54,140 nucleotides of DNA from Pseudomonadales bacterium (lineage in GTDB: Bacteria; Pseudomonadota; Gammaproteobacteria; Pseudomonadales; Azotimanducaceae). A program made the translations under genes and the position numbers. Positions 1 through 54,140 of this stretch are shown here, piece after piece (the stretch's first letter is position 1; every line of letters starts with the position of its first letter). The stretch is from the NCBI GenBank assembly GCA_029251375.1, contig JAQXDL010000013.1:1-54140 (forward strand). Reading direction: 5' to 3'. Below the pieces are notes generated by a model. That model did not search any database, had not been told where the DNA came from, and saw nothing but the letters and a program-made list of their open reading frames with translations.

Positions 1-2
1 GG

Positions 3-344
3 ATTAAGGTGGTTATTCAGGATTATTCTCGAGTCAGGGAGATGACGTTGAATGATACCGATATGGCCAGGACATCAATCTTTCGCAGCAAGTTAATTGA
101 GCATTTTAGCGTCGAAAAGGTGTCCGTTTTGATGTCAAAAATCGTCCTTTACTTTGTCCGACCAACTCGACCTGACGTTTTAGCAATGCACCTTGAGCGG
201 ACCGAAAGGGCGCATAAGCCTTATGGCGCAGAATTCAGTTACTTAGTAAGTGGCTCATTGTCATCTGCTCTTCAAGAGGTGGGAGTAAATGAATTACCGT
301 CGGATGAAGAGTGGCTTAACCCGCCTAATAGCGACAGCGACTGA
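3..344 (+). CDS. Partial STAS-like family paralogue (3' part)
   Basis: Not a recognised named family. The frame is open to the window edge, so the beginning is missing; the GTG at position 9 lies inside the conserved core and is unlikely to be the true start. The visible part aligns with the C-terminal two thirds of the three other small proteins at 519-953, 5797-6225 and 6528-6950: a strand ending in a D-x-S segment, then a conserved D-[ST]-D-x-A motif (here DTDMA), a second hydrophobic strand (KIVLYFVRP), and a final strand plus acidic helix. The alternating strand/helix pattern recalls STAS/SpoIIAA-like proteins, but that is inference. It ends with an acidic tail. No partner gene follows closely; the next gene is a paralogue 174 bp downstream. 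Confidence 0.6.
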   Translation: MKVVIQDYSRVREMTLNDTDMARTSIFRSKLIEHFSVEKVSVLMSKIVLYFVRPTRPDVLAMHLERTERAHKPYGAEFSYLVSGSLSSALQEVGVNELPSDEEWLNPPNSDSD

Positions 345-518
345 TAAAAGTGATGCGCTCTCGACAGGGGTGATAAAAAAGCCTAAGTCATATTCAGCGT
401 GTAAGCCTGTCGGACCCAGTCAAATTGCTTTTTGCCCTTTTTGGTAGGCTCCGTGTAAAGACGAGACCTGAGTTTTGCTAGTTAGATATCGAAACTCTAA
501 AGTTGCGAAGAGGTAACA

Positions 519-953
519 ATGTATAAAGTTCATCTCGATAAAGAGTTAAGACTTGTTCGCCTTCATCATTATGGCGACTTCGTGGGAGCAGAAATAGTGT
601 TAGCTCTGAGGGAGCTAATTCTTAACTGGTCTAGCTACTCCCCCGAGCAACCACTTGACTATTACCATAGGATTTTCGTAGACGTCTCGAAATCCACCCG
701 TGGGACACTTCACGATTCTGACAATGCATTTCATCATTTGGAAAGCAAAAAATTTATTAAATGGGGATTTGCCGGGCTATGGAAGATGGTCATTTTAAAA
801 CCGCCAGGTAATACAAAAAAAGCTGACGAACGGTTCAAAAGAGTCAAAGAGGTAGGCGCTTGGCGAGAATTTGATATTACTATGGTCGAGTCACTAGAAG
901 AGGTGGTTTCCCTGCTGGACCTGCCAGCTGGTTATGAACCCGCTGAGTTCTGA
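519..953 (+). CDS. Small STAS-like family paralogue (144 aa)
   Basis: Second member of the local four-gene family; function unknown. The sequence starts with a strand pair (residues 2-18, LVRLHHYGDFVGAE), which matches EHVGDYVGAE in the paralogue at 5797. A helix follows, then a strand ending in VDVSKST, the D-[ST]-D motif (DSDNA), a hydrophobic strand (WKMVILKPP) and a C-terminal helix. There is no signal peptide or membrane segment, so it is probably cytoplasmic. The ATG is supported by AGAGG about 6 bases upstream. It stands alone in an otherwise gene-poor stretch. A STAS or SpoIIAA-like fold is a guess from the pattern of strands and helices, and no catalytic motif was seen. Confidence 0.75.
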   Translation: MYKVHLDKELRLVRLHHYGDFVGAEIVLALRELILNWSSYSPEQPLDYYHRIFVDVSKSTRGTLHDSDNAFHHLESKKFIKWGFAGLWKMVILKPPGNTKKADERFKRVKEVGAWREFDITMVESLEEVVSLLDLPAGYEPAEF

Positions 954-1068
954 AGTCCTGTGCGGCATTTAGCAATCCAGATAATTTAAGCCGGTTTATC
1001 TACAGGGCAGTTTGTTACAGATCTACTGCATGAACCAACGCAAAAACTGCCATCACTTCAATCATCGA

Positions 1069-1383
1069 TCATCGCAACATCCATCGCAACATCCATCGGA
1101 ACATCCATCGGAACCTCCATCGGAACAACCACAGAAAAAACCACAGAAAAAACCACAGAAAAAACCCTAGAAAAACCACATAAAAAACGATCAGCAACCA
1201 AATGTGCGCCATTAGCAGAAAATCTGCACTGTCGTGGGTTGATTTGGGATGCTCTGCGCGCTCGAACATGATCTCGAAAAGAATTGGCCGCCAGCTTGCA
1301 GGAACACGCTGAACCGTCACCAGTTTGGATTCGCCGTTCGGAGAGTCAAAATCGGATAGATAAATGAAGTCGGGGTAATTCAC
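1069..1383 (-). CDS. Doubtful 104-aa ORF with repeat-encoded hydrophobic tail
   Basis: Minus-strand frame with a GTG start and no convincing ribosome binding site. The first 55 residues have ordinary, soluble-looking composition. The tail is read through the 12-bp tandem repeat and becomes four-residue repeats (FFLW, then RWMF/RWML), giving a very aromatic and arginine-rich end after a hydrophobic stretch. No family was recognised. It may be a fortuitous frame, or the remains of a gene whose 3' end has been overwritten by repeat expansion. Confidence 0.2.
   Translation of the reverse strand: MNYPDFIYLSDFDSPNGESKLVTVQRVPASWRPILFEIMFERAEHPKSTHDSADFLLMAHIWLLIVFYVVFLGFFLWFFLWFFLWLFRWRFRWMFRWMLRWMLR
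1070..1177. repeat. 12-bp tandem repeat, about 9 copies, two unit variants
   Basis: Units start at 1070, 1082, 1094, 1106, 1118, 1130, 1142, 1154 and 1166. The first five follow CATCGSAACMWC; units six to eight are identical (CACAGAAAAAAC); the ninth is degenerate. The switch from one variant to the other within one array suggests successive local expansions. There are no spacers, so this is not a CRISPR array. Confidence 0.9.
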
Positions 1384-1503
1384 TAAACTTACTGTGTTTT
1401 AGGGCCCGGCTTGATCATTTAAAAGGGTTTTGTTTTGCGCAAAGTTAACCTAGCGCTCTATCTGCTAATTTATGGGGTTGCTTTCAAGGGCGGTTGCGAC
1501 TCA

Positions 1504-1537
1504 GGCGGCCCTATCCGTTGAAACGTATAGGGCCGCC
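1504..1537. repeat. Perfect 11-bp inverted repeat (stem-loop)
   Basis: GGCGGCCCTAT at 1504-1514 is the exact reverse complement of ATAGGGCCGCC at 1527-1537, with a 12-base loop. It lies about 145 bp beyond the end of the aldehyde dehydrogenase gene. There is no T-tract on either side, so it is not a textbook intrinsic terminator. It could be an RNA 3'-end structure or a dispersed palindromic element. Confidence 0.7.
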
Positions 1538-1680
1538 AAATAGAGAGAATTTTCGAGTCGAGCGCGCCGGTGCAAACGCGCCTTTTGAGCGATCAGCCGC
1601 GGCGACGTTGAGAGCAGCTTGGAGGACCTATCAGTTTGTTTCAAGCTCGCAGCATTGTCTAAAATACTTGAGCTTTGAAA

Positions 1681-3141
1681 TCAGATTGCGCCCAGAATTT
1701 TGCTGATGTTCTTTCGAAACTTCTTGCCAAAAGGCGGTCGCGCGCCAACGATGGGCAAAACATCTAACATTGTCTGACTGTAAATCGCACGTGAGTGGCT
1801 CATGTTTTTAAACCCTTCAGGACCGTGGTATGCACCCATGCCAGAAGCTCCAATGCCACCAAATGGAAGATCCTCTTGCACATAATGAAGCGTAATATCA
1901 TTGATACAAACGCCACCACTTTGTACGTTGCTCAGTAAGTACTCCTGCTCACTTTTATCCTTGCCAAAGTAGTACATGGCAAGAGGGTTTCGGCGAGGCT
2001 CAATCTTATCTGGAACTTCAGCGACGTCAGAATAGGTCATGATAGGAAGGACAGGACCAAAAATTTCCTCGTGCATGACCAGCATGTCTTCATTGACGTT
2101 CTGGAGTATGTGTAGCGGCATGCGACGATTGTCTTTAGACGCGCGAGTCTTGTCAGCACCTACGATGGTGAGCTTGGCACCTTTAGCAACGGCGTCATCA
2201 ATATAATTCTGTAATCTGGCGAAGTGTCTTTCGTTAATAACGCCAGCGTAATCGGTGTTTTCGGTTATGTTTGGATACATCGACTGCGTCTCGTGAATTA
2301 CTCGTGCAATGAGTTGCTCTTCCAGCTCATTCGGCACCAACACGTAGTCTGGCGATAGGCATAGTTGACCACCGTTTAAAAGTTTGCCGAATGCTAGGCG
2401 TGTTCCGGCGAGATCAATCTTTGCACTGCGACCAATGACGACAGGTGACTTGCCGCCAAGCTCTAGGGTAACTGGAACTAGGTTTTTTGATGCTGACTGC
2501 ATCACTTGCGCACCGACACGAGTGGATCCGGTAAACAGAAGATGGTCGAATGGCAACTCTGCAAATCTTTGACTGATATCTGCACCACCGGTTACGACCG
2601 CGACCTCATCTTCCGAGAAATATCTGGGGATAACCTCAGCAAACAATGCCGCTGTTTCAGGTACAAACTCTGATGGTTTCAGTAGCGCTCGGTTACCGGC
2701 AGCCAGCGCGCTTGTCAGTGGTGCCACGGTCAGACCGAATGGCAAGTTCCACGGAGAAATGATACCAACCACACCCTTGGGAAAATGTCTGACTTGGCCC
2801 TTCCCTCCCAAAAAATTCATTGGTTTGTTGGTTTTTCGCGCTTCCGGCTTCATCCAAGTTTTAAGGTTTTTGACTGTATAGTCGATGGCCTCGACCTTTG
2901 AAGCAAACTCTGAGAACAAACTGAATTCATAGGATCGTGCACCGTTAAATTCGCGCTTTGTTGTTGTCGCGAACTCCGTTTTGTTTTCAATAATAAAAGC
3001 CTTGAGTCTCTTTAGGCGGTCAACCCTTGTCGAGTAAGTGACCTCGCCTTCAGCGCGGAACTTGCTTCTTTGTAGTTCGACCAGCGCTCTCAGGTTCTGA
3101 ACTTCCAATTCAGTGACGTTGTCCAATTCTGCTATGCTCAT
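1681..3141 (-). CDS. Aldehyde dehydrogenase, coniferyl-aldehyde-dehydrogenase type
   Basis: NAD(P)-dependent aldehyde dehydrogenase of 486 aa, cytoplasmic, oxidising an aldehyde to the acid. Visible family marks are the cofactor-site SPWNLPF segment, FTGSTRVG, the general-base glutamate in LELGGKSP, and the nucleophilic cysteine in GQLCLSPDYVLVP. The LCLSPDYVLVP form and the C-terminal RPPFGKKF resemble coniferyl aldehyde dehydrogenases more than betaine or acetaldehyde enzymes. The substrate cannot be fixed from sequence; hydrophobic aldehydes are likely. The ATG is preceded by a strong AGGAG. The gene is 62 bp downstream of a TetR regulator on the same strand and probably shares its promoter, so expression is likely induced when the regulator binds an aldehyde or related ligand. 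Confidence 0.9.
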   Translation of the reverse strand: MSIAELDNVTELEVQNLRALVELQRSKFRAEGEVTYSTRVDRLKRLKAFIIENKTEFATTTKREFNGARSYEFSLFSEFASKVEAIDYTVKNLKTWMKPEARKTNKPMNFLGGKGQVRHFPKGVVGIISPWNLPFGLTVAPLTSALAAGNRALLKPSEFVPETAALFAEVIPRYFSEDEVAVVTGGADISQRFAELPFDHLLFTGSTRVGAQVMQSASKNLVPVTLELGGKSPVVIGRSAKIDLAGTRLAFGKLLNGGQLCLSPDYVLVPNELEEQLIARVIHETQSMYPNITENTDYAGVINERHFARLQNYIDDAVAKGAKLTIVGADKTRASKDNRRMPLHILQNVNEDMLVMHEEIFGPVLPIMTYSDVAEVPDKIEPRRNPLAMYYFGKDKSEQEYLLSNVQSGGVCINDITLHYVQEDLPFGGIGASGMGAYHGPEGFKNMSHSRAIYSQTMLDVLPIVGARPPFGKKFRKNISKILGAI

Positions 3142-3203
3142 AATATCTCTCCTAAGTTTTTCCGTATTTTCTATTTTATGATTCGTCTAAGCGTTAAGTT
3201 CGA

Positions 3204-3884
3204 TTAGGCGTTGGATGTGGCTTCCGTGCGTATGCACTCTATGATGCGAATGGCATTTTTAACGAAAAAGGGCTTAGACGAAAAACTGGCGATAAGCTCC
3301 TGAACATCGTTAGGAAGCTCTTCGTTATCCAGTGCTGGACCTTGGTCAACTCGGGTCGCAGTAATCAGTAGAACCCCCAATGTTTTTACTATCTCTATTG
3401 CTTGAGCTTGGCTCAGTTTGAGTGAAGTGGATGTAGGTTCCGCGATCCGTTTCACCTCGCTTATGAACACTCGTTTCGATCTGATTAAGCTGTGTATCTC
3501 AACATTGTGCTCGATAATATGTTCAAGCCTTATGAGTAATGGCAATAGGGTGCCATCCGCCAAGGCAGTGTCATATAGGGTCTCAGCGTAGACCTCACTG
3601 GATATGGATTTGGATAAATAACCAATGAATATGTGACTCCACCGTGTCAGGCTTTGCTCATAAAGACTTAGGAAAAGGTCCTCCCTAGTCTTGAAGTAAA
3701 GGTAGATAGTGCCCTTAGCAACCCCGGATCTTTTTGCGAGTTGAGCCATTGAAAATGCCTCATAGCCGACCTCGCCGAAATACGTTTCAGCCGCCTCTAT
3801 TACTACATGCCGCCTTAGCGCCTTTTGTTCTGCGCTTCTCGCTCTATGATTGATTACAACGGCTGTGCTCACAAGTGTCTCCAT
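3204..3884 (-). CDS. TetR-family transcriptional regulator
   Basis: Repressor of 226 aa. The N-terminal helix-turn-helix is clear at about residues 25-70 (AAETYFGEVGYEAFSMAQ, then AKRSGVAKGTIYLYFKTRE), followed by an all-helical ligand domain with no recognisable signature. It is the first gene of a two-gene operon with the aldehyde dehydrogenase. Two exact copies of a 13-bp operator in opposite orientation overlap the promoter just upstream, so autorepression and co-regulation of the dehydrogenase are very likely. The ligand is unknown; an aldehyde or fatty/aromatic compound would fit the neighbour. Confidence 0.9.
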   Translation of the reverse strand: METLVSTAVVINHRARSAEQKALRRHVVIEAAETYFGEVGYEAFSMAQLAKRSGVAKGTIYLYFKTREDLFLSLYEQSLTRWSHIFIGYLSKSISSEVYAETLYDTALADGTLLPLLIRLEHIIEHNVEIHSLIRSKRVFISEVKRIAEPTSTSLKLSQAQAIEIVKTLGVLLITATRVDQGPALDNEELPNDVQELIASFSSKPFFVKNAIRIIECIRTEATSNA

Positions 3885-3933
3885 ACTGTATTTGTTCAGT
3901 CATTTGCCGGAGCGGTTATATATCAAACTTAAC

Positions 3934-3969
3934 TGACCGATGGTCAATTATATAGCTGACCATCGGTCA
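3934..3969. promoter_or_regulatory. Paired TetR operator boxes
   Basis: TGACCGATGGTCA at 3934-3946 and its exact reverse complement TGACCATCGGTCA at 3957-3969, 23 bp start to start. Each box is itself a near-palindrome (TGACC-nnn-GGTCA). On the minus strand one box fills the 17-bp spacer of the promoter and the other follows the -10 directly, an ideal repression geometry for the adjacent TetR gene. Confidence 0.85.
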
Positions 3970-3975
3970 TTTCAA
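3947..3975 (-). promoter_or_regulatory. Sigma70-type promoter of the tetR-aldehyde dehydrogenase operon
   Basis: Read on the minus strand: TTGAAA (3975-3970), a 17-bp spacer, then TATAAT (3952-3947). The predicted start near 3940 gives a leader of about 55 bases. Both operator boxes are interleaved with these elements. Confidence 0.8.
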
Positions 3976-4311
3976 GCCTCTTGACTTAATAAACTGATTC
4001 TCGAACGAATATGCACCCATGAAAGTATTTCTGACCACAAAATGTGCGAATCAAGTCTATGACCGGCAATTTGGATACAGGTAGTTTTGCGCTTTGAGAA
4101 AACTAGGGATTTTCCATGGAAAGGTAGTTTTAGTGGTCTGCAACAGTTCTAACTATCTTCAGGCAACGCAAGCCGACTGAAGTTCGATCAATCGTCGGTA
4201 AGCACCTGCGGGGTTTTGAATTTCTGATTCTCGTAATTGCTAGACAAATATCCGACAAACAGCAGGTATGATGGACTGCTCCGTCTCAAAATAGGCAGGT
4301 CTGCGGATGAA
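3976..4311. other. Intergenic, no feature recognised beyond the promoter
   Basis: About 340 bp between the TetR promoter and the end of the split dipeptidase gene. No reading frame of quality, no repeat and no clear terminator was seen. Confidence 0.5.
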
Positions 4312-5492
4312 TTAAGCTTCTGCTGCTCTCATCACGCGTAAAAAGTTAGCGCTCCAAATTTTCGCGATATCCTCGGCTCCGTAACCTCGTTTCACAAGTT
4401 CCAGCGTAATGTTGAATGAGTCTGATGCATCGACGCAGCCATCAATATGGCCACTGCCGTGGTTAAAATCCGTACCGATGCCCACATGGTTTATTCCCAG
4501 TCTATGCACGACATAATCAATATGGTCGACCAAATGATGCACCTTGGTTGGACCCAATAGTTCTGTAATCTTCGTAAGGTAATTCTTCTTTACTTCTTTG
4601 TCTTTGATTCCCCAATAAAGTTCATAGGGGTAGTCGTAGGCCTCTGGTAAGTCGGCCTCGATACGCGCTGTCTTAATGTTATTGATCAAATCAGGATCTG
4701 AAAAGTCAAGCAGATTACCATGGAAGGCTGATATATGAACGACACCACCATTTGCCGCGAGCTTGTCTAACTCATCATCACGCAGATTACGTTTTACATT
4801 CGATATCGATTTAATATTGGAGTGACTGGCGATGACAGGTCTTTCAGCGATGTTTAAGGCTTGTAGGGTTGCGGCATAAGATAGCTGTGAAATATCCAGC
4901 ACGCCTCCCAGTCGATTGATTTTCGCGATTCCTTTAACGCCCAGTTCAGATAAACCGCCATGTTCTTCATCTACCTCATAGCTGCATGTTTTTACATTGT
5001 AATTTGGGCGAGATGAGTCAGCGAAATGATTGTGCCCCATATGGGTCAGCGCAAAAACCCGTGCGCCAAGCTGGTAGTAATGATCGAGGTAGGTTGGGTC
5101 TTTGCCCAATACTCGAGCATTCTGGAATCCAAAAATGAAGCTGAGTCTCTTTTCGCTAAAGGCTTGTTCAATTTCAGCCGCGCTTTTTGTCAAGCGATCG
5201 ACTTGTCTGCTTCAAGCAACTGAAGAACAGTCGCATGTTGTAACTGCATTTGTTCTCGCGCGAACTTAACGCCCCGCTCAGACCGAGAGCCCGGTCCAAC
5301 AGCCAGCGCCAAGACAACGCTATTAAGCCCGCCTTCACGCATCTTTTCAGGCGCAACCTTTGAAGCGCCACCTTTACTTAAAAATTGTGGTGAAGTTTTG
5401 GTCGTGACAATGTCGGCGTGAGCATCTAGGCATAGTGTGTCATCGTGAATTACGCGGGCTTTGCTTAATAAGTCAGGTGTGTCTTCAGACAT
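4312..5492 (-). pseudogene. M19 (renal/membrane-type) dipeptidase split by a frameshift
   Basis: Two overlapping frames together make one peptidase M19 of about 393 aa. The N-terminal piece (5492 to 5190) has the metal-binding H-x-D in CLDAHADIV and ends ...EADKSIA. The C-terminal piece (5193 to 4312) continues naturally as TKSAAEIEQAF and carries GARVFALTHMGHN, ASHSN and VGIGTDFNHG. At the junction the bases read GCTTGACA: a stop TGA overlaps a possible TTG restart, and one extra T would restore a continuous reading frame. So this is a one-base deletion, a sequencing error or, less likely, coupled re-initiation. Compared with the family as I recall it, the bridging Glu (here GFQN) and a metal His (here LDISQ) are both Gln, so this is a divergent subfamily or an inactive enzyme. 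Nothing indicates an operon. Confidence 0.8.
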
Positions 5493-5796
5493 AGGTTCTA
5501 ATCACGGTTGCTTGCGAATGAGTCTATTCGAGCACCTAGGCTAAATCTAGATGTTGGGTACCTCTTGGCGATATTATCAGTTTTTATAAATATTGGGATA
5601 TCGAAAAACTGCAAGTTATCGAGCGTTCTGTCAGTGTCTGGAAATTTGCGATTGACTGTTAGTTTGGGATAAATTTAGTAAGATTGGTGTCTATTCTCGA
5701 GTAGAAAAAATTATATGACACATAAAGACGGTCGAATTGTTCACGATGCGGACAGCCACATCATTGAGGCGACCGCCGCGATTTGGAGTAGAAAAT
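5493..5796. other. Intergenic region ahead of a STAS-like gene
   Basis: AT-rich stretch between the divergent dipeptidase and STAS-like genes. It presumably holds both promoters, but no convincing pair of promoter boxes could be assigned. No gene is seen. Confidence 0.4.
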
Positions 5797-6225
5797 TTGT
5801 TAAATGATTATTATTACGACGAGCGAAACAATTTGCTCGTTATGGAGCACGTTGGCGATTATGTTGGTGCCGAATTTCAGACCGTGGTTCCAGAATTATT
5901 AGAGAAAGTACAGGGGCAGGTAAATTACATTATCATAGACATGAGTAAAGTGACGTCCGCCACAATTATTGATACTGACTTAGCGCTGGTAAATTTGACT
6001 CACCATAAAATTACGAAGCTCGGCTTTGATTTGGATATTGTTCTTATCTGCGCCATCATTCCGCAAGACGCCCCGCAAAACCTAATTCAAAGGTCCGAGC
6101 GGTTTACGACCAGAAGCAACTACATAAAGTATATCAGGAGTGTGTCTTGGGAAGCGGCTTTTGTTGAAATGGATTTAGAGCATTTCTTTTCATATCCCTT
6201 TTCAATCAAAACACAGTCTGAATAA
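5797..6225 (+). CDS. Small STAS-like family paralogue (142 aa, TTG start)
   Basis: Third member of the local family. The frame is open back to 5737, but the TTG at 5797 has GGAG eight bases upstream and gives 142 aa, matching the paralogues. The same GGAG-then-TTG layout recurs at 6528. It has a strand pair (NLLVMEHVGDYVGAEF), a helix, a strand ending in IIIDMSKVTSA, the shared D-[ST]-D motif (DTDLALV), a strand VLICAIIP followed by QDAPQ, then ISW-type SVSWEAAF near the end. There is no signal peptide or membrane helix. Function is unknown; a STAS/SpoIIAA-like fold is suggested only by the pattern. It is closest to the copy at 6528. Confidence 0.75.
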   Translation: MLNDYYYDERNNLLVMEHVGDYVGAEFQTVVPELLEKVQGQVNYIIIDMSKVTSATIIDTDLALVNLTHHKITKLGFDLDIVLICAIIPQDAPQNLIQRSERFTTRSNYIKYIRSVSWEAAFVEMDLEHFFSYPFSIKTQSE

Positions 6226-6410
6226 ATTCTAAGTGGTACATTACAGCCATCAAAAATTACGGATGTCAGCGAGAGTCCTTCGCGAATCATTTTGGAGTTG
6301 CCTTAGCATCGATCATTTGTAATATTTGCGCAGAGTTTTTAGTTTCTTTTTCATTTTCGGGCGAGATTGATTAGCGTACTATCCTCCGGAATATTCAAAC
6401 AAGATCAGGC
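6226..6410. other. Spacer between two paralogues
   Basis: No gene was seen. It leads into the 16-bp tandem repeat that precedes the next paralogue; the whole gap between the two coding regions is about 300 bp. Confidence 0.4.
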
Positions 6411-6474
6411 CTAGACATAGATAGGACTAGACACAGATAGGATCAGACAGAGATAGGACTAGACAAAGAGAGCA
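6411..6474. repeat. 16-bp tandem repeat, 4 copies
   Basis: Units at 6411-6426, 6427-6442, 6443-6458 and 6459-6474 follow the pattern [CT][CT]AGACAnAGATAGGA; the last is degenerate at its end. The array sits 53 bp upstream of the STAS-like gene at 6528, where a promoter would be expected. Confidence 0.9.
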
Positions 6475-6527
6475 ACAGTTTAACGGGTTCTATCTGTGGC
6501 GCGCGAATCAGCAATTACGATTATGAG

Positions 6528-6950
6528 ATGGAGTTAAAAATTTTGTTGAATAACTACCATTATGATGAGGTCAATAAGTTGCTCGTCACAGAGCATGTCG
6601 GGCACTACGAGCCAGCAGAATTGCAGAAGTGCTTACGAGAAATATTTGCAAAGATGACGGGGAGGGTCGAAACGATCATTGCTGTCTGGAGTGAGCTTTC
6701 TTCCGCCTCAACTGGTGATTCCGACCTGGCGCTTGTGGATTTTAATCGTCGTAAAACGAATGAGTACGGCGCTGATCTTGATAATATCATTTTATACGTT
6801 GTTATTCCGCGAGATGCGCCCGAGAGCTTAGACAACAGGTATAAACTGATGTGCGGCAAAACTGGGGGCACAAAAGTCTTTAGGGTTATCTCTTGGGAAG
6901 CAGCACTTGCTGAAGCGGGTATAAATGGTTCTTTGCCATTTTCCTTCTAA
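6528..6950 (+). CDS. Small STAS-like family paralogue (140 aa)
   Basis: Fourth member of the family and a close relative of the copy 300 bp upstream: NNYHYDEVNKLLVTEHVGH against NDYYYDERNNLLVMEHVGD, VIPRDAPESL against IIPQDAPQNL, and ISWEAALAE against VSWEAAFVE. The D-[ST]-D motif is DSDLALV. The ATG at 6528 is in frame, but GGAG at 6530-6533 precedes a TTG at 6543, the same layout as in the sister gene, so translation may start there. The residue aligned with the acidic D-x-S position is W here (IIAVWSEL), so the copies have diverged. Probably cytoplasmic; function unknown. Confidence 0.75.
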   Translation: MELKILLNNYHYDEVNKLLVTEHVGHYEPAELQKCLREIFAKMTGRVETIIAVWSELSSASTGDSDLALVDFNRRKTNEYGADLDNIILYVVIPRDAPESLDNRYKLMCGKTGGTKVFRVISWEAALAEAGINGSLPFSF

Positions 6951-7627
6951 AACGAACCAAGCATGCACGATCGTAAACTCGCCGTATCGCCAATCATCGT
7001 TAGCCCTCAATGAGGGTCGTCAGACTTTAAGCAAAGACGTTGAATTTTCCTTTCATGGCGGAAACCGATGACAGAGCCTTGGTGGCTACTAAACAATAAG
7101 GCGGCAATGGGTCCCTCTGTAAGACGGTTTAGTTACTTTGTTACAAACTTGAGAAAGAAACGGTAGCGCTTCAGGACAGTAGATAATCTCAACAGATGTG
7201 ATGCCTGCGCCAAACTGTTTCTATCCGCATAATTCATCGATCTGAAAATTTGGAATCGACAAGAGCTAATGTTGATCTTTGCAGGTCCAATTTGGCTGAC
7301 CTGAGCTTGGATCAGCGATAATCCCAAATTTTATGGTCAGGCAGAGCGCTATTTTTTGTCAATGATCACAGCAGACGTTTGCTTAGCTCTAAAGTAGGTC
7401 ATGAACTCACTGGCTTCTGGGATTGAAGCTTGCAGTCTGATTGATTGTTCAATTCGTCGAGTCGCCAGCGGAAAATCATAGAATCTTCTTCGCAAGTCAA
7501 GGCGCGAAACGTCGCGCAAGAGGCTCTCAACCGCTTCAAAACTTTACAGTGCGCGAGCTGTTGCGATTGACCCATATCAAATCGGTTAGACCGTGTAAGG
7601 TGTCGGCGAGTTATTGCAGCATTAGCG
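6951..7627. other. Intergenic, no gene recognised
   Basis: About 680 bp between the last STAS-like gene and the end of the symporter gene. Only short frames of poor quality were found. A small palindrome (CCCTCA-A-TGAGGG, 7004-7016) follows the STAS-like gene. No terminator, repeat array or RNA gene was recognised. Confidence 0.5.
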
Positions 7628-9202
7628 TTAGTCAATGGTCGCCGCGTCAGCACCGAACATAGCCTTGAGGTGGTTTGCCGGCAGTGGTCGTGTCAGCTTC
7701 GACACGATAACAGTAGCCGCAATGGATACAATCTCGCCCATGACCGCGCAGGAATATGGGTTGGGTCCTTCAAGGTATAGCCAGTGAGCCATTTTTCCTA
7801 CTGCACCAGAGCCAAACCACTGTGGGTTGAAAAGTTGAGCATGCAGTATTACGAATACAGTGATGCCTCCAATCAGGCCAGCATATGCGCCGTGTTTAGT
7901 GACGCCCTGCCATAGTGCTCCTACCACCAGAGGACCGGCAAATGCGGCCATCATGCCACCAACGCCAATCCAGACAATAAGCGCGACGTTAACATCCATG
8001 AGAAACCAAGCCATCGTCATACACAGTAGTAACACTACGATGGTAGAAACCCGAGAAATCTTTAAAATCCGCTGGTCTAATTCTTCCTCAGACAGGTTTG
8101 GGTTAGTGCGCGGCACGATGGTCCTACGATAAATATCATTCGCAATAATTTGCGAAGACGACACGACAAGGCCGTCAGCTGTACTCATGACAGCTGATAA
8201 GACGCCAACGCCGATTAAAGCGGCCAACCAAGTTGGAAAAATTTCGATAAAAATCAAAGGCAGTGCTTGGTTTGGATTTGCGCCTTGTTGATACAACGCG
8301 TCCCCAAAGTATGCTCTTGCCAGCAAACCTGCCAAACCCAGCATACCTAGTGTCAATCCAAATAATGCGGCGAGTTTGACAAACTGCATGCGATCACCAT
8401 CGGACTTCAATGCCCATAATTTGTTTCCAAGATGCGGTAATAAGCCAAGTGGCATGTGTGCAAATGCGATAACAAAGATAGACCACCAAGAATGATACAG
8501 CGGTGTATTTTCGTTAAGAGGTGTTACTAAAACCTCGTCCTGTGCCTCAAGGTTGTTAAGCATGCCAGTAAAACCGCCTTCGACGCCAAATCCTGTCAAT
8601 GTCAAAAGGATGACAATAACCGCGAGTACCAACATCATTGCACCCTGCACACCATCAGTCAGGATGTCCGCGTGCGCGCCGCCCAGAACGACATAAAATA
8701 GCAGTACAACAGTGGTAATAATGAGTGCCCAATGGGAATCGAGACCGAGCATCAATTCAAACATCACGACGCCCGATACAAGTTGTCCGGCGAGATAAAA
8801 GAACAGTACGAGCGATAGTATAGAAACCAATAAACGGATGCCCTCTGATTGATAGCGGTCACCAAGGTATTCAGGTATTGATCGATTGCCGAATCTGTTG
8901 CCGGACGTTGCAATAAGGCGCATCGAAATAAGGATGCCGACATAGACGCCAATCGGATAGAGGAAATTTGCCCAATTTGCCGCGAGGCCAAATTCGTAAG
9001 ACAAAGCTGGGTTCCCTAAAAAGGTTGCGCCACTCGCAGTCGATGCTGCAAATGCTAATGCCAAGAACAAGGGACCATAAGAACCCCGCGCGGTAGCAAA
9101 ATCATCAGCATGCATTATTTTGCGTTGAGCATAGATGCCAATGCCGACCATCAATGCAATGTATAAGAAGAGAAAAATCCAGGACCAGGTAATTAAACTC
9201 AT
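7628..9202 (-). CDS. Sodium:solute symporter (SSS family)
   Basis: Inner-membrane Na+-coupled transporter of 524 aa with about 13 hydrophobic helices. The first is at residues 5-25, followed by the family's characteristic region after helix 1 (DDFATARGSYGPLFLALAFAASTASGATFLG) and GLAANWANFLYPIGVYVG. Later come GGAHADILTDGVQG and the conserved STADGLVVSSSQIIANDIYRR stretch, both typical of the pantothenate/proline/solute branch. The substrate cannot be assigned. The start ATG is well placed, and the gene is flanked by long non-coding stretches, so it is likely monocistronic. A catabolic role with the neighbouring thiolase or dehydrogenase is only a guess. Confidence 0.9.
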   Translation of the reverse strand: MSLITWSWIFLFLYIALMVGIGIYAQRKIMHADDFATARGSYGPLFLALAFAASTASGATFLGNPALSYEFGLAANWANFLYPIGVYVGILISMRLIATSGNRFGNRSIPEYLGDRYQSEGIRLLVSILSLVLFFYLAGQLVSGVVMFELMLGLDSHWALIITTVVLLFYVVLGGAHADILTDGVQGAMMLVLAVIVILLTLTGFGVEGGFTGMLNNLEAQDEVLVTPLNENTPLYHSWWSIFVIAFAHMPLGLLPHLGNKLWALKSDGDRMQFVKLAALFGLTLGMLGLAGLLARAYFGDALYQQGANPNQALPLIFIEIFPTWLAALIGVGVLSAVMSTADGLVVSSSQIIANDIYRRTIVPRTNPNLSEEELDQRILKISRVSTIVVLLLCMTMAWFLMDVNVALIVWIGVGGMMAAFAGPLVVGALWQGVTKHGAYAGLIGGITVFVILHAQLFNPQWFGSGAVGKMAHWLYLEGPNPYSCAVMGEIVSIAATVIVSKLTRPLPANHLKAMFGADAATID

Positions 9203-9784
9203 AGCAACTCGTATTTTTTATTATGGTTTGTAGGTTCGCCCGACGGTTAAGCGGTTAGTCCCGTTGAGTATAAATAATTTTCTGAGGCATGACAGCGCAT
9301 TGCGAAGAACTTAGCCGTTTAAATCAAAAGATTGCCCGTATTAAGATAAAATATTACGGCCCATATTATAAAACTCTTTCTAAAACGCGTTGACAGTAAC
9401 GCAAGCGAAGATGTTTGACGTCGCAAAATCCAATTCAATGGCGTCGCACCCTCTTAAGCTAGTTGGTTAAAGATGGTTTGAAAAATTGCTCGAAAGTCAG
9501 CATGGAGACACTTTGTCGTGGTATCTGCTTGTTGATTTAAGCGGCTTTATTTCTGTCGAGTTTAAATGTTGAGTCGTGCAGAGTTTAAGATTGCCTATGA
9601 TTTAGGGACGATAAGGCAAAGGTGGATCAAAACAAAAAAGATAAAGCGAAATTTGTTATGTTTTATTTTGTAACTAAAAGACCGTTTTTGGTGCTCGTTT
9701 GACGTGTACATGCGCGTCAATGTTTAATGTGAGCGTGTTAATTTTTTTTATCGCGAGTCGGCTTGTGCTTCTAGATCGACAAAA
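9203..9784. other. Long intergenic region with one operator-like inverted repeat
   Basis: No gene was recognised upstream of the symporter. A perfect 6-bp inverted repeat (TTGACG at 9699-9704, CGTCAA at 9715-9720) with a 10-bp gap is the only structured element. It could be a regulator site, but it lies 500 bp from the symporter start. Confidence 0.4.
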
Positions 9785-9810
9785 AAAAAGGGGACGTGAG
9801 TCCCCTTTTT
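9785..9810. terminator. Intrinsic terminator downstream of the thiolase gene
   Basis: AAAAAGGGGAC (9785-9795), a GTGA loop, then GTCCCCTTTTT (9800-9810): a perfect stem with A- and T-tracts on both sides, so it can work in both directions. It lies about 60 bp beyond the thiolase stop on the minus strand. Confidence 0.9.
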
Positions 9811-9868
9811 CGTGCCACGCGCATAATGTTTCTAGCGCTTGGTTATTCTGCCACGAGTGACGTCGGTA

Positions 9869-11056
9869 TTAGCAAGCTTCGAATAGACCTGCTGCACCCA
9901 TGCCACCACCAATACACATACTAACGATGCCGAACTTCTTCTCACGACGCTTAAGTTCACGCAGAACGTGGCCTGTAAGACGTGAGCCGGTCATACCAAA
10001 TGGGTGACCAATTGAGATAGAACCGCCATTAACATTGTAGATTTCTGGATCGATTTCTAGCTTGTCCCGGCTGTAGAGACACTGTGAAGCAAATGCTTCG
10101 TTCAGTTCGACAAGGTCGATGTCATTCATGGTCATACCCTTAGCTTTAAGAAGCTGTGGGATTGCCCAGATAGGACCTATGCCCATCTCATCAGGCTCAC
10201 AACCAGCAACTCTCCAACCGCGGAAATAAGCCAGTGGCTCAAGACCTAGTTGCTCAGCTCGTTCAGCGCTCATGACCAAAGTCATAGATGCACCGTCAGA
10301 AAGTTGAGAAGCATTACCTGCAGTAACAGTACCGTCTTCTTCAAAAACTGTAGGCAGTGAAGCAAGACCTTCAAGTGTCGTTGATGGGCGATTACATTCG
10401 TCCTTGTCACAAACACCGTCTACAACTTCAGTTTCCTTTGTTTCTTTGTTGATAACTTTCTGGTATTTGGTTTTCATTGGAACGATTTCGTCGTCGAATA
10501 AACCGGCTTCTTGAGCAGCAGCTGTTCGCATCTGAGACATCAATGAAAACTCATCCTGTGCTTGGCGAGTTACACCGTAACGACGTGCAACAACTTCAGC
10601 AGTGTTACCCATTGCCATAAAAATAGCGGGTGACTTCTCTTCGATGAAAGGGTGTTTTGCAGATTTTCCAGGTGTCTGGCGAGTACCTGAAGAGATTGAT
10701 TCAACACCACCGGCGATCATGACTTCTGAACAACCACTGGCAACTTGCGTAGCAGCCATGGCGATTGAGTTAAGACCTGAAGAACATGCTCGAGAAATTG
10801 TTGATCCCGCTGTAGTGATAGGCAGATTAGACAAGATAACGGCCAGTCGAGCTAAGTTTCCGCCCTGCTCGCCAGTTTGGCTTGCACTACCAACGATTAC
10901 ATCTTCTACTTCCGCAGGATCTAGCTTGGGGTTTCTTTCAAGCAATGCATCGATACAGTGCGCAACCATGTCATCTGGTCGAGTTAAATTAAACGTACCA
11001 CGGAATGACTTAGCCAATCCTGTTCTTACACTATCTACTATAACGACGTCGCGCAT
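9869..11056 (-). CDS. Thiolase (acetyl-CoA C-acyltransferase)
   Basis: Thiolase of 395 aa acting in beta-oxidation or in acetoacetyl-CoA formation, cytoplasmic. All three catalytic residues are visible: the nucleophile Cys91 in SRACSSGLNS, His351 in SIGHPFGMTGSR, and Cys381 in SMCIGGGMGAAG. Length and the N-terminal pattern (VVIVDSVRTGLAKSFRGTF) match FadA-like and broad-range bacterial thiolases. No FadB-like partner is adjacent, so degradative and biosynthetic roles cannot be separated. The ATG has AGAGGAG at good spacing. A 10-bp palindrome (AATCTAGATT, 11131-11140) upstream may be a regulator site. The gene has its own terminator and appears monocistronic. Confidence 0.9.
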   Translation of the reverse strand: MRDVVIVDSVRTGLAKSFRGTFNLTRPDDMVAHCIDALLERNPKLDPAEVEDVIVGSASQTGEQGGNLARLAVILSNLPITTAGSTISRACSSGLNSIAMAATQVASGCSEVMIAGGVESISSGTRQTPGKSAKHPFIEEKSPAIFMAMGNTAEVVARRYGVTRQAQDEFSLMSQMRTAAAQEAGLFDDEIVPMKTKYQKVINKETKETEVVDGVCDKDECNRPSTTLEGLASLPTVFEEDGTVTAGNASQLSDGASMTLVMSAERAEQLGLEPLAYFRGWRVAGCEPDEMGIGPIWAIPQLLKAKGMTMNDIDLVELNEAFASQCLYSRDKLEIDPEIYNVNGGSISIGHPFGMTGSRLTGHVLRELKRREKKFGIVSMCIGGGMGAAGLFEAC

Positions 11057-11191
11057 CGGTAATTACTCCTCTGGGAATGGAACCTTGCAATCTGATTTAG
11101 ATTAATTGGGGGCGTATTGTGCACTCTTACAATCTAGATTTACAAGGTTTGTGTGTCTATGAAACTGAATGATGTGCGTCAATAGACCTGT

Positions 11192-13039
11192 TTAATTTGT
11201 GGCTTTGTGGTGTGACAGAGACTTCTGGCTGCGCTCCAGATAATCGCAGCTTTCAGTTAGCCCGCCGGGTCGATTGCGAGCGAGCCAGAGTTTTCGATGG
11301 CGCCGGCTCGATGTTTTTAAGTTTTCCAACATGCGCTTAGCTGAGAGCTGTGCGCCTCGGGCCAGCTGAAGCCGCTGTATACTATGTATCGAAAGGGATG
11401 CAGCGTTATCCATCTCGGCTATCGCGATACTATCTGGCTCCTTCAGAAACGACAACTCTGATCGTATATCCGTTAACTGTGACTCGCAGGCGGACAATTG
11501 TTGGTCTGTTATCTTGCGGGTCACGCTGGCCTCAGACTTCAGCGGCGAAAAGAGGACGTGGTTAAAAATAGTCGCGTTTCGAATAGGCGAGGGAGCGAGC
11601 TCTAAAGTTTGGCCGATTTTGATCAGTAGTGCCGCGCCGCGAGGGTTTTGACCTTCCATAAACATCTGATTCACAACATGATTTAGGTCAATTTGGCTGC
11701 TGCCGCGATGATTCCAACTTTCGCATGCACCAAGAGCAAACCCTGGGTAACTAAAGGGTAGGTATTGATGGTGACCGTGATCTCCCCAGTCTGTTACCAA
11801 ATAGCCCTGCGCTCCGTATTTGATGCCGTTTCTGGCGGCACTTTTTAAGTTGCGGCGGGCATTATCAATCCGGCCGGTCAAAGAGTTCCAGCTTGATGTG
11901 CCTGGGCAAACGTAGAATGGAATTTTTTGGCTTGCGACGGCCTCGGACTCCTTCTTAAACGGGTGGCTGGCTTCGTAGCCCCAGTTGAGGGCGATTAGCT
12001 CCTTAGATAGTTGTTTCAAGGAGCTCGGTTCCTTGAGCACGATATCGCTCCAAAACATCATGGTTCGGCCGCGCTTTTCGACCAATTTTTGTATCTGCTT
12101 TATGAAATCGACATACACAGCCGTTGTACCGAGCGTTTTACAGCGATCCTTACTCCAGCCTTCGCCAAGCTCCCACGGCTCGTCACCGCCGATATTGAAG
12201 TAATCGCTGTCGAACAACGGCAGCATTTCTCCATGTAACTCGTTGATCAAACCCAAACTCTTTTTGTTTGGCTTCAAGGTACTGCCAATATCAATTTTAT
12301 TCTTGGTTAAAGGGTGTACAAACCCATCGGGACACTCAGCGAAAGACTTGTACTGTGGATGCTTAAGCCAGCGCTCGAAATGCCCAAAACAATTTAGGTT
12401 GGGCACAAGATCAATATATCGCTCATTACAATAGGATTTTATCTCAAGAATGTCGGCGGCGTTGTAAGGCGATGCCTGCGACCACACAGTTTCATGGTTG
12501 AGGAAAGCGAAGGTATGTTCCGTATAAAGTTGCAGTTGATTGTATTTAAGTGCTGAAAACTGGTCGATAAGTCGCTTTAGTGTCAACAGGCTTGGCACTT
12601 TACATCGGCTGATGTCGAGCATGATGCCTCGTTCAGCAATATCGGGTTGGTCTTCAATGGTGATGTAAGGTCGTGCAGGTCCACCCTTTATTATCTGTGC
12701 CAGCGTTGCTAGTCCTCGGAACAGTCCAGTTTCACTTGATGCGCTGAGAGAATAACCGGCGGTGGTGGTGAGAATTTGGTATGCCTCTTGTTGCGACTTG
12801 GTCTGGCTCGATTTTTTAAGTGTCACTTTGATTAAAGTAAGCTCGTCGCTGGGTTGGCCGTAAGTAATTTGAATCTGATGTCCGATATCATTAGCGATAT
12901 TCGCTGTGAACCTTGCAAGCGCAGCATTGAAAATATCCGAATGACTTTGCTGTAACTGGATGAAAAATCGATCAGATAGGTCAATTGTAGGCCGCGCAAC
13001 CTTTATAAGCTTTGGTGGCGGATATATAGAAATTTGCAT
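11192..13039 (-). CDS. GH20 beta-N-acetylhexosaminidase-like protein
   Basis: Glycoside hydrolase family 20, 615 aa. An N-terminal alpha/beta domain (about residues 1-125) precedes the TIM barrel. RGIMLDISRCKVPS opens the barrel, and the catalytic Asp-Glu pair is D286-E287 in NIGGDEPWELG. GH20 enzymes remove terminal GlcNAc or GalNAc by substrate-assisted catalysis. No signal peptide is visible, so it would act in the cytoplasm, unlike secreted chitobiases. A possible job is cutting imported chitin or peptidoglycan fragments. The C-terminal 180 residues beyond the barrel are helical and charged and were not recognised. No sugar transporter or GlcNAc catabolic gene is next to it. Confidence 0.8.
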   Translation of the reverse strand: MQISIYPPPKLIKVARPTIDLSDRFFIQLQQSHSDIFNAALARFTANIANDIGHQIQITYGQPSDELTLIKVTLKKSSQTKSQQEAYQILTTTAGYSLSASSETGLFRGLATLAQIIKGGPARPYITIEDQPDIAERGIMLDISRCKVPSLLTLKRLIDQFSALKYNQLQLYTEHTFAFLNHETVWSQASPYNAADILEIKSYCNERYIDLVPNLNCFGHFERWLKHPQYKSFAECPDGFVHPLTKNKIDIGSTLKPNKKSLGLINELHGEMLPLFDSDYFNIGGDEPWELGEGWSKDRCKTLGTTAVYVDFIKQIQKLVEKRGRTMMFWSDIVLKEPSSLKQLSKELIALNWGYEASHPFKKESEAVASQKIPFYVCPGTSSWNSLTGRIDNARRNLKSAARNGIKYGAQGYLVTDWGDHGHHQYLPFSYPGFALGACESWNHRGSSQIDLNHVVNQMFMEGQNPRGAALLIKIGQTLELAPSPIRNATIFNHVLFSPLKSEASVTRKITDQQLSACESQLTDIRSELSFLKEPDSIAIAEMDNAASLSIHSIQRLQLARGAQLSAKRMLENLKTSSRRHRKLWLARNRPGGLTESCDYLERSQKSLSHHKATN

Positions 13040-13241
13040 ATTTCCTCACATTTGGGTGATTATCAGGCGGTATCACTTTGTTACTATTAATTTTCGGAGG
13101 CGCTGTAGGCCTTTTTTTTGGCGCTTTCCAGCTGAATCGGCGGGTGTTACAAAGCTATTACATCTTGGTTACATGGGTTTACATCATACGCCGGTGTTTT
13201 TGTTAAAAATATGCTCCGATAGTTATAGAAATCGCCTGTCA

Positions 13242-14375
13242 ATGCAGATCTACGGCCACACTAAGTTAGACACGCTTTCACAGCAAAGATCCCGAATATA
13301 TCGCATCTCAACGTTAGGTGCGGGAATTTTCGTGCATTTAATGGTTTGTTGGTCAGTATTATCTATTGGTTACATGGACATTCAGCCGATCCAATTTGTC
13401 GGCATTTGTGCTCTAGCCGCCGCTGGTTTTGCTATTTTCTGGCTGGCTATTCTGCTGGAGTGGAATCTCGGCCTGCAAGACCCTGATATGAATCTTGCCC
13501 AGATGATTTGGGCGGTGAGTGTTGTCATTATGACTTCCTACTTCGTGTCAGAGCTTAAGCCTGTTGTGGTGCTTTCCGGGCTTGCTATGATTGTTATGTG
13601 CGCAAATCGTCTCAGTCGTAAGGAGCTGGTATTTTTCGCTATCTACTCTATCGCCACTTATTTTTTCGCAGCGACATATAGCACCCAAATTGATTCGCTC
13701 GATTTTATGTCAGAGCTTGTGATTCTCGTTGCGTTTGGATTGGTGTTAGTATTTGGTCCGATGCTCTATCGATTGGAAATGGGGCTAATTGAAGGCCTGT
13801 TGCTTGACAAGAATGCTGAGCTCAGCGCGGCATTGAATCAAATCAGAGAGTTGGTGATTACAGATGAATTGACTGGGGCGTTCAACCGGCGTCATCTGTT
13901 AGACACGCTCACGCAACAAAAAGCCATGGCAGACCGCAATCCGGAATATCATTTTACGTTGTGTTATGTTGATCTCGATTTTTTTAAACGTGTAAATGAT
14001 AAATTTGGTCACAGCACCGGTGATCAAGTTCTGAAAGGTTTTTCTGATATTTCAAAATCAGTGTTAAGGGAAGTCGACTGCATCGCTAGAATCGGAGGTG
14101 AAGAGTTTGTACTGTTGCTAGGAGGCACCACGCAAAGGGATGCGCTAGTCGCTTCGCAGCGAATATGCGCCAAGTTGCTCGATATGCAAGTAAGTAGCAT
14201 TGAACCGCATTTCAGAATCACCGCCTCGATGGGAATAACTGAATATCGTCGTAGCGAAGAGGTTGCTCAGACGATGGATAGAGCTGACAAAGCACTTTAT
14301 GATGCTAAACGGACCGGTCGTAGTAAAGTTGTTGTCGCAGACTCAGGTCGTTCGCTAATTGTTAATGCCGGCTAA
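13242..14375 (+). CDS. Membrane-bound diguanylate cyclase (GGDEF)
   Basis: Makes c-di-GMP from GTP. With the ATG at 13242 the protein has 377 aa. The frame is open further upstream, but that part overlaps the divergent GH20 start and has no domain character; an ATG at 13173 is an alternative. Six hydrophobic helices (about residues 20-200) form a membrane sensor region of no recognised type. A short linker leads to a complete GGDEF domain with DELTGAFNRRHLL, YVDLDFFKRVND, the GGEEF signature at 285-289, and an inhibitory-site RxxD (REVD, 276-279) five residues before it. It should be active and product-inhibited. It lies 46 bp upstream of a second c-di-GMP gene and is probably co-transcribed with it. 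Confidence 0.9.
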   Translation: MQIYGHTKLDTLSQQRSRIYRISTLGAGIFVHLMVCWSVLSIGYMDIQPIQFVGICALAAAGFAIFWLAILLEWNLGLQDPDMNLAQMIWAVSVVIMTSYFVSELKPVVVLSGLAMIVMCANRLSRKELVFFAIYSIATYFFAATYSTQIDSLDFMSELVILVAFGLVLVFGPMLYRLEMGLIEGLLLDKNAELSAALNQIRELVITDELTGAFNRRHLLDTLTQQKAMADRNPEYHFTLCYVDLDFFKRVNDKFGHSTGDQVLKGFSDISKSVLREVDCIARIGGEEFVLLLGGTTQRDALVASQRICAKLLDMQVSSIEPHFRITASMGITEYRRSEEVAQTMDRADKALYDAKRTGRSKVVVADSGRSLIVNAG

Positions 14376-14421
14376 TGGCTACTTTTTTGGTGTTACTAAA
14401 TTGATATTGAATCGAGTCTAA

Positions 14422-17400
14422 ATGTATAAGCGTCGCAGTCCTCGGTATGCATTACATCTGAATGCATTGGTGCACCCTAATGAAGGTCGCTCCTGGCTTT
14501 GCTCAATTCAAGATTTTTGTGACGGTGGCATGCTTCTGGTGGAACAAGACGCCAGTCGAACCCGTCGTTCAATGCCAGGTATTAATGCCGGCGAAAGTGT
14601 TGGTATTCACTTTTCAGTGCCCTCCAAACAGAAAGACCTAAACTTTCGTCTGAATGGCGTCATCGTCCGTGTTTTAGACGCGGGTGTCGGTATTCAATTT
14701 GCGAGCGGCATGGCTGATGATGCGATGGCAGCGTTGTTGAATTATTCGAATAGTGCGCCTTTGCAGCAAGCCCAAGCCACTAAGCAAGCGGAAAGAGCAG
14801 CAGTAACTAAAACTAAAAAACCGGTTCAGCCAGCCACTGGCAGAAACCAATCGAGAACGCAGCAGCCTGCCTCGTCAAGGCAATCCCAGTCAAAAACTAC
14901 GGCTAGGGATTCCGGTAGCCAAGCCGCGCGTACTTCGCCAGCTGCTGCTGACAGAAGGCGAAATCAAGCAGATTCTAATGCAGCAGCTGAACCTGTTGGT
15001 GCTAGTAAGCCGCGGCGTCGTGCCGGACCTATAAAGCCATCGGAATCAAAAAATCTGGTTGCGTCTGTTCGAGCCGTTGTCGCTAAAGTTTTACCTGAAA
15101 TGAATTCAGCATTTTTCTCCTACATGGACGAGGAGTTGTTGAAGCTTGCTAGAGACTCTAAGAGTAATGCTGAGCAAAGTGAATACTTTGCAGCCATGTC
15201 TAATCTAGAGAAAGCAAAAAAAAGGGTCGGTCAGGGTTTCACGAATGAAGTGCTGGATCAGATCGACAATCCGAGAGACTTAAAAAAACTGTTAGAAGAC
15301 CGTCGCTCTGCTGAGGCGGAAAGAAAACAAAAGCAAGCTAGCCGGATTAAGTTATCGCTTGTCAATACGGAAGAATTCGAAGACTGGCTGGCGATTGCGA
15401 ATATCATTTCGCGAAGCGAACGGGCTTATGAACGTTATTTGCAGGAGATTCGTGCTCGATTAGGAATGTTAGTCGATTCGTGGGGACATGTTGAGGCCAA
15501 TCCGCTGGGCACCTCCGTATTTTGTCATGCCTTTGATGCGTCTATTCGAAACGTCGATCTGTCAAAGGAGATTCGGCAAAAGGTTTACAGTGGTTTTGAG
15601 GCTAAGGCGATTCCTCTTTTTCGCAAGCTGTATATATCGGTTACGAAATTGTTAGAAGACTCGCAACTTTTTCCAGATTACGACGAAGATTTTATTACCC
15701 CTTCAGCTGTGACCGTTCGTCCGAGTAGCCAAAGCGCGGAAAAGGACAATGCGGTTGATGAAAAAGCAGGCAGCGAGGAGTCAGCCCAGGAGACGGACGA
15801 TGCCGACGAAGAAGTTGATTTTCGGGCTGAACTGCGTGAACTCAGAGAAGAGTTATTAGGGCCGTCTGGGTCGAGAAGAGGCGGTTCTTCTGGTTTTGCA
15901 AATAGAACTGCTGGCAGGTCGAACGGTGGTGGTGGAAGAAATGCGCCAGCTAATGTTGGTCAGGCTATTAGCAGTATATATTGCACTGTCAGAGACCTGA
16001 TGAGTGGTAATTCAGCTGCATCTGAGTCGCCAGATTTCCCAAGTGAAGATCACGTCAATTTTGATGAAGTTCAAGATTTGTTGGGCGCGATAAAACAAAG
16101 ACGTGTCGAGAGCGCTGCCGAGAGACCCAATATTCGGCAAATGCTGATGGGTTCGGCTAGAGCAAGCAATAGGGCTATCGCACCAGATGTAATGGAAAGT
16201 CTTGAGGTTGTTGAAAACTTAGTCACGACGGTTGAAACAGATAACCTTGTTTCAAGCAGTGCCAAAGACTGGATCCGTCAATTAGAGCTGACGCTGGACA
16301 AGGTTGCGACGCAGGAGACTGATTTTCTAAATGACGAAACTCCACACTCTTCGCTGGAGGTCATTAATCAATTAGCCCGCTTGGGTGGTTCCGAGTCGGG
16401 CAGTGTGAAACGTACAGTTGATAAAATTGTTGAAGATATTAACCAAAATTTTGATTCGAACCCGCAGATATTTGAAGATGCTTTAGGTCAACTTCAGCCT
16501 ATCGTCGAAAAACAATCGCGAGCATTTACCGGCAATGTGCAACGCACCGTTAAAGCAAGCGAAGGGCTGCAGACCCTGGTCAATGCGCAGCGTGCAGTTG
16601 TTGATGAAATGGACACTCGGCTTGCAGGTCGACAAATCCCAGAAGTACTTTTGCGACTATTGATGCCAGGTTGGCGGAATTTGATGGTCAACACTCACCT
16701 TCGACAGGGCCAAGACTCGGCTGATTGGCGCAAGCATGTGCAGGCTTTGGATCAGGTTTTCCAACATCTGGAGGGTAGTGCTAATCCAGCCTCTGCGGAT
16801 TATCTGGAGCCCGCAGTATTACTCAAACAGATCGAAAGTGGTTTAGATTCAATCTCTTTCGAGCCAGGACAGCGCGCGCCGTTGGTAAATAGTCTGCGGG
16901 AAATGATGTCCGATGACATGCGTCCTGAGCAGCTAGATGTTGTAGATCTATCTGAAAGTTCCGTTGCTGAAACTTTGGGGTTCGGTGACGTCAAGGCAAG
17001 AGATGAGCTTCGGGAAACGCTCCATAATGAGCAAAAGAATAACCCGGAATGGAAAAAATGGCTGGACCGCGCCAAGAATTTGCACGTCGGTGATTGGTTG
17101 GAGTTCAACGGTGACGCTGGTGATAACCAGGTTTCGATCGTTGCTTGGTCCAACGAAGATAACAGTAATTTTGTCTTTGTAAATCGCCGCGGTATAAAAA
17201 CCCACGATCTTGTTATTGAAGAGCTAACCTTAAAGCTAATCAACAACGAGGCGAAAGTGCTGGAGGAGTCAGATCTTCCTCTGAGTGATCGGGCATCTCA
17301 TCAGATGCTACAGAATATGCACAATCAGCTAACACATCAGGCTACTCACGATGAGCTGACGAGCCTCGTTAATCGCAAGGAATTTGAGCGAGTACTTGAA

Positions 17401-18624
17401 GAACTGCTGGTCGTGACAAAGAAGGATAACTCCCACCATATTGTTGCCTATATGGACTTGGATCAATTTAAAGTCATTAACACTGCAGCTGGCCATGACG
17501 CAGGCGATCAATTGCTGATTAACATTGGCAAGCTATTAGTTAAGCAGCTTGCGGGTAGTGATTTTCTTGTCTCCCGACTCGGCGGTGATGAGTTTGGCGT
17601 GCTAATCAAAAACTGCGAGAAAGAAAGCGGCATCTCCGTGATCAAACAGTTGAGTGACGCGATCAAAGCGAACAGATTTAAGTGGGAGAAGGAAGAATTC
17701 TCATTAACGACCAGTTGTGGGGTCGTGTATGTCACAACAGAAATGGAAAATGTCTCATCAATTCTTCGTGGTGCTGATACAGCCTGTTATGCCGCCAAAG
17801 ACGCCGGTCGTGATCGCATACATGTATACGAAGTCGACGACTCGGAAATGGAGCACCGACGTGACATTATGGAATTCGTTTCTCAAATCGATCATGCCCT
17901 GAAGGAAGATAGGTTTGTACTGAACTGTCAGAAAATAGCGCCGATAGAGGATAATGGCCTCGACCATGATCACTATGAAATTTTGCTCACGGTGCTTGAT
18001 GAGAACGATAATCCGCTACCTCCGCAGGATTTTATCATCGCTGCCGAAACCTATAACCGAATGGGTGCAATAGATCGTTGGGTTATTAAGAATGCTTTTC
18101 GTTGGATTGCCGCGAACATTCTTAAATTAGATGGCTTGGGTGCATTCTCGATAAACATCTCTGGCAACTCTTTAACCGAAGACGATTTTCTTGAGTTTGT
18201 TTTAGAGCAGTTCAATGAAACTCGATTGCCGACCTCCAAAATTTGTTTCGAGATTACTGAGACTTCAGCTATTGGTAGTCTAGATGATGCAATTGAGTTC
18301 ATGGAAAAACTTAAAATTATCGGCGTACAGTTTTCACTCGATGATTTTGGCACGGGCTTGTCTTCCTATTCATACTTAAGGAATCTGCCGGTCGATTATC
18401 TGAAGATCGATGGCATCTTCGTTAAAGACATCAAAACCAATCCGAGTGACTACGCAGTAGTGAAATCTATTAACGAAATCGGTCACTTCATGGGTAAGAA
18501 AACCATTGCAGAATTTGTTGAGGACGATGAAGTGCTCGAAATTTTGAGGGAGATCGGTGTCGATTTCGCGCAGGGCTATGGTATCGGTAAGAAGATTCCG
18601 ATCACAGAATTGTTAAAAGATTAG
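14422..18624 (+). CDS. PilZ-DUF1631-GGDEF-EAL c-di-GMP protein, 1400 aa
   Basis: Very large cytoplasmic protein. An N-terminal PilZ domain (about residues 1-110) has the RxxxR arginines (RRSPR, 4-8) and a DFCDGG version of the D-x-S-x-x-G motif in which Ser is Cys. A Gln/Ala/Ser/Arg-rich linker (110-210) follows, then a DUF1631-type helical region (about 210-880). The GGDEF domain has an intact signature at 1054-1058 but no RxxD inhibitory site at the usual place. The EAL domain reads EIL at 1186-1188 and keeps the Asn, ExTE, DDFGTG (1307-1312), Lys, AE-x-VE and QGY positions of active enzymes. It could therefore sense, make and break c-di-GMP. Which activity dominates cannot be told from sequence. 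It follows the membrane GGDEF gene closely. Confidence 0.88.
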   Translation: MYKRRSPRYALHLNALVHPNEGRSWLCSIQDFCDGGMLLVEQDASRTRRSMPGINAGESVGIHFSVPSKQKDLNFRLNGVIVRVLDAGVGIQFASGMADDAMAALLNYSNSAPLQQAQATKQAERAAVTKTKKPVQPATGRNQSRTQQPASSRQSQSKTTARDSGSQAARTSPAAADRRRNQADSNAAAEPVGASKPRRRAGPIKPSESKNLVASVRAVVAKVLPEMNSAFFSYMDEELLKLARDSKSNAEQSEYFAAMSNLEKAKKRVGQGFTNEVLDQIDNPRDLKKLLEDRRSAEAERKQKQASRIKLSLVNTEEFEDWLAIANIISRSERAYERYLQEIRARLGMLVDSWGHVEANPLGTSVFCHAFDASIRNVDLSKEIRQKVYSGFEAKAIPLFRKLYISVTKLLEDSQLFPDYDEDFITPSAVTVRPSSQSAEKDNAVDEKAGSEESAQETDDADEEVDFRAELRELREELLGPSGSRRGGSSGFANRTAGRSNGGGGRNAPANVGQAISSIYCTVRDLMSGNSAASESPDFPSEDHVNFDEVQDLLGAIKQRRVESAAERPNIRQMLMGSARASNRAIAPDVMESLEVVENLVTTVETDNLVSSSAKDWIRQLELTLDKVATQETDFLNDETPHSSLEVINQLARLGGSESGSVKRTVDKIVEDINQNFDSNPQIFEDALGQLQPIVEKQSRAFTGNVQRTVKASEGLQTLVNAQRAVVDEMDTRLAGRQIPEVLLRLLMPGWRNLMVNTHLRQGQDSADWRKHVQALDQVFQHLEGSANPASADYLEPAVLLKQIESGLDSISFEPGQRAPLVNSLREMMSDDMRPEQLDVVDLSESSVAETLGFGDVKARDELRETLHNEQKNNPEWKKWLDRAKNLHVGDWLEFNGDAGDNQVSIVAWSNEDNSNFVFVNRRGIKTHDLVIEELTLKLINNEAKVLEESDLPLSDRASHQMLQNMHNQLTHQATHDELTSLVNRKEFERVLEELLVVTKKDNSHHIVAYMDLDQFKVINTAAGHDAGDQLLINIGKLLVKQLAGSDFLVSRLGGDEFGVLIKNCEKESGISVIKQLSDAIKANRFKWEKEEFSLTTSCGVVYVTTEMENVSSILRGADTACYAAKDAGRDRIHVYEVDDSEMEHRRDIMEFVSQIDHALKEDRFVLNCQKIAPIEDNGLDHDHYEILLTVLDENDNPLPPQDFIIAAETYNRMGAIDRWVIKNAFRWIAANILKLDGLGAFSINISGNSLTEDDFLEFVLEQFNETRLPTSKICFEITETSAIGSLDDAIEFMEKLKIIGVQFSLDDFGTGLSSYSYLRNLPVDYLKIDGIFVKDIKTNPSDYAVVKSINEIGHFMGKKTIAEFVEDDEVLEILREIGVDFAQGYGIGKKIPITELLKD

Positions 18625-18713
18625 CAATTTCCCGCTTTTCTCACTTTAGAGAAACGACGGTGAATTGAGTTAAGCTAACAAAAATGAAAACAACTAGCCC
18701 AATTCCCGTAACA

Positions 18714-19880
18714 CTAAATCTGTTCGATCAAGCTACTCACCATATCTACAATCTTGTCGGCCTCATCGTCGCTAATGACGAGAGGTGGCAGTAAACGAAT
18801 TGTGTTTTGACTCGTTACATTGATGAGTAATCCATTGTCCATGGCCTTTGCGACAAGGTCCGTACAAGGTGAGTCGAGTTCAATACCGATCATCAAACCT
18901 CTGCCCCTGACTTCTATCACATTGTTCAAACCAGACAGCCTTTCTCGGAAAGCATTTTGCATTCGCTCGCCGAGTTCGCCGGCACGCTGTGCAATATTGT
19001 TCTTTTGGATGTACTTCACGACGGCCGCACCGACTGCGCAAGCAAGAGGGTTGCCGCCAAAGGTAGAACCGTGATTGCCCGGTTGAAAAACTGTTGCTGC
19101 TTTGCCGCGTGCAAGACAGGCGCCAATCGGCATACCATTGCCTAAACCCTTAGCGGTGGTAACAAGGTCAGGAAGAATGCCGCTCTGTTGGTAGTTAAAA
19201 TATGTGCCAGTTCTAGCGTTGCCGGTTTGTACTTCGTCCAGCAACATAAACCAGTCATGCTCGTCGCAGATTTCCCTCACCTGTTTTAGATAGTCTTGGT
19301 CTGGAACGTGAATGCCACCTTCGCCTTGAATAGGTTCAATCATGACTGCCACAACGTTTTGATTGTTCTTAGCAATAGACTTTATTGCTTCGATATCATT
19401 AAACGGCGCTCGTAGAAACCCATTCACCAAAGGTTCAAATCCAGCTTGAACCTTGCGACTTCCTGTTGCCGTTAGGGTGGCCATCGTGCGACCGTGGAAG
19501 GCAGCATCAGTGACAATAATTGTTGGACTCTCGATGCCTTTTTGCCTGCCTGCTAAGCGACTTATTTTGATGGCACATTCATTAGCCTCCGCGCCAGAGT
19601 TTGCGAAAAAGGCATTGTCCATGCCCGAGACAGACGTTAACAAATCTGCAAGCTCTTCCTGAGCAGGAATACGGTAAAGATTTGAAGTATGGAGTAACGA
19701 ACTGGCCTGAGCAGCTATCACCTCGGTGATTGCTGGATTGGCGTGGCCGAGAGAAATGACACCGATGCCGGACAAGGCATCTAGATACTGTTTGCCGTCT
19801 TCGTCAGTTAGCCATGCGCCTTCACCTTTAGTGAACCCAATAGTAGGACGTCCATAGGTATTCATGATTGCTTCAGTCAT
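18714..19880 (-). CDS. argD: Acetylornithine aminotransferase
   Basis: PLP-dependent class-III aminotransferase of 388 aa, the fourth step of arginine synthesis; the enzyme often also serves as succinyldiaminopimelate aminotransferase. Visible marks are FANSGAEANECAIK, the AFHGRT segment, EPIQGEGG, the cofactor Asp in LLDEVQTGNARTG, and the Schiff-base Lys in TTAKGLGNGMPIGA. ATG start with GGAA upstream. It converges with the c-di-GMP gene and is divergent from the hydantoinase gene. argG lies 4.4 kb away but is not in the same operon. It could be named astC/aruC if catabolic, but the short length and lack of ast neighbours favour argD. Confidence 0.9.
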   Translation of the reverse strand: MTEAIMNTYGRPTIGFTKGEGAWLTDEDGKQYLDALSGIGVISLGHANPAITEVIAAQASSLLHTSNLYRIPAQEELADLLTSVSGMDNAFFANSGAEANECAIKISRLAGRQKGIESPTIIVTDAAFHGRTMATLTATGSRKVQAGFEPLVNGFLRAPFNDIEAIKSIAKNNQNVVAVMIEPIQGEGGIHVPDQDYLKQVREICDEHDWFMLLDEVQTGNARTGTYFNYQQSGILPDLVTTAKGLGNGMPIGACLARGKAATVFQPGNHGSTFGGNPLACAVGAAVVKYIQKNNIAQRAGELGERMQNAFRERLSGLNNVIEVRGRGLMIGIELDSPCTDLVAKAMDNGLLINVTSQNTIRLLPPLVISDDEADKIVDMVSSLIEQI

Positions 19881-19974
19881 TTATTGTTTCCAGCTTAAGT
19901 CTACACAAGGAAAAGGGGGCGATAATAAACCAGTTCAAGTAAACTCGGAAGTCATCCTTTGTAGTCTTTGCCCT

Positions 19975-21525
19975 ATGAACGCTATAGATCTAGCAATTTT
20001 TGTCAGTCGAGTGGAGTCAATTTGTGCTGAGATGGGGGCGATTCTTCAGCGCGCCGCTTTCTCGCCTAATATCAAGGATCGACTCGATTTCTCCTGCGCA
20101 CTGTTCGATTCACAAGGCGCTTTGTTCGCTCAAGCAGCTCACATCCCAGTCCACCTTGGCAGTATGGCCTATGCGATGGCGGGTATTATCGAGGGCGTGC
20201 AGTGGCAGCCAGGCGATATGCTCGTCGTCAATGATCCTTTCTTAGGTGGTACCCATCTTCCTGACGTCACCATGGTTGCACCGCTGTTTGTCGATGGTGA
20301 ATTGGTTAGCTTTGTAGCAAATCGAGCACACCATGCCAATATTGGCGCTCAAGCGCCTGGCTCGATGCCTTTGTCTAACCACATGGATCAAGAAGGTTTG
20401 TTGATTCCGCCGACGATTTTTGTTCGGCGGGGTAAATTGGTGTCCGAAATTCTAGAACAACTGACAGGTATGCCTGGTTCCGATACCAGTGGTGATTTTG
20501 CGGCTCAAGTGAGTGCGAACAGAAAAGGTGTTGAGAGACTTGGTGAACTCATCCACGCGATGGGGTTAGAGCAATTTGCAAAGGGTGTAGTCGCCATTAA
20601 TGATTATGGTGAGAAGCTAGCCAGTTCAGCTTTAGCTAGAATGCCAGCGGGTGTGTATGAGTTTAGTGACGCGATGGATAACGATGGGTTCGGGGCAGAA
20701 TATATACCGATAAAAGTGAGTCTCGATATCTCAGCGGCAGGCATCAATGTCGATTTTGAGGGTACCGCAGCGCAGGTTGCCGGCAATATCAACTGCCCCT
20801 TGTCCGTGACCGCCGCTTCTGTTTATTACGCCTTTCGTTGCTTATTACCGGCGCAAACGCCGAACTGTGCCGGCACTTATCGTTGCATCAGCATCAAAGC
20901 GCCACAAAACTGCTTAGTCAACGCGTCACGACCTGCTGCAACAGCGGCAGGAAATGTTGAGACATCCATGCGCTTGGTTGATGTGATGTTGGGCGCACTT
21001 GCGAAGGTGATTCCGGACGAAATTCCAGCTGCCAGTCAAGGTACGATGAATAATGTCGCGATGGGTTCTAGGGGCACACAATCATCTTGGGACTATTATG
21101 AAACGATTGGTGGCGGCATGGGCGCCTGTCGTCAAAGCCAGGGTCTATCTGGCGTTCAGTGTCATATGACCAATACGTTAAACACACCTATCGAAAGTTT
21201 AGAACAGCATTATCCGCTGCGGATAGAGCGCTATCAGCTTAGAGAAAGATCGGGTGGTGCGGGTGCGTTTAAGGGTGGGGACGGTCTGATTCGAGACTTT
21301 GTTTTTTTAGCAGATACCGACGTAACATTGCTGACGGAGAGACGCACCGCGGGTCCTTGGGGTCTTGAAGGTGGCTCTGCAGGACTGTCTGGTTCGAACA
21401 CCTTAGATGGTGAGTTGCTGCCAGCCAAGGTTCAATTTAAGGCAGAGCGGGGACAAGTGCTGAGCATCGAAACGCCGGGCGGTGGCGGATATGGCGTTGC
21501 GTCTTCATCTGTCGAACCGTCGTGA
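19975..21525 (+). CDS. Hydantoinase B/oxoprolinase family protein (HyuB-like)
   Basis: Cytoplasmic 516-aa protein of the HyuB family, the B subunit or domain of ATP-dependent hydantoinases and 5-oxoprolinases. Typical segments are RAAFSPNIKDRLDFSCALFD, HIPVHLGSM, GDMLVVNDPFLGGTHLPDVT and, at the end, GGAGAFKGGDGLIRDF and ETPGGGGYG. The frame is open to 19864, overlapping the divergent argD start; the ATG at 19975 begins exactly where family members do. No Shine-Dalgarno was seen at either start. The usual HyuA (ATPase) partner is not adjacent, so the subunit is an orphan here. Substrate unknown; 5-oxoproline is the commonest in the family. Confidence 0.85.
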   Translation: MNAIDLAIFVSRVESICAEMGAILQRAAFSPNIKDRLDFSCALFDSQGALFAQAAHIPVHLGSMAYAMAGIIEGVQWQPGDMLVVNDPFLGGTHLPDVTMVAPLFVDGELVSFVANRAHHANIGAQAPGSMPLSNHMDQEGLLIPPTIFVRRGKLVSEILEQLTGMPGSDTSGDFAAQVSANRKGVERLGELIHAMGLEQFAKGVVAINDYGEKLASSALARMPAGVYEFSDAMDNDGFGAEYIPIKVSLDISAAGINVDFEGTAAQVAGNINCPLSVTAASVYYAFRCLLPAQTPNCAGTYRCISIKAPQNCLVNASRPAATAAGNVETSMRLVDVMLGALAKVIPDEIPAASQGTMNNVAMGSRGTQSSWDYYETIGGGMGACRQSQGLSGVQCHMTNTLNTPIESLEQHYPLRIERYQLRERSGGAGAFKGGDGLIRDFVFLADTDVTLLTERRTAGPWGLEGGSAGLSGSNTLDGELLPAKVQFKAERGQVLSIETPGGGGYGVASSSVEPS

Positions 21526-21745
21526 TCAGTTAGTCTACTGAGTGACCGCACTCAAGCCGGAAACTAAAGCTTCCAGCTCTGCGTTAGTGTAATGATCCGG
21601 TTGTTTAACATGGTTCAAGGCGACAATTGAGTGTCCCCAAATGCTCTTATTGCCAAAAAACTAAATAAAGTACGCAATGGACTAAGCAATGCATCAAAAA
21701 AGCGTTAGAATCGCGCTATTCGAATAAGCAGCAGAGATTTATTAC

Positions 21746-22063
21746 ATGGACATTCTTGAAACAATCAAAGATCAGGTAACCGCAAACCCTATTTTGCTAT
21801 ACATGAAGGGCTCACCTGAACAACCACAGTGTGGTTTTTCCTCTCAGGCATCTCAAGCGTTGATGGCTTGTGGTGAAAAGTTTGCCTATATTGATATCTT
21901 GTCGAACCCTGAAATTCGAGCAAATTTACCCCAGTATTCCGACTGGCCAACATTTCCGCAGCTGTTTGTTGCCGGCGAGCTTGTTGGTGGCTGTGACATC
22001 ATTATGGAGATGTATAACAGCGGCGAGTTGTTGCCTATCGTGAAATCAGCAACGTCTGAATAA
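21746..22063 (+). CDS. grxD: Monothiol glutaredoxin Grx4
   Basis: Glutaredoxin of 105 aa with the monothiol CGFS active site at residues 29-32, preceded by LYMKGSPEQPQ; WPTFPQLFVAGELVGGCDI completes the glutathione-binding fold. Grx4 proteins carry a glutathione-ligated 2Fe-2S cluster and pass it to Fe-S targets, often with BolA. The length equals that of other bacterial Grx4. The gene is alone and is followed by a stem-loop 10 bp after the stop. rnt lies next to grxD in other gammaproteobacteria too. Confidence 0.95.
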   Translation: MDILETIKDQVTANPILLYMKGSPEQPQCGFSSQASQALMACGEKFAYIDILSNPEIRANLPQYSDWPTFPQLFVAGELVGGCDIIMEMYNSGELLPIVKSATSE

Positions 22064-22072
22064 CGTTTGAAG

Positions 22073-22098
22073 AGACGCTAAACTAACGTTTAGCGTCT
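22073..22098 (+). terminator. Stem-loop after grxD
   Basis: AGACGCTAAAC (22073-22083), TAAC loop, GTTTAGCGTCT (22088-22098): a perfect 11-bp stem just after the stop codon. The T-tract is poor, so termination strength is uncertain. Confidence 0.7.
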
Positions 22099-22212
22099 TG
22101 TCTGACCTGACTAAGGTGCGTTTTTGTTTTTGAGCTGGTCGGGTTCTTCACTATTTTGATTGGCGTGTTCGGCATTGCCATGTGGCGCAAGCCCCGTTCG
22201 CCATCGAATGTT

Positions 22213-22254
22213 TAAGCACTCACTCCTAAGCACTCACTGCTAAGCACTCACCAC
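22213..22254. repeat. 14-bp tandem repeat, 3 copies
   Basis: TAAGCACTCACTCC, TAAGCACTCACTGC and TAAGCACTCACCAC lie end to end in the gap between grxD and the end of rnt. Confidence 0.9.
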
Positions 22255-22276
22255 GAATCACTGGTGGGCGTGCAGC

Positions 22277-22903
22277 TTAATGTTGCATTAAACCGCCAAG
22301 TTCTTTCCATTTGTTCACGATTGAACAAAAGATGTCTGCGGTTTTTTCACAGTCATACAGGGCTGAGTGGGCTTCATCTGCATCGAAGCTGATACCGGCT
22401 ACTTCGCAAGCGCGGGCTAAAACTGTCTGCCGGTAGGCGAGGCCACATAATGTTGCGGTATCAAAAGACGAGAAAGGGTGGAAGGGATTGCGTTTAATAT
22501 TGCAGCGGTCAGAGGCGCTGTTTAGAAAGCCCTGATCAAAAGAAGCATTGTGCGCGACTAATACTGCTCGCTGACAACCGGTTTCTCTCACAGCCCTTCT
22601 TACAGCTTGAAAAACATCCATGAGCGCATCTTTTTCTGGGATTGCCATTCTCAAGGGATTGTCAGGATCTATGCCCGTGAAGTCGAGCGAGGCTTGTTCA
22701 ATATTCGCCCCCTTAAAAGGCTCTACGTTGTGGAATATTGTTTCACCCCGAACGAGTTGGCCCTCGTCATTCATATCGATAATGGTTGCGGCGATTTCAA
22801 GTAGAGCGTCGGTTGCAGCATTAAATCCACCTGTTTCTAGGTCGATAACGACAGGTAGAAAACCGCGAAAACGAAAAGCTATTGGTCTTTTTGGGTCGGT
22901 CAA
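22277..22903 (-). CDS. rnt: Ribonuclease T
   Basis: DEDDh 3'-5' exoribonuclease of 208 aa that trims tRNA 3' ends and other stable RNAs. The acidic residues are in VIDLETGG (residues 19-26), HNASFDQGF, and the H-x4-D motif HSALYD near the C-terminus; FRGFLPVVIDLETGGFN is characteristic of RNase T. The start is TTG with AAGGA six bases upstream. It lies 35 bp downstream of pyrC on the same strand and is probably co-transcribed, an order also seen in Pseudomonas. Confidence 0.95.
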   Translation of the reverse strand: MTDPKRPIAFRFRGFLPVVIDLETGGFNAATDALLEIAATIIDMNDEGQLVRGETIFHNVEPFKGANIEQASLDFTGIDPDNPLRMAIPEKDALMDVFQAVRRAVRETGCQRAVLVAHNASFDQGFLNSASDRCNIKRNPFHPFSSFDTATLCGLAYRQTVLARACEVAGISFDADEAHSALYDCEKTADIFCSIVNKWKELGGLMQH

Positions 22904-22938
22904 TTGAATCCTTATTGCAGAAAACTGCTAAGAGAAAG

Positions 22939-23973
22939 TTACACAACACGCCAGTTTATGACATCGCCGTTTTTAATTGGTCCAAGCATATCATCGCCAA
23001 ACTTTAGAAACTCAGGTACCTGCCACGGTGATTCAGTCAGGGTTATTTTATCCTGATTTCGCGGCAGTCCATAAAAATCAGGACCGTAAAAGCTACTAAA
23101 TGCTTCGAGTTTATCTATCTCACCGATCGAATCGAATACTTCTGCATACAGTTCCAATGCCGCGTGAGCGGTATAGCAGCCAGCAGCGCAACCACACATG
23201 TTCTCTTTCCTTGAACGCGGGTGGGGCGCAGAATCCGTGCCTAGAAAGAATTTTTGGCTGCCGGACGTCGCGGCTTCTAACAACGCATTTTGATGTGTAT
23301 TGCGTTTCAAGATCGGCAGACAATATTGAATGGGTTTGATTCCGCCAGCCAACATATCGTTGCGATTGTACATGAGATGGTGTGCGGTGATTGTTGCGGC
23401 AACATTCGGCGAGCAGCCGAGCACAAACTCGACGGCTTCTTTTGTGGAGATGTGTTCGAGAATTATTTTCAAAGATGTAAATTTCTCAACAAGCGGTTGT
23501 AACGAACTGTCTATAAATATCGCTTCTCGATCAAAGATATCGGTTTCAGGATGGGTGACCTCACCATGCAAACACAAAGGTATCTGATGATTCTGCATCG
23601 CTTCGAAAACAGGGTACATGGACTCGATCTCTGAAACCCCTGATTCTGAATTGGTTGTCGCTCCCGCCGGGTAAAATTTAAACGCACTGATAATGCCGCT
23701 TTCTTTAGCCAATTTGACCGTTTCCGACGTTGTCTCCGGGGTGATGTATAGCGTCATCAGCGGCTGAAATGCTGCGCCGGCTGGAATCTGCTGAATAATT
23801 CGGTCGCGATAAGCCTCGGCGGCTGCGACGGTATCAACGGCTGGCACAAGATTGGGCATGACAATGGCCCTGCCGAAATATCGAGCGACATCCGCTACGG
23901 TATCCTTCAGATAGTCACCGTCTCTGAGGTGTATGTGCCAGTCATCTGGGCGTGTAAGGGTAATGTTGCGCAT
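22939..23973 (-). CDS. pyrC: Dihydroorotase (class II)
   Basis: Zinc enzyme of 344 aa that closes carbamoyl-aspartate to dihydroorotate in pyrimidine synthesis. Visible are the metal-binding H-x-H in [11 protein letters not shown] at the N-terminus, the carboxylated Lys in [14 protein letters not shown], metal His in LCLHGEV and LEHIST, and the catalytic Asp in LGTDSAPHP. Length matches the E. coli-type enzyme. It is first in a two-gene unit with rnt and divergent from argG across a 317-bp gap holding a tandem repeat. Confidence 0.95.
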
Positions 23974-24290
23974 AGGAATTTCGTATTGAATGGTTGATAG
24001 TGTCGGGGCGCAAGTGTACTACAGTTTGGATAGACGTTGCGCCCGTGTTGTGTCGATGTGATACCTAAGTTTTCCTCCTGTTCTGTCGCTGTTGTGCCTA
24101 AGTTGTGCCTAAGTTATGCCTAAGTTATGCCTAAGTTGTGCCTATGTTGTACCTAGGATGTATAGAGTTTGTCTTGCATAGCATTGGGTCTATAGTGAAA
24201 TTGTTCAGTGGTTCGTGCCGGTTTGATATTTTTGGTAGGTAACTGGGCTGAGATTTTGGTAACATTCGGCTTTTTTCAAGGCCTAGCATC
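23974..24290. other. Divergent pyrC/argG promoter region
   Basis: About 320 bp separates the two biosynthetic genes. It holds the 11-bp tandem repeat at 24094-24159. No convincing promoter pair or ARG-box-like site could be assigned by eye. Confidence 0.45.
24094..24159. repeat. 11-bp tandem repeat, 6 copies
   Basis: Units [AG]TGCCTAAGTT at 24094, 24105, 24116 and 24127, followed by two degenerate copies at 24138 and 24149. A further isolated copy-like ATACCTAAGTT lies at 24061-24071. The 11-bp period is near one helical turn, so the units present the same face of DNA. Confidence 0.9.
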
Positions 24291-25526
24291 GTGACTGCAA
24301 AGAATTCTTCCATCAATAAAATTGTCCTGTCTTACTCCGGTGGCCTAGATACCACTGCTATATTGAAATGGCTGCAAGAGACTTACGATTGCGAAGTGGT
24401 AACCTTCACTGCTGATTTGGGTGATGGCGATGACTATGCGCCTGTCAGACAGAAAGCACTGAATTCAGGTGCCTCAGAAGTTTTCATTGATGATCTGCGC
24501 GAAGAGTTTGTTAAGGATTTTGTTTTCCCAATGTTCCGCGGCAACACCATCTACGAAGGTGAATATCTGCTGGGTACATCCATCGCTCGGCCTTTGATTG
24601 CGAAACGTCTCATCGAGATCGCCAATGAAACTGGCTCTGATGCTATTTCTCACGGGGCAACAGGTAAAGGCAATGATCAGGTCCGATTTGAGCTCGGCGC
24701 TTATGCCTTGAAGCCTGATATTAAGGTTGTTGCACCCTGGCGCGAATGGGATTTGACGTCACGGGAGTCATTGCTCAAGTTTTGTGAAACGCATCAGATA
24801 CCGGTTGACCGTAAACACGAAGGCGATAAATCACCTTATTCCATGGATGCAAATCTACTGCATATCTCTTACGAGGGCGGCATCTTGGAGGACCCAAATG
24901 CTGAGCCGGAGGAGTCAATGTGGTTATGGTCAAATTCTCCTGAAGCTGCGCCAGACACGCCGACTTATATTGAACTTACTTACAAAGGCGGCGATATTAC
25001 CGCGATCGATGGTGTCGAGATGTCGCCAGCGACTGTTCTAACCCACTTGAATAAGGTTGGCGGCGAGCACGGCATAGGCCGGGTGGATATTGTAGAGAAT
25101 CGATACGTCGGTATGAAAGCGCGCGGTTGCTATGAATCGCCAGGGGGCACGATTTTGCTCAAAGGACATCGCGCGATTGAATCTGTGACTTTAGACAGAG
25201 AGCTAGGCCATCTGAAGGATGACCTGATGCCGAGATACGCCAGCCTTATTTATAATGGCTACTGGTGGTCACCGGAAAGGATTGCCTTGCAGGCGCTGAT
25301 TGATGACTCGCAGCGATACGTTAACGGCGTCGTGAGACTAAAACTATACAAAGGTAACGTTATTGTTGTTGGGCGAGAATCGTTAACTGATTCTCTCTAC
25401 GATGGAAATATTGTGACCTTTGAAGATGATGCCGGCGCCTATGATCAGAAAGATGCAGAGGGCTTTATTCGCCTTAACGCTTTGCGGCTCAAGGTCGCCA
25501 GCAAGAAAAATAGGAAGATGATTTAA
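24291..25526 (+). CDS. argG: Argininosuccinate synthase
   Basis: Cytoplasmic enzyme of 411 aa joining citrulline and aspartate at the cost of ATP to AMP. The ATP-binding P-loop SYSGGLDTT is near the N-terminus, followed by [40 protein letters not shown] and YESPGGT, all typical. The start is GTG. The stop codon overlaps the stop of the convergent nth gene, so no terminator fits between them. Confidence 0.96.
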
Positions 25527-26167
25527 TCGTCTAAATCCTGTTTTTTGCCTTTGTATTCGCATAGATCGTAGATCACGCAGGCACCACAGCGAGGGTTCCT
25601 CGCTGTGCAAACATACCGACCGTGTAAAATGAACCAATGATGTGCATCTAAAATAAACTCATCCTCAATCACCTTGATGAGTTTATCCTCAACCTGCCGA
25701 ACATTCTTACCTGGTGCGAATTTGATCCTATTCGACAGGCGAAAAATGTGCGTATCGACCGCCATAGTAGGCTGACGAAAGGCTGTGTTTAGAACGACAT
25801 TGGCGGTCTTTCGTCCCACCCCCGGTAATGCTTCAAGTGCCTGTCGATTATTAGGCACCTCGCTACCGTGCTCATCTATCAGCATGCGACAGGTCTTAAT
25901 GACATTGGCGGCCTTACTGTTATACAGGCCAATCGTCTTGATATATTCTTTGAGACCTTTTTCGCCCAATGCAAAAATAGCCTCGGGCGTATTAGCGACC
26001 TTGTAGAGCTTGTCCGTTGCCTTGTTTACCGACACATCTGTAGCTTGTGCGGACAAGATCACAGCAATCATTAACTCAAAGGTTGAATCGAAATTTAACT
26101 CTGTTGTTGGTGTGGGATTCTCGTCCCGCAGGCGTGTCAAAATTTCGCGGCGCTTGTCTTTATTCAT
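25523..26167 (-). CDS. nth: Endonuclease III
   Basis: Base-excision repair glycosylase/AP lyase of 214 aa for oxidised pyrimidines. The helix-hairpin-helix [13 protein letters not shown] includes the catalytic Lys, the catalytic Asp is in [11 protein letters not shown], and the C-terminal 4Fe-4S loop has C-x6-C-x2-C-x5-C spacing ([17 protein letters not shown]). It ends the metG-rnf operon, 52 bp after rnfE, the standard position of nth in gammaproteobacteria. The gap contains a 14-bp tandem repeat. Confidence 0.96.
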
Positions 26168-26181
26168 TGGTTATCTTTCGC

Positions 26182-26231
26182 AGTTCATCATTCATAGTTC
26201 ATCATTCATAGTTGATCATTCATCGTTGATC
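26182..26231. repeat. 14-bp tandem repeat spanning the rnfE 3' end
   Basis: AGTTCATCATTCAT at 26182 and 26196, AGTTGATCATTCAT at 26210, and a partial fourth unit from 26224. The rnfE stop codon and last codons lie inside the array, so the C-terminus may have been reshaped by repeat growth. Confidence 0.85.
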
Positions 26232-26894
26232 TGAAACCGATTGTGTTGGTGAAATAGTTGTCGGTGACTGTTGACGCGCGTAGCGCTGGTCAATCAAGTT
26301 CTTGAGGGCAATGAGACAGCCCAGAACGAAAAAGGCACCCGGTGGTAATAGCATTAGGAGGAACGGCTCATTCGGCAGGCGTATTAAATAGTTTGATTCA
26401 TCGCCGCCGAACACCAAGTGCATTTGACTAAACAACGTGCCGCTTCCGATAACTTCGCGAACAACACCCATGGCGAGTAGCGCGATAAGAAACCCTAAGC
26501 CCATGGTGAAGCCATCCAGTACCGCGGCACCTATGCCGTTGCGTCGTGCGAAACCTTCTGCTCTGCCCAGGATAGTGCAATTGGTGACGATCAACGCAAT
26601 AAATAACCCGATGCGCTGATGTATATCGAACATGAAGGTTTGCACAAGCAGGTCTCCAATTGTGACGAAGCTTGCGATGATCATTATCTGTGCGGGTAGT
26701 CGGGTTGAGTCATCGAGCTTGCGCCTAATCATACTAATAATTAGATTAGAACCTGTTAGCACGAGCAGCGTCACGATGCCTAACACCAGACTATTGGCGA
26801 CGGTATTCGATACGGCCAACAATGGACATAAGCCCAGCAATTGAACCAATGCCGGATTATTTGACCACAACCCCTGTAACGTATTGTCATTCAT
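26220..26894 (-). CDS. rnfE: Rnf/Rsx electron transport complex subunit E
   Basis: Inner-membrane subunit of 224 aa with about six helices, related to RnfA. It starts with NPALVQLLGLCPLLAVSNTVANSLVLG, which includes the conserved Cys-containing segment, and has the VTNCTILGRAEGFARRNG segment seen in RnfE/NqrD proteins; the two Cys positions are thought to bind an intramembrane iron centre in the family. It overlaps rnfG by 8 bp. The C-terminal tail (SPTTISPTQSVSDQR) is partly encoded by a tandem repeat. Confidence 0.93.
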   Translation of the reverse strand: MNDNTLQGLWSNNPALVQLLGLCPLLAVSNTVANSLVLGIVTLLVLTGSNLIISMIRRKLDDSTRLPAQIMIIASFVTIGDLLVQTFMFDIHQRIGLFIALIVTNCTILGRAEGFARRNGIGAAVLDGFTMGLGFLIALLAMGVVREVIGSGTLFSQMHLVFGGDESNYLIRLPNEPFLLMLLPPGAFFVLGCLIALKNLIDQRYARQQSPTTISPTQSVSDQR

Positions 26895-27591
26895 GCTGGC
26901 TTTGAATCTCTTGCATTTTTTCCTTTAATACGGCTGAAGGAATCTGCTCGTGATCGCTCTTAAGGTTCTCTTCGAGGTGTGCGGCAATCGCTTTAATAAT
27001 TGCCTTTGGCGTGATGGTCGCGCCAGCGAAAGCATCAAAATCACCGCCATGCTTTTTCACATCCCACTCGGCATTTTCTAGACTGCGATGGTCAAAGTCC
27101 AAAACCCAGTCAGAGATTGAAAGGTCGAATTTATCGCCGAGCCCTGGCGTCTCCTGATGGGATATGACTCGAACACCTCTGACAGTACCTGTGTCACGGG
27201 TAGCTAACCAAAATGTGATGTCGCCATTGTAACCTTCAGGTGTGAGGATTTTTTCGATTCTTCCGCTTTCAATGACCCTGTCAATGTAAGGTTCTTTTTC
27301 ATCGCTTTCTTGGCGCTCGGCCTGAAGATCGCTTTGCCCGAAACCTAAATCTATGGCGTAGAAATAAAGTGCCTCGTTTTGTTTTACAAGTGATACTTGT
27401 TTTGGATCTAGTTCGGTACCAAGCAGTTCGTGTAGCTGCCGTTCTGCGTATTGCTGATGGTTGATTTCAATTGTATGCCGCGTTGCAATATGCACGATGA
27501 CAAGACCTAAGCCGCAAAATAGAGACAGTAAAGCTAGTCTGCCAGCAACGTGATACAACGGCGTTTTTTCTGACAGGCTCATTTCAACCAC
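26887..27591 (-). CDS. rnfG: Rnf/Rsx electron transport complex subunit G
   Basis: Periplasm-facing flavoprotein of 234 aa with one N-terminal membrane helix (about residues 13-35). The family carries FMN covalently on a Thr in a D-x-x-[ST]-GAT motif. Here the motif reads DAFAGAT with Thr192 as the acceptor; the residue before GAT is Ala where Ser or Thr is usual. ITPKAIIKAI follows as in other RnfG. Overlaps of 13 bp with rnfD and 8 bp with rnfE imply translational coupling. Confidence 0.92.
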   Translation of the reverse strand: MVEMSLSEKTPLYHVAGRLALLSLFCGLGLVIVHIATRHTIEINHQQYAERQLHELLGTELDPKQVSLVKQNEALYFYAIDLGFGQSDLQAERQESDEKEPYIDRVIESGRIEKILTPEGYNGDITFWLATRDTGTVRGVRVISHQETPGLGDKFDLSISDWVLDFDHRSLENAEWDVKKHGGDFDAFAGATITPKAIIKAIAAHLEENLKSDHEQIPSAVLKEKMQEIQSQHE

Positions 27592-28496
27592 CGAAGCCGC
27601 ACATGGTCAATGATGGGCGCAAGGCTGTTCATCAGCAGAATAGCGAAGGCGAAACCGTCCGGGTAGGCGCCATAGCTTCTAATAATGAAAGTAATCAAGC
27701 CTACGCCTGCACCAAATATATACAGACCCACGCTCGAGTTCGGGCTAGTGACCGGGTCGGTGACGACAAAGAATGCGACCAACATGGTGCCGCCTGAAAA
27801 TAGGTGGAACATTGGTGAGCCAAGACTCTCGGAGCTGCCGCTATCGTAAAAAACACTCGATGCGACGATAAGCGCTAGCAGCATTGCTAGCGGTGCTTGC
27901 CAGTTGCAGCATTTGTAGAAGATCAAAATGACACCGCCAGCAAGATAGCCAATGTTGATCCACTGCCAAGGGGTTGAAGACAGGCTTGAGAAGCCGTTTG
28001 CCGTCGTCCAAATTTCGTCAATTGTTGTCGCGCCTCTGAATTTCATCATATCCAGTGGTGTAGCACCGGTAACACCATCGACAGTTGAATCAAACAGCAC
28101 CGGCCAATTGGACATGGCTAAGGGAAAAGAAACGATCATGACGGCGTACCCAACCATTGCAGGGTTAAATAGATTGTGACCTAGGCCACCATAGACGTGT
28201 TTGCCAAATAGTATTGCGAAGCCTGTTCCGATGACAGGAAGCATCAGGTTGATATCGGGCGGTAGTGCGAGACCGAGCAGAACGCCGGCGATGACAGCTG
28301 TGCCATCTGTTAGCGCGGTTAATTTTTTTCGTTGAAGAGCAAGCGCGATCGATTCGAAAAATATTGCGCTTAAAGCACAGGTCGCGACGTTTATAAGGAT
28401 ACCTAAACCAAAGAAATAGGTTGAAATGAGCGCGCCCGGTAATACAGCGACAAGTACCAACATCATGATCCGATTGGTGCTGTTGAATACCATCAT
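27579..28496 (-). CDS. rnfD: Rnf/Rsx electron transport complex subunit D
   Basis: Polytopic membrane flavoprotein of 305 aa with eight to ten hydrophobic segments. The covalent FMN site is seen as DGVTGATPLDMM, and the GGLGHNLFNPAMVGYA and TDPVTSPNS signatures of the NqrB/RnfD family are present. Length is shorter than E. coli RsxD (about 350). Its start overlaps the end of the upstream rnfB-like gene by 4 bp (ATGA). In a normal cluster rnfC would lie between them; here there is no space for it. Confidence 0.92.
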   Translation of the reverse strand: MMVFNSTNRIMMLVLVAVLPGALISTYFFGLGILINVATCALSAIFFESIALALQRKKLTALTDGTAVIAGVLLGLALPPDINLMLPVIGTGFAILFGKHVYGGLGHNLFNPAMVGYAVMIVSFPLAMSNWPVLFDSTVDGVTGATPLDMMKFRGATTIDEIWTTANGFSSLSSTPWQWINIGYLAGGVILIFYKCCNWQAPLAMLLALIVASSVFYDSGSSESLGSPMFHLFSGGTMLVAFFVVTDPVTSPNSSVGLYIFGAGVGLITFIIRSYGAYPDGFAFAILLMNSLAPIIDHVRLRWLK

Positions 28497-29464
28497 CGTT
28501 TAGACTTCAATGTGGCGAGTAACTGACTCTTGTCTTTTCTGGAAGGTCTTGTTTTTACTCGCGTCTGATGGACTTCTAAGCGTTTTGTTCTCTCCTCAAA
28601 TCTTACCTCTGCGATTTTTGCGCGTTCTCGTTGACTGACTTCATCATCAATGCGTTGTTTAGTGTTAATAAAATAGTCCGTTAAGGGTATATCACTGGGG
28701 CATATTCGATCGCAAATTCTGCATTCAATACAGCTGTTGAGGTTAAGTAAGCTAAGCGCGTCGCTATCGTTTCGTTGCCAGAATAGCTCCTGTGGCGCCA
28801 GATTTTTTGGGCACTTCTCTTCACAGAATCCGCAACGAATGCAGGCCTGATGTGACGATGTTAAGGGCGAGGGGTTTACCATTTGCGGGTAATTCTTGTT
28901 AGCTGGCAAGATCCTCTCTTGCTGTGTTGCAGGTGCATCGACCATATCAATGCAATCAACGGGGCAGGGTTCTAGACAAAGGTCACAACCGGTGCAGACA
29001 TCCTCTAGCACCACATGCATCAGTTGCGGCGCACCGATAATCGCATCGACGGGACAAGCTTGAATACATAAAGTGCAGCCAATGCATTCCTCTTCACGAA
29101 TTTTAGCGATCCTCAGAGGCTGTTCTTCTCCGAAATCTGAATCGAGCGCTACAATTTCTTGTCCCAACAGTTGGGCCAGTTGCTTAATTGTCGCTTCACC
29201 CCCAGGTGGGCAGCGATTAATCGGTTCACCCGCCGCGATAGCCATTGCATAGGGCCGACAGCCTGGATGGCCGCATTGCGCACACTGGGTTTGTGGAAGG
29301 CATGCATTGATCTTCTTAATGACTTCGTCTTGTTCATTCGGATAACGTTTGGCGACGAACAAGAGTGCGGCGGCGATTATCGTGCCGAGCAGTGTTAGCA
29401 GAATGACGCTTGGTGCCATTTGCCCAGCGAGTGCGGTGAGATCGTTAAGCCAAGCATCGTTCAC
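28493..29464 (-). CDS. rnfB: RnfB fused to the C-terminal Fe-S segment of RnfC
   Basis: 323 aa against about 190 for E. coli RsxB. Residues 1-170 are a complete RnfB: a membrane helix (16-38), the CAQCGHPGCRPYA cluster (C61, C64, C69, C85) and two ferredoxin clusters (C127/130/133/137 and C157/160/163/167). After a linker, residues 207-275 match the tandem 4Fe-4S part of RnfC (CIRCGFCEEKCP at 208-219, CIECRICDRICPS at 245-257, then DIPLTDYF). The charged tail FEERTKRLEVHQTR also resembles RnfC. The NADH/FMN (51K-like) and SLBB parts of RnfC are missing, and there is no separate rnfC. Five 4Fe-4S clusters are predicted. In the complex, RnfB accepts or gives electrons on the cytoplasmic side. 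The gene sits between rnfA and rnfD. Confidence 0.9.
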   Translation of the reverse strand: MNDAWLNDLTALAGQMAPSVILLTLLGTIIAAALLFVAKRYPNEQDEVIKKINACLPQTQCAQCGHPGCRPYAMAIAAGEPINRCPPGGEATIKQLAQLLGQEIVALDSDFGEEQPLRIAKIREEECIGCTLCIQACPVDAIIGAPQLMHVVLEDVCTGCDLCLEPCPVDCIDMVDAPATQQERILPANKNYPQMVNPSPLTSSHQACIRCGFCEEKCPKNLAPQELFWQRNDSDALSLLNLNSCIECRICDRICPSDIPLTDYFINTKQRIDDEVSQRERAKIAEVRFEERTKRLEVHQTRVKTRPSRKDKSQLLATLKSKR

Positions 29465-29466
29465 GA

Positions 29467-30042
29467 TTAATTCATCCCCGTGAAGCCAAGGAATGCGAGG
29501 GATAATATGCCTGCGGTAATCATATTAATTGCTGCGCCCTGAAAGGGCAGTGGGATATCCGTTTGCGACATGCGTTCGCGCAGTGACGCAAACACAATCA
29601 GAACCAGCGAAAAGCCCAGCGCCGCCCCTAAGCCGAATAAGACAGAGTCAATGAAACCTTGGTTTTGTCTAATGTTTAGCAACGCTACCCCCAGCACTGC
29701 ACAGTTTGTTGTGATCAGCGGTATAAAGAGCCCCAGTACTTGATGAAGCACCGGTTGGGTCGCGCGAATAACAAGCTCTGAAAACTGCACCAGCCCGGCG
29801 ATTACCGCGATGAAAACAATAATGCGAAGGTACTCAAGGTCAAAGGGGCTTAGCAGATAAGTTTCGATCAGATAGCTTGCGGCCGAGGCTAAGGTAAGTA
29901 CGAAGGTTGTGGCGGCCGCCATACCAAAGGCGGCTTCCATTTTTTGCGTTGCGCCCATGAACGGGCAGAGGCCAAGAAATTGCACCAGCACAAAGTTGTT
30001 AACAAACAGGGCCGTTAAAAGTATTGCCAGTGCATCTGACAT
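29467..30042 (-). CDS. rnfA: Rnf/Rsx electron transport complex subunit A
   Basis: Inner-membrane protein of 191 aa with six helices. [28 protein letters not shown] and [13 protein letters not shown] are signature RnfA sequences with the two conserved Cys positions shared with RnfE. Length equals E. coli RsxA. It begins 14 bp after metG and is followed by rnfB after 2 bp, so it is the first rnf gene of the operon. Confidence 0.95.
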
Positions 30043-30056
30043 TGGCGCGTGTGTCC

Positions 30057-32087
30057 TTAACAGACCTTCATGCCGGCAGTAGCGCCGGTATGAGGCTCAA
30101 GTAAATAAATATCAGACCCGCCTGGTCCTGCGGCGAGTACCATGCCCTCTGACATGCCGAAACGCATTTTTCGAGGTGCTAGGTTGGCAACCATGACGGT
30201 TTGCTTGCCGATTAACTGTTCAGGTGAATATTTTGATTTTATACCGGCGAACACATTGCGAGTTTCACTGCCAAGATCGAGCGTCAGACGTAGCAGTTTG
30301 TCAGCCCCTTCGACAGATTCAGCATTGACGATTGTTGCAACCCGAAGGTCGACCTTGGCAAAGTCATCAAACTCGATTTGAGGCGAAATACCTTCGACTT
30401 TGTCGTCGCCTGTTTTGTCTGCTTCTTTGTCAGGCTTAGTCGGTGCAGACTCTGTCGAGGCGGCAACCATAGCTGCAACCTTGTCGGATTCAGCCCGAGT
30501 AATAATCGGTTTGAACTTGTTGATTTCATGGTTCACTAACGGATGCTTGATGTCTTCCCAATGCATGGCTGGCACATTAAGGAACTGTTCGGACTTTTCA
30601 GCGAGACTAGGGATGACCGGTTTCAAGTAGCCAATGAGGATGCGGTACATGTTAATACCATCGGAGCAAACGTTGTGTACGTCAACTTCGTTACCAGGCT
30701 GCTTGATCTTCGCCCAGGGTTCGCACTCTGCGATGTATTGATTTGCCTTATCAGCCATCGTCATCACGTCGCGAATCAGCTTGCTGTATTCACCCTCCTC
30801 GTAGAGTTTTGCGATGGCATCACTTTGAGAAATAAACTCCTGTATTAATGGTGACGTCGGCTCTGCGGATAGCGTTGCATTGTAATTTTTCTTAATAAAC
30901 CCAGCGCATCGACTGGCTATGTTGACGACCTTGCCGACTAAATCTGAGTTTACCTTTTGTACAAAATCATCAAGGTTGATGTCTATGTCATCAATGCTAG
31001 CGGTGAGTTTACTTGCGTAATAGTAGCGCAGGTATTCGGGATTAAGATGATCCAGATAAGTTCTTGCGTTGATAAATGTGCCTCTCGACTTACTCATCTT
31101 CTGTCCATTGACGGTGATGAAGCCGTGAGCATGGACTTTAGTTGGGGTCCTATAGTCGGCACTTTTTAACATGGCCGGCCAAAACAGCGCATGAAAGTTG
31201 ATGATGTCTTTGCCTATAAAGTGGTGCACCTCATGCTGGCTATCTGACTTCCAGTAGTCGTCAAAATTGATATTGCCCTGTTGATCGCAATAGTTTTTAA
31301 AGCTCGCCATATAACCGATAGGGGCATCGAGCCAGACATAAAAGTATTTTCCCGTTTCGCCAGGGATTTCGATACCAAAATAAGGCGTATCCCGACTAAT
31401 ATCCCAGTCTTGTAAGCCAGCGTCTAACCATTCGGCAAGCTTGTTTGCGACTTGTGTCTGTAGTGCGCCGCTACGTGTCCACTGTGTTAAGAAATCTGTG
31501 AAGTTCGATAAGGCGAAGAAAAAGTGTGTCGATTCTTTCTCGACGGGTTCGGCGCCGGAAAGTTTCGACTGTGGATTGATGAGATCCATGGCGTCGTAGG
31601 TTGCACCGCAGGCTTCACAATTGTCGCCATACTGATCGTCAGCTTTACACTTTGGACAGGTGCCGACAATAAACCTGTCAGCAAGGAACATTTCTCGTTC
31701 TGGATCGTAGAGTTGAGCGACTGATTTTGTCTTGATTTGTCCGGCTTGCTTGAGCTTATTGTAAATAAGGCCGCTGAAGGCTTCATTTTCAGGTGAATGA
31801 GTGGAGTAGTAGTTGTCATGACTGATATGGAAATCGCCAAAATCCGCTTCATGCTCTGCCTTAATTTCTGCGATTAGTGCTTCCGGCGTCGTGCCTCTCT
31901 CTTCGGCTTTAAGCATAATAGCTGTGCCATGGGTGTCATCGGCGCAGACATAAATGCAATTTTGATCGGACATCCTCTGAAAGCGCACCCAGATGTCTGT
32001 TTGTATATGCTCGAGCAGATGGCCAAGATGGATCGATCCATTGGCGTTTGGCAGTGCACTGGTGACTAAAATGTCTCGTTTTGTCAT
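30057..32087 (-). CDS. metG: Methionyl-tRNA synthetase
   Basis: Class I synthetase of 676 aa charging tRNA-Met. HLGH is at residues 20-23, the zinc knuckle is [17 protein letters not shown], and KMSKS appears in [12 protein letters not shown]. The anticodon-binding helical domain and a C-terminal EMAP/Trbp111-type tRNA-binding dimerisation domain follow a Lys/Glu/Asp-rich linker. Length and domain order match the E. coli enzyme. It heads the operon that runs into rnfA-B-D-G-E and nth and is divergent from mrp across 167 bp. Confidence 0.96.
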
Positions 32088-32195
32088 TAATTTTCTATTT
32101 GCTTAGAGCGTCGATTTCAAGGGTGCTAAATATACCGATGCACGGTGCCTTTTTCATCCGATATTCACCTGAGTTGGCCTGTAAGTAATTGAATA

Positions 32196-32224
32196 TGTGA
32201 TTTTTTTCCTCGCATCCCTATAAT
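32196..32224 (+). promoter_or_regulatory. Probable mrp promoter
   Basis: Consensus TATAAT at 32219-32224 with a weak TGTGAT 17 bp upstream. Transcription would start near 32231, only about 24 bases before the proposed ATT codon at 32255, and would exclude any start codon further upstream. Confidence 0.55.
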
Positions 32225-32254
32225 AGCGTCCCTTTTTGAGTTTGGAGAACCGAT

Positions 32255-33085
32255 ATTTCTAATTCAGGTCCACAAAAATTTAAGCTTCCCGGTGTCAAAC
32301 ACATCATCGCCGTCGCATCTGGTAAGGGTGGTGTTGGTAAGTCTACTGTCTCCGCGAATTTGGCATTGGCACTTTCTGCAGAGGGACATACGGTTGGCCT
32401 ACTGGATGCTGATATTTACGGCCCAAGCCAAGGTCTAATGATGGGTGTACCGTCAGGCACTAAACCCGAAATCGAAGGTGAATTTCTACTGCCGATTAAG
32501 GCTAATGGGCTACAAGTCATGTCAATGGGCTTTGTTACGTCGGATCGAACACCCGCGGTGTGGCGCGGCCCGATGGCGAGCGGTGCGCTGCAGCAGCTAT
32601 TAACCCAAACTTACTGGCAGAATGTCGACTACCTTATTGTCGATATGCCGCCGGGTACTGGCGACATCCAACTGACGATGTCACAGAATGTGCCCTTGAG
32701 TGGTGCGCTGATTGTCACGACGCCGCAGGATATTGCGCTGCTTGATGCAAGAAAGGGCATCGAAATGTTTAAAAAGGTCGAGGTGCCGCTACTAGGCATC
32801 GTTGAGAACATGAGTACACATATTTGTACGAATTGTGGCCATGAAGAAAATATATTTGGTGCCGGCGGCGGCGATGCGATTGCGGATGATTACGATACGG
32901 CTGTGATTGCCAGATTGCCGCTAGCGATGTCTATTCGTGTCCAATCGGACGGTGGAAAACCGTCTGTGCTTAGTGAACCTGAGGGGGCTATTAGTGAGAT
33001 ATTCAAGGGTATTGCGCGTGATGTACATAGCATGATCGATAGCATCCAGCCAAAAGCGCCACAAATCAAAATTGTTGATGACTAA
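32255..33085 (+). CDS. mrp: Mrp/ApbC-type Fe-S cluster carrier ATPase with an apparent ATT start
   Basis: P-loop NTPase (276 aa) of the Mrp/NBP35 family that binds and transfers 4Fe-4S clusters. Walker A with deviant Lys is ASGKGGVGKST (residues 21-31), then LLDADIYGPS, DYLIVDMPPGTGD and the cluster-binding CTNC (191-194). Between the in-frame stop at 32237 and the Walker A motif there is no ATG, GTG, TTG or CTG. The best start is ATT at 32255, seven bases after GGAG (32244-32247). A TTG at 32360 would remove the P-loop and is not credible. The N-terminal DUF59 domain of longer Mrp proteins is absent, as in many short homologues. It precedes dcd, as in Pseudomonas. Confidence 0.85.
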   Translation: MSNSGPQKFKLPGVKHIIAVASGKGGVGKSTVSANLALALSAEGHTVGLLDADIYGPSQGLMMGVPSGTKPEIEGEFLLPIKANGLQVMSMGFVTSDRTPAVWRGPMASGALQQLLTQTYWQNVDYLIVDMPPGTGDIQLTMSQNVPLSGALIVTTPQDIALLDARKGIEMFKKVEVPLLGIVENMSTHICTNCGHEENIFGAGGGDAIADDYDTAVIARLPLAMSIRVQSDGGKPSVLSEPEGAISEIFKGIARDVHSMIDSIQPKAPQIKIVDD

Positions 33086-33205
33086 GTTAAATTTCTTGCG
33101 CAAAGTCATTCGTGTATGATGCTGCGCGTTGTGGAATCTCCGCTTGGATGGTTAATCGAGCGCATCAACGTATTATTACAAGCATAACGGTTTGAGGAAT
33201 GACTA

Positions 33206-33772
33206 ATGGCGATTAAATCAGATGGTTGGATCAGGCGTATGTCTGAGCAGCAAGGTATGATTTCTCCCTACGAGGCCGGCCAGGTCCGTACATCAGGTGA
33301 TAAGAAGCTGATTTCGTACGGTACCTCAAGCTATGGCTATGATGTTCGCTGTTCAGATGAGTTCAAAGTCTTCACGAATATTCATTCCGCCACTGTTGAC
33401 CCGAAGGCTTTTGATGAAAACAGCTTTGTTGATGTGAAAAGTGATGTTTGTGTCATCCCCCCAAATTCATTCGCCCTGGCGCGTACTATTGAGTATTTCA
33501 AAATTCCCCGGAGCGTGTTGACGATTTGCTTGGGCAAATCAACCTATGCGCGGTGCGGGATTATTGTCAACGTAACGCCGCTGGAACCCGAATGGGAAGG
33601 GCACGTCACATTAGAATTCTCGAACACAACGACGCTACCAGCAAAGATCTATGCGAATGAAGGCGTCGCTCAGATGTTGTTCTTTGAATCTGATGAAGTC
33701 TGTGAGGTCTCTTACAAAGATAGAGGCGGTAAATATCAAGGCCAACGCGGTGTAACGCTGCCAAAGGCTTGA
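33206..33772 (+). CDS. dcd: dCTP deaminase
   Basis: Trimeric enzyme of 188 aa converting dCTP to dUTP for thymidylate synthesis. Family sequences include [10 protein letters not shown] at the start, [12 protein letters not shown], the catalytic region [33 protein letters not shown] with its Glu, and [17 protein letters not shown] at the end. Length equals the monofunctional gammaproteobacterial enzyme. ATG start; it is 120 bp after mrp and may be co-transcribed. Confidence 0.96.
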
Positions 33773-33874
33773 TGCACCGCTGCGAAGAAGCGGATTGTCG
33801 CTCTCATGCGTTTGCAGTGAATCGGTTGCAGTGAAGGGGTGTATCTGTCGCCTCTTTTTGTATAAGGGGTCACC

Positions 33875-34711
33875 CTACAGTGCTTGTCCCCCAAAAGTGG
33901 CCTCTTGAAGTATGAGCTCAAAACCTCGTCCTTCTGCGTCCTGTTGCCTAAATTTTACGAGTAGGAACTCGTATTCAGGTGCGAGCCAGAATATCGTTTT
34001 GCGATCCTTTTTATTATTGACGCGTGTTGTTTTGATAGTGTTAATAGTACCAATTGGGGTTTCAAGTGCTTCCTCGCCTATGACTTCAAACTCATAGTGT
34101 TTTAACCGTCCGTCGTCAGCGATGTCGTAACTTAACTCGGGCCAGGGCTGCTCAGCTTTGTGGGCTGACTCTAAATCGGTTCTTAATTTTAGCTGATAAA
34201 GGAGTTTGTCGAGGGTGCCATGGACCAATGCCATTTCCCAAGGTTCTGCTTCCGCAGCGCTCAGTAGCTGTGAGTCCCAATCAAAACTTAAGCTGGTACG
34301 TCGATTTTTACCGACGCCACGCCTGCTATAATGGTATTCGAGCGGAACAAGTGAGTTTTCAGACCACTGAAAGGACGTTGACTCCTCAATGGTGGCAAAA
34401 AACGATTTGGCCGATGACGTTAGCTTAAATTCACCGGGTTTTGTGTTTGTTAGCTCTCTTATGCCGACTGCACTGACGGGTAGACCTTTATAGTCTGCTT
34501 TGTAGACGGCTCGAAACAGCGTTGGGCTTTTCAGTTGAGCATCAGCCTGTTGTGTATCGGTAAGTTCTGGAGCGATACCTAAATCGCTCGCTTGGGAAAA
34601 TGATGTCGCGCTAACCAACAAGGTTACGACGGTGATGATCAGGGGTGTTAATCGGATGTCACCAGGACAGGATAATCTGCGTATCGCTTTCAATCGGGAG
34701 CCTATTTGCAT
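33875..34711 (-). CDS. Exported DUF3108 family protein
   Basis: 278-aa protein with a positively charged N-terminus and one hydrophobic helix (about residues 22-40) ending in ATSFSQASD, so probably periplasmic. The rest fits the DUF3108 family: FRAVYKADYKGLPVSAVGIRELT, a beta-rich body with TPIGTINTIKTTRV, and FWLAPEYEFLLVKFRQQD. In gammaproteobacteria such genes commonly sit by the purine genes and DUF2066/hda. Here DUF2066-perM-hda are present divergently but purN and purM are not. Molecular role unknown. Confidence 0.85.
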   Translation of the reverse strand: MQIGSRLKAIRRLSCPGDIRLTPLIITVVTLLVSATSFSQASDLGIAPELTDTQQADAQLKSPTLFRAVYKADYKGLPVSAVGIRELTNTKPGEFKLTSSAKSFFATIEESTSFQWSENSLVPLEYHYSRRGVGKNRRTSLSFDWDSQLLSAAEAEPWEMALVHGTLDKLLYQLKLRTDLESAHKAEQPWPELSYDIADDGRLKHYEFEVIGEEALETPIGTINTIKTTRVNNKKDRKTIFWLAPEYEFLLVKFRQQDAEGRGFELILQEATFGGQAL

Positions 34712-35111
34712 GCTTGTAAATCTCGGATCAGTTTATGACAATTTGGAACGCATAATCGAAAAATAATTCAATAATTTGTGTCTGTTTGCGACAATTGGTT
34801 AACTCAGACGACGAGCAGCCCAAGCAAAGGGTACGTACACACTATCTTTGTCATTATATCCAGCTATATTGTAGCGATGTAGAAGCTATATAGAAGCTGT
34901 TGATAAGTTATATAGAAGCTGTGCAGAAGCTATATAGCAGCAATGTATTGGAATCATGTGAGTTATGTTGATGGCGATATTGAGCATGTCTGTTCGATAG
35001 AAAATTATAGGCGTATGGATGCGATGCACATTTATCGCATGCGATACTTACAATGGGTTTCACGATTAGCTTTATATACGCGAGTGAAACTCACTTAAAA
35101 ACAAATCGAGG
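34712..35111. other. Divergent DUF3108/DUF2066 intergenic region
   Basis: About 400 bp, AT-rich, with the 11-bp tandem repeat at 34881-34946. No gene or clear promoter pair was recognised. Confidence 0.45.
34881..34946. repeat. 11-bp tandem repeat, about 6 copies
   Basis: AGAAGCTATAT at 34881 and 34925, AGAAGCTGTTG at 34892, ATAAGTTATAT at 34903, AGAAGCTGTGC at 34914, and a degenerate unit from 34936. The period is the same as in the pyrC/argG array but the sequence is unrelated. Confidence 0.85.
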
Positions 35112-36203
35112 ATGGTTTCGATTAATACTTTGTTTATAAATATCACAACGCTTCGCAAACTTATCGTTTGTGTCTTGCTATGCCTGCCTTCAACTAGCAT
35201 TTTGGCTGTCACCGTGGACGACTTATATGTCGGTGAAGTGCTCGTGTCAGAAGAGAGTGACGCGCAGCTGAAAGCAGGTGCTCAAGCGGGTTTGTTGCAA
35301 GTGTTGATACGAGTCGCAGGATCTGAAGATATTCAAAATAGTGCCCTCGTTTCAAATGCGCTTCGTAACCCTGCTTCCTATTATTATCAGTACAGCTACC
35401 AATCGACCGATCGCACAATGTTAGTCGACGGTGAAACTATTGCGGCCAGAGTTTTACGTTTGAACTTCGAACCAAGTGCAATTGCGAGATTATTGCGTGA
35501 AGCGGGTTATTCAGTTTGGTCAAGTAACAGACCGGGGTTGTTAGTTTGGATTGCACTAAGTGATGGCAGTGGTAGGCGACTGATGTCCGAAGATGATGGG
35601 AGTGAGATACGAGTCGCGCTTGGCGACGTGGCCAAGCAGAAAGGTTTGCCATTGTTGTTTCCACTGCTGGACTTGGAAGATGCCGCCAGCCTTTCGGCCG
35701 CCGAGGTATGGGGCTCATTTGTTCATCGCATAGATGGTGCGTCGGTGCGATATCAACCCGATGCGATTTTGAGTGCGCGTGTGCAGAGGTCAGGTGCGGG
35801 GCAGTGGTTGGGGGATTGGACTTACCGGATTGATGATCGTTGGGCTCGTTTTGATAATGTTGCGGATACGCCTTCAGAGTTGGTTATGGATGTTATGGAC
35901 GAACTTACTGGATTGCTGGTTGAACGCTATGCAACAAATGATTCTAAAGGCAGTGTTGCCGTCACGATAGAGTCTATTAATAGTCTGGCGGACTACGGTG
36001 GTGCCTTGGCCTATATGCAGAAATTGGCGCCAGTTTTAGATGTCGAGGTGTTGGCGGTAGAAGAGGATAGGGTGTCGTATAAGTTGATGACCGAGGGCAG
36101 TGTTGATCAATTAATAGAGTTAATTGAATTGGACCAACGCATGTTTCTTATTAGGGCGCCTCAAACCGGTAAGCCGATGATGCTCTACCGCTGGTTGCAA
36201 TAA
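35112..36203 (+). CDS. Exported DUF2066 family protein
   Basis: 363 aa with a signal peptide (hydrophobic residues 15-33, cleavage likely after ILAVT or nearby). The mature part matches the DUF2066 pattern: LYVGEVLVSEESDAQLKAGAQAGLLQVLIRVAGSED, a VLRLNFEP segment with a short repeat of alpha/beta units, and a C-terminal Q/L-rich region. Probably periplasmic; role unknown. The stop is one base before the ATG of the PerM-like gene, and hda follows, an order conserved around hda in Pseudomonas-type genomes. Confidence 0.85.
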   Translation: MVSINTLFINITTLRKLIVCVLLCLPSTSILAVTVDDLYVGEVLVSEESDAQLKAGAQAGLLQVLIRVAGSEDIQNSALVSNALRNPASYYYQYSYQSTDRTMLVDGETIAARVLRLNFEPSAIARLLREAGYSVWSSNRPGLLVWIALSDGSGRRLMSEDDGSEIRVALGDVAKQKGLPLLFPLLDLEDAASLSAAEVWGSFVHRIDGASVRYQPDAILSARVQRSGAGQWLGDWTYRIDDRWARFDNVADTPSELVMDVMDELTGLLVERYATNDSKGSVAVTIESINSLADYGGALAYMQKLAPVLDVEVLAVEEDRVSYKLMTEGSVDQLIELIELDQRMFLIRAPQTGKPMMLYRWLQ

Positions 36204-36204
36204 T

Positions 36205-37314
36205 ATGGAACACCTAACGCCCATACAGAGGATGCTGGTGCCGAGCTTAATTGCTCTGCTATTGCTGTTGATTTACTTGCTGCAGCCGATTTTGACGCCG
36301 TTTTTAGTTGGAATGGGTATAGCTTACCTTGGTGATCCTGTTGTCGATAAGCTTGAGTCTAAGGTAGGTAGGGTTGGCGGCGTTGTAATTGTTTTTGCCG
36401 GCCTGCTTCTTATCATGACGTTAGGCATTCTGTTGCTGATACCAATGCTGGCTTCGGAAGTTGCGACGCTAATTAAAAACATGCCGAAATTTATACTATG
36501 GCTTCAACAGACCGCGAGTCCATTGATGATTGAATGGTTCGGTATTGATCCATTTGACGTCAATATGGATAAGTTTAAACAACAGATATCCGGTAACTGG
36601 ACTGAAGTCAGCAGTATCGTTAGACAATTGTTGTTAGAGATTACAGCTTCTGGTTATGCCTTATTCCTGTCTCTGACGAATTTGTTGCTAATTCCCGTAG
36701 TGGGTTTTTATCTCATGCGTGATTGGGATTTGCTGGTGGGATATTTGAGAGAAATGCTGCCTCGTAATATTGAGCCAATTGTTAGCGTACTGGCTCGAGA
36801 ATGTGATGAAGTCCTGAGCGCATTTTTAAGAGGACAGATGTTGGTCATGCTTGCTTTGGGCGGTATTTACTCGCTTGGCTTGGTGCTGATTGGGCTCGAT
36901 TTAGCAATGATCATCGGTATGCTGGCAGGGCTTGCGAGTATTGTTCCTTATCTCGGTTTTCTTGTGGGTATTGTTGCTGCGACGATCGCTGCATTGTTTC
37001 AATATCAGGAATTACTCCCGTTGCTCTATGTTTTCATCGTCTTCGGTATTGGCCAGATGTTAGAGGGTATGGTGTTAACGCCACTGTTGGTGGGTGATCG
37101 TATCGGTTTGCATCCGGTTGCGGTCATTTTTGCAATTCTTGCCGGTGGTCAACTGTTTGGGTTTATTGGCATTCTTTTGGCATTACCTTTTGCTGCCGTA
37201 ATCATGGTTTTCCTTCGTTATTGGCACGATCGCTATAAAGATAGTGATTATTATCAAGCGCTTGACGACTCTGGTTCTGTAAAACCCAAATCTGTCAAAC
37301 AAGAGACGGATTAA
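36205..37314 (+). CDS. AI-2E/PerM family transporter
   Basis: Inner-membrane protein of 369 aa with about eight helices in the family pattern: two near the N-terminus, a central soluble stretch (about 85-155), then a block of helices with SIVPYLGFLVGIVAATIAAL and the end ILAGGQLFGFIGILLALPFAAV. Relatives include PerM and the AI-2 exporter TqsA; substrate unknown here. It starts 1 base after the DUF2066 stop and ends 5 bases before hda, so all three are co-translated. Confidence 0.9.
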   Translation: MEHLTPIQRMLVPSLIALLLLLIYLLQPILTPFLVGMGIAYLGDPVVDKLESKVGRVGGVVIVFAGLLLIMTLGILLLIPMLASEVATLIKNMPKFILWLQQTASPLMIEWFGIDPFDVNMDKFKQQISGNWTEVSSIVRQLLLEITASGYALFLSLTNLLLIPVVGFYLMRDWDLLVGYLREMLPRNIEPIVSVLARECDEVLSAFLRGQMLVMLALGGIYSLGLVLIGLDLAMIIGMLAGLASIVPYLGFLVGIVAATIAALFQYQELLPLLYVFIVFGIGQMLEGMVLTPLLVGDRIGLHPVAVIFAILAGGQLFGFIGILLALPFAAVIMVFLRYWHDRYKDSDYYQALDDSGSVKPKSVKQETD

Positions 37315-37319
37315 AAGGC

Positions 37320-37979
37320 ATGAATAAACCTCAGCAGGGTCAACTCTCTTTAGATATTAAACTGAGAGAGGATGCGACCTTCGAAAATTTTGTCGGTGAT
37401 GCGGCATTGCAATTGCAGCTTCACGAGGCATGGACCTATCTTTGGGGCGGCGCAGGTTCTGGCCGTAGTCACCTGTTACAAGCTTTGTGTCATCGTACCG
37501 TCGGTGGCATCTATCTTTCAGATCTAAAGCGACATTCAGTCGATCTTCTGCAGGGTCTTGCCATGGTGCCGCTTGTTTGTATCGATGATGTCGAAGATAT
37601 CCTGGGTGACCCTAAGTGGGAAGCAGGCTTGTTTCACTTGATGAATGAAATAAAAGATGCCGGTAATCGGCTGGTCGTTTCAGGTCCGCAGCCAGCGCTA
37701 AGGTTACCCATTCAACTTGCAGATCTGCGTTCGAGGCTTGTTTCAGCATATGCGGTCGAAACCTGTGAGCTTTCAGATGATGAGAAGTTAAAGGTGTTAG
37801 TACAAAAAGCTCATCAACGAGGGTTTCGCATTAGCGAAGAAGTGGGCCGCTTTATTTTGTCCAGAGCCAGCAGAGACCTGTCAGAGATTCTAGGGTTGTT
37901 AGAGAAGCTTGAGAAAGAAACACTCAGGCAAGGCAAGACTGTCACCATACCATTTGTTAAAAGTACCCTAAATCTATGA
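37320..37979 (+). CDS. hda: DnaA regulatory inactivator Hda
   Basis: AAA+ protein of 219 aa that promotes hydrolysis of DnaA-bound ATP with the sliding clamp, preventing re-initiation. The N-terminal clamp-binding motif QLSLDI (residues 8-13) is present. Walker A reads GGAGSGRSHLLQA and Walker B VCIDDVEDI; LSEILGLLEKLEK is the lid. It follows the PerM-like gene directly and overlaps the MurG-like gene by 4 bp (ATGA). Confidence 0.93.
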   Translation: MNKPQQGQLSLDIKLREDATFENFVGDAALQLQLHEAWTYLWGGAGSGRSHLLQALCHRTVGGIYLSDLKRHSVDLLQGLAMVPLVCIDDVEDILGDPKWEAGLFHLMNEIKDAGNRLVVSGPQPALRLPIQLADLRSRLVSAYAVETCELSDDEKLKVLVQKAHQRGFRISEEVGRFILSRASRDLSEILGLLEKLEKETLRQGKTVTIPFVKSTLNL

Positions 37980-39127
37980 AGCGAATCTTCTTTACCGGCG
38001 GGGGAACTGCTGGCCATGTGACGCCGAACATTGCATTGATTGAGCGCATGCTTGAGCAGGGTTGGCAGGTGCATTACATAGGTGCTAAAGGTGGTATAGA
38101 AGAGTCTATCGTTGCCGAGCTACCGATTACATTTCACGGGATTGCGACAGGTAAGCTGCGAAGATACTTCTCGTGGCAAAATTTTCTTGATCCGTTCAAA
38201 ATTCTGTATGGATTGATGCAGAGCCTATGGCTTTGTGTCAGATGGAGACCTGCGCTTGTTTTTTCAAAAGGTGGCTTCGTCGCTGTGCCTGTCGTTGTCG
38301 CTGCGTGGCTTTGTCGAGTGCCGGTGATCGCTCATGAGTCTGATATCACGCCGGGTTTAGCGAACAAATTATGTTTTCCTTTTGTGCGTCACGTCTGTGT
38401 CAACTTTCAGGAAACTGAAAAGTATCTGGGCCGCTCTGCCAGTAGTACTACTAAGGCGACTTCTGAAGAGAACCAAGCAAAGGTGATTGTGACAGGTTCG
38501 CCCGTTAGAACGACGTTGCTCGAAGGTAATGCTGAAAGAGGTAGAGCATTTTTAGGCTTTAATCATGATCAACCGATATTACTTGTGTTTGGCGGTAGCT
38601 TGGGTGCTCAAGCGATCAACGACTGGGTCTGGGGTTCATTAACGGATTTACTAACTCACTACCAAATCGTTCACATCGTTGGCGCAGGAAACTTAAACCC
38701 CTCAATTGGCTTGACCGAGGGGCTAGATCAGACATCGGCGTCCGAGCAAAAGGGTCTAGCGCCAAACTACTGTCAGAAAGAGTTTCTGCAAGCTGAATTT
38801 GGTGATGTGCTCGCAGCTGCTGAACTTGTTCTGTCGAGAGCCGGCGCTAATTCAATTTATGAGCTTTTGCTGATGCGAAAGCCTCACATCTTAGTGCCCT
38901 TGACGGCTCGGGCTAGTCGAGGCGATCAAATCATCAATGCGCGAATATTTGAATCCAAAGGAATGAGCATAGTCGTTAACGAAGACAATCTAGGTTCTAC
39001 TGATATTGTCCAAGTGTGTGAAAATGCGATAAAAAATCAAGCCAGTCAGCTCGCTGCTATCGCAGACTTTGAGATTATCGATGCCGTTTCGGTTATTACA
39101 GAACTGCTTGAGCGCACCAGTCGGTAG
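37976..39127 (+). CDS. MurG-like GlcNAc transferase, Firmicutes style
   Basis: GT28-family enzyme of 383 aa. Homologous MurG transfers GlcNAc from UDP-GlcNAc to lipid I. The N-terminal loop is GGGTAGHVTPNIALI, the form common in Clostridia/Bacilli, whereas typical proteobacterial MurG has GGTGGHV-P. Also visible are KGGFVAVPVVVAAW, HESDITPGLANK, FGGSLGAQAIND, the SRAGANSIYELL donor-site motif and ASRGDQIINARIF. It lies outside any cell-wall gene cluster and overlaps hda by 4 bp. It may be the only MurG, an extra copy, or a transferase with another acceptor. Confidence 0.85.
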   Translation: MKRIFFTGGGTAGHVTPNIALIERMLEQGWQVHYIGAKGGIEESIVAELPITFHGIATGKLRRYFSWQNFLDPFKILYGLMQSLWLCVRWRPALVFSKGGFVAVPVVVAAWLCRVPVIAHESDITPGLANKLCFPFVRHVCVNFQETEKYLGRSASSTTKATSEENQAKVIVTGSPVRTTLLEGNAERGRAFLGFNHDQPILLVFGGSLGAQAINDWVWGSLTDLLTHYQIVHIVGAGNLNPSIGLTEGLDQTSASEQKGLAPNYCQKEFLQAEFGDVLAAAELVLSRAGANSIYELLLMRKPHILVPLTARASRGDQIINARIFESKGMSIVVNEDNLGSTDIVQVCENAIKNQASQLAAIADFEIIDAVSVITELLERTSR

Positions 39128-39167
39128 GTGCTAGCGGCTGTGTAAGTGAAAAAATCTGAAAAATAGC

Positions 39168-39195
39168 TTGTTGGCATCAGTATTGGTGTTATAGT
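39168..39195 (+). promoter_or_regulatory. Probable promoter of the GntR-ABC operon
   Basis: TTGTTG (39168-39173), a 16-bp spacer, TATAGT (39190-39195). The -10 lies inside the palindrome at 39186-39207. Confidence 0.5.
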
Positions 39196-39207
39196 CATGT
39201 ACAACAC
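39186..39207. promoter_or_regulatory. Candidate YtrA/GntR operator
   Basis: A 22-bp palindrome of form GTGTT-n-TA-n6-TA-n-AACAC. It overlaps the probable -10 and lies 22 bp before the ATG of the GntR gene, so it is a good candidate for autoregulation. Confidence 0.7.
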
Positions 39208-39229
39208 TATAAAAGTAGCCGGCCAACAC

Positions 39230-39592
39230 ATGAGCATCAGTTGGAATGACAAAGACCCAATTTATCGACAACTTCATGATCGAATCGTCGCCTCAATCCT
39301 TGAAGGCGTTTTTCTTGATGGCGATGGATTGCCCTCCGTTCGCCAGTTAGCAAGCGAACATCGTATCAATCCCATTACTGTTTCTAAATCACTTCAGTTA
39401 TTAGTTGATGACGGGCTGGTAGAAAAGCGCAGGGGGCTTGGTATGTTTATCAAACAAGGTGCGGCGACTCGACTTAAAGATATTGAAAGACAACGCTTTT
39501 TAACTGAGGAGTGGCCATTGGTTGTTGAAAAGATTCTGCGCTTAGGATTATCCAAGCAGACATTATTAGCCGACGGGGAGCTAGACAAATGA
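39230..39592 (+). CDS. GntR-family regulator, YtrA type
   Basis: Short regulator (120 aa from the ATG at 39230). An upstream in-frame ATG at 39197 lies inside the operator palindrome, so it is rejected as start. The winged helix covers about residues 8-75: PIYRQLHDRIVASILEGVF, PSVRQLASEHRINPITVSKSLQLL and VEKRRGLGMFI. A short helical tail (about 45 residues) replaces the usual effector domain, as in the YtrA subfamily. That subfamily controls the ABC transporter genes it precedes. The stop overlaps the ABC ATPase start by 4 bp. Confidence 0.9.
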   Translation: MSISWNDKDPIYRQLHDRIVASILEGVFLDGDGLPSVRQLASEHRINPITVSKSLQLLVDDGLVEKRRGLGMFIKQGAATRLKDIERQRFLTEEWPLVVEKILRLGLSKQTLLADGELDK

Positions 39593-40449
39593 ATGATACG
39601 GGCAACATTGTTACGGCAAGAGGTCTGTCTAAGCATTTCGGTGATTTTGCCGCATTGGATGGCGTGAGCTTCAATATCCGCCCTGGATCGATTGTTGGTT
39701 TGATCGGTCCGAACGGTGCCGGCAAGACAACCACACTAAAATCGCTGTTAGGTCTGACTGGATTTGATGGAGATTTGGATGTACTCGGTGTTGACCCAAG
39801 AAAAGACCGTAAGTCCCTCATGCAACGTGTCTGTTTTATTTCAGATGTTGGCGTGTTGCCGCGCTGGCTGAAAGCCAGAGAGGCGGTCGCTTATATCGAC
39901 GCAATACATCCCCGATTTAATCGAGACAAAGCCATGGCTTTGTTGGAACAAACAAACATACCGATGAACAATCGGGTTAAGCAGTTATCTAAAGGCATGG
40001 TGACGCAGTTACATCTAGCGCTTGTGATGGCGATTGAAGTTGATTTGCTCGTGCTTGATGAGCCAACCCTTGGCTTGGATATTCTGTATCGCAAAGAGTT
40101 CTACGATCGCTTGTTGAATGACTATTTTGATCATCAAACCAGCATCATTATTAGTACTCATCAGGTTGAAGAAATAGAAAGCATCCTGACAGATTTACTG
40201 TTTATCAATAAAGGCAAAATTGTGTTGGATGCGGCTATGGATGATTTGTCTGAACAGTATTTGGAGGTTCTGGTAAGTCCAGAACATGTTGAACAGGCTT
40301 TAGCATTAGGACCGATTTATACGCGGGATATGCTCGGTAAGAAGAGTATGATTTTTGAGCGCGGCGATCGAACTCAATTAGAAAGCTTTGGTGAGATACA
40401 CGTACCCAGTGTGGCAGATCTTTTTGTCGCTAAGATGCAGAGGAGTTGA
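39589..40449 (+). CDS. ABC transporter ATP-binding protein
   Basis: Cytoplasmic ATPase of 286 aa. Walker A is GPNGAGKTTT, the signature motif reads LSKGM, Walker B and the D-loop are LLVLDEPTLGLD, and the switch His is in ISTHQVEE. A C-terminal extension of about 70 residues follows, as in YtrB/CcmA-like ATPases. It is the second gene of the GntR-controlled operon and pairs with the permease downstream. Possible roles are cell-envelope stress or export of antibiotic-like molecules, as for Ytr systems, but the substrate is unknown. Confidence 0.92.
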   Translation: MNDTGNIVTARGLSKHFGDFAALDGVSFNIRPGSIVGLIGPNGAGKTTTLKSLLGLTGFDGDLDVLGVDPRKDRKSLMQRVCFISDVGVLPRWLKAREAVAYIDAIHPRFNRDKAMALLEQTNIPMNNRVKQLSKGMVTQLHLALVMAIEVDLLVLDEPTLGLDILYRKEFYDRLLNDYFDHQTSIIISTHQVEEIESILTDLLFINKGKIVLDAAMDDLSEQYLEVLVSPEHVEQALALGPIYTRDMLGKKSMIFERGDRTQLESFGEIHVPSVADLFVAKMQRS

Positions 40450-40453
40450 ACAA

Positions 40454-41392
40454 ATGAACCAATTACCTATGTTGTTAAAACGTGAATATTGGGAACATCG
40501 GACAACCTTTCTGTATCTGCCTGCGATTATGTCGATGCTTTTTATCGGTATTCTGTTGTTTGGCAGTTTTGCGATTCAGAGCGGTGTTGTCAGCGTCTCT
40601 GTTGATAGTGATCGGTACGAAAACGGTAGCCATCAAACGGAAGAGTTTAGGGCCGATGGTGCATCTCTGTTGGAAGTATTCGGTCATCGCATCAATCAGT
40701 TTGCGGACCAATCTTTCAGCGAAAGAGAGCAAGTGTTAAACCGAGTCTACTACTCCACAAGCGTCATTATGTTTGTTGTGTTGTGGTTCGTAATCGTTTT
40801 CTACTTCGTAAACTGTCTCTATGATGATCGCAAGGATCGCAGCATTTTGTTTTGGAAGTCACTGCCGGTCTCAGACACGATGACGGTTGTCTCGAAGTTG
40901 ATTGCCGGGTTGATTGTCGTGCCCATGATATTTTTAGTCTTCACGATGATAAACAATGTGGCGTTGTTACTTGTATCGTCAATCGCGGCGCTCGGAAATG
41001 ATATTGATATCTTCGCTACCCTTTGGGCGCCTGCAAATATTATTGGACGCTGGATCACCTTTGTCGGTTACATACTGTTCGCTGGCATCTGGTGCTTACC
41101 CTTCTTCGGTTGGTTGTTGCTGATATCTTCTTGGGCAAAGTCTGCACCACTGGCATGGGTTGTTGGTATTCCGTTACTAATTACCACGGTTGAAAGAATT
41201 TTCACCGGCAGCGACGTTGTTCGAGTGTTTTTTATGCAGCATGTTGCCTTACGACAACCTGTAGTCTGGTATCAAGATGGTTATGGTTCAGAGATATCGG
41301 TTGTGTCAATTCAAACCCTCCTAGCGCTGATAGTGGGTGCTGGATTAATCGGACTCGCCATATGGCGACGGGGTTATGCTGATGAATTGTAG
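40454..41392 (+). CDS. ABC-2-type transporter permease
   Basis: Membrane partner of the ATPase, 312 aa from the ATG at 40454, which has AGAGGAG seven bases upstream; a longer frame from 40388 would overlap the ATPase gene. Helix 1 is at about residues 17-40, followed by a soluble loop of about 80 residues, then five more helices. YDDRKDRSILFWKSLPVSDTMTVVSKL is the typical cytoplasmic loop of ABC-2 permeases. The lipoprotein gene overlaps its end by 17 bp. Confidence 0.88.
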   Translation: MNQLPMLLKREYWEHRTTFLYLPAIMSMLFIGILLFGSFAIQSGVVSVSVDSDRYENGSHQTEEFRADGASLLEVFGHRINQFADQSFSEREQVLNRVYYSTSVIMFVVLWFVIVFYFVNCLYDDRKDRSILFWKSLPVSDTMTVVSKLIAGLIVVPMIFLVFTMINNVALLLVSSIAALGNDIDIFATLWAPANIIGRWITFVGYILFAGIWCLPFFGWLLLISSWAKSAPLAWVVGIPLLITTVERIFTGSDVVRVFFMQHVALRQPVVWYQDGYGSEISVVSIQTLLALIVGAGLIGLAIWRRGYADEL

Positions 41393-41570
41393 AATTATGC
41401 TTGTGTTGGTTGCGTTGCTGACATTATCGAGTTGTGTTCGAGTAGAGAGCGGCAGTGTTGCGCCAACCATCGGTACGCAGGTCATCGATCTGGTTAAAGC
41501 TAAGGAACTTGGTGCAATTTCTGAGGAGGAGTTTCGAAAGGCGCGGCTGAGGGTTTTGGCCGCGTTCTAA
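41376..41570 (+). CDS. Small lipoprotein with a SHOCT-like C-terminus
   Basis: 64 aa. A short hydrophobic segment (MLVLVALLTL) ends in the lipobox LSSC, with Cys20 as the lipidation site. The last 28 residues (IDLVKAKELGAISEEEFRKA and onward) resemble the SHOCT domain, a short helical pair often found at protein C-termini. Translation may start at ATG 41376 or 41382. It is last in the GntR-ABC operon and overlaps the permease gene, so it probably works with the transporter at the membrane. Function unknown. Confidence 0.7.
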   Translation: MLMNCRIMLVLVALLTLSSCVRVESGSVAPTIGTQVIDLVKAKELGAISEEEFRKARLRVLAAF

Positions 41571-41846
41571 CATGTGTAGGGTCGTCACTATTCAAACCTG
41601 AACTGTGTCAGTTGACCTATTTCAACGGACACTGTGAGCACGAGTTTGACCAGTCTTTTGCAAGCAACCTCTCAAAATTCACGCTGCCGCTATAAGCTCC
41701 TATAGATGCCGAAAACACGCCCGTTGGGATGTCAGTCAGTTTGTTCGGCTGATTTGCTGGTCTGCTTCATAAAATCGCCTGTCTAAAAGGACATCATTGA
41801 ATAGCTTAGTGTAGACTTGGCGACTTTTTACAGTCACGGCGGATAT

Positions 41847-43031
41847 ATGCACAAGATTCGAGTTCTAAACAACATTTCTGAAAAAGGGCTGGTCAAATTC
41901 TCAGCGGATCAATATGCGCTTGCCGAAGATATGGTCAATCCAGAAGCCCTATTACTAAGAAGTCATAAGATGGTTGCCGAGGACGTGGCTGAATCATTAG
42001 TGGCGGTTGGGCGAGCCGGAGCCGGCGTAAATAACATTCCTGTCGCGGACATGACCGAAAAAGGCGTCGTTGTTTTTAACACACCGGGTGCGAATGCCAA
42101 CGCAGTGAAAGAATTGGTCCTTGCGGGTTTGTTGCTGTCCCGTCGAGGCATCATTGGTGGCATAGAATATGTCAATTCCTTGTCAGAACATGGAGACAAG
42201 GCTGAGTTGAACAAGCTGGTCGAGGCCAGCAAGAAGAAATACAAGGGCTCTGAACTAAAAGGCAAAACCCTCGGTGTGCTTGGCTTAGGCGCAATTGGTT
42301 CGATGGTTGCGGAAATGGCCTTGCAGATGGATATGACCGTACTGGGCTATGATCCTGCGCTATCAGTCGAAGCGGCCTGGAGATTGTCGAGCCAAGTTAA
42401 AAAAATGGAAAACATGCAGAGTCTATTCGCTCGTTCCGATGTGGTTACTTTGCATGTGCCGGCATTGGAGTCGACACGGGGTCTAGTTAACGCGGAAGTG
42501 CTTGCCGGCTTTAAAGACGGCGCGGTCTTGCTTAACTTTTCAAGGGAAGAGATCGTCAATAATGAAGATGTATTAGCGGCGTTGGAGTCTGGCAAACTGA
42601 GCCAGTATATTTCGGATTTCCCAACGCCCGGCATGATCGGTAAGCCTGGAGTGGTGGCGACGCCTCACTTGGGTGCGAGCACAGCGGAAGCAGAGGAAAA
42701 CTGTGCCGTAATGGTAGCGGAGCAGATAATTGATTTTCTAGAACACGGTAATATCCGCAATTCTGTTAATTTTCCGGCGGTCAGCCTAGAGCGAACACAG
42801 GGCCACCGCATCGCGATGGTAAACAAGAACGTACCGCGTATTCTCGGTAGCGTACTGTCAATTTTAGCTGACAAAAATATCAACGTCATCGATATGCTGA
42901 ATAAGAGTCGGGATGATGTTGCCTATAACCTGATTGATGTTGAGACACGCCCAAGCGCTGATCTGATTGATGCTATTCGAGCGATTGAAGGCGTTGTAAA
43001 CGTCAGGACATTTAACGAGAGCTCAGTATAG
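41847..43031 (+). CDS. serA: D-3-phosphoglycerate dehydrogenase family enzyme
   Basis: NAD-dependent 2-hydroxyacid dehydrogenase of 394 aa from the ATG at 41847; an upstream TTG at 41817 is less likely. Visible are AVGRAGAGVNNIPV, FNTPGANANAVKELV, the Rossmann motif VLGLGAIGSMVAEMA, TLHVPAL, NFSREEIV with the catalytic Arg, and PHLGAST with the catalytic His. The C-terminal ACT domain (about 320-394) suggests serine feedback control. It belongs to the shorter 3PGDH branch, different from E. coli SerA. A 275-bp upstream gap holds no gene. First step of serine synthesis is the likely role. Confidence 0.85.
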   Translation: MHKIRVLNNISEKGLVKFSADQYALAEDMVNPEALLLRSHKMVAEDVAESLVAVGRAGAGVNNIPVADMTEKGVVVFNTPGANANAVKELVLAGLLLSRRGIIGGIEYVNSLSEHGDKAELNKLVEASKKKYKGSELKGKTLGVLGLGAIGSMVAEMALQMDMTVLGYDPALSVEAAWRLSSQVKKMENMQSLFARSDVVTLHVPALESTRGLVNAEVLAGFKDGAVLLNFSREEIVNNEDVLAALESGKLSQYISDFPTPGMIGKPGVVATPHLGASTAEAEENCAVMVAEQIIDFLEHGNIRNSVNFPAVSLERTQGHRIAMVNKNVPRILGSVLSILADKNINVIDMLNKSRDDVAYNLIDVETRPSADLIDAIRAIEGVVNVRTFNESSV

Positions 43032-43098
43032 GTATAGGTCGTTGCTTGAAGATGCCGCGTTAACTTTTAGCACTGATTCGCTATCTAACTGATTAGCA

Positions 43099-45027
43099 TT
43101 AGTGGCGCGGTTTAATGCCGGCATCTCTTAGCGCGAATCGGATCGGCGATAAATAGTACGGTTTAACGTGGGGTTCTTCGTTGATCATACGCGCCAATAT
43201 CTCAGCACATAACGGACTCTGCGTGAGTCCGTGCGATCCAAATCCAGTCATTACATATAGATTAGGCTGATAGTCGGTGTAGACCTCAGTAGTTTTGTGT
43301 TTGCGCCTTCTGCCATGCGGTGTTCGATCACAGTAGGCTTGCAGTCGTTGCCAATCTGGTACTTGGCCGACAATGGGGGTTCGATCTCTAGTAGTGGCTC
43401 TGATGCCGACAACCGCTTCAGTTTTTTCACCTGCCGAGGCCGTCATCTGCGATGTCGGTATTAAAGATTCATAGCATTTACCTAGCCATGTTGCGTCTTC
43501 GGCGCTTGGATTCATATCGGTGCTGTTGCGTCGATAAGTTGACGCAACGGTCTGCAGACCGTTACTAGATGGAAAAACCGAAGCTTCGCCGGATAACATG
43601 GTTTTTAAATTTGTGGTGCGTGGTGACTTGCTTACAAGACACTGGCCTCTGACCGGTAATATGTTTAGCGGTTCAAGCATATCTGACGGCAGGCTACCGG
43701 TTGCAAAAACAACTGTCTCTGCCGACAACTGAAAACTGGAGTTGATATCTTGTTTTGTTTCATCGACGGCTGTTTGACATGACAGAAGCCACGTGTCTTT
43801 TTGTTTTGTAATACTGCTGACGATAGTGCTAAGGCAGGTCTCATTTTGATCACAAGCCTTTGCCTCAGTGTTGCTGAAATTTTGTTTTGGGTCTATCCAG
43901 CCGGCGTCCGGGAAAAATAGGGCCTCATGTTTAATATCCAAACCTGAAATTTTGGAGGCTTGCGATGCGGATACAATCCGAGCTAATGAGCGGTTGCCAA
44001 GTTTGACAAGTTTGTTAGCTTTTTCAACGGCGATATCATCGACTAAAAGGTTGAGTTTGCCGCAACGGTGGTAGTCCTGATTTTTCTTAAAGTATTCGAA
44101 CGCCGACAATGAAAATCGGCTTTGTGGCGTCGGCGTGAGAGATAGCTGAGGGCTTATTGCAAGCTGTGGTATTTGTTCAACAGCACCTAGTCTATTTGGT
44201 TTCACATCAACTAGGCGCACCGGGATATCTCTGCGCATCAGCGCCGCTTGGCAGGTTAAACCCGCTAAGCCCGCACCGATGATCGTAACCTGATGACGCT
44301 GAACATTTTTGGGTTGCCAGACCCCCGGCACTTGTCCTTTCAGCATTTGCGCTTTTGAGCCGAACCCGGTGATTTTCGATACGCTAACACCCTGTTCGAT
44401 CAGGCCCCGTCGAACATGTCCTGCTACCGTGTAAGTCGACAAGGTGGCGCCTACCCGCAGCATTGACGCTAAGCTTTTGTAAAGGCTTGTTGACCACATG
44501 CTTTCATTCTTACTTGGGCTGAAACCGTCGAGGAACAGTGCATCAATATTCGCACTGAGATCGGTTACCGTTTCCTTAATATCGCCAATAATGAGGGTTA
44601 AGCAAATATCGTTTGCTAGCCAAAGGTAGTGGGGTCCCGGGATTGGATCAGGGTACTGACGTCGAAATTCGGTCAATAGAGCAGGGTCTATATCAATATC
44701 GATGCGTTCAATGTCTGGCATAGGGACCAAATGTTTTTCAAATGCCACGTAGTGCAGTACAGCGCCATTTCTTGACTTTGATCGCCATAGTTTTGTTGTT
44801 AGAAAAAAGTTAAGCCCGAACCCAAAGCCTGTTTCTGCTATGACAAACTGGTCCATGTCTGACAGCTTTTGCCAACGTGCTGCTAGCTCGTTAGCGTCCA
44901 AGAATACGTGGGTTTTTTCTTGTTCACCGCCACTTTTGCTCCAGTATATGTCGCCAAATTCTGGCGAGTAGGGGGCTTCATCACGCCATTCAATCTCTGC
45001 CATCGGCAAATAATAGCTGTTGTTCAT
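43099..45027 (-). CDS. mnmC: Bifunctional tRNA wobble-uridine modification enzyme MnmC
   Basis: 642 aa, two domains. The N-terminal SAM methyltransferase (about 1-245) has IAETGFGFGLNFFLT and LFLDGFSPSKNESMWS. The C-terminal FAD oxidase starts with VTIIGAGLAGLTCQAALMRR and has GIRATTRDRTPIVGQVPD and GFGSHGLTQSPL near the end. It converts cmnm5(s2)U34 through nm5 to mnm5(s2)U34 in tRNA. It overlaps sseA by 4 bp (ATGA) and is last in the yciH-sseA-mnmC unit. sseA, a sulfurtransferase, lies directly upstream; a functional link through tRNA thiolation is only a possibility. Confidence 0.94.
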   Translation of the reverse strand: MNNSYYLPMAEIEWRDEAPYSPEFGDIYWSKSGGEQEKTHVFLDANELAARWQKLSDMDQFVIAETGFGFGLNFFLTTKLWRSKSRNGAVLHYVAFEKHLVPMPDIERIDIDIDPALLTEFRRQYPDPIPGPHYLWLANDICLTLIIGDIKETVTDLSANIDALFLDGFSPSKNESMWSTSLYKSLASMLRVGATLSTYTVAGHVRRGLIEQGVSVSKITGFGSKAQMLKGQVPGVWQPKNVQRHQVTIIGAGLAGLTCQAALMRRDIPVRLVDVKPNRLGAVEQIPQLAISPQLSLTPTPQSRFSLSAFEYFKKNQDYHRCGKLNLLVDDIAVEKANKLVKLGNRSLARIVSASQASKISGLDIKHEALFFPDAGWIDPKQNFSNTEAKACDQNETCLSTIVSSITKQKDTWLLSCQTAVDETKQDINSSFQLSAETVVFATGSLPSDMLEPLNILPVRGQCLVSKSPRTTNLKTMLSGEASVFPSSNGLQTVASTYRRNSTDMNPSAEDATWLGKCYESLIPTSQMTASAGEKTEAVVGIRATTRDRTPIVGQVPDWQRLQAYCDRTPHGRRRKHKTTEVYTDYQPNLYVMTGFGSHGLTQSPLCAEILARMINEEPHVKPYYLSPIRFALRDAGIKPRH

Positions 45028-45881
45028 TGAGATGGTTTAGTTGCAATAGGGCGCTGTGGGTCAACGATCCATTCACTCCAGGAGCCTGCATAGAGATGAG
45101 GCTCTAAATGGCCGGTGTGTACCAAAGCGAGAATGTTGTGGGCTGCTGTAACACCGGAGCCGCAGTAACAGACGATGTTGTCTGTCGACGTAATACTGGC
45201 GTCGTCAAATTGTTGTCTAAGCGTGTTGGTATCCTTGAACAGACCTGCTTCATTGAGGTTGCTCGCAAAGGGCAGTGATATAGCGTCAGGGATATGGCCT
45301 GCAACGGGGTCAATCGGTTCAACATCGCCGATGAACCTTGGATAGTCACGTGCATCGGTGACGATACCGTTAAAATGTGGGATTTCAGCTGCCTCTATAA
45401 GTTGAGTGATGGCTGTTTTAGCAGTGAAATCAGAGCGAGCAAATGTCGGCTCGGTCGTTGTTATGGTCTGATTGGCCGCTAACCACGCATTCAACCCGCC
45501 ATCGAGTACCGACACGTTATAGTGGCCTAACCATCGAAACATCCACCATAGTCTTGCTGCAAATGCTCCGGGTCCGTCATCATAAACGACGACGTGATCA
45601 GTATTTTTGACGCCCCAGTTTTTTACGCATGCTTCAAAATCAGCTCGATTCGGTAAGGGATGCCGTCCTGTTTTGCCTGCAATAACCTGCTGGCTGAGGT
45701 CTGTCTCTAAATTGGCAAACATTGCCTTAGGGATATGACCTGCTTGGTAAGCATCTCGGCCATAGTTATGATCCTGTAGGGCGGATCTAACATCGAATAG
45801 CCGCACGTCATCATTAAGGGCAATGAGTTCATCAACGGAAATCAGTGTTTTCATTTTTGGTGTTGATGCTGTGTCAGCCAC
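45024..45881 (-). CDS. sseA: 3-mercaptopyruvate sulfurtransferase
   Basis: Two-domain rhodanese of 285 aa. The catalytic loop CGSGVTA in CYCGSGVTAAHN is the mercaptopyruvate form rather than the thiosulfate form. The N-terminal inactive domain carries GHIPKAMFANLETDLS, and VLDGGLNAWLAAN links the domains. Start GTG with a strong AGGAGG nine bases upstream, located in the last codons of yciH; a second possible start is Met10. Moves sulfur from 3-mercaptopyruvate to acceptors. Overlaps mnmC. Confidence 0.93.
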   Translation of the reverse strand: MADTASTPKMKTLISVDELIALNDDVRLFDVRSALQDHNYGRDAYQAGHIPKAMFANLETDLSQQVIAGKTGRHPLPNRADFEACVKNWGVKNTDHVVVYDDGPGAFAARLWWMFRWLGHYNVSVLDGGLNAWLAANQTITTTEPTFARSDFTAKTAITQLIEAAEIPHFNGIVTDARDYPRFIGDVEPIDPVAGHIPDAISLPFASNLNEAGLFKDTNTLRQQFDDASITSTDNIVCYCGSGVTAAHNILALVHTGHLEPHLYAGSWSEWIVDPQRPIATKPSQ

Positions 45882-45886
45882 AATAG

Positions 45887-46258
45887 TTATCCTCCTGCCA
45901 ACTTTACTGTAAAACCGCGGGATTCTAGTTCAGATTTTATGGTGTCACGATTGTCACCTTGGATAACGATGTTGCCTTGTTCGATAGTGCCACCGACGCC
46001 GCACTTAGCTTTGAGTTGCTTTGCAATCTTCTTGAGTTCGGCGGTTTCAAGGTTTAACCCAGTAATGATGCAAACGGGTTTACCTGCTCGACCTTTGGAT
46101 TGCCGTTGGATACGAACAATGCCGTCACCCATTGAATCTTTGCTGCTTGTCGCGCCACGGGTACCGCAAGCACAATCCGTTTTGGGACGATTGCAGTTGT
46201 CACAATGACGGCCCTTATCGGTTGAATAAACTGTATTTTTAGTTCGATTCCTGGACAT
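45887..46258 (-). CDS. yciH: SUI1/eIF1-like translation factor YciH
   Basis: 123 aa. The C-terminal SUI1 domain reads KPVCIITGLNLETAELKKIAKQLKAKCGVGGT, then GNIVIQGDNRDTIKSELESRGF. The N-terminal extension has CDNCNRPKTDCAC, a possible zinc or Fe-S knuckle found in many bacterial YciH. Proposed to affect start-codon fidelity like eIF1. Its end contains the ribosome binding site of sseA. An unusual start codon is proposed elsewhere in this window (mrp), but a link is speculation. Confidence 0.92.
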   Translation of the reverse strand: MSRNRTKNTVYSTDKGRHCDNCNRPKTDCACGTRGATSSKDSMGDGIVRIQRQSKGRAGKPVCIITGLNLETAELKKIAKQLKAKCGVGGTIEQGNIVIQGDNRDTIKSELESRGFTVKLAGG

Positions 46259-46269
46259 TGCTGCGATTC

Positions 46270-46692
46270 TTAATCATCTGAATAAAGGAAAATGGACAGA
46301 TCGTCGTTTACCGCAACTTGGCAGAAATGAACAAACTGGAACATGAATTCGTGTAGATCATTGGTATCAACGTCGAGCTGTTCTATTTCGGCACAATCGA
46401 GCCAGCTCATTGCGACATCACCGATTTGATCTTCTTCAAGTCTTGCTAATGCTTCGGTTAACTCATCATTAAGCTGGTAGATGAACGGACCGTCATAGGA
46501 CATCGCTCGATTGAGTTGTTCGAGGCTGATTGCTTCGTCGAGAAACTGATTGAGGACGAGGACGTAAAGTTGCGCTCTGGCATCCTTATGGAATTGCTGG
46601 CTCGACATGCAGGGAAATTCTTGTGCCGGGTTATCATCTGACTCGAGAGAGTCTACGGCTTCTGTCGAAGCAATGAAGATGATTTGGTGCAT
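46270..46692 (-). CDS. Uncharacterised acidic protein (140 aa)
   Basis: No family recognised. The sequence is strongly acidic and mostly helical, beginning MHQIIFIAS, with FLDEAISLEQLNRAMSYDGPFIYQLNDELTEALARLEEDQIG in the middle. It has no signal peptide or membrane helix, so it is probably cytoplasmic. It ends 11 bp before yciH on the same strand, so it is likely the first gene of the yciH-sseA-mnmC unit. Codon use looks like that of its neighbours. It may be a conserved but unstudied protein. Confidence 0.75.
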   Translation of the reverse strand: MHQIIFIASTEAVDSLESDDNPAQEFPCMSSQQFHKDARAQLYVLVLNQFLDEAISLEQLNRAMSYDGPFIYQLNDELTEALARLEEDQIGDVAMSWLDCAEIEQLDVDTNDLHEFMFQFVHFCQVAVNDDLSIFLYSDD

Positions 46693-46806
46693 GCTCTCTC
46701 CTCAAGGCTAGACGCAATGTGGCTAGTGTTGAACTCACGTTAGCGTATCGCGGTTGTTATTAAGTGGTACAAACAACCGCAGCAGGTCAACTGACCTTGC
46801 GTTAAC

Positions 46807-47241
46807 CTATATGACTTCGACCTCTTCGGCCTGTAGACCTTTGTCTCCGTCAACGACGATAAAACTGACGCGCTGACCTTCAGCAATTGAGCGACGCCCC
46901 TTACCTTCTAAATTGCGGTAGTGAACGAAGACATCATCGCCTTGATCGCGAGTGATGAAGCCGTAGCCTTTCTTTACGTTAAACCACTTTACGGAACCTT
47001 CTTCAGAGTCATCAGATGCTTTGCTGGCTGACTTGCCGCTTTTCTTAGAGCTGGAGCTTTTACTTGTGCTTGAGTAGGTGCCAACGGTGCTGACGTAGAT
47101 TCCGATAAATAGAATCACTAAGGACATGAAATTTTCAGCAGAAGCAGGCACAAAATTGCCGCCATTTATCGCGGTGAGCGCAAGATAGAGAATGATGGTG
47201 ATGACCAGGCTGACAAGAATTTTCTTTGTTATTGTGTTCAT
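46807..47241 (-). CDS. Membrane-anchored cold-shock-domain protein
   Basis: 144 aa. Two hydrophobic helices (about residues 8-25 and 38-57) are followed by a Ser/Lys-rich linker (58-80) and a complete cold-shock domain (82-144) with GSVKWFNVKKGYGFITRD (RNP1) and DDVFVHY (RNP2). The domain binds single-stranded RNA or DNA; with both ends on the same side, it would be held at the inner face of the membrane. Ordinary Csp proteins are about 70 aa and soluble. No close operon partner; pdxJ is 120 bp upstream of its stop region on the same strand's far side. Confidence 0.85.
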   Translation of the reverse strand: MNTITKKILVSLVITIILYLALTAINGGNFVPASAENFMSLVILFIGIYVSTVGTYSSTSKSSSSKKSGKSASKASDDSEEGSVKWFNVKKGYGFITRDQGDDVFVHYRNLEGKGRRSIAEGQRVSFIVVDGDKGLQAEEVEVI

Positions 47242-47365
47242 GATTTAATTTTGGTTGCTAACAGATGGAGCCGAATGATACGCATTGTCGAGTTCAGTTG
47301 CGAGTCCCGATACTTGCGTTGCGTTCGACTAGGCCGTTAGCGCTATATCCGTTTGACACGGATCT

Positions 47366-48127
47366 TTAGATTGCGGCGAGAATAGCGCAGTACTTACGGA
47401 CAGTTGTGTCGAATCCCATCCACAATGCATCGGTGACAATCGCATGTCCTATGGAGACCTCAGCGACATTAGGTACCTCTCGGCAGAATATCTCTAGGTT
47501 GTCGAGGTTCAGATCATGGCCCGCATTGATGCCTAAGTTAACGCTCGCTGCAAACCCAGCACTATCAACAAAAGGCTTTAGTACGCTCTGGTAATCGGGG
47601 AATGCGTCAGCATAGGGTCCTGTATAATATTCAATTCGATCAGCGCCGAGTCTCGCGGCGCGTTCTAGTTGAGGTATGTCGGGGTCCATGAAGAGGCTGA
47701 CGCGAATTTTTTGGCGTTTGAGTTGCTCGACAATGGTGTTGAGTTGGTTTGATTCACCCATCAAGTCCCAGCCGTGATCCGACGTGAGTTGATTTGGGTC
47801 ATCGGGAACCAGAGTTGCTTGATGTGGCTGTACTTCGTTGACCAGCGCCATAAAGCCAGGATAGCCGTTATCTTCGGCCATAGCGTAGGGGTTGCCCTCA
47901 ATATTGAATTCAATTTGTTTGTATTGAGGTTCCGCCAGCAGGTGGGCCAGATCTCTGACGTCGGTCGGTCGAATATGTCGTTGGTCTGGTCTTGGGTGCA
48001 CCGTGATGCCTTCGGCACCAGCGTTGATAGCTATCTTCGCTGCATCAACGACACATGGAATGGTAGTGTCTCGTGAATTGCGTAGTAGGGCGATCTTGTT
48101 CAAGTTGACACTGAGTTTAGTTTTCAC
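47366..48127 (-). CDS. pdxJ: Pyridoxine 5'-phosphate synthase
   Basis: TIM-barrel enzyme of 253 aa making PNP from 3-amino-1-hydroxyacetone phosphate and deoxyxylulose phosphate, the last step of DXP-dependent vitamin B6 synthesis. Family segments are SVNLNKIALLRNSR, GAEGITVHPRPDQRHIRPTDV, EFNIEGNP, VPDDPNQLTSDHGWDL, VSLFMDPD, RIEYYTGPYA and NLGINAGHDLNLDNL. Start is GTG, overlapping the stop of the SH3 gene by 4 bp (GTGA). Confidence 0.96.
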   Translation of the reverse strand: MKTKLSVNLNKIALLRNSRDTTIPCVVDAAKIAINAGAEGITVHPRPDQRHIRPTDVRDLAHLLAEPQYKQIEFNIEGNPYAMAEDNGYPGFMALVNEVQPHQATLVPDDPNQLTSDHGWDLMGESNQLNTIVEQLKRQKIRVSLFMDPDIPQLERAARLGADRIEYYTGPYADAFPDYQSVLKPFVDSAGFAASVNLGINAGHDLNLDNLEIFCREVPNVAEVSIGHAIVTDALWMGFDTTVRKYCAILAAI

Positions 48128-48795
48128 GACCAGCTACTCGTTTTGTTGAAATAAATTCTTCTCGATATTAAGAAGCCAAACAAAAGCCCGATAATAATGG
48201 TGCCCGCACCTCTTAAAAACCAATCTTGCGCAGATGCGTTTTGCAGCTCATTGACTTCGTCAGCCATTTGGTTGATCTGTAGGTACAGATTATCCTGCTC
48301 GGACATCAACTCAGCGTTCCTTGTTTTAATGAACAGCTCATCAGCGGCAATTTCTTTAATCTCCGCTAGCTCTGTTTTGAGTTGGCTATTCTCAAGCGTC
48401 AAGGTTGTTGTATCGCTGGTGGCGATTGCCGTCTGATTTTCCAGGATGTCTATGGTTGCCCGCATTTTTTCATGTTGTTGGTTCAAGTCGGCCAACTCTT
48501 CTTCGGCTTGCTCGAGTCGTACCTTTGCGATGGGTGTTTTGACTAGGTACTGGCTTTGAATCCAACCCTGCATGCCGCTGGCGGTGCGTACTTGACTAAA
48601 GCCTGTGTCGTCATTTACCTCAAGAAGCTCGAGAGCGGTGCCGCTGGCAATACCTTTATGTAAGATGCGGTGTTCAGATGACTGGCCGCCCCGCAATGGT
48701 ACATAGATAGTATCTCTAATATAGACAGTCTCAGCAAAGCTGAGCTGTGAGAATACGCTTCCCACTAAGAGCCCAACCACCAATATTGATCTCAT
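48124..48795 (-). CDS. Exported SH3-domain coiled-coil protein (TIGR04211/YgiM-like)
   Basis: 223 aa. Signal peptide at residues 1-21 (ending LSFA-E), bacterial SH3 domain about 22-90 (VYIRDTIYVPLRGGQSSEHRILHKGIASGTALELLE, then GWIQSQYL), a long coiled coil (95-190), and a C-terminal membrane helix (about 192-212) followed by a basic tail. This is the layout of YgiM/TIGR04211. The SH3 would lie in the periplasm, anchored in the inner membrane. The start overlaps the yciI stop (TGATG). Confidence 0.9.
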   Translation of the reverse strand: MRSILVVGLLVGSVFSQLSFAETVYIRDTIYVPLRGGQSSEHRILHKGIASGTALELLEVNDDTGFSQVRTASGMQGWIQSQYLVKTPIAKVRLEQAEEELADLNQQHEKMRATIDILENQTAIATSDTTTLTLENSQLKTELAEIKEIAADELFIKTRNAELMSEQDNLYLQINQMADEVNELQNASAQDWFLRGAGTIIIGLLFGFLISRRIYFNKTSSWS

Positions 48796-49100
48796 CAGGG
48801 TAGTACCTTTTTAAAGGGTTTTACGATCACATTGGCATAGACGCCTGCAGCAACATAAGGGTCCGCATCCGCCCAAACCTGAGCGTCCGACAAGGAGTCG
48901 AATTCGGCCACGACAAGACTGCCAGTAAAACCAGCTTCACCGGGGTCTTCATTGTCAATCGCAGGATGCGGGCCCGCGAGAATGAGCCGACCCTCGGACT
49001 TCAGTATTTGCAAACGATCTAAATGACTCGGCCGCGCCTCCATCCGCTTCGCAAGGCTTTGATCGATATCCTGACTAATGATGGCGTATAGCATGTGCAT
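48795..49100 (-). CDS. yciI: YciI-like protein
   Basis: 101 aa, ferredoxin-like fold family. The His of ARPSHLDRL and the Asp of DADPY are the putative active-site pair in the family; [11 protein letters not shown] and [22 protein letters not shown] are typical. Precise reaction unknown in the family. It is first of a three-gene chain with the SH3 protein and pdxJ, and lies 118 bp downstream of yciB. Confidence 0.9.
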
Positions 49101-49218
49101 CCTTAATTTGAACGATTTTCGCTGATGGCTGAAATTAAACCAAAGTGGGTGCTTAGATGTAAAGTTTAAGAAGTATAGCCATCTTGCTTGATAAGAACTC
49201 GATGCGAGTTCTCAGTTT

Positions 49219-49785
49219 CTAACGATCGGTAGGCTTTGTGTCGGCTTTAGCCTCTTGTAGATATCCACCTTTAACCAAGTACGCCATCATGATGATCATA
49301 TAGACAAGTGTAAGGCCAATGCCACCGATGAGTTTGTAGCTCACCCAAATATCCATACTGAAATTGAAGGCGACGATCAGGTTGATTGCGCCGGCGATGA
49401 AGAATGCAAGACTCCAACCTAAACTTAAGTTCTTCCAAACAAAATCAGGCAGAGAGAGTTGTTCTCCCAGTAGCTTTTTCAGCAGGTTAATTTTTCCAAT
49501 CACCAGACTACCGAGTAACACAATACTGAAGCCCCAGTTAACCAATGTCGGTTTCCATTGGATAAATACTTCATCTCGAAAGGCAAGGGTCATACCGCCA
49601 GCTACAACCACGGTCGCGAAAATGAACAGACTTTGCTTTTTAACCGTACCCGTCGTGCCATATTCATATCCAAGCAGCACACACATAGCAGCCATAAGCA
49701 CACCGGTGCTGATGAATATGTCTCGAGTGTAAAAATACACTGCGGCGAAGATGGCAATTGGAATTGTGTCAGCAAACTGTTTCAT
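49219..49785 (-). CDS. yciB: Inner-membrane septation protein A family (YciB)
   Basis: 188 aa with five hydrophobic helices. PIAIFAAVYFYTRDIFISTGVL, FQ-type FRDEVFIQWKPTLVNWGFS and LPDFVWKNLSLGWSLAFFIAGAINLIVAFNFSMDIWVSYK are family signatures. In E. coli YciB affects envelope and septum formation. It sits upstream of yciI in the same orientation, as in other gammaproteobacteria, and is divergent from yciO. Confidence 0.95.
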   Translation of the reverse strand: MKQFADTIPIAIFAAVYFYTRDIFISTGVLMAAMCVLLGYEYGTTGTVKKQSLFIFATVVVAGGMTLAFRDEVFIQWKPTLVNWGFSIVLLGSLVIGKINLLKKLLGEQLSLPDFVWKNLSLGWSLAFFIAGAINLIVAFNFSMDIWVSYKLIGGIGLTLVYMIIMMAYLVKGGYLQEAKADTKPTDR

Positions 49786-49986
49786 AACGATAGTAAAATA
49801 ATGTGGCAGTCTAAATCATACCGCAAAATTGGTCTGTGGGTAACAAGAGACAAGGCGGCGGTGTCAGTGCGAGGGGGCTTGATCGTCTATTTTAACGTGA
49901 ATTGAAGCGCCAAAACGCGTAACAATCACCTATTTCTGTAGTAATAGAGTAATATTTCGCTCCAATTTAGTCTGTAAACTAAGCCA

Positions 49987-50607
49987 ATGAGCCAGTTCTT
50001 CTCAATTCATCCCGATAATCCGCAGCCGCGCTTGATTCAGCAGGCTGCAGACATTGTTCGCAAGGGCGGTGTCATTGTTTATCCGACGGATTCTGCCTAT
50101 GCCGTGGGATGCCATATAGGCGATAAGGCGGCACTCGAACGTGTCCGTCAAATACGTCGATTAGGGCCCGATCATAATCTAAGTATGCTTTGTCGAGACC
50201 TTTCTGATCTGGGGACCTACGCTAAGGTCAATAATAGTGCTTACCGCCTTTTGAAAGCATCAACTCCCGGGCCATACACTTTCCTATTGCCTGCGACCCG
50301 CGAGGTGCCTAAGCGATTGGTGCACCCGAAACGCAAGACGATTGGATTACGGGTGCCAGATAACAATATCTGTCGTGATTTATTGGATGCATTGGGGGAG
50401 CCTCTTATGACCTCGACGTTGATACTGCCTGGTGAATCTGACCCCCTGTCTGATCCCTATGAAATGCGTGAGTTACTCGAACATCAAGTAGATCTGGTTA
50501 TTGACGGGGGCTATTGTGGGCTTGAGCTCACGAGTGTCATTAACTTGGAACATGATGCGCCTGAGATCGTCCGCGAAGGTAGTGGCGATGTTTCGATATT
50601 CAGTTGA
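49987..50607 (+). CDS. yciO: YciO/Sua5/TsaC family protein
   Basis: 206 aa with the YrdC fold. GGVIVYPTDSAYAVGCHIGDKAALERVRQIRRL has the nucleotide/threonylcarbamoyl-AMP site, followed by STPGPYTFLLPAT and KTIGLRVPD. Homologues of the TsaC branch make threonylcarbamoyl-AMP for tRNA t6A37; YciO itself has been reported to differ in activity, so the role is not certain. It lies 206 bp upstream of trpS on the same strand. Confidence 0.88.
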   Translation: MSQFFSIHPDNPQPRLIQQAADIVRKGGVIVYPTDSAYAVGCHIGDKAALERVRQIRRLGPDHNLSMLCRDLSDLGTYAKVNNSAYRLLKASTPGPYTFLLPATREVPKRLVHPKRKTIGLRVPDNNICRDLLDALGEPLMTSTLILPGESDPLSDPYEMRELLEHQVDLVIDGGYCGLELTSVINLEHDAPEIVREGSGDVSIFS

Positions 50608-50813
50608 TGTGATTCAGTGAGTTGACAATTCAGCTAACTGTATAAGAGCAACGCAATTGAGTTCGAATGGCGCATTGGTTGCAGCCAACCCTTCATATAT
50701 AATGCGCCAAACTGTCAGCGACTTGGATTCTTGAAGATGCCTTTAACAGGGGTTTTACAAACGACTGAGCTGCATTGATGGATTCCACAATTCCATAATT
50801 ATCAGGTGATATT

Positions 50814-52028
50814 TTGAGTTTGCTCGAATCACAGAAGCGTGTTCTGTCTGGAATGCGACCGACAGGCCATCTCCATCTCGGGCATTACCATGGCGTGTTG
50901 AAAAATTGGGTTCGTCTGCAACATGAATATGAATGCATGTTCTTTGTTGCGGATTGGCATGCATTGACGACTCATTACGACGATCCTGAAGTGATTGAGG
51001 ATAACGTTTGGACCATGGTCATCGATTGGTTGGCGGCGGGCGTAAATCCGGGCTCGGCATCATTATTTATTCAATCCAAAGTGCCCGAGCATGCTGAGTT
51101 ACATTTGCTGTTATCAATGATCACGCCCTTGAGCTGGTTGGAGCGAGTGCCAAGCTACAAAGATCAACAAACTAAGCTAAACGAAAAAGACCTTTCGACA
51201 TATGGTTTCTTAGGCTATCCGCTGCTGCAGAGTGCTGACATTTTGATTTACAAAGCGGGGCACGTGCCGGTTGGCGCAGATCAGGTGCCGCACGTCGAGA
51301 TGACTCGCGAGGTTGCTAGACGTTTCAATCACATCTTTGGTCGCGATTCAGGATTTGTTGAGCTGGCTGAGGAAGCGATAAAGAAGCTGGGTAGAAAGAA
51401 CTCGAAAATGTATCGTGAGTTGAGAAAAGAATTCTTAGAAAAAGGTAACCAGGAGTCGCTTGAAAAAGCCCAAGCCTTGCTGCAAGAACAGCAAAATATC
51501 TCATTAGGCGATAAAGATCGTTTGTTTGGTTATTTAGAAGGCGGCGGTAAGGTGATCTTGCCGGAACCTCAAGCGCTATTGACGGAAGCTTCGGTGATGC
51601 CCGGATTAGACGGCGGTAAGATGTCTAAGTCGTATGGTAATTATATTTCGATGCGAGAAGATGCCGATTCTGTCGAAAAGAAGATCAAGACAATGACAAC
51701 GGATCCAGCACGTGTTCGGCGAACAGACCCGGGTGATCCTGAAAAGTGTCCAGTCTTCAAGCTGCATGAGATTTATTCCGATGAGGCGCAAAAGTCTTGG
51801 GTGGTTGAGGGCTGTAAGTCTGCGGGTATTGGTTGCTTAGATTGTAAGAAACCGATTATTGATGCCATCATTGAAGAGCAGAAGCCGATGCGCGAAAGAG
51901 CGCGGCAGTATGAAGAAAACCCTGATCTGGTGAAGTCAATCGTCGCTGAAGGTTGTGAAAAGGCAAGAAGTGTTGCGCGAACAACGCTGGAAGAGGTACG
52001 TCAGGTAATGGGTCTTAACTACCGCTAG
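50814..52028 (+). CDS. trpS: Tryptophanyl-tRNA synthetase, long form with a Cys4 motif
   Basis: Class I synthetase of 404 aa. HLGH is at residues 21-24 (TGHLHLGHYHG) and KMSKS in GGKMSKSYGN. It is about 70 aa longer than E. coli TrpRS because of an inserted segment before KMSKS (about residues 185-245). Four Cys near the C-terminus have the spacing C-x21-C-x6-C-x2-C (starting in KCPVFKLHEI, ending GCLDC), close to the 4Fe-4S motif (C-x22-C-x6-C-x2-C) known from Thermotoga TrpRS. The start is TTG with AGGTGA close upstream. scpA follows after 7 bp. Confidence 0.94.
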   Translation: MSLLESQKRVLSGMRPTGHLHLGHYHGVLKNWVRLQHEYECMFFVADWHALTTHYDDPEVIEDNVWTMVIDWLAAGVNPGSASLFIQSKVPEHAELHLLLSMITPLSWLERVPSYKDQQTKLNEKDLSTYGFLGYPLLQSADILIYKAGHVPVGADQVPHVEMTREVARRFNHIFGRDSGFVELAEEAIKKLGRKNSKMYRELRKEFLEKGNQESLEKAQALLQEQQNISLGDKDRLFGYLEGGGKVILPEPQALLTEASVMPGLDGGKMSKSYGNYISMREDADSVEKKIKTMTTDPARVRRTDPGDPEKCPVFKLHEIYSDEAQKSWVVEGCKSAGIGCLDCKKPIIDAIIEEQKPMRERARQYEENPDLVKSIVAEGCEKARSVARTTLEEVRQVMGLNYR

Positions 52029-52035
52029 GTAAAAA

Positions 52036-53040
52036 ATGTCAGATATTCAAGACGAAGTAGACGATACATCTTCAGCGCCTGATTCAGGCGCTGCCGGCGA
52101 TCAATCGGTCGATGCTGAAAGCACTGTGCCGGAGACCGCTGAAAGTTCTGTGCAAGAGCAAGGGGCTACAGGCGAACAAGACGGCGAGTCGAAACCTGAG
52201 GAAGCTAAGCCTTTTGCGGTAGGTCAGCAAGGAGAGATGCCCTTTGCGGTTGTCGACGGCACACCGGTCACGCAATTGCCACTTGACCTCTATATCCCCC
52301 CCGATGCTTTGGAGGTAATACTAGAAGCATTTGAAGGGCCTTTGGACTTATTGCTGTATCTGATAAAGCGTCAAAACCTCGACATTTTAAATATCAAGGT
52401 TGCTGAAATCACGAAACAATATATGGACTACATTGAGTTCATGAAAGACATCCAGCTGGAGCTCGCAGCGGAATACCTTGTTATGGCTGCGGTGTTAGCT
52501 GAGATAAAATCCAGAATGCTTTTGCCGCGACAGGCTGAAGAAGGCGATGATGAGGATGACCCTAGGGCTGAATTGATTCGTCGTTTGCAGGAGTATGAGC
52601 GATTCAAGCAAGCCGCCATGGATATAGATGAGTTGAAACGAATGCATCGCGATTATTGGGTCGCTTCAGCGGATGCACCGGTAGTCGAAAAGGTTAGACC
52701 ACTGCCTGATGTTAATTTGCAAGAGATGCTGTTGGCATTAGCGAAGATACTTAAACGCGCGGATAGTTATACCAGCCATAGAATTGAGATGGAGCCACTT
52801 TCTACTCGTGAACGTATGTCAGCAATCCTTGATCAAGTTCAATCGGCGGGGGATCAATTTGTTCCTTTCGTTGCTTTATTTACGGTTGAAGAAGGACGCT
52901 CAGGAGTTGTTGTCACGTTCCTGGCGATGATGGAACTTATTAAAGAGTCCCTTTTAGATATCGTGCAAACAGAACCTTTTGCGCCGATACATGTAAAGAT
53001 TCGCGCGGGCGATGATGCAGCGACGGAGATAAGAACATAG
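52036..53040 (+). CDS. scpA: Segregation and condensation protein A
   Basis: Kleisin of 334 aa that bridges SMC heads and ScpB dimers in chromosome organisation. The first 75 residues are an acidic, disordered extension (Glu/Asp/Ser-rich). The conserved part begins EAFEGPLDLLLYLIKRQNLDILNIKVAEIT and continues ELAAEYLVMAAVLAEIKSRMLLPR; the C-terminal winged helix is seen in FVALFTVEEGRSGVVVTFLAMMELIKE. It starts 7 bp after trpS and precedes scpB by 130 bp. Confidence 0.95.
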   Translation: MSDIQDEVDDTSSAPDSGAAGDQSVDAESTVPETAESSVQEQGATGEQDGESKPEEAKPFAVGQQGEMPFAVVDGTPVTQLPLDLYIPPDALEVILEAFEGPLDLLLYLIKRQNLDILNIKVAEITKQYMDYIEFMKDIQLELAAEYLVMAAVLAEIKSRMLLPRQAEEGDDEDDPRAELIRRLQEYERFKQAAMDIDELKRMHRDYWVASADAPVVEKVRPLPDVNLQEMLLALAKILKRADSYTSHRIEMEPLSTRERMSAILDQVQSAGDQFVPFVALFTVEEGRSGVVVTFLAMMELIKESLLDIVQTEPFAPIHVKIRAGDDAATEIRT

Positions 53041-53170
53041 CGGTTCGAACCAACAGCGTCACGCGCTCGGCCGGAGTTTACGGTTTGCTAACCGAACGTT
53101 TAGTCAAATCACTGCGCGAATAATTACTTAAGATTTGAACGTAACTACTAAAAAGAGAATGTTGTAAAGC

Positions 53171-54140
<970 letters not shown>

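Follow-up and report, generated by a model that had tools for sequence, protein, structure and literature searches.

Rnf is defined by NADH:ferredoxin chemistry. In the solved complexes, electrons pass from RnfB through the RnfA/E cluster, the RnfG FMN, the RnfD FMN and riboflavin, the two RnfC clusters and the RnfC FMN to NAD (PMC9588780, PMC11889175, PMC12174285). The RnfC ferredoxin domain is described as bridging the RnfD riboflavin (11.7 Å) to the FMN, and the RnfB and RnfC clusters as lying 25-30 Å or more apart (PMC11889175, PMC9588780); arms of RnfD are reported to be buried in, or attached to, RnfC (PMC9588780, PMC11889175, PMC12174285). The closest described systems are the gammaproteobacterial Rnf/Rsx complexes (RnfABCDGE, rsxABCDGE-nth). 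Na+-NQR has a homologous membrane core; it lost RnfB and the clusters of RnfC, kept the shell of the RnfC head, and acquired NqrF together with a quinone site on NqrB; its NqrA is presented as a former RnfC without cofactors (PMC4014512, PMC12174285). In Clostridial and Acetobacterium complexes, RnfB is lengthened by extra ferredoxin modules (PMC9588780, PMC11889175). Solo RsxB/RnfB ferredoxins (NF005415, NF006446) are encoded between metG and nth without a complex.

The window analysed here is a stretch of 54,140 nucleotides from a Pseudomonadales bacterium of the Azotimanducaceae (GCA_029251375.1, contig JAQXDL010000013.1, positions 1 to 54,140). On its minus strand lies the block metG-rnfA-rnfBC-rnfD-rnfG-rnfE-nth, in which the constant neighbours metG (30057-32087) upstream and nth, encoding endonuclease III (25523-26167), downstream enclose rnfA (29467-30042), the rnfBC fusion (28493-29464), rnfD (27579-28496), rnfG (26887-27591) and rnfE (26220-26894). 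A 2-nt gap separates rnfA from rnfBC, and the rnfBC/rnfD, rnfD/rnfG and rnfG/rnfE pairs overlap by 4, 13 and 8 nt, respectively. No rnfC was found between rnfBC and rnfD, and no gene beyond the named rnf set was present in the operon. The gene order, the metG and nth neighbours and five of the six subunits are those of Rnf/Rsx, as are the redox residues of RnfA, RnfD, RnfE and RnfG, the three-cluster part of RnfB and the RnfC dicluster with its tail. In contrast to Rnf/Rsx, there was no RnfC head, and with it no NAD(H) site and no RnfC FMN, the dicluster was fused to RnfB, and the RnfD arm motifs were missing. Three small plus-strand ORFs elsewhere in the window (519-953, 5737-6225 and 6528-6950) resemble each other N-terminally (..HVGDYVGAE..) and are possibly paralogues.

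The rnfBC gene encodes 323 aa in frame, with five [4Fe-4S] sites (20 Cys). Its RnfB-derived part (residues 1-184, 28913-29464, minus strand) comprises a TM helix, an FeS domain (C61, C64, C69, C85) and a dicluster ferredoxin (C127-C167); it matched PF04060 and, over residues 20-184, the RnfB model TIGR01944 (223 bits, cut-off 68.7). The RnfC-derived part (residues 203-323, 28496-28858, minus strand) consists of a dicluster (C208-C255) and a long C-terminal helix. Residues 202-312 corresponded to positions 363-475 of 556 in the RsxC model NF003454, and residues 203-273 to positions 360-432 of 435 in the RnfC model TIGR01945; since these matches begin at model positions 360-363, the C-terminal ferredoxin domain and tail are the sole portion of RnfC left in the protein. 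Likewise, a profile of 16 fused-family proteins matched Azotobacter vinelandii RnfB (8ahx_B 1-164) and the C-terminal stretch of its RnfC (8ahx_C 360-485). The linker between the RnfB part and the RnfC dicluster measured 23-96 residues in the aligned fusions (median 30). AlphaFold2 gave a pLDDT of 64 with 16 rows and 76.8 with 55 rows, the RnfB dicluster remaining below 50; in the 55-row model, helices were predicted at residues 3-40 of the RnfB part and 261-303 of the RnfC part. Foldseek returned no match to the model under an E value of 0.001, the top matches being 8rbq_C (RnfC, E 7.7e-3), 9eri_C (RnfC) and 8ahx_B (RnfB, E 0.42).

The membrane subunits carry their redox residues: cluster cysteines C26 and C114 in RnfA and C23 and C106 in RnfE, an AGATIT motif (T194) in RnfG, and, in the 305-aa RnfD, a TGATPL motif with the FMN-binding threonine (T146). 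The RnfA and RnfE cysteines bind [2Fe-2S] and the RnfG residue binds FMN (PMC11889175). RnfD of the window has neither the PRxYGH C-terminal nor the SPH N-terminal arm motif. It matched the rnfD model TIGR01946 best (318 bits, cut-off 207), as against 122 bits for nqrB (cut-off 350), and has no NqrB N-terminal extension, which disfavours the use of quinone as in NQR. Neither NqrF nor a cofactor-free NqrA is encoded in the rnf operon.

The head was also absent from the rest of the genome, which is 99.6% complete. With an intact RnfC (598 aa) as the query, the fusion was the only match, which rejects a complete rnfC elsewhere; the RnfC_N (PF13375) and Complex1_51K (PF01512, FMN/NADH domain) searches led to the same result. 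PF13375 gave one match, at C37:64041-64247 (26.1 bits, cut-off 25.6), and because this lies directly ahead of nqrB-like (PF03116) and nqrDE-like (PF02508) matches it was assigned by position to NqrA; the nqr-like cluster concerned spans 64041-68609 of that contig. PF01512 had no match in the genome, whereas the same search was positive in 8 of 12 genomes and in 9 of 14 named controls. The lack of this domain means that the organism probably has no complex I. In this genome RnfC has thus been reduced to the two-cluster ferredoxin domain with the tail, tethered to the C-terminus of RnfB, with the FMN/NAD(H) head gone and the other redox sites present: RnfA, RnfD, RnfG and RnfE with their redox residues, and RnfB with its TM helix, FeS domain and dicluster ferredoxin. 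The preliminary description had reported the contiguous rnf genes without rnfC and an RnfB carrying the Fe-S tail of RnfC, and had predicted five clusters on the RnfB side and no built-in NADH site; each of these claims was confirmed by the results above. Two other genomes with the fusion (G001, C68 ~79900-86600; G033, C26 ~5300-12100) apparently contain a further Rnf cluster in which RnfC is complete and RnfB is long, a cluster not found in the window genome.

The fusion protein was matched in 115 of 140 sampled family genomes at an E value of 1e-20, and in 66 of the 140 a single alignment, running from residue 33 or earlier to residue 272 or later (counted from the table), crossed both halves. 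The two halves shared one frame with an insert in G080, G098 and G140, and matches were truncated by contig ends in G019 and G121. The relatives come from other assemblies, two of them single-contig genomes (G098 and G140), which excludes a collapse of about 1.2 kb between rnfB and rnfD. Compared with a relative at 83% identity (G003), dN/dS was 0.091 for RnfBC, 0.093 for its RnfB part and 0.055 for its RnfC part, and 0.018, 0.042, 0.073 and 0.135 for rnfA, rnfE, rnfD and rnfG, respectively. Within the fusion, purifying selection is thus strongest on the RnfC part. All 20 cluster cysteines were kept in 55 aligned fusions, barring one X and the gaps of two rows at contig edges; alignment A3 omits two duplicates (L068, L071), the window itself (L048), two fusions with an insert (L162, L179), L149 and the f67 solo proteins.

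Redox residues were counted, at sites with sequence only, in 48 fused family loci, three of which are public loci placed in the family or matching it. In RnfA, C26 was present in 43 of 43 and C114 in 44 of 45 (Arg in G004); in RnfE, C23 was present in 45 of 45 and C106 in 44 of 44. T146 of RnfD was invariant (47/47), and T194 of RnfG was found in 44 of 45 loci, with Ser in G067. In G002, a member of the same genus, rnfD, rnfG and rnfE were not found within 6.5 kb downstream of rnfBC. Transposase-like ORFs lie directly 3' of rnfBC in that genome (L050, 8715-13338, plus strand). In another locus (L038 of G010, ~6041-8649, plus strand), a luciferase-like monooxygenase gene and an aldehyde-dehydrogenase-like gene, both named by eye, stand between rnfG and rnfE.

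Several forms of RnfC occur in the family: canonical separate proteins (genus g56), diverged separate proteins, proteins without the N-terminal domain (genus g7), stand-alone diclusters (genus g10; G151 and G158) and dicluster fusions. FMN motifs were mostly retained in the separate proteins. Genus g58 alone includes a short separate RnfC (G100), stand-alone diclusters (G151, G158), dicluster fusions (G083, G115, G131, G142) and a full fusion; the last is a 764-aa frame in the single-contig genome G061 (L149, 2603-4894, plus strand) that joins RnfB to a nearly complete RnfC with one altered FMN motif (NGMASEP). The stand-alone dicluster loci of genus g10 (L034 of G013; L152, L160, L167) kept the RnfD and RnfG motifs. 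At the places of RnfA and RnfE in this genus, neither protein was recognisable any longer, and the only PF02508 matches in G013 were one adjacent pair on another contig.

The headless change recurs outside the family. Of 577 loci confirmed in a scan of genome contigs, 80 were covered. In order and class samples of 274 and 293 genomes, both halves were found in one frame in at least 11 genomes of at least 8 further families, and of the 12 loci fetched, 11 proved to be one-frame fusions and one (G206) has a normal operon. The other rnf genes were retained beside the fusion in G253 and G373 (f116) and in G571 (f15). In G655 (f215), G295 (f158) and G270 (f133), rnfA was present and no rnfD was seen in the available 2.1-4.1 kb downstream. 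In G386 (f133), rnfBC and rnfD are separated by an AAA-ATPase-like gene, and neither rnfG nor rnfE is present; the first RnfA cluster Cys was His, and its RnfD holds T in the relevant column within a motif not recognisable by eye. An AAA-ATPase-like gene after rnfBC, together with the Cys-to-His change in RnfA, was observed in both f133 loci (L212 of G386 and L211 of G270). G542 (f212) lacked rnfG and both RnfE cysteines but kept the RnfD threonine. Pseudohongiella HyVt-330 (L078) carries a stand-alone dicluster and a degenerate rnfA-like frame but neither rnfG nor rnfE.

The preliminary description had proposed that an rnfC deletion fused the 3' part of that gene to rnfB. The fusion of the C-terminal part of RnfC was borne out; the event was not one deletion in one genome, but a recurrent, family-wide change. 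Changes of state were counted on quick trees without bootstrap, and the numbers may be too high if operons were transferred or contigs mis-binned. At least 13 changes of 'head present' are needed, starred branches forcing 8 for the C label, on a 119-row MetG tree from which four unclassed loci and those lacking 400 aa of MetG are omitted; two other trees agree in kind, with 8 changes of the fused label (4 forced) on a first tree of 85 rows and 11 changes (3 forced) on a 146-row tree of RnfB plus the RnfC dicluster, which carried long-branch and composition warnings. A single origin by one deletion was not favoured, the scatter of the 'head' label being much wider than expected from one loss. 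Because stand-alone diclusters occur and G061 fuses RnfB to a nearly complete RnfC, loss of the head and fusion were distinct steps that did not always follow the same order.

The RnfD arm motif was present in 32 of 34 canonical RnfC loci outside the family and in 4 of 5 inside; it was absent from all 26 diverged separate loci and all 7 stand-alone loci, and a single one of the 52 fused loci had it. Loss of the arms as a hallmark of fusion was thereby weakened, since the diverged separate RnfC loci of the family are also without the motif. Judged by these motifs, the grip of RnfD on the RnfC head disappeared before, or together with, the head.

RnfBC was also found without a complex. In f114, 13 of 36 genomes (G251 included) aligned to the G251 protein over a span that opens near its first residue and reaches residue 272 or beyond, and a four-cluster RnfBC was found in 4 of 19 genomes of f67. 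All 16 fetched solo loci were flanked by metG and nth and had no other rnf genes. The RnfB membrane helix was absent from these proteins, and those of f67 also had no FeS domain. PF03116 (RnfD/NqrB) had no match in 14 of the 16 genomes; the other two (G204, G698) had a single match in a frame of 412-422 aa, which is NqrB-sized, and that of G204 adjoins a PF02508 pair, as in nqr. Since solo RnfBC keeps the dicluster without RnfD, docking on RnfD cannot be the only role of the RnfC dicluster. Other members of f114 and f67 encode RnfB-only ferredoxins in frames of ~200-217 aa or 131-161 aa. Like solo RsxB, the RnfBC solos contain an RnfB-type ferredoxin and are encoded between metG and nth in the absence of the complex; unlike it, they add the RnfC dicluster, which neither NF005415 nor NF006446 covers. 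Three RnfB-only solos (L233, L234, L235) have an Arg/Ala-rich low-complexity C-terminal tail that resembles the RnfC tail, as if they were RnfBC minus the dicluster. The window, with rnfA, rnfD, rnfG and rnfE, does not encode a solo RsxB, that is, an RnfB without other rnf genes; within this comparison that state was confined to the solo loci of f114 and f67.

We propose, with about even confidence, that the operon encodes a headless Rnf in which the transmembrane circuit still runs and the exposed RnfC clusters exchange electrons one at a time with a soluble carrier rather than with NAD(H). The RnfC dicluster would still sit beneath RnfD and exchange electrons with its riboflavin, so that the path RnfB - RnfA/E - RnfG - RnfD - RnfC dicluster would operate with ion movement, and the cluster that formerly fed the FMN would be open to a one-electron carrier of the ferredoxin or flavodoxin type. 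Such an enzyme would be a carrier:carrier oxidoreductase working without NADH, with the ion gradient setting the potential of the electrons delivered at RnfB, or the reverse. A linker of 23-96 residues can span the distance between the RnfB and RnfC clusters, and would let the dicluster remain beside RnfD while tied to RnfB. In favour of the proposal are also the missing head, the purifying selection that is strongest on the RnfC part, the conserved cluster cysteines and redox residues, and the near-complete loss of the RnfD arm motif from fused loci. Against a headless circuit stand the solo RnfBC proteins without RnfD, the lack of the arm motif in diverged separate RnfC loci too, the substitutions in G004 and G067, the missing rnfD, rnfG and rnfE of G002, the low-confidence model of the RnfB dicluster and the lack of a Foldseek match under an E value of 0.001.

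The strongest rival is that RnfBC is already mainly a polyferredoxin and that the membrane part is becoming dispensable, because the solo forms show that RnfBC can be useful without it. The 16 solo loci without other rnf genes, 14 of them in genomes without PF03116, agree with such a role, as do the incomplete or altered membrane parts of genus g10, f133, f212 and Pseudohongiella HyVt-330. However, the window and the great majority of family loci keep the membrane subunits and their redox residues, and dN/dS was low for rnfA, rnfE, rnfD and rnfG, and we consider this reading unlikely. The strong selection on the dicluster implies that it has a partner, and this could be a flavoprotein without a 51K domain that docks on the dicluster in trans in place of the head, leaving NAD(P)H as the partner. 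Fused genomes G003, G002, G011 and G036 do hold one or two Complex1_51K proteins; none was found in the window genome or in the fused G028, G024 and G073, and the window operon offers no additional gene, making a replacement in trans improbable as well.

A role as a reductase dedicated to SoxR or to some other Fe-S regulator, as the preliminary description had raised, is very unlikely. Reduction of SoxR by E. coli Rsx involves the full RsxC, which argues against such a role for a headless protein. In its favour, Rsx keeps SoxR reduced in that organism (PMC11729352). An assembly error or a decaying pseudogene has a negligible probability, given the one-alignment fusions in other genomes, the single-contig cases, a dN/dS of 0.09 and the conserved cysteines. 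A headless Rnf exchanging electrons with soluble carriers is the reading preferred here.

Compared with the known systems, this locus kept the half of RnfC opposite to that kept by Na+-NQR and has no NqrF. Like Clostridial and Acetobacterium RnfB, its RnfB is lengthened by more clusters; there, however, RnfC is complete and separate, whereas here the extra clusters are RnfC's own. No description of the fusion, or of an Rnf without the RnfC head, was found in full-text searches of open-access PMC papers. Our broader proposal is tentative: the headless Rnf may be a new functional type, a one-electron carrier:carrier oxidoreductase that is coupled to the ion gradient and independent of pyridine nucleotides. 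RnfBC may be a module with its own function that has broken away several times as a soluble polyferredoxin of four or five clusters, and the RnfB-only ferredoxins annotated as 'solo RsxB' beside nth would then represent later stages on that route.

Many annotated 'RnfB' proteins are shown by these comparisons to be RnfB-RnfC hybrids, and the solo forms make the roles of the RnfB and RnfC ferredoxins apart from the pump testable. The change also parallels the way in which NQR arose, with the other half of RnfC surviving there. If the proposal is true, the headless Rnf would serve as a natural minimal enzyme for studying ion coupling without hydride chemistry; a conserved Rnf without an NAD(H) site would show that the transmembrane circuit can be driven by other carriers.
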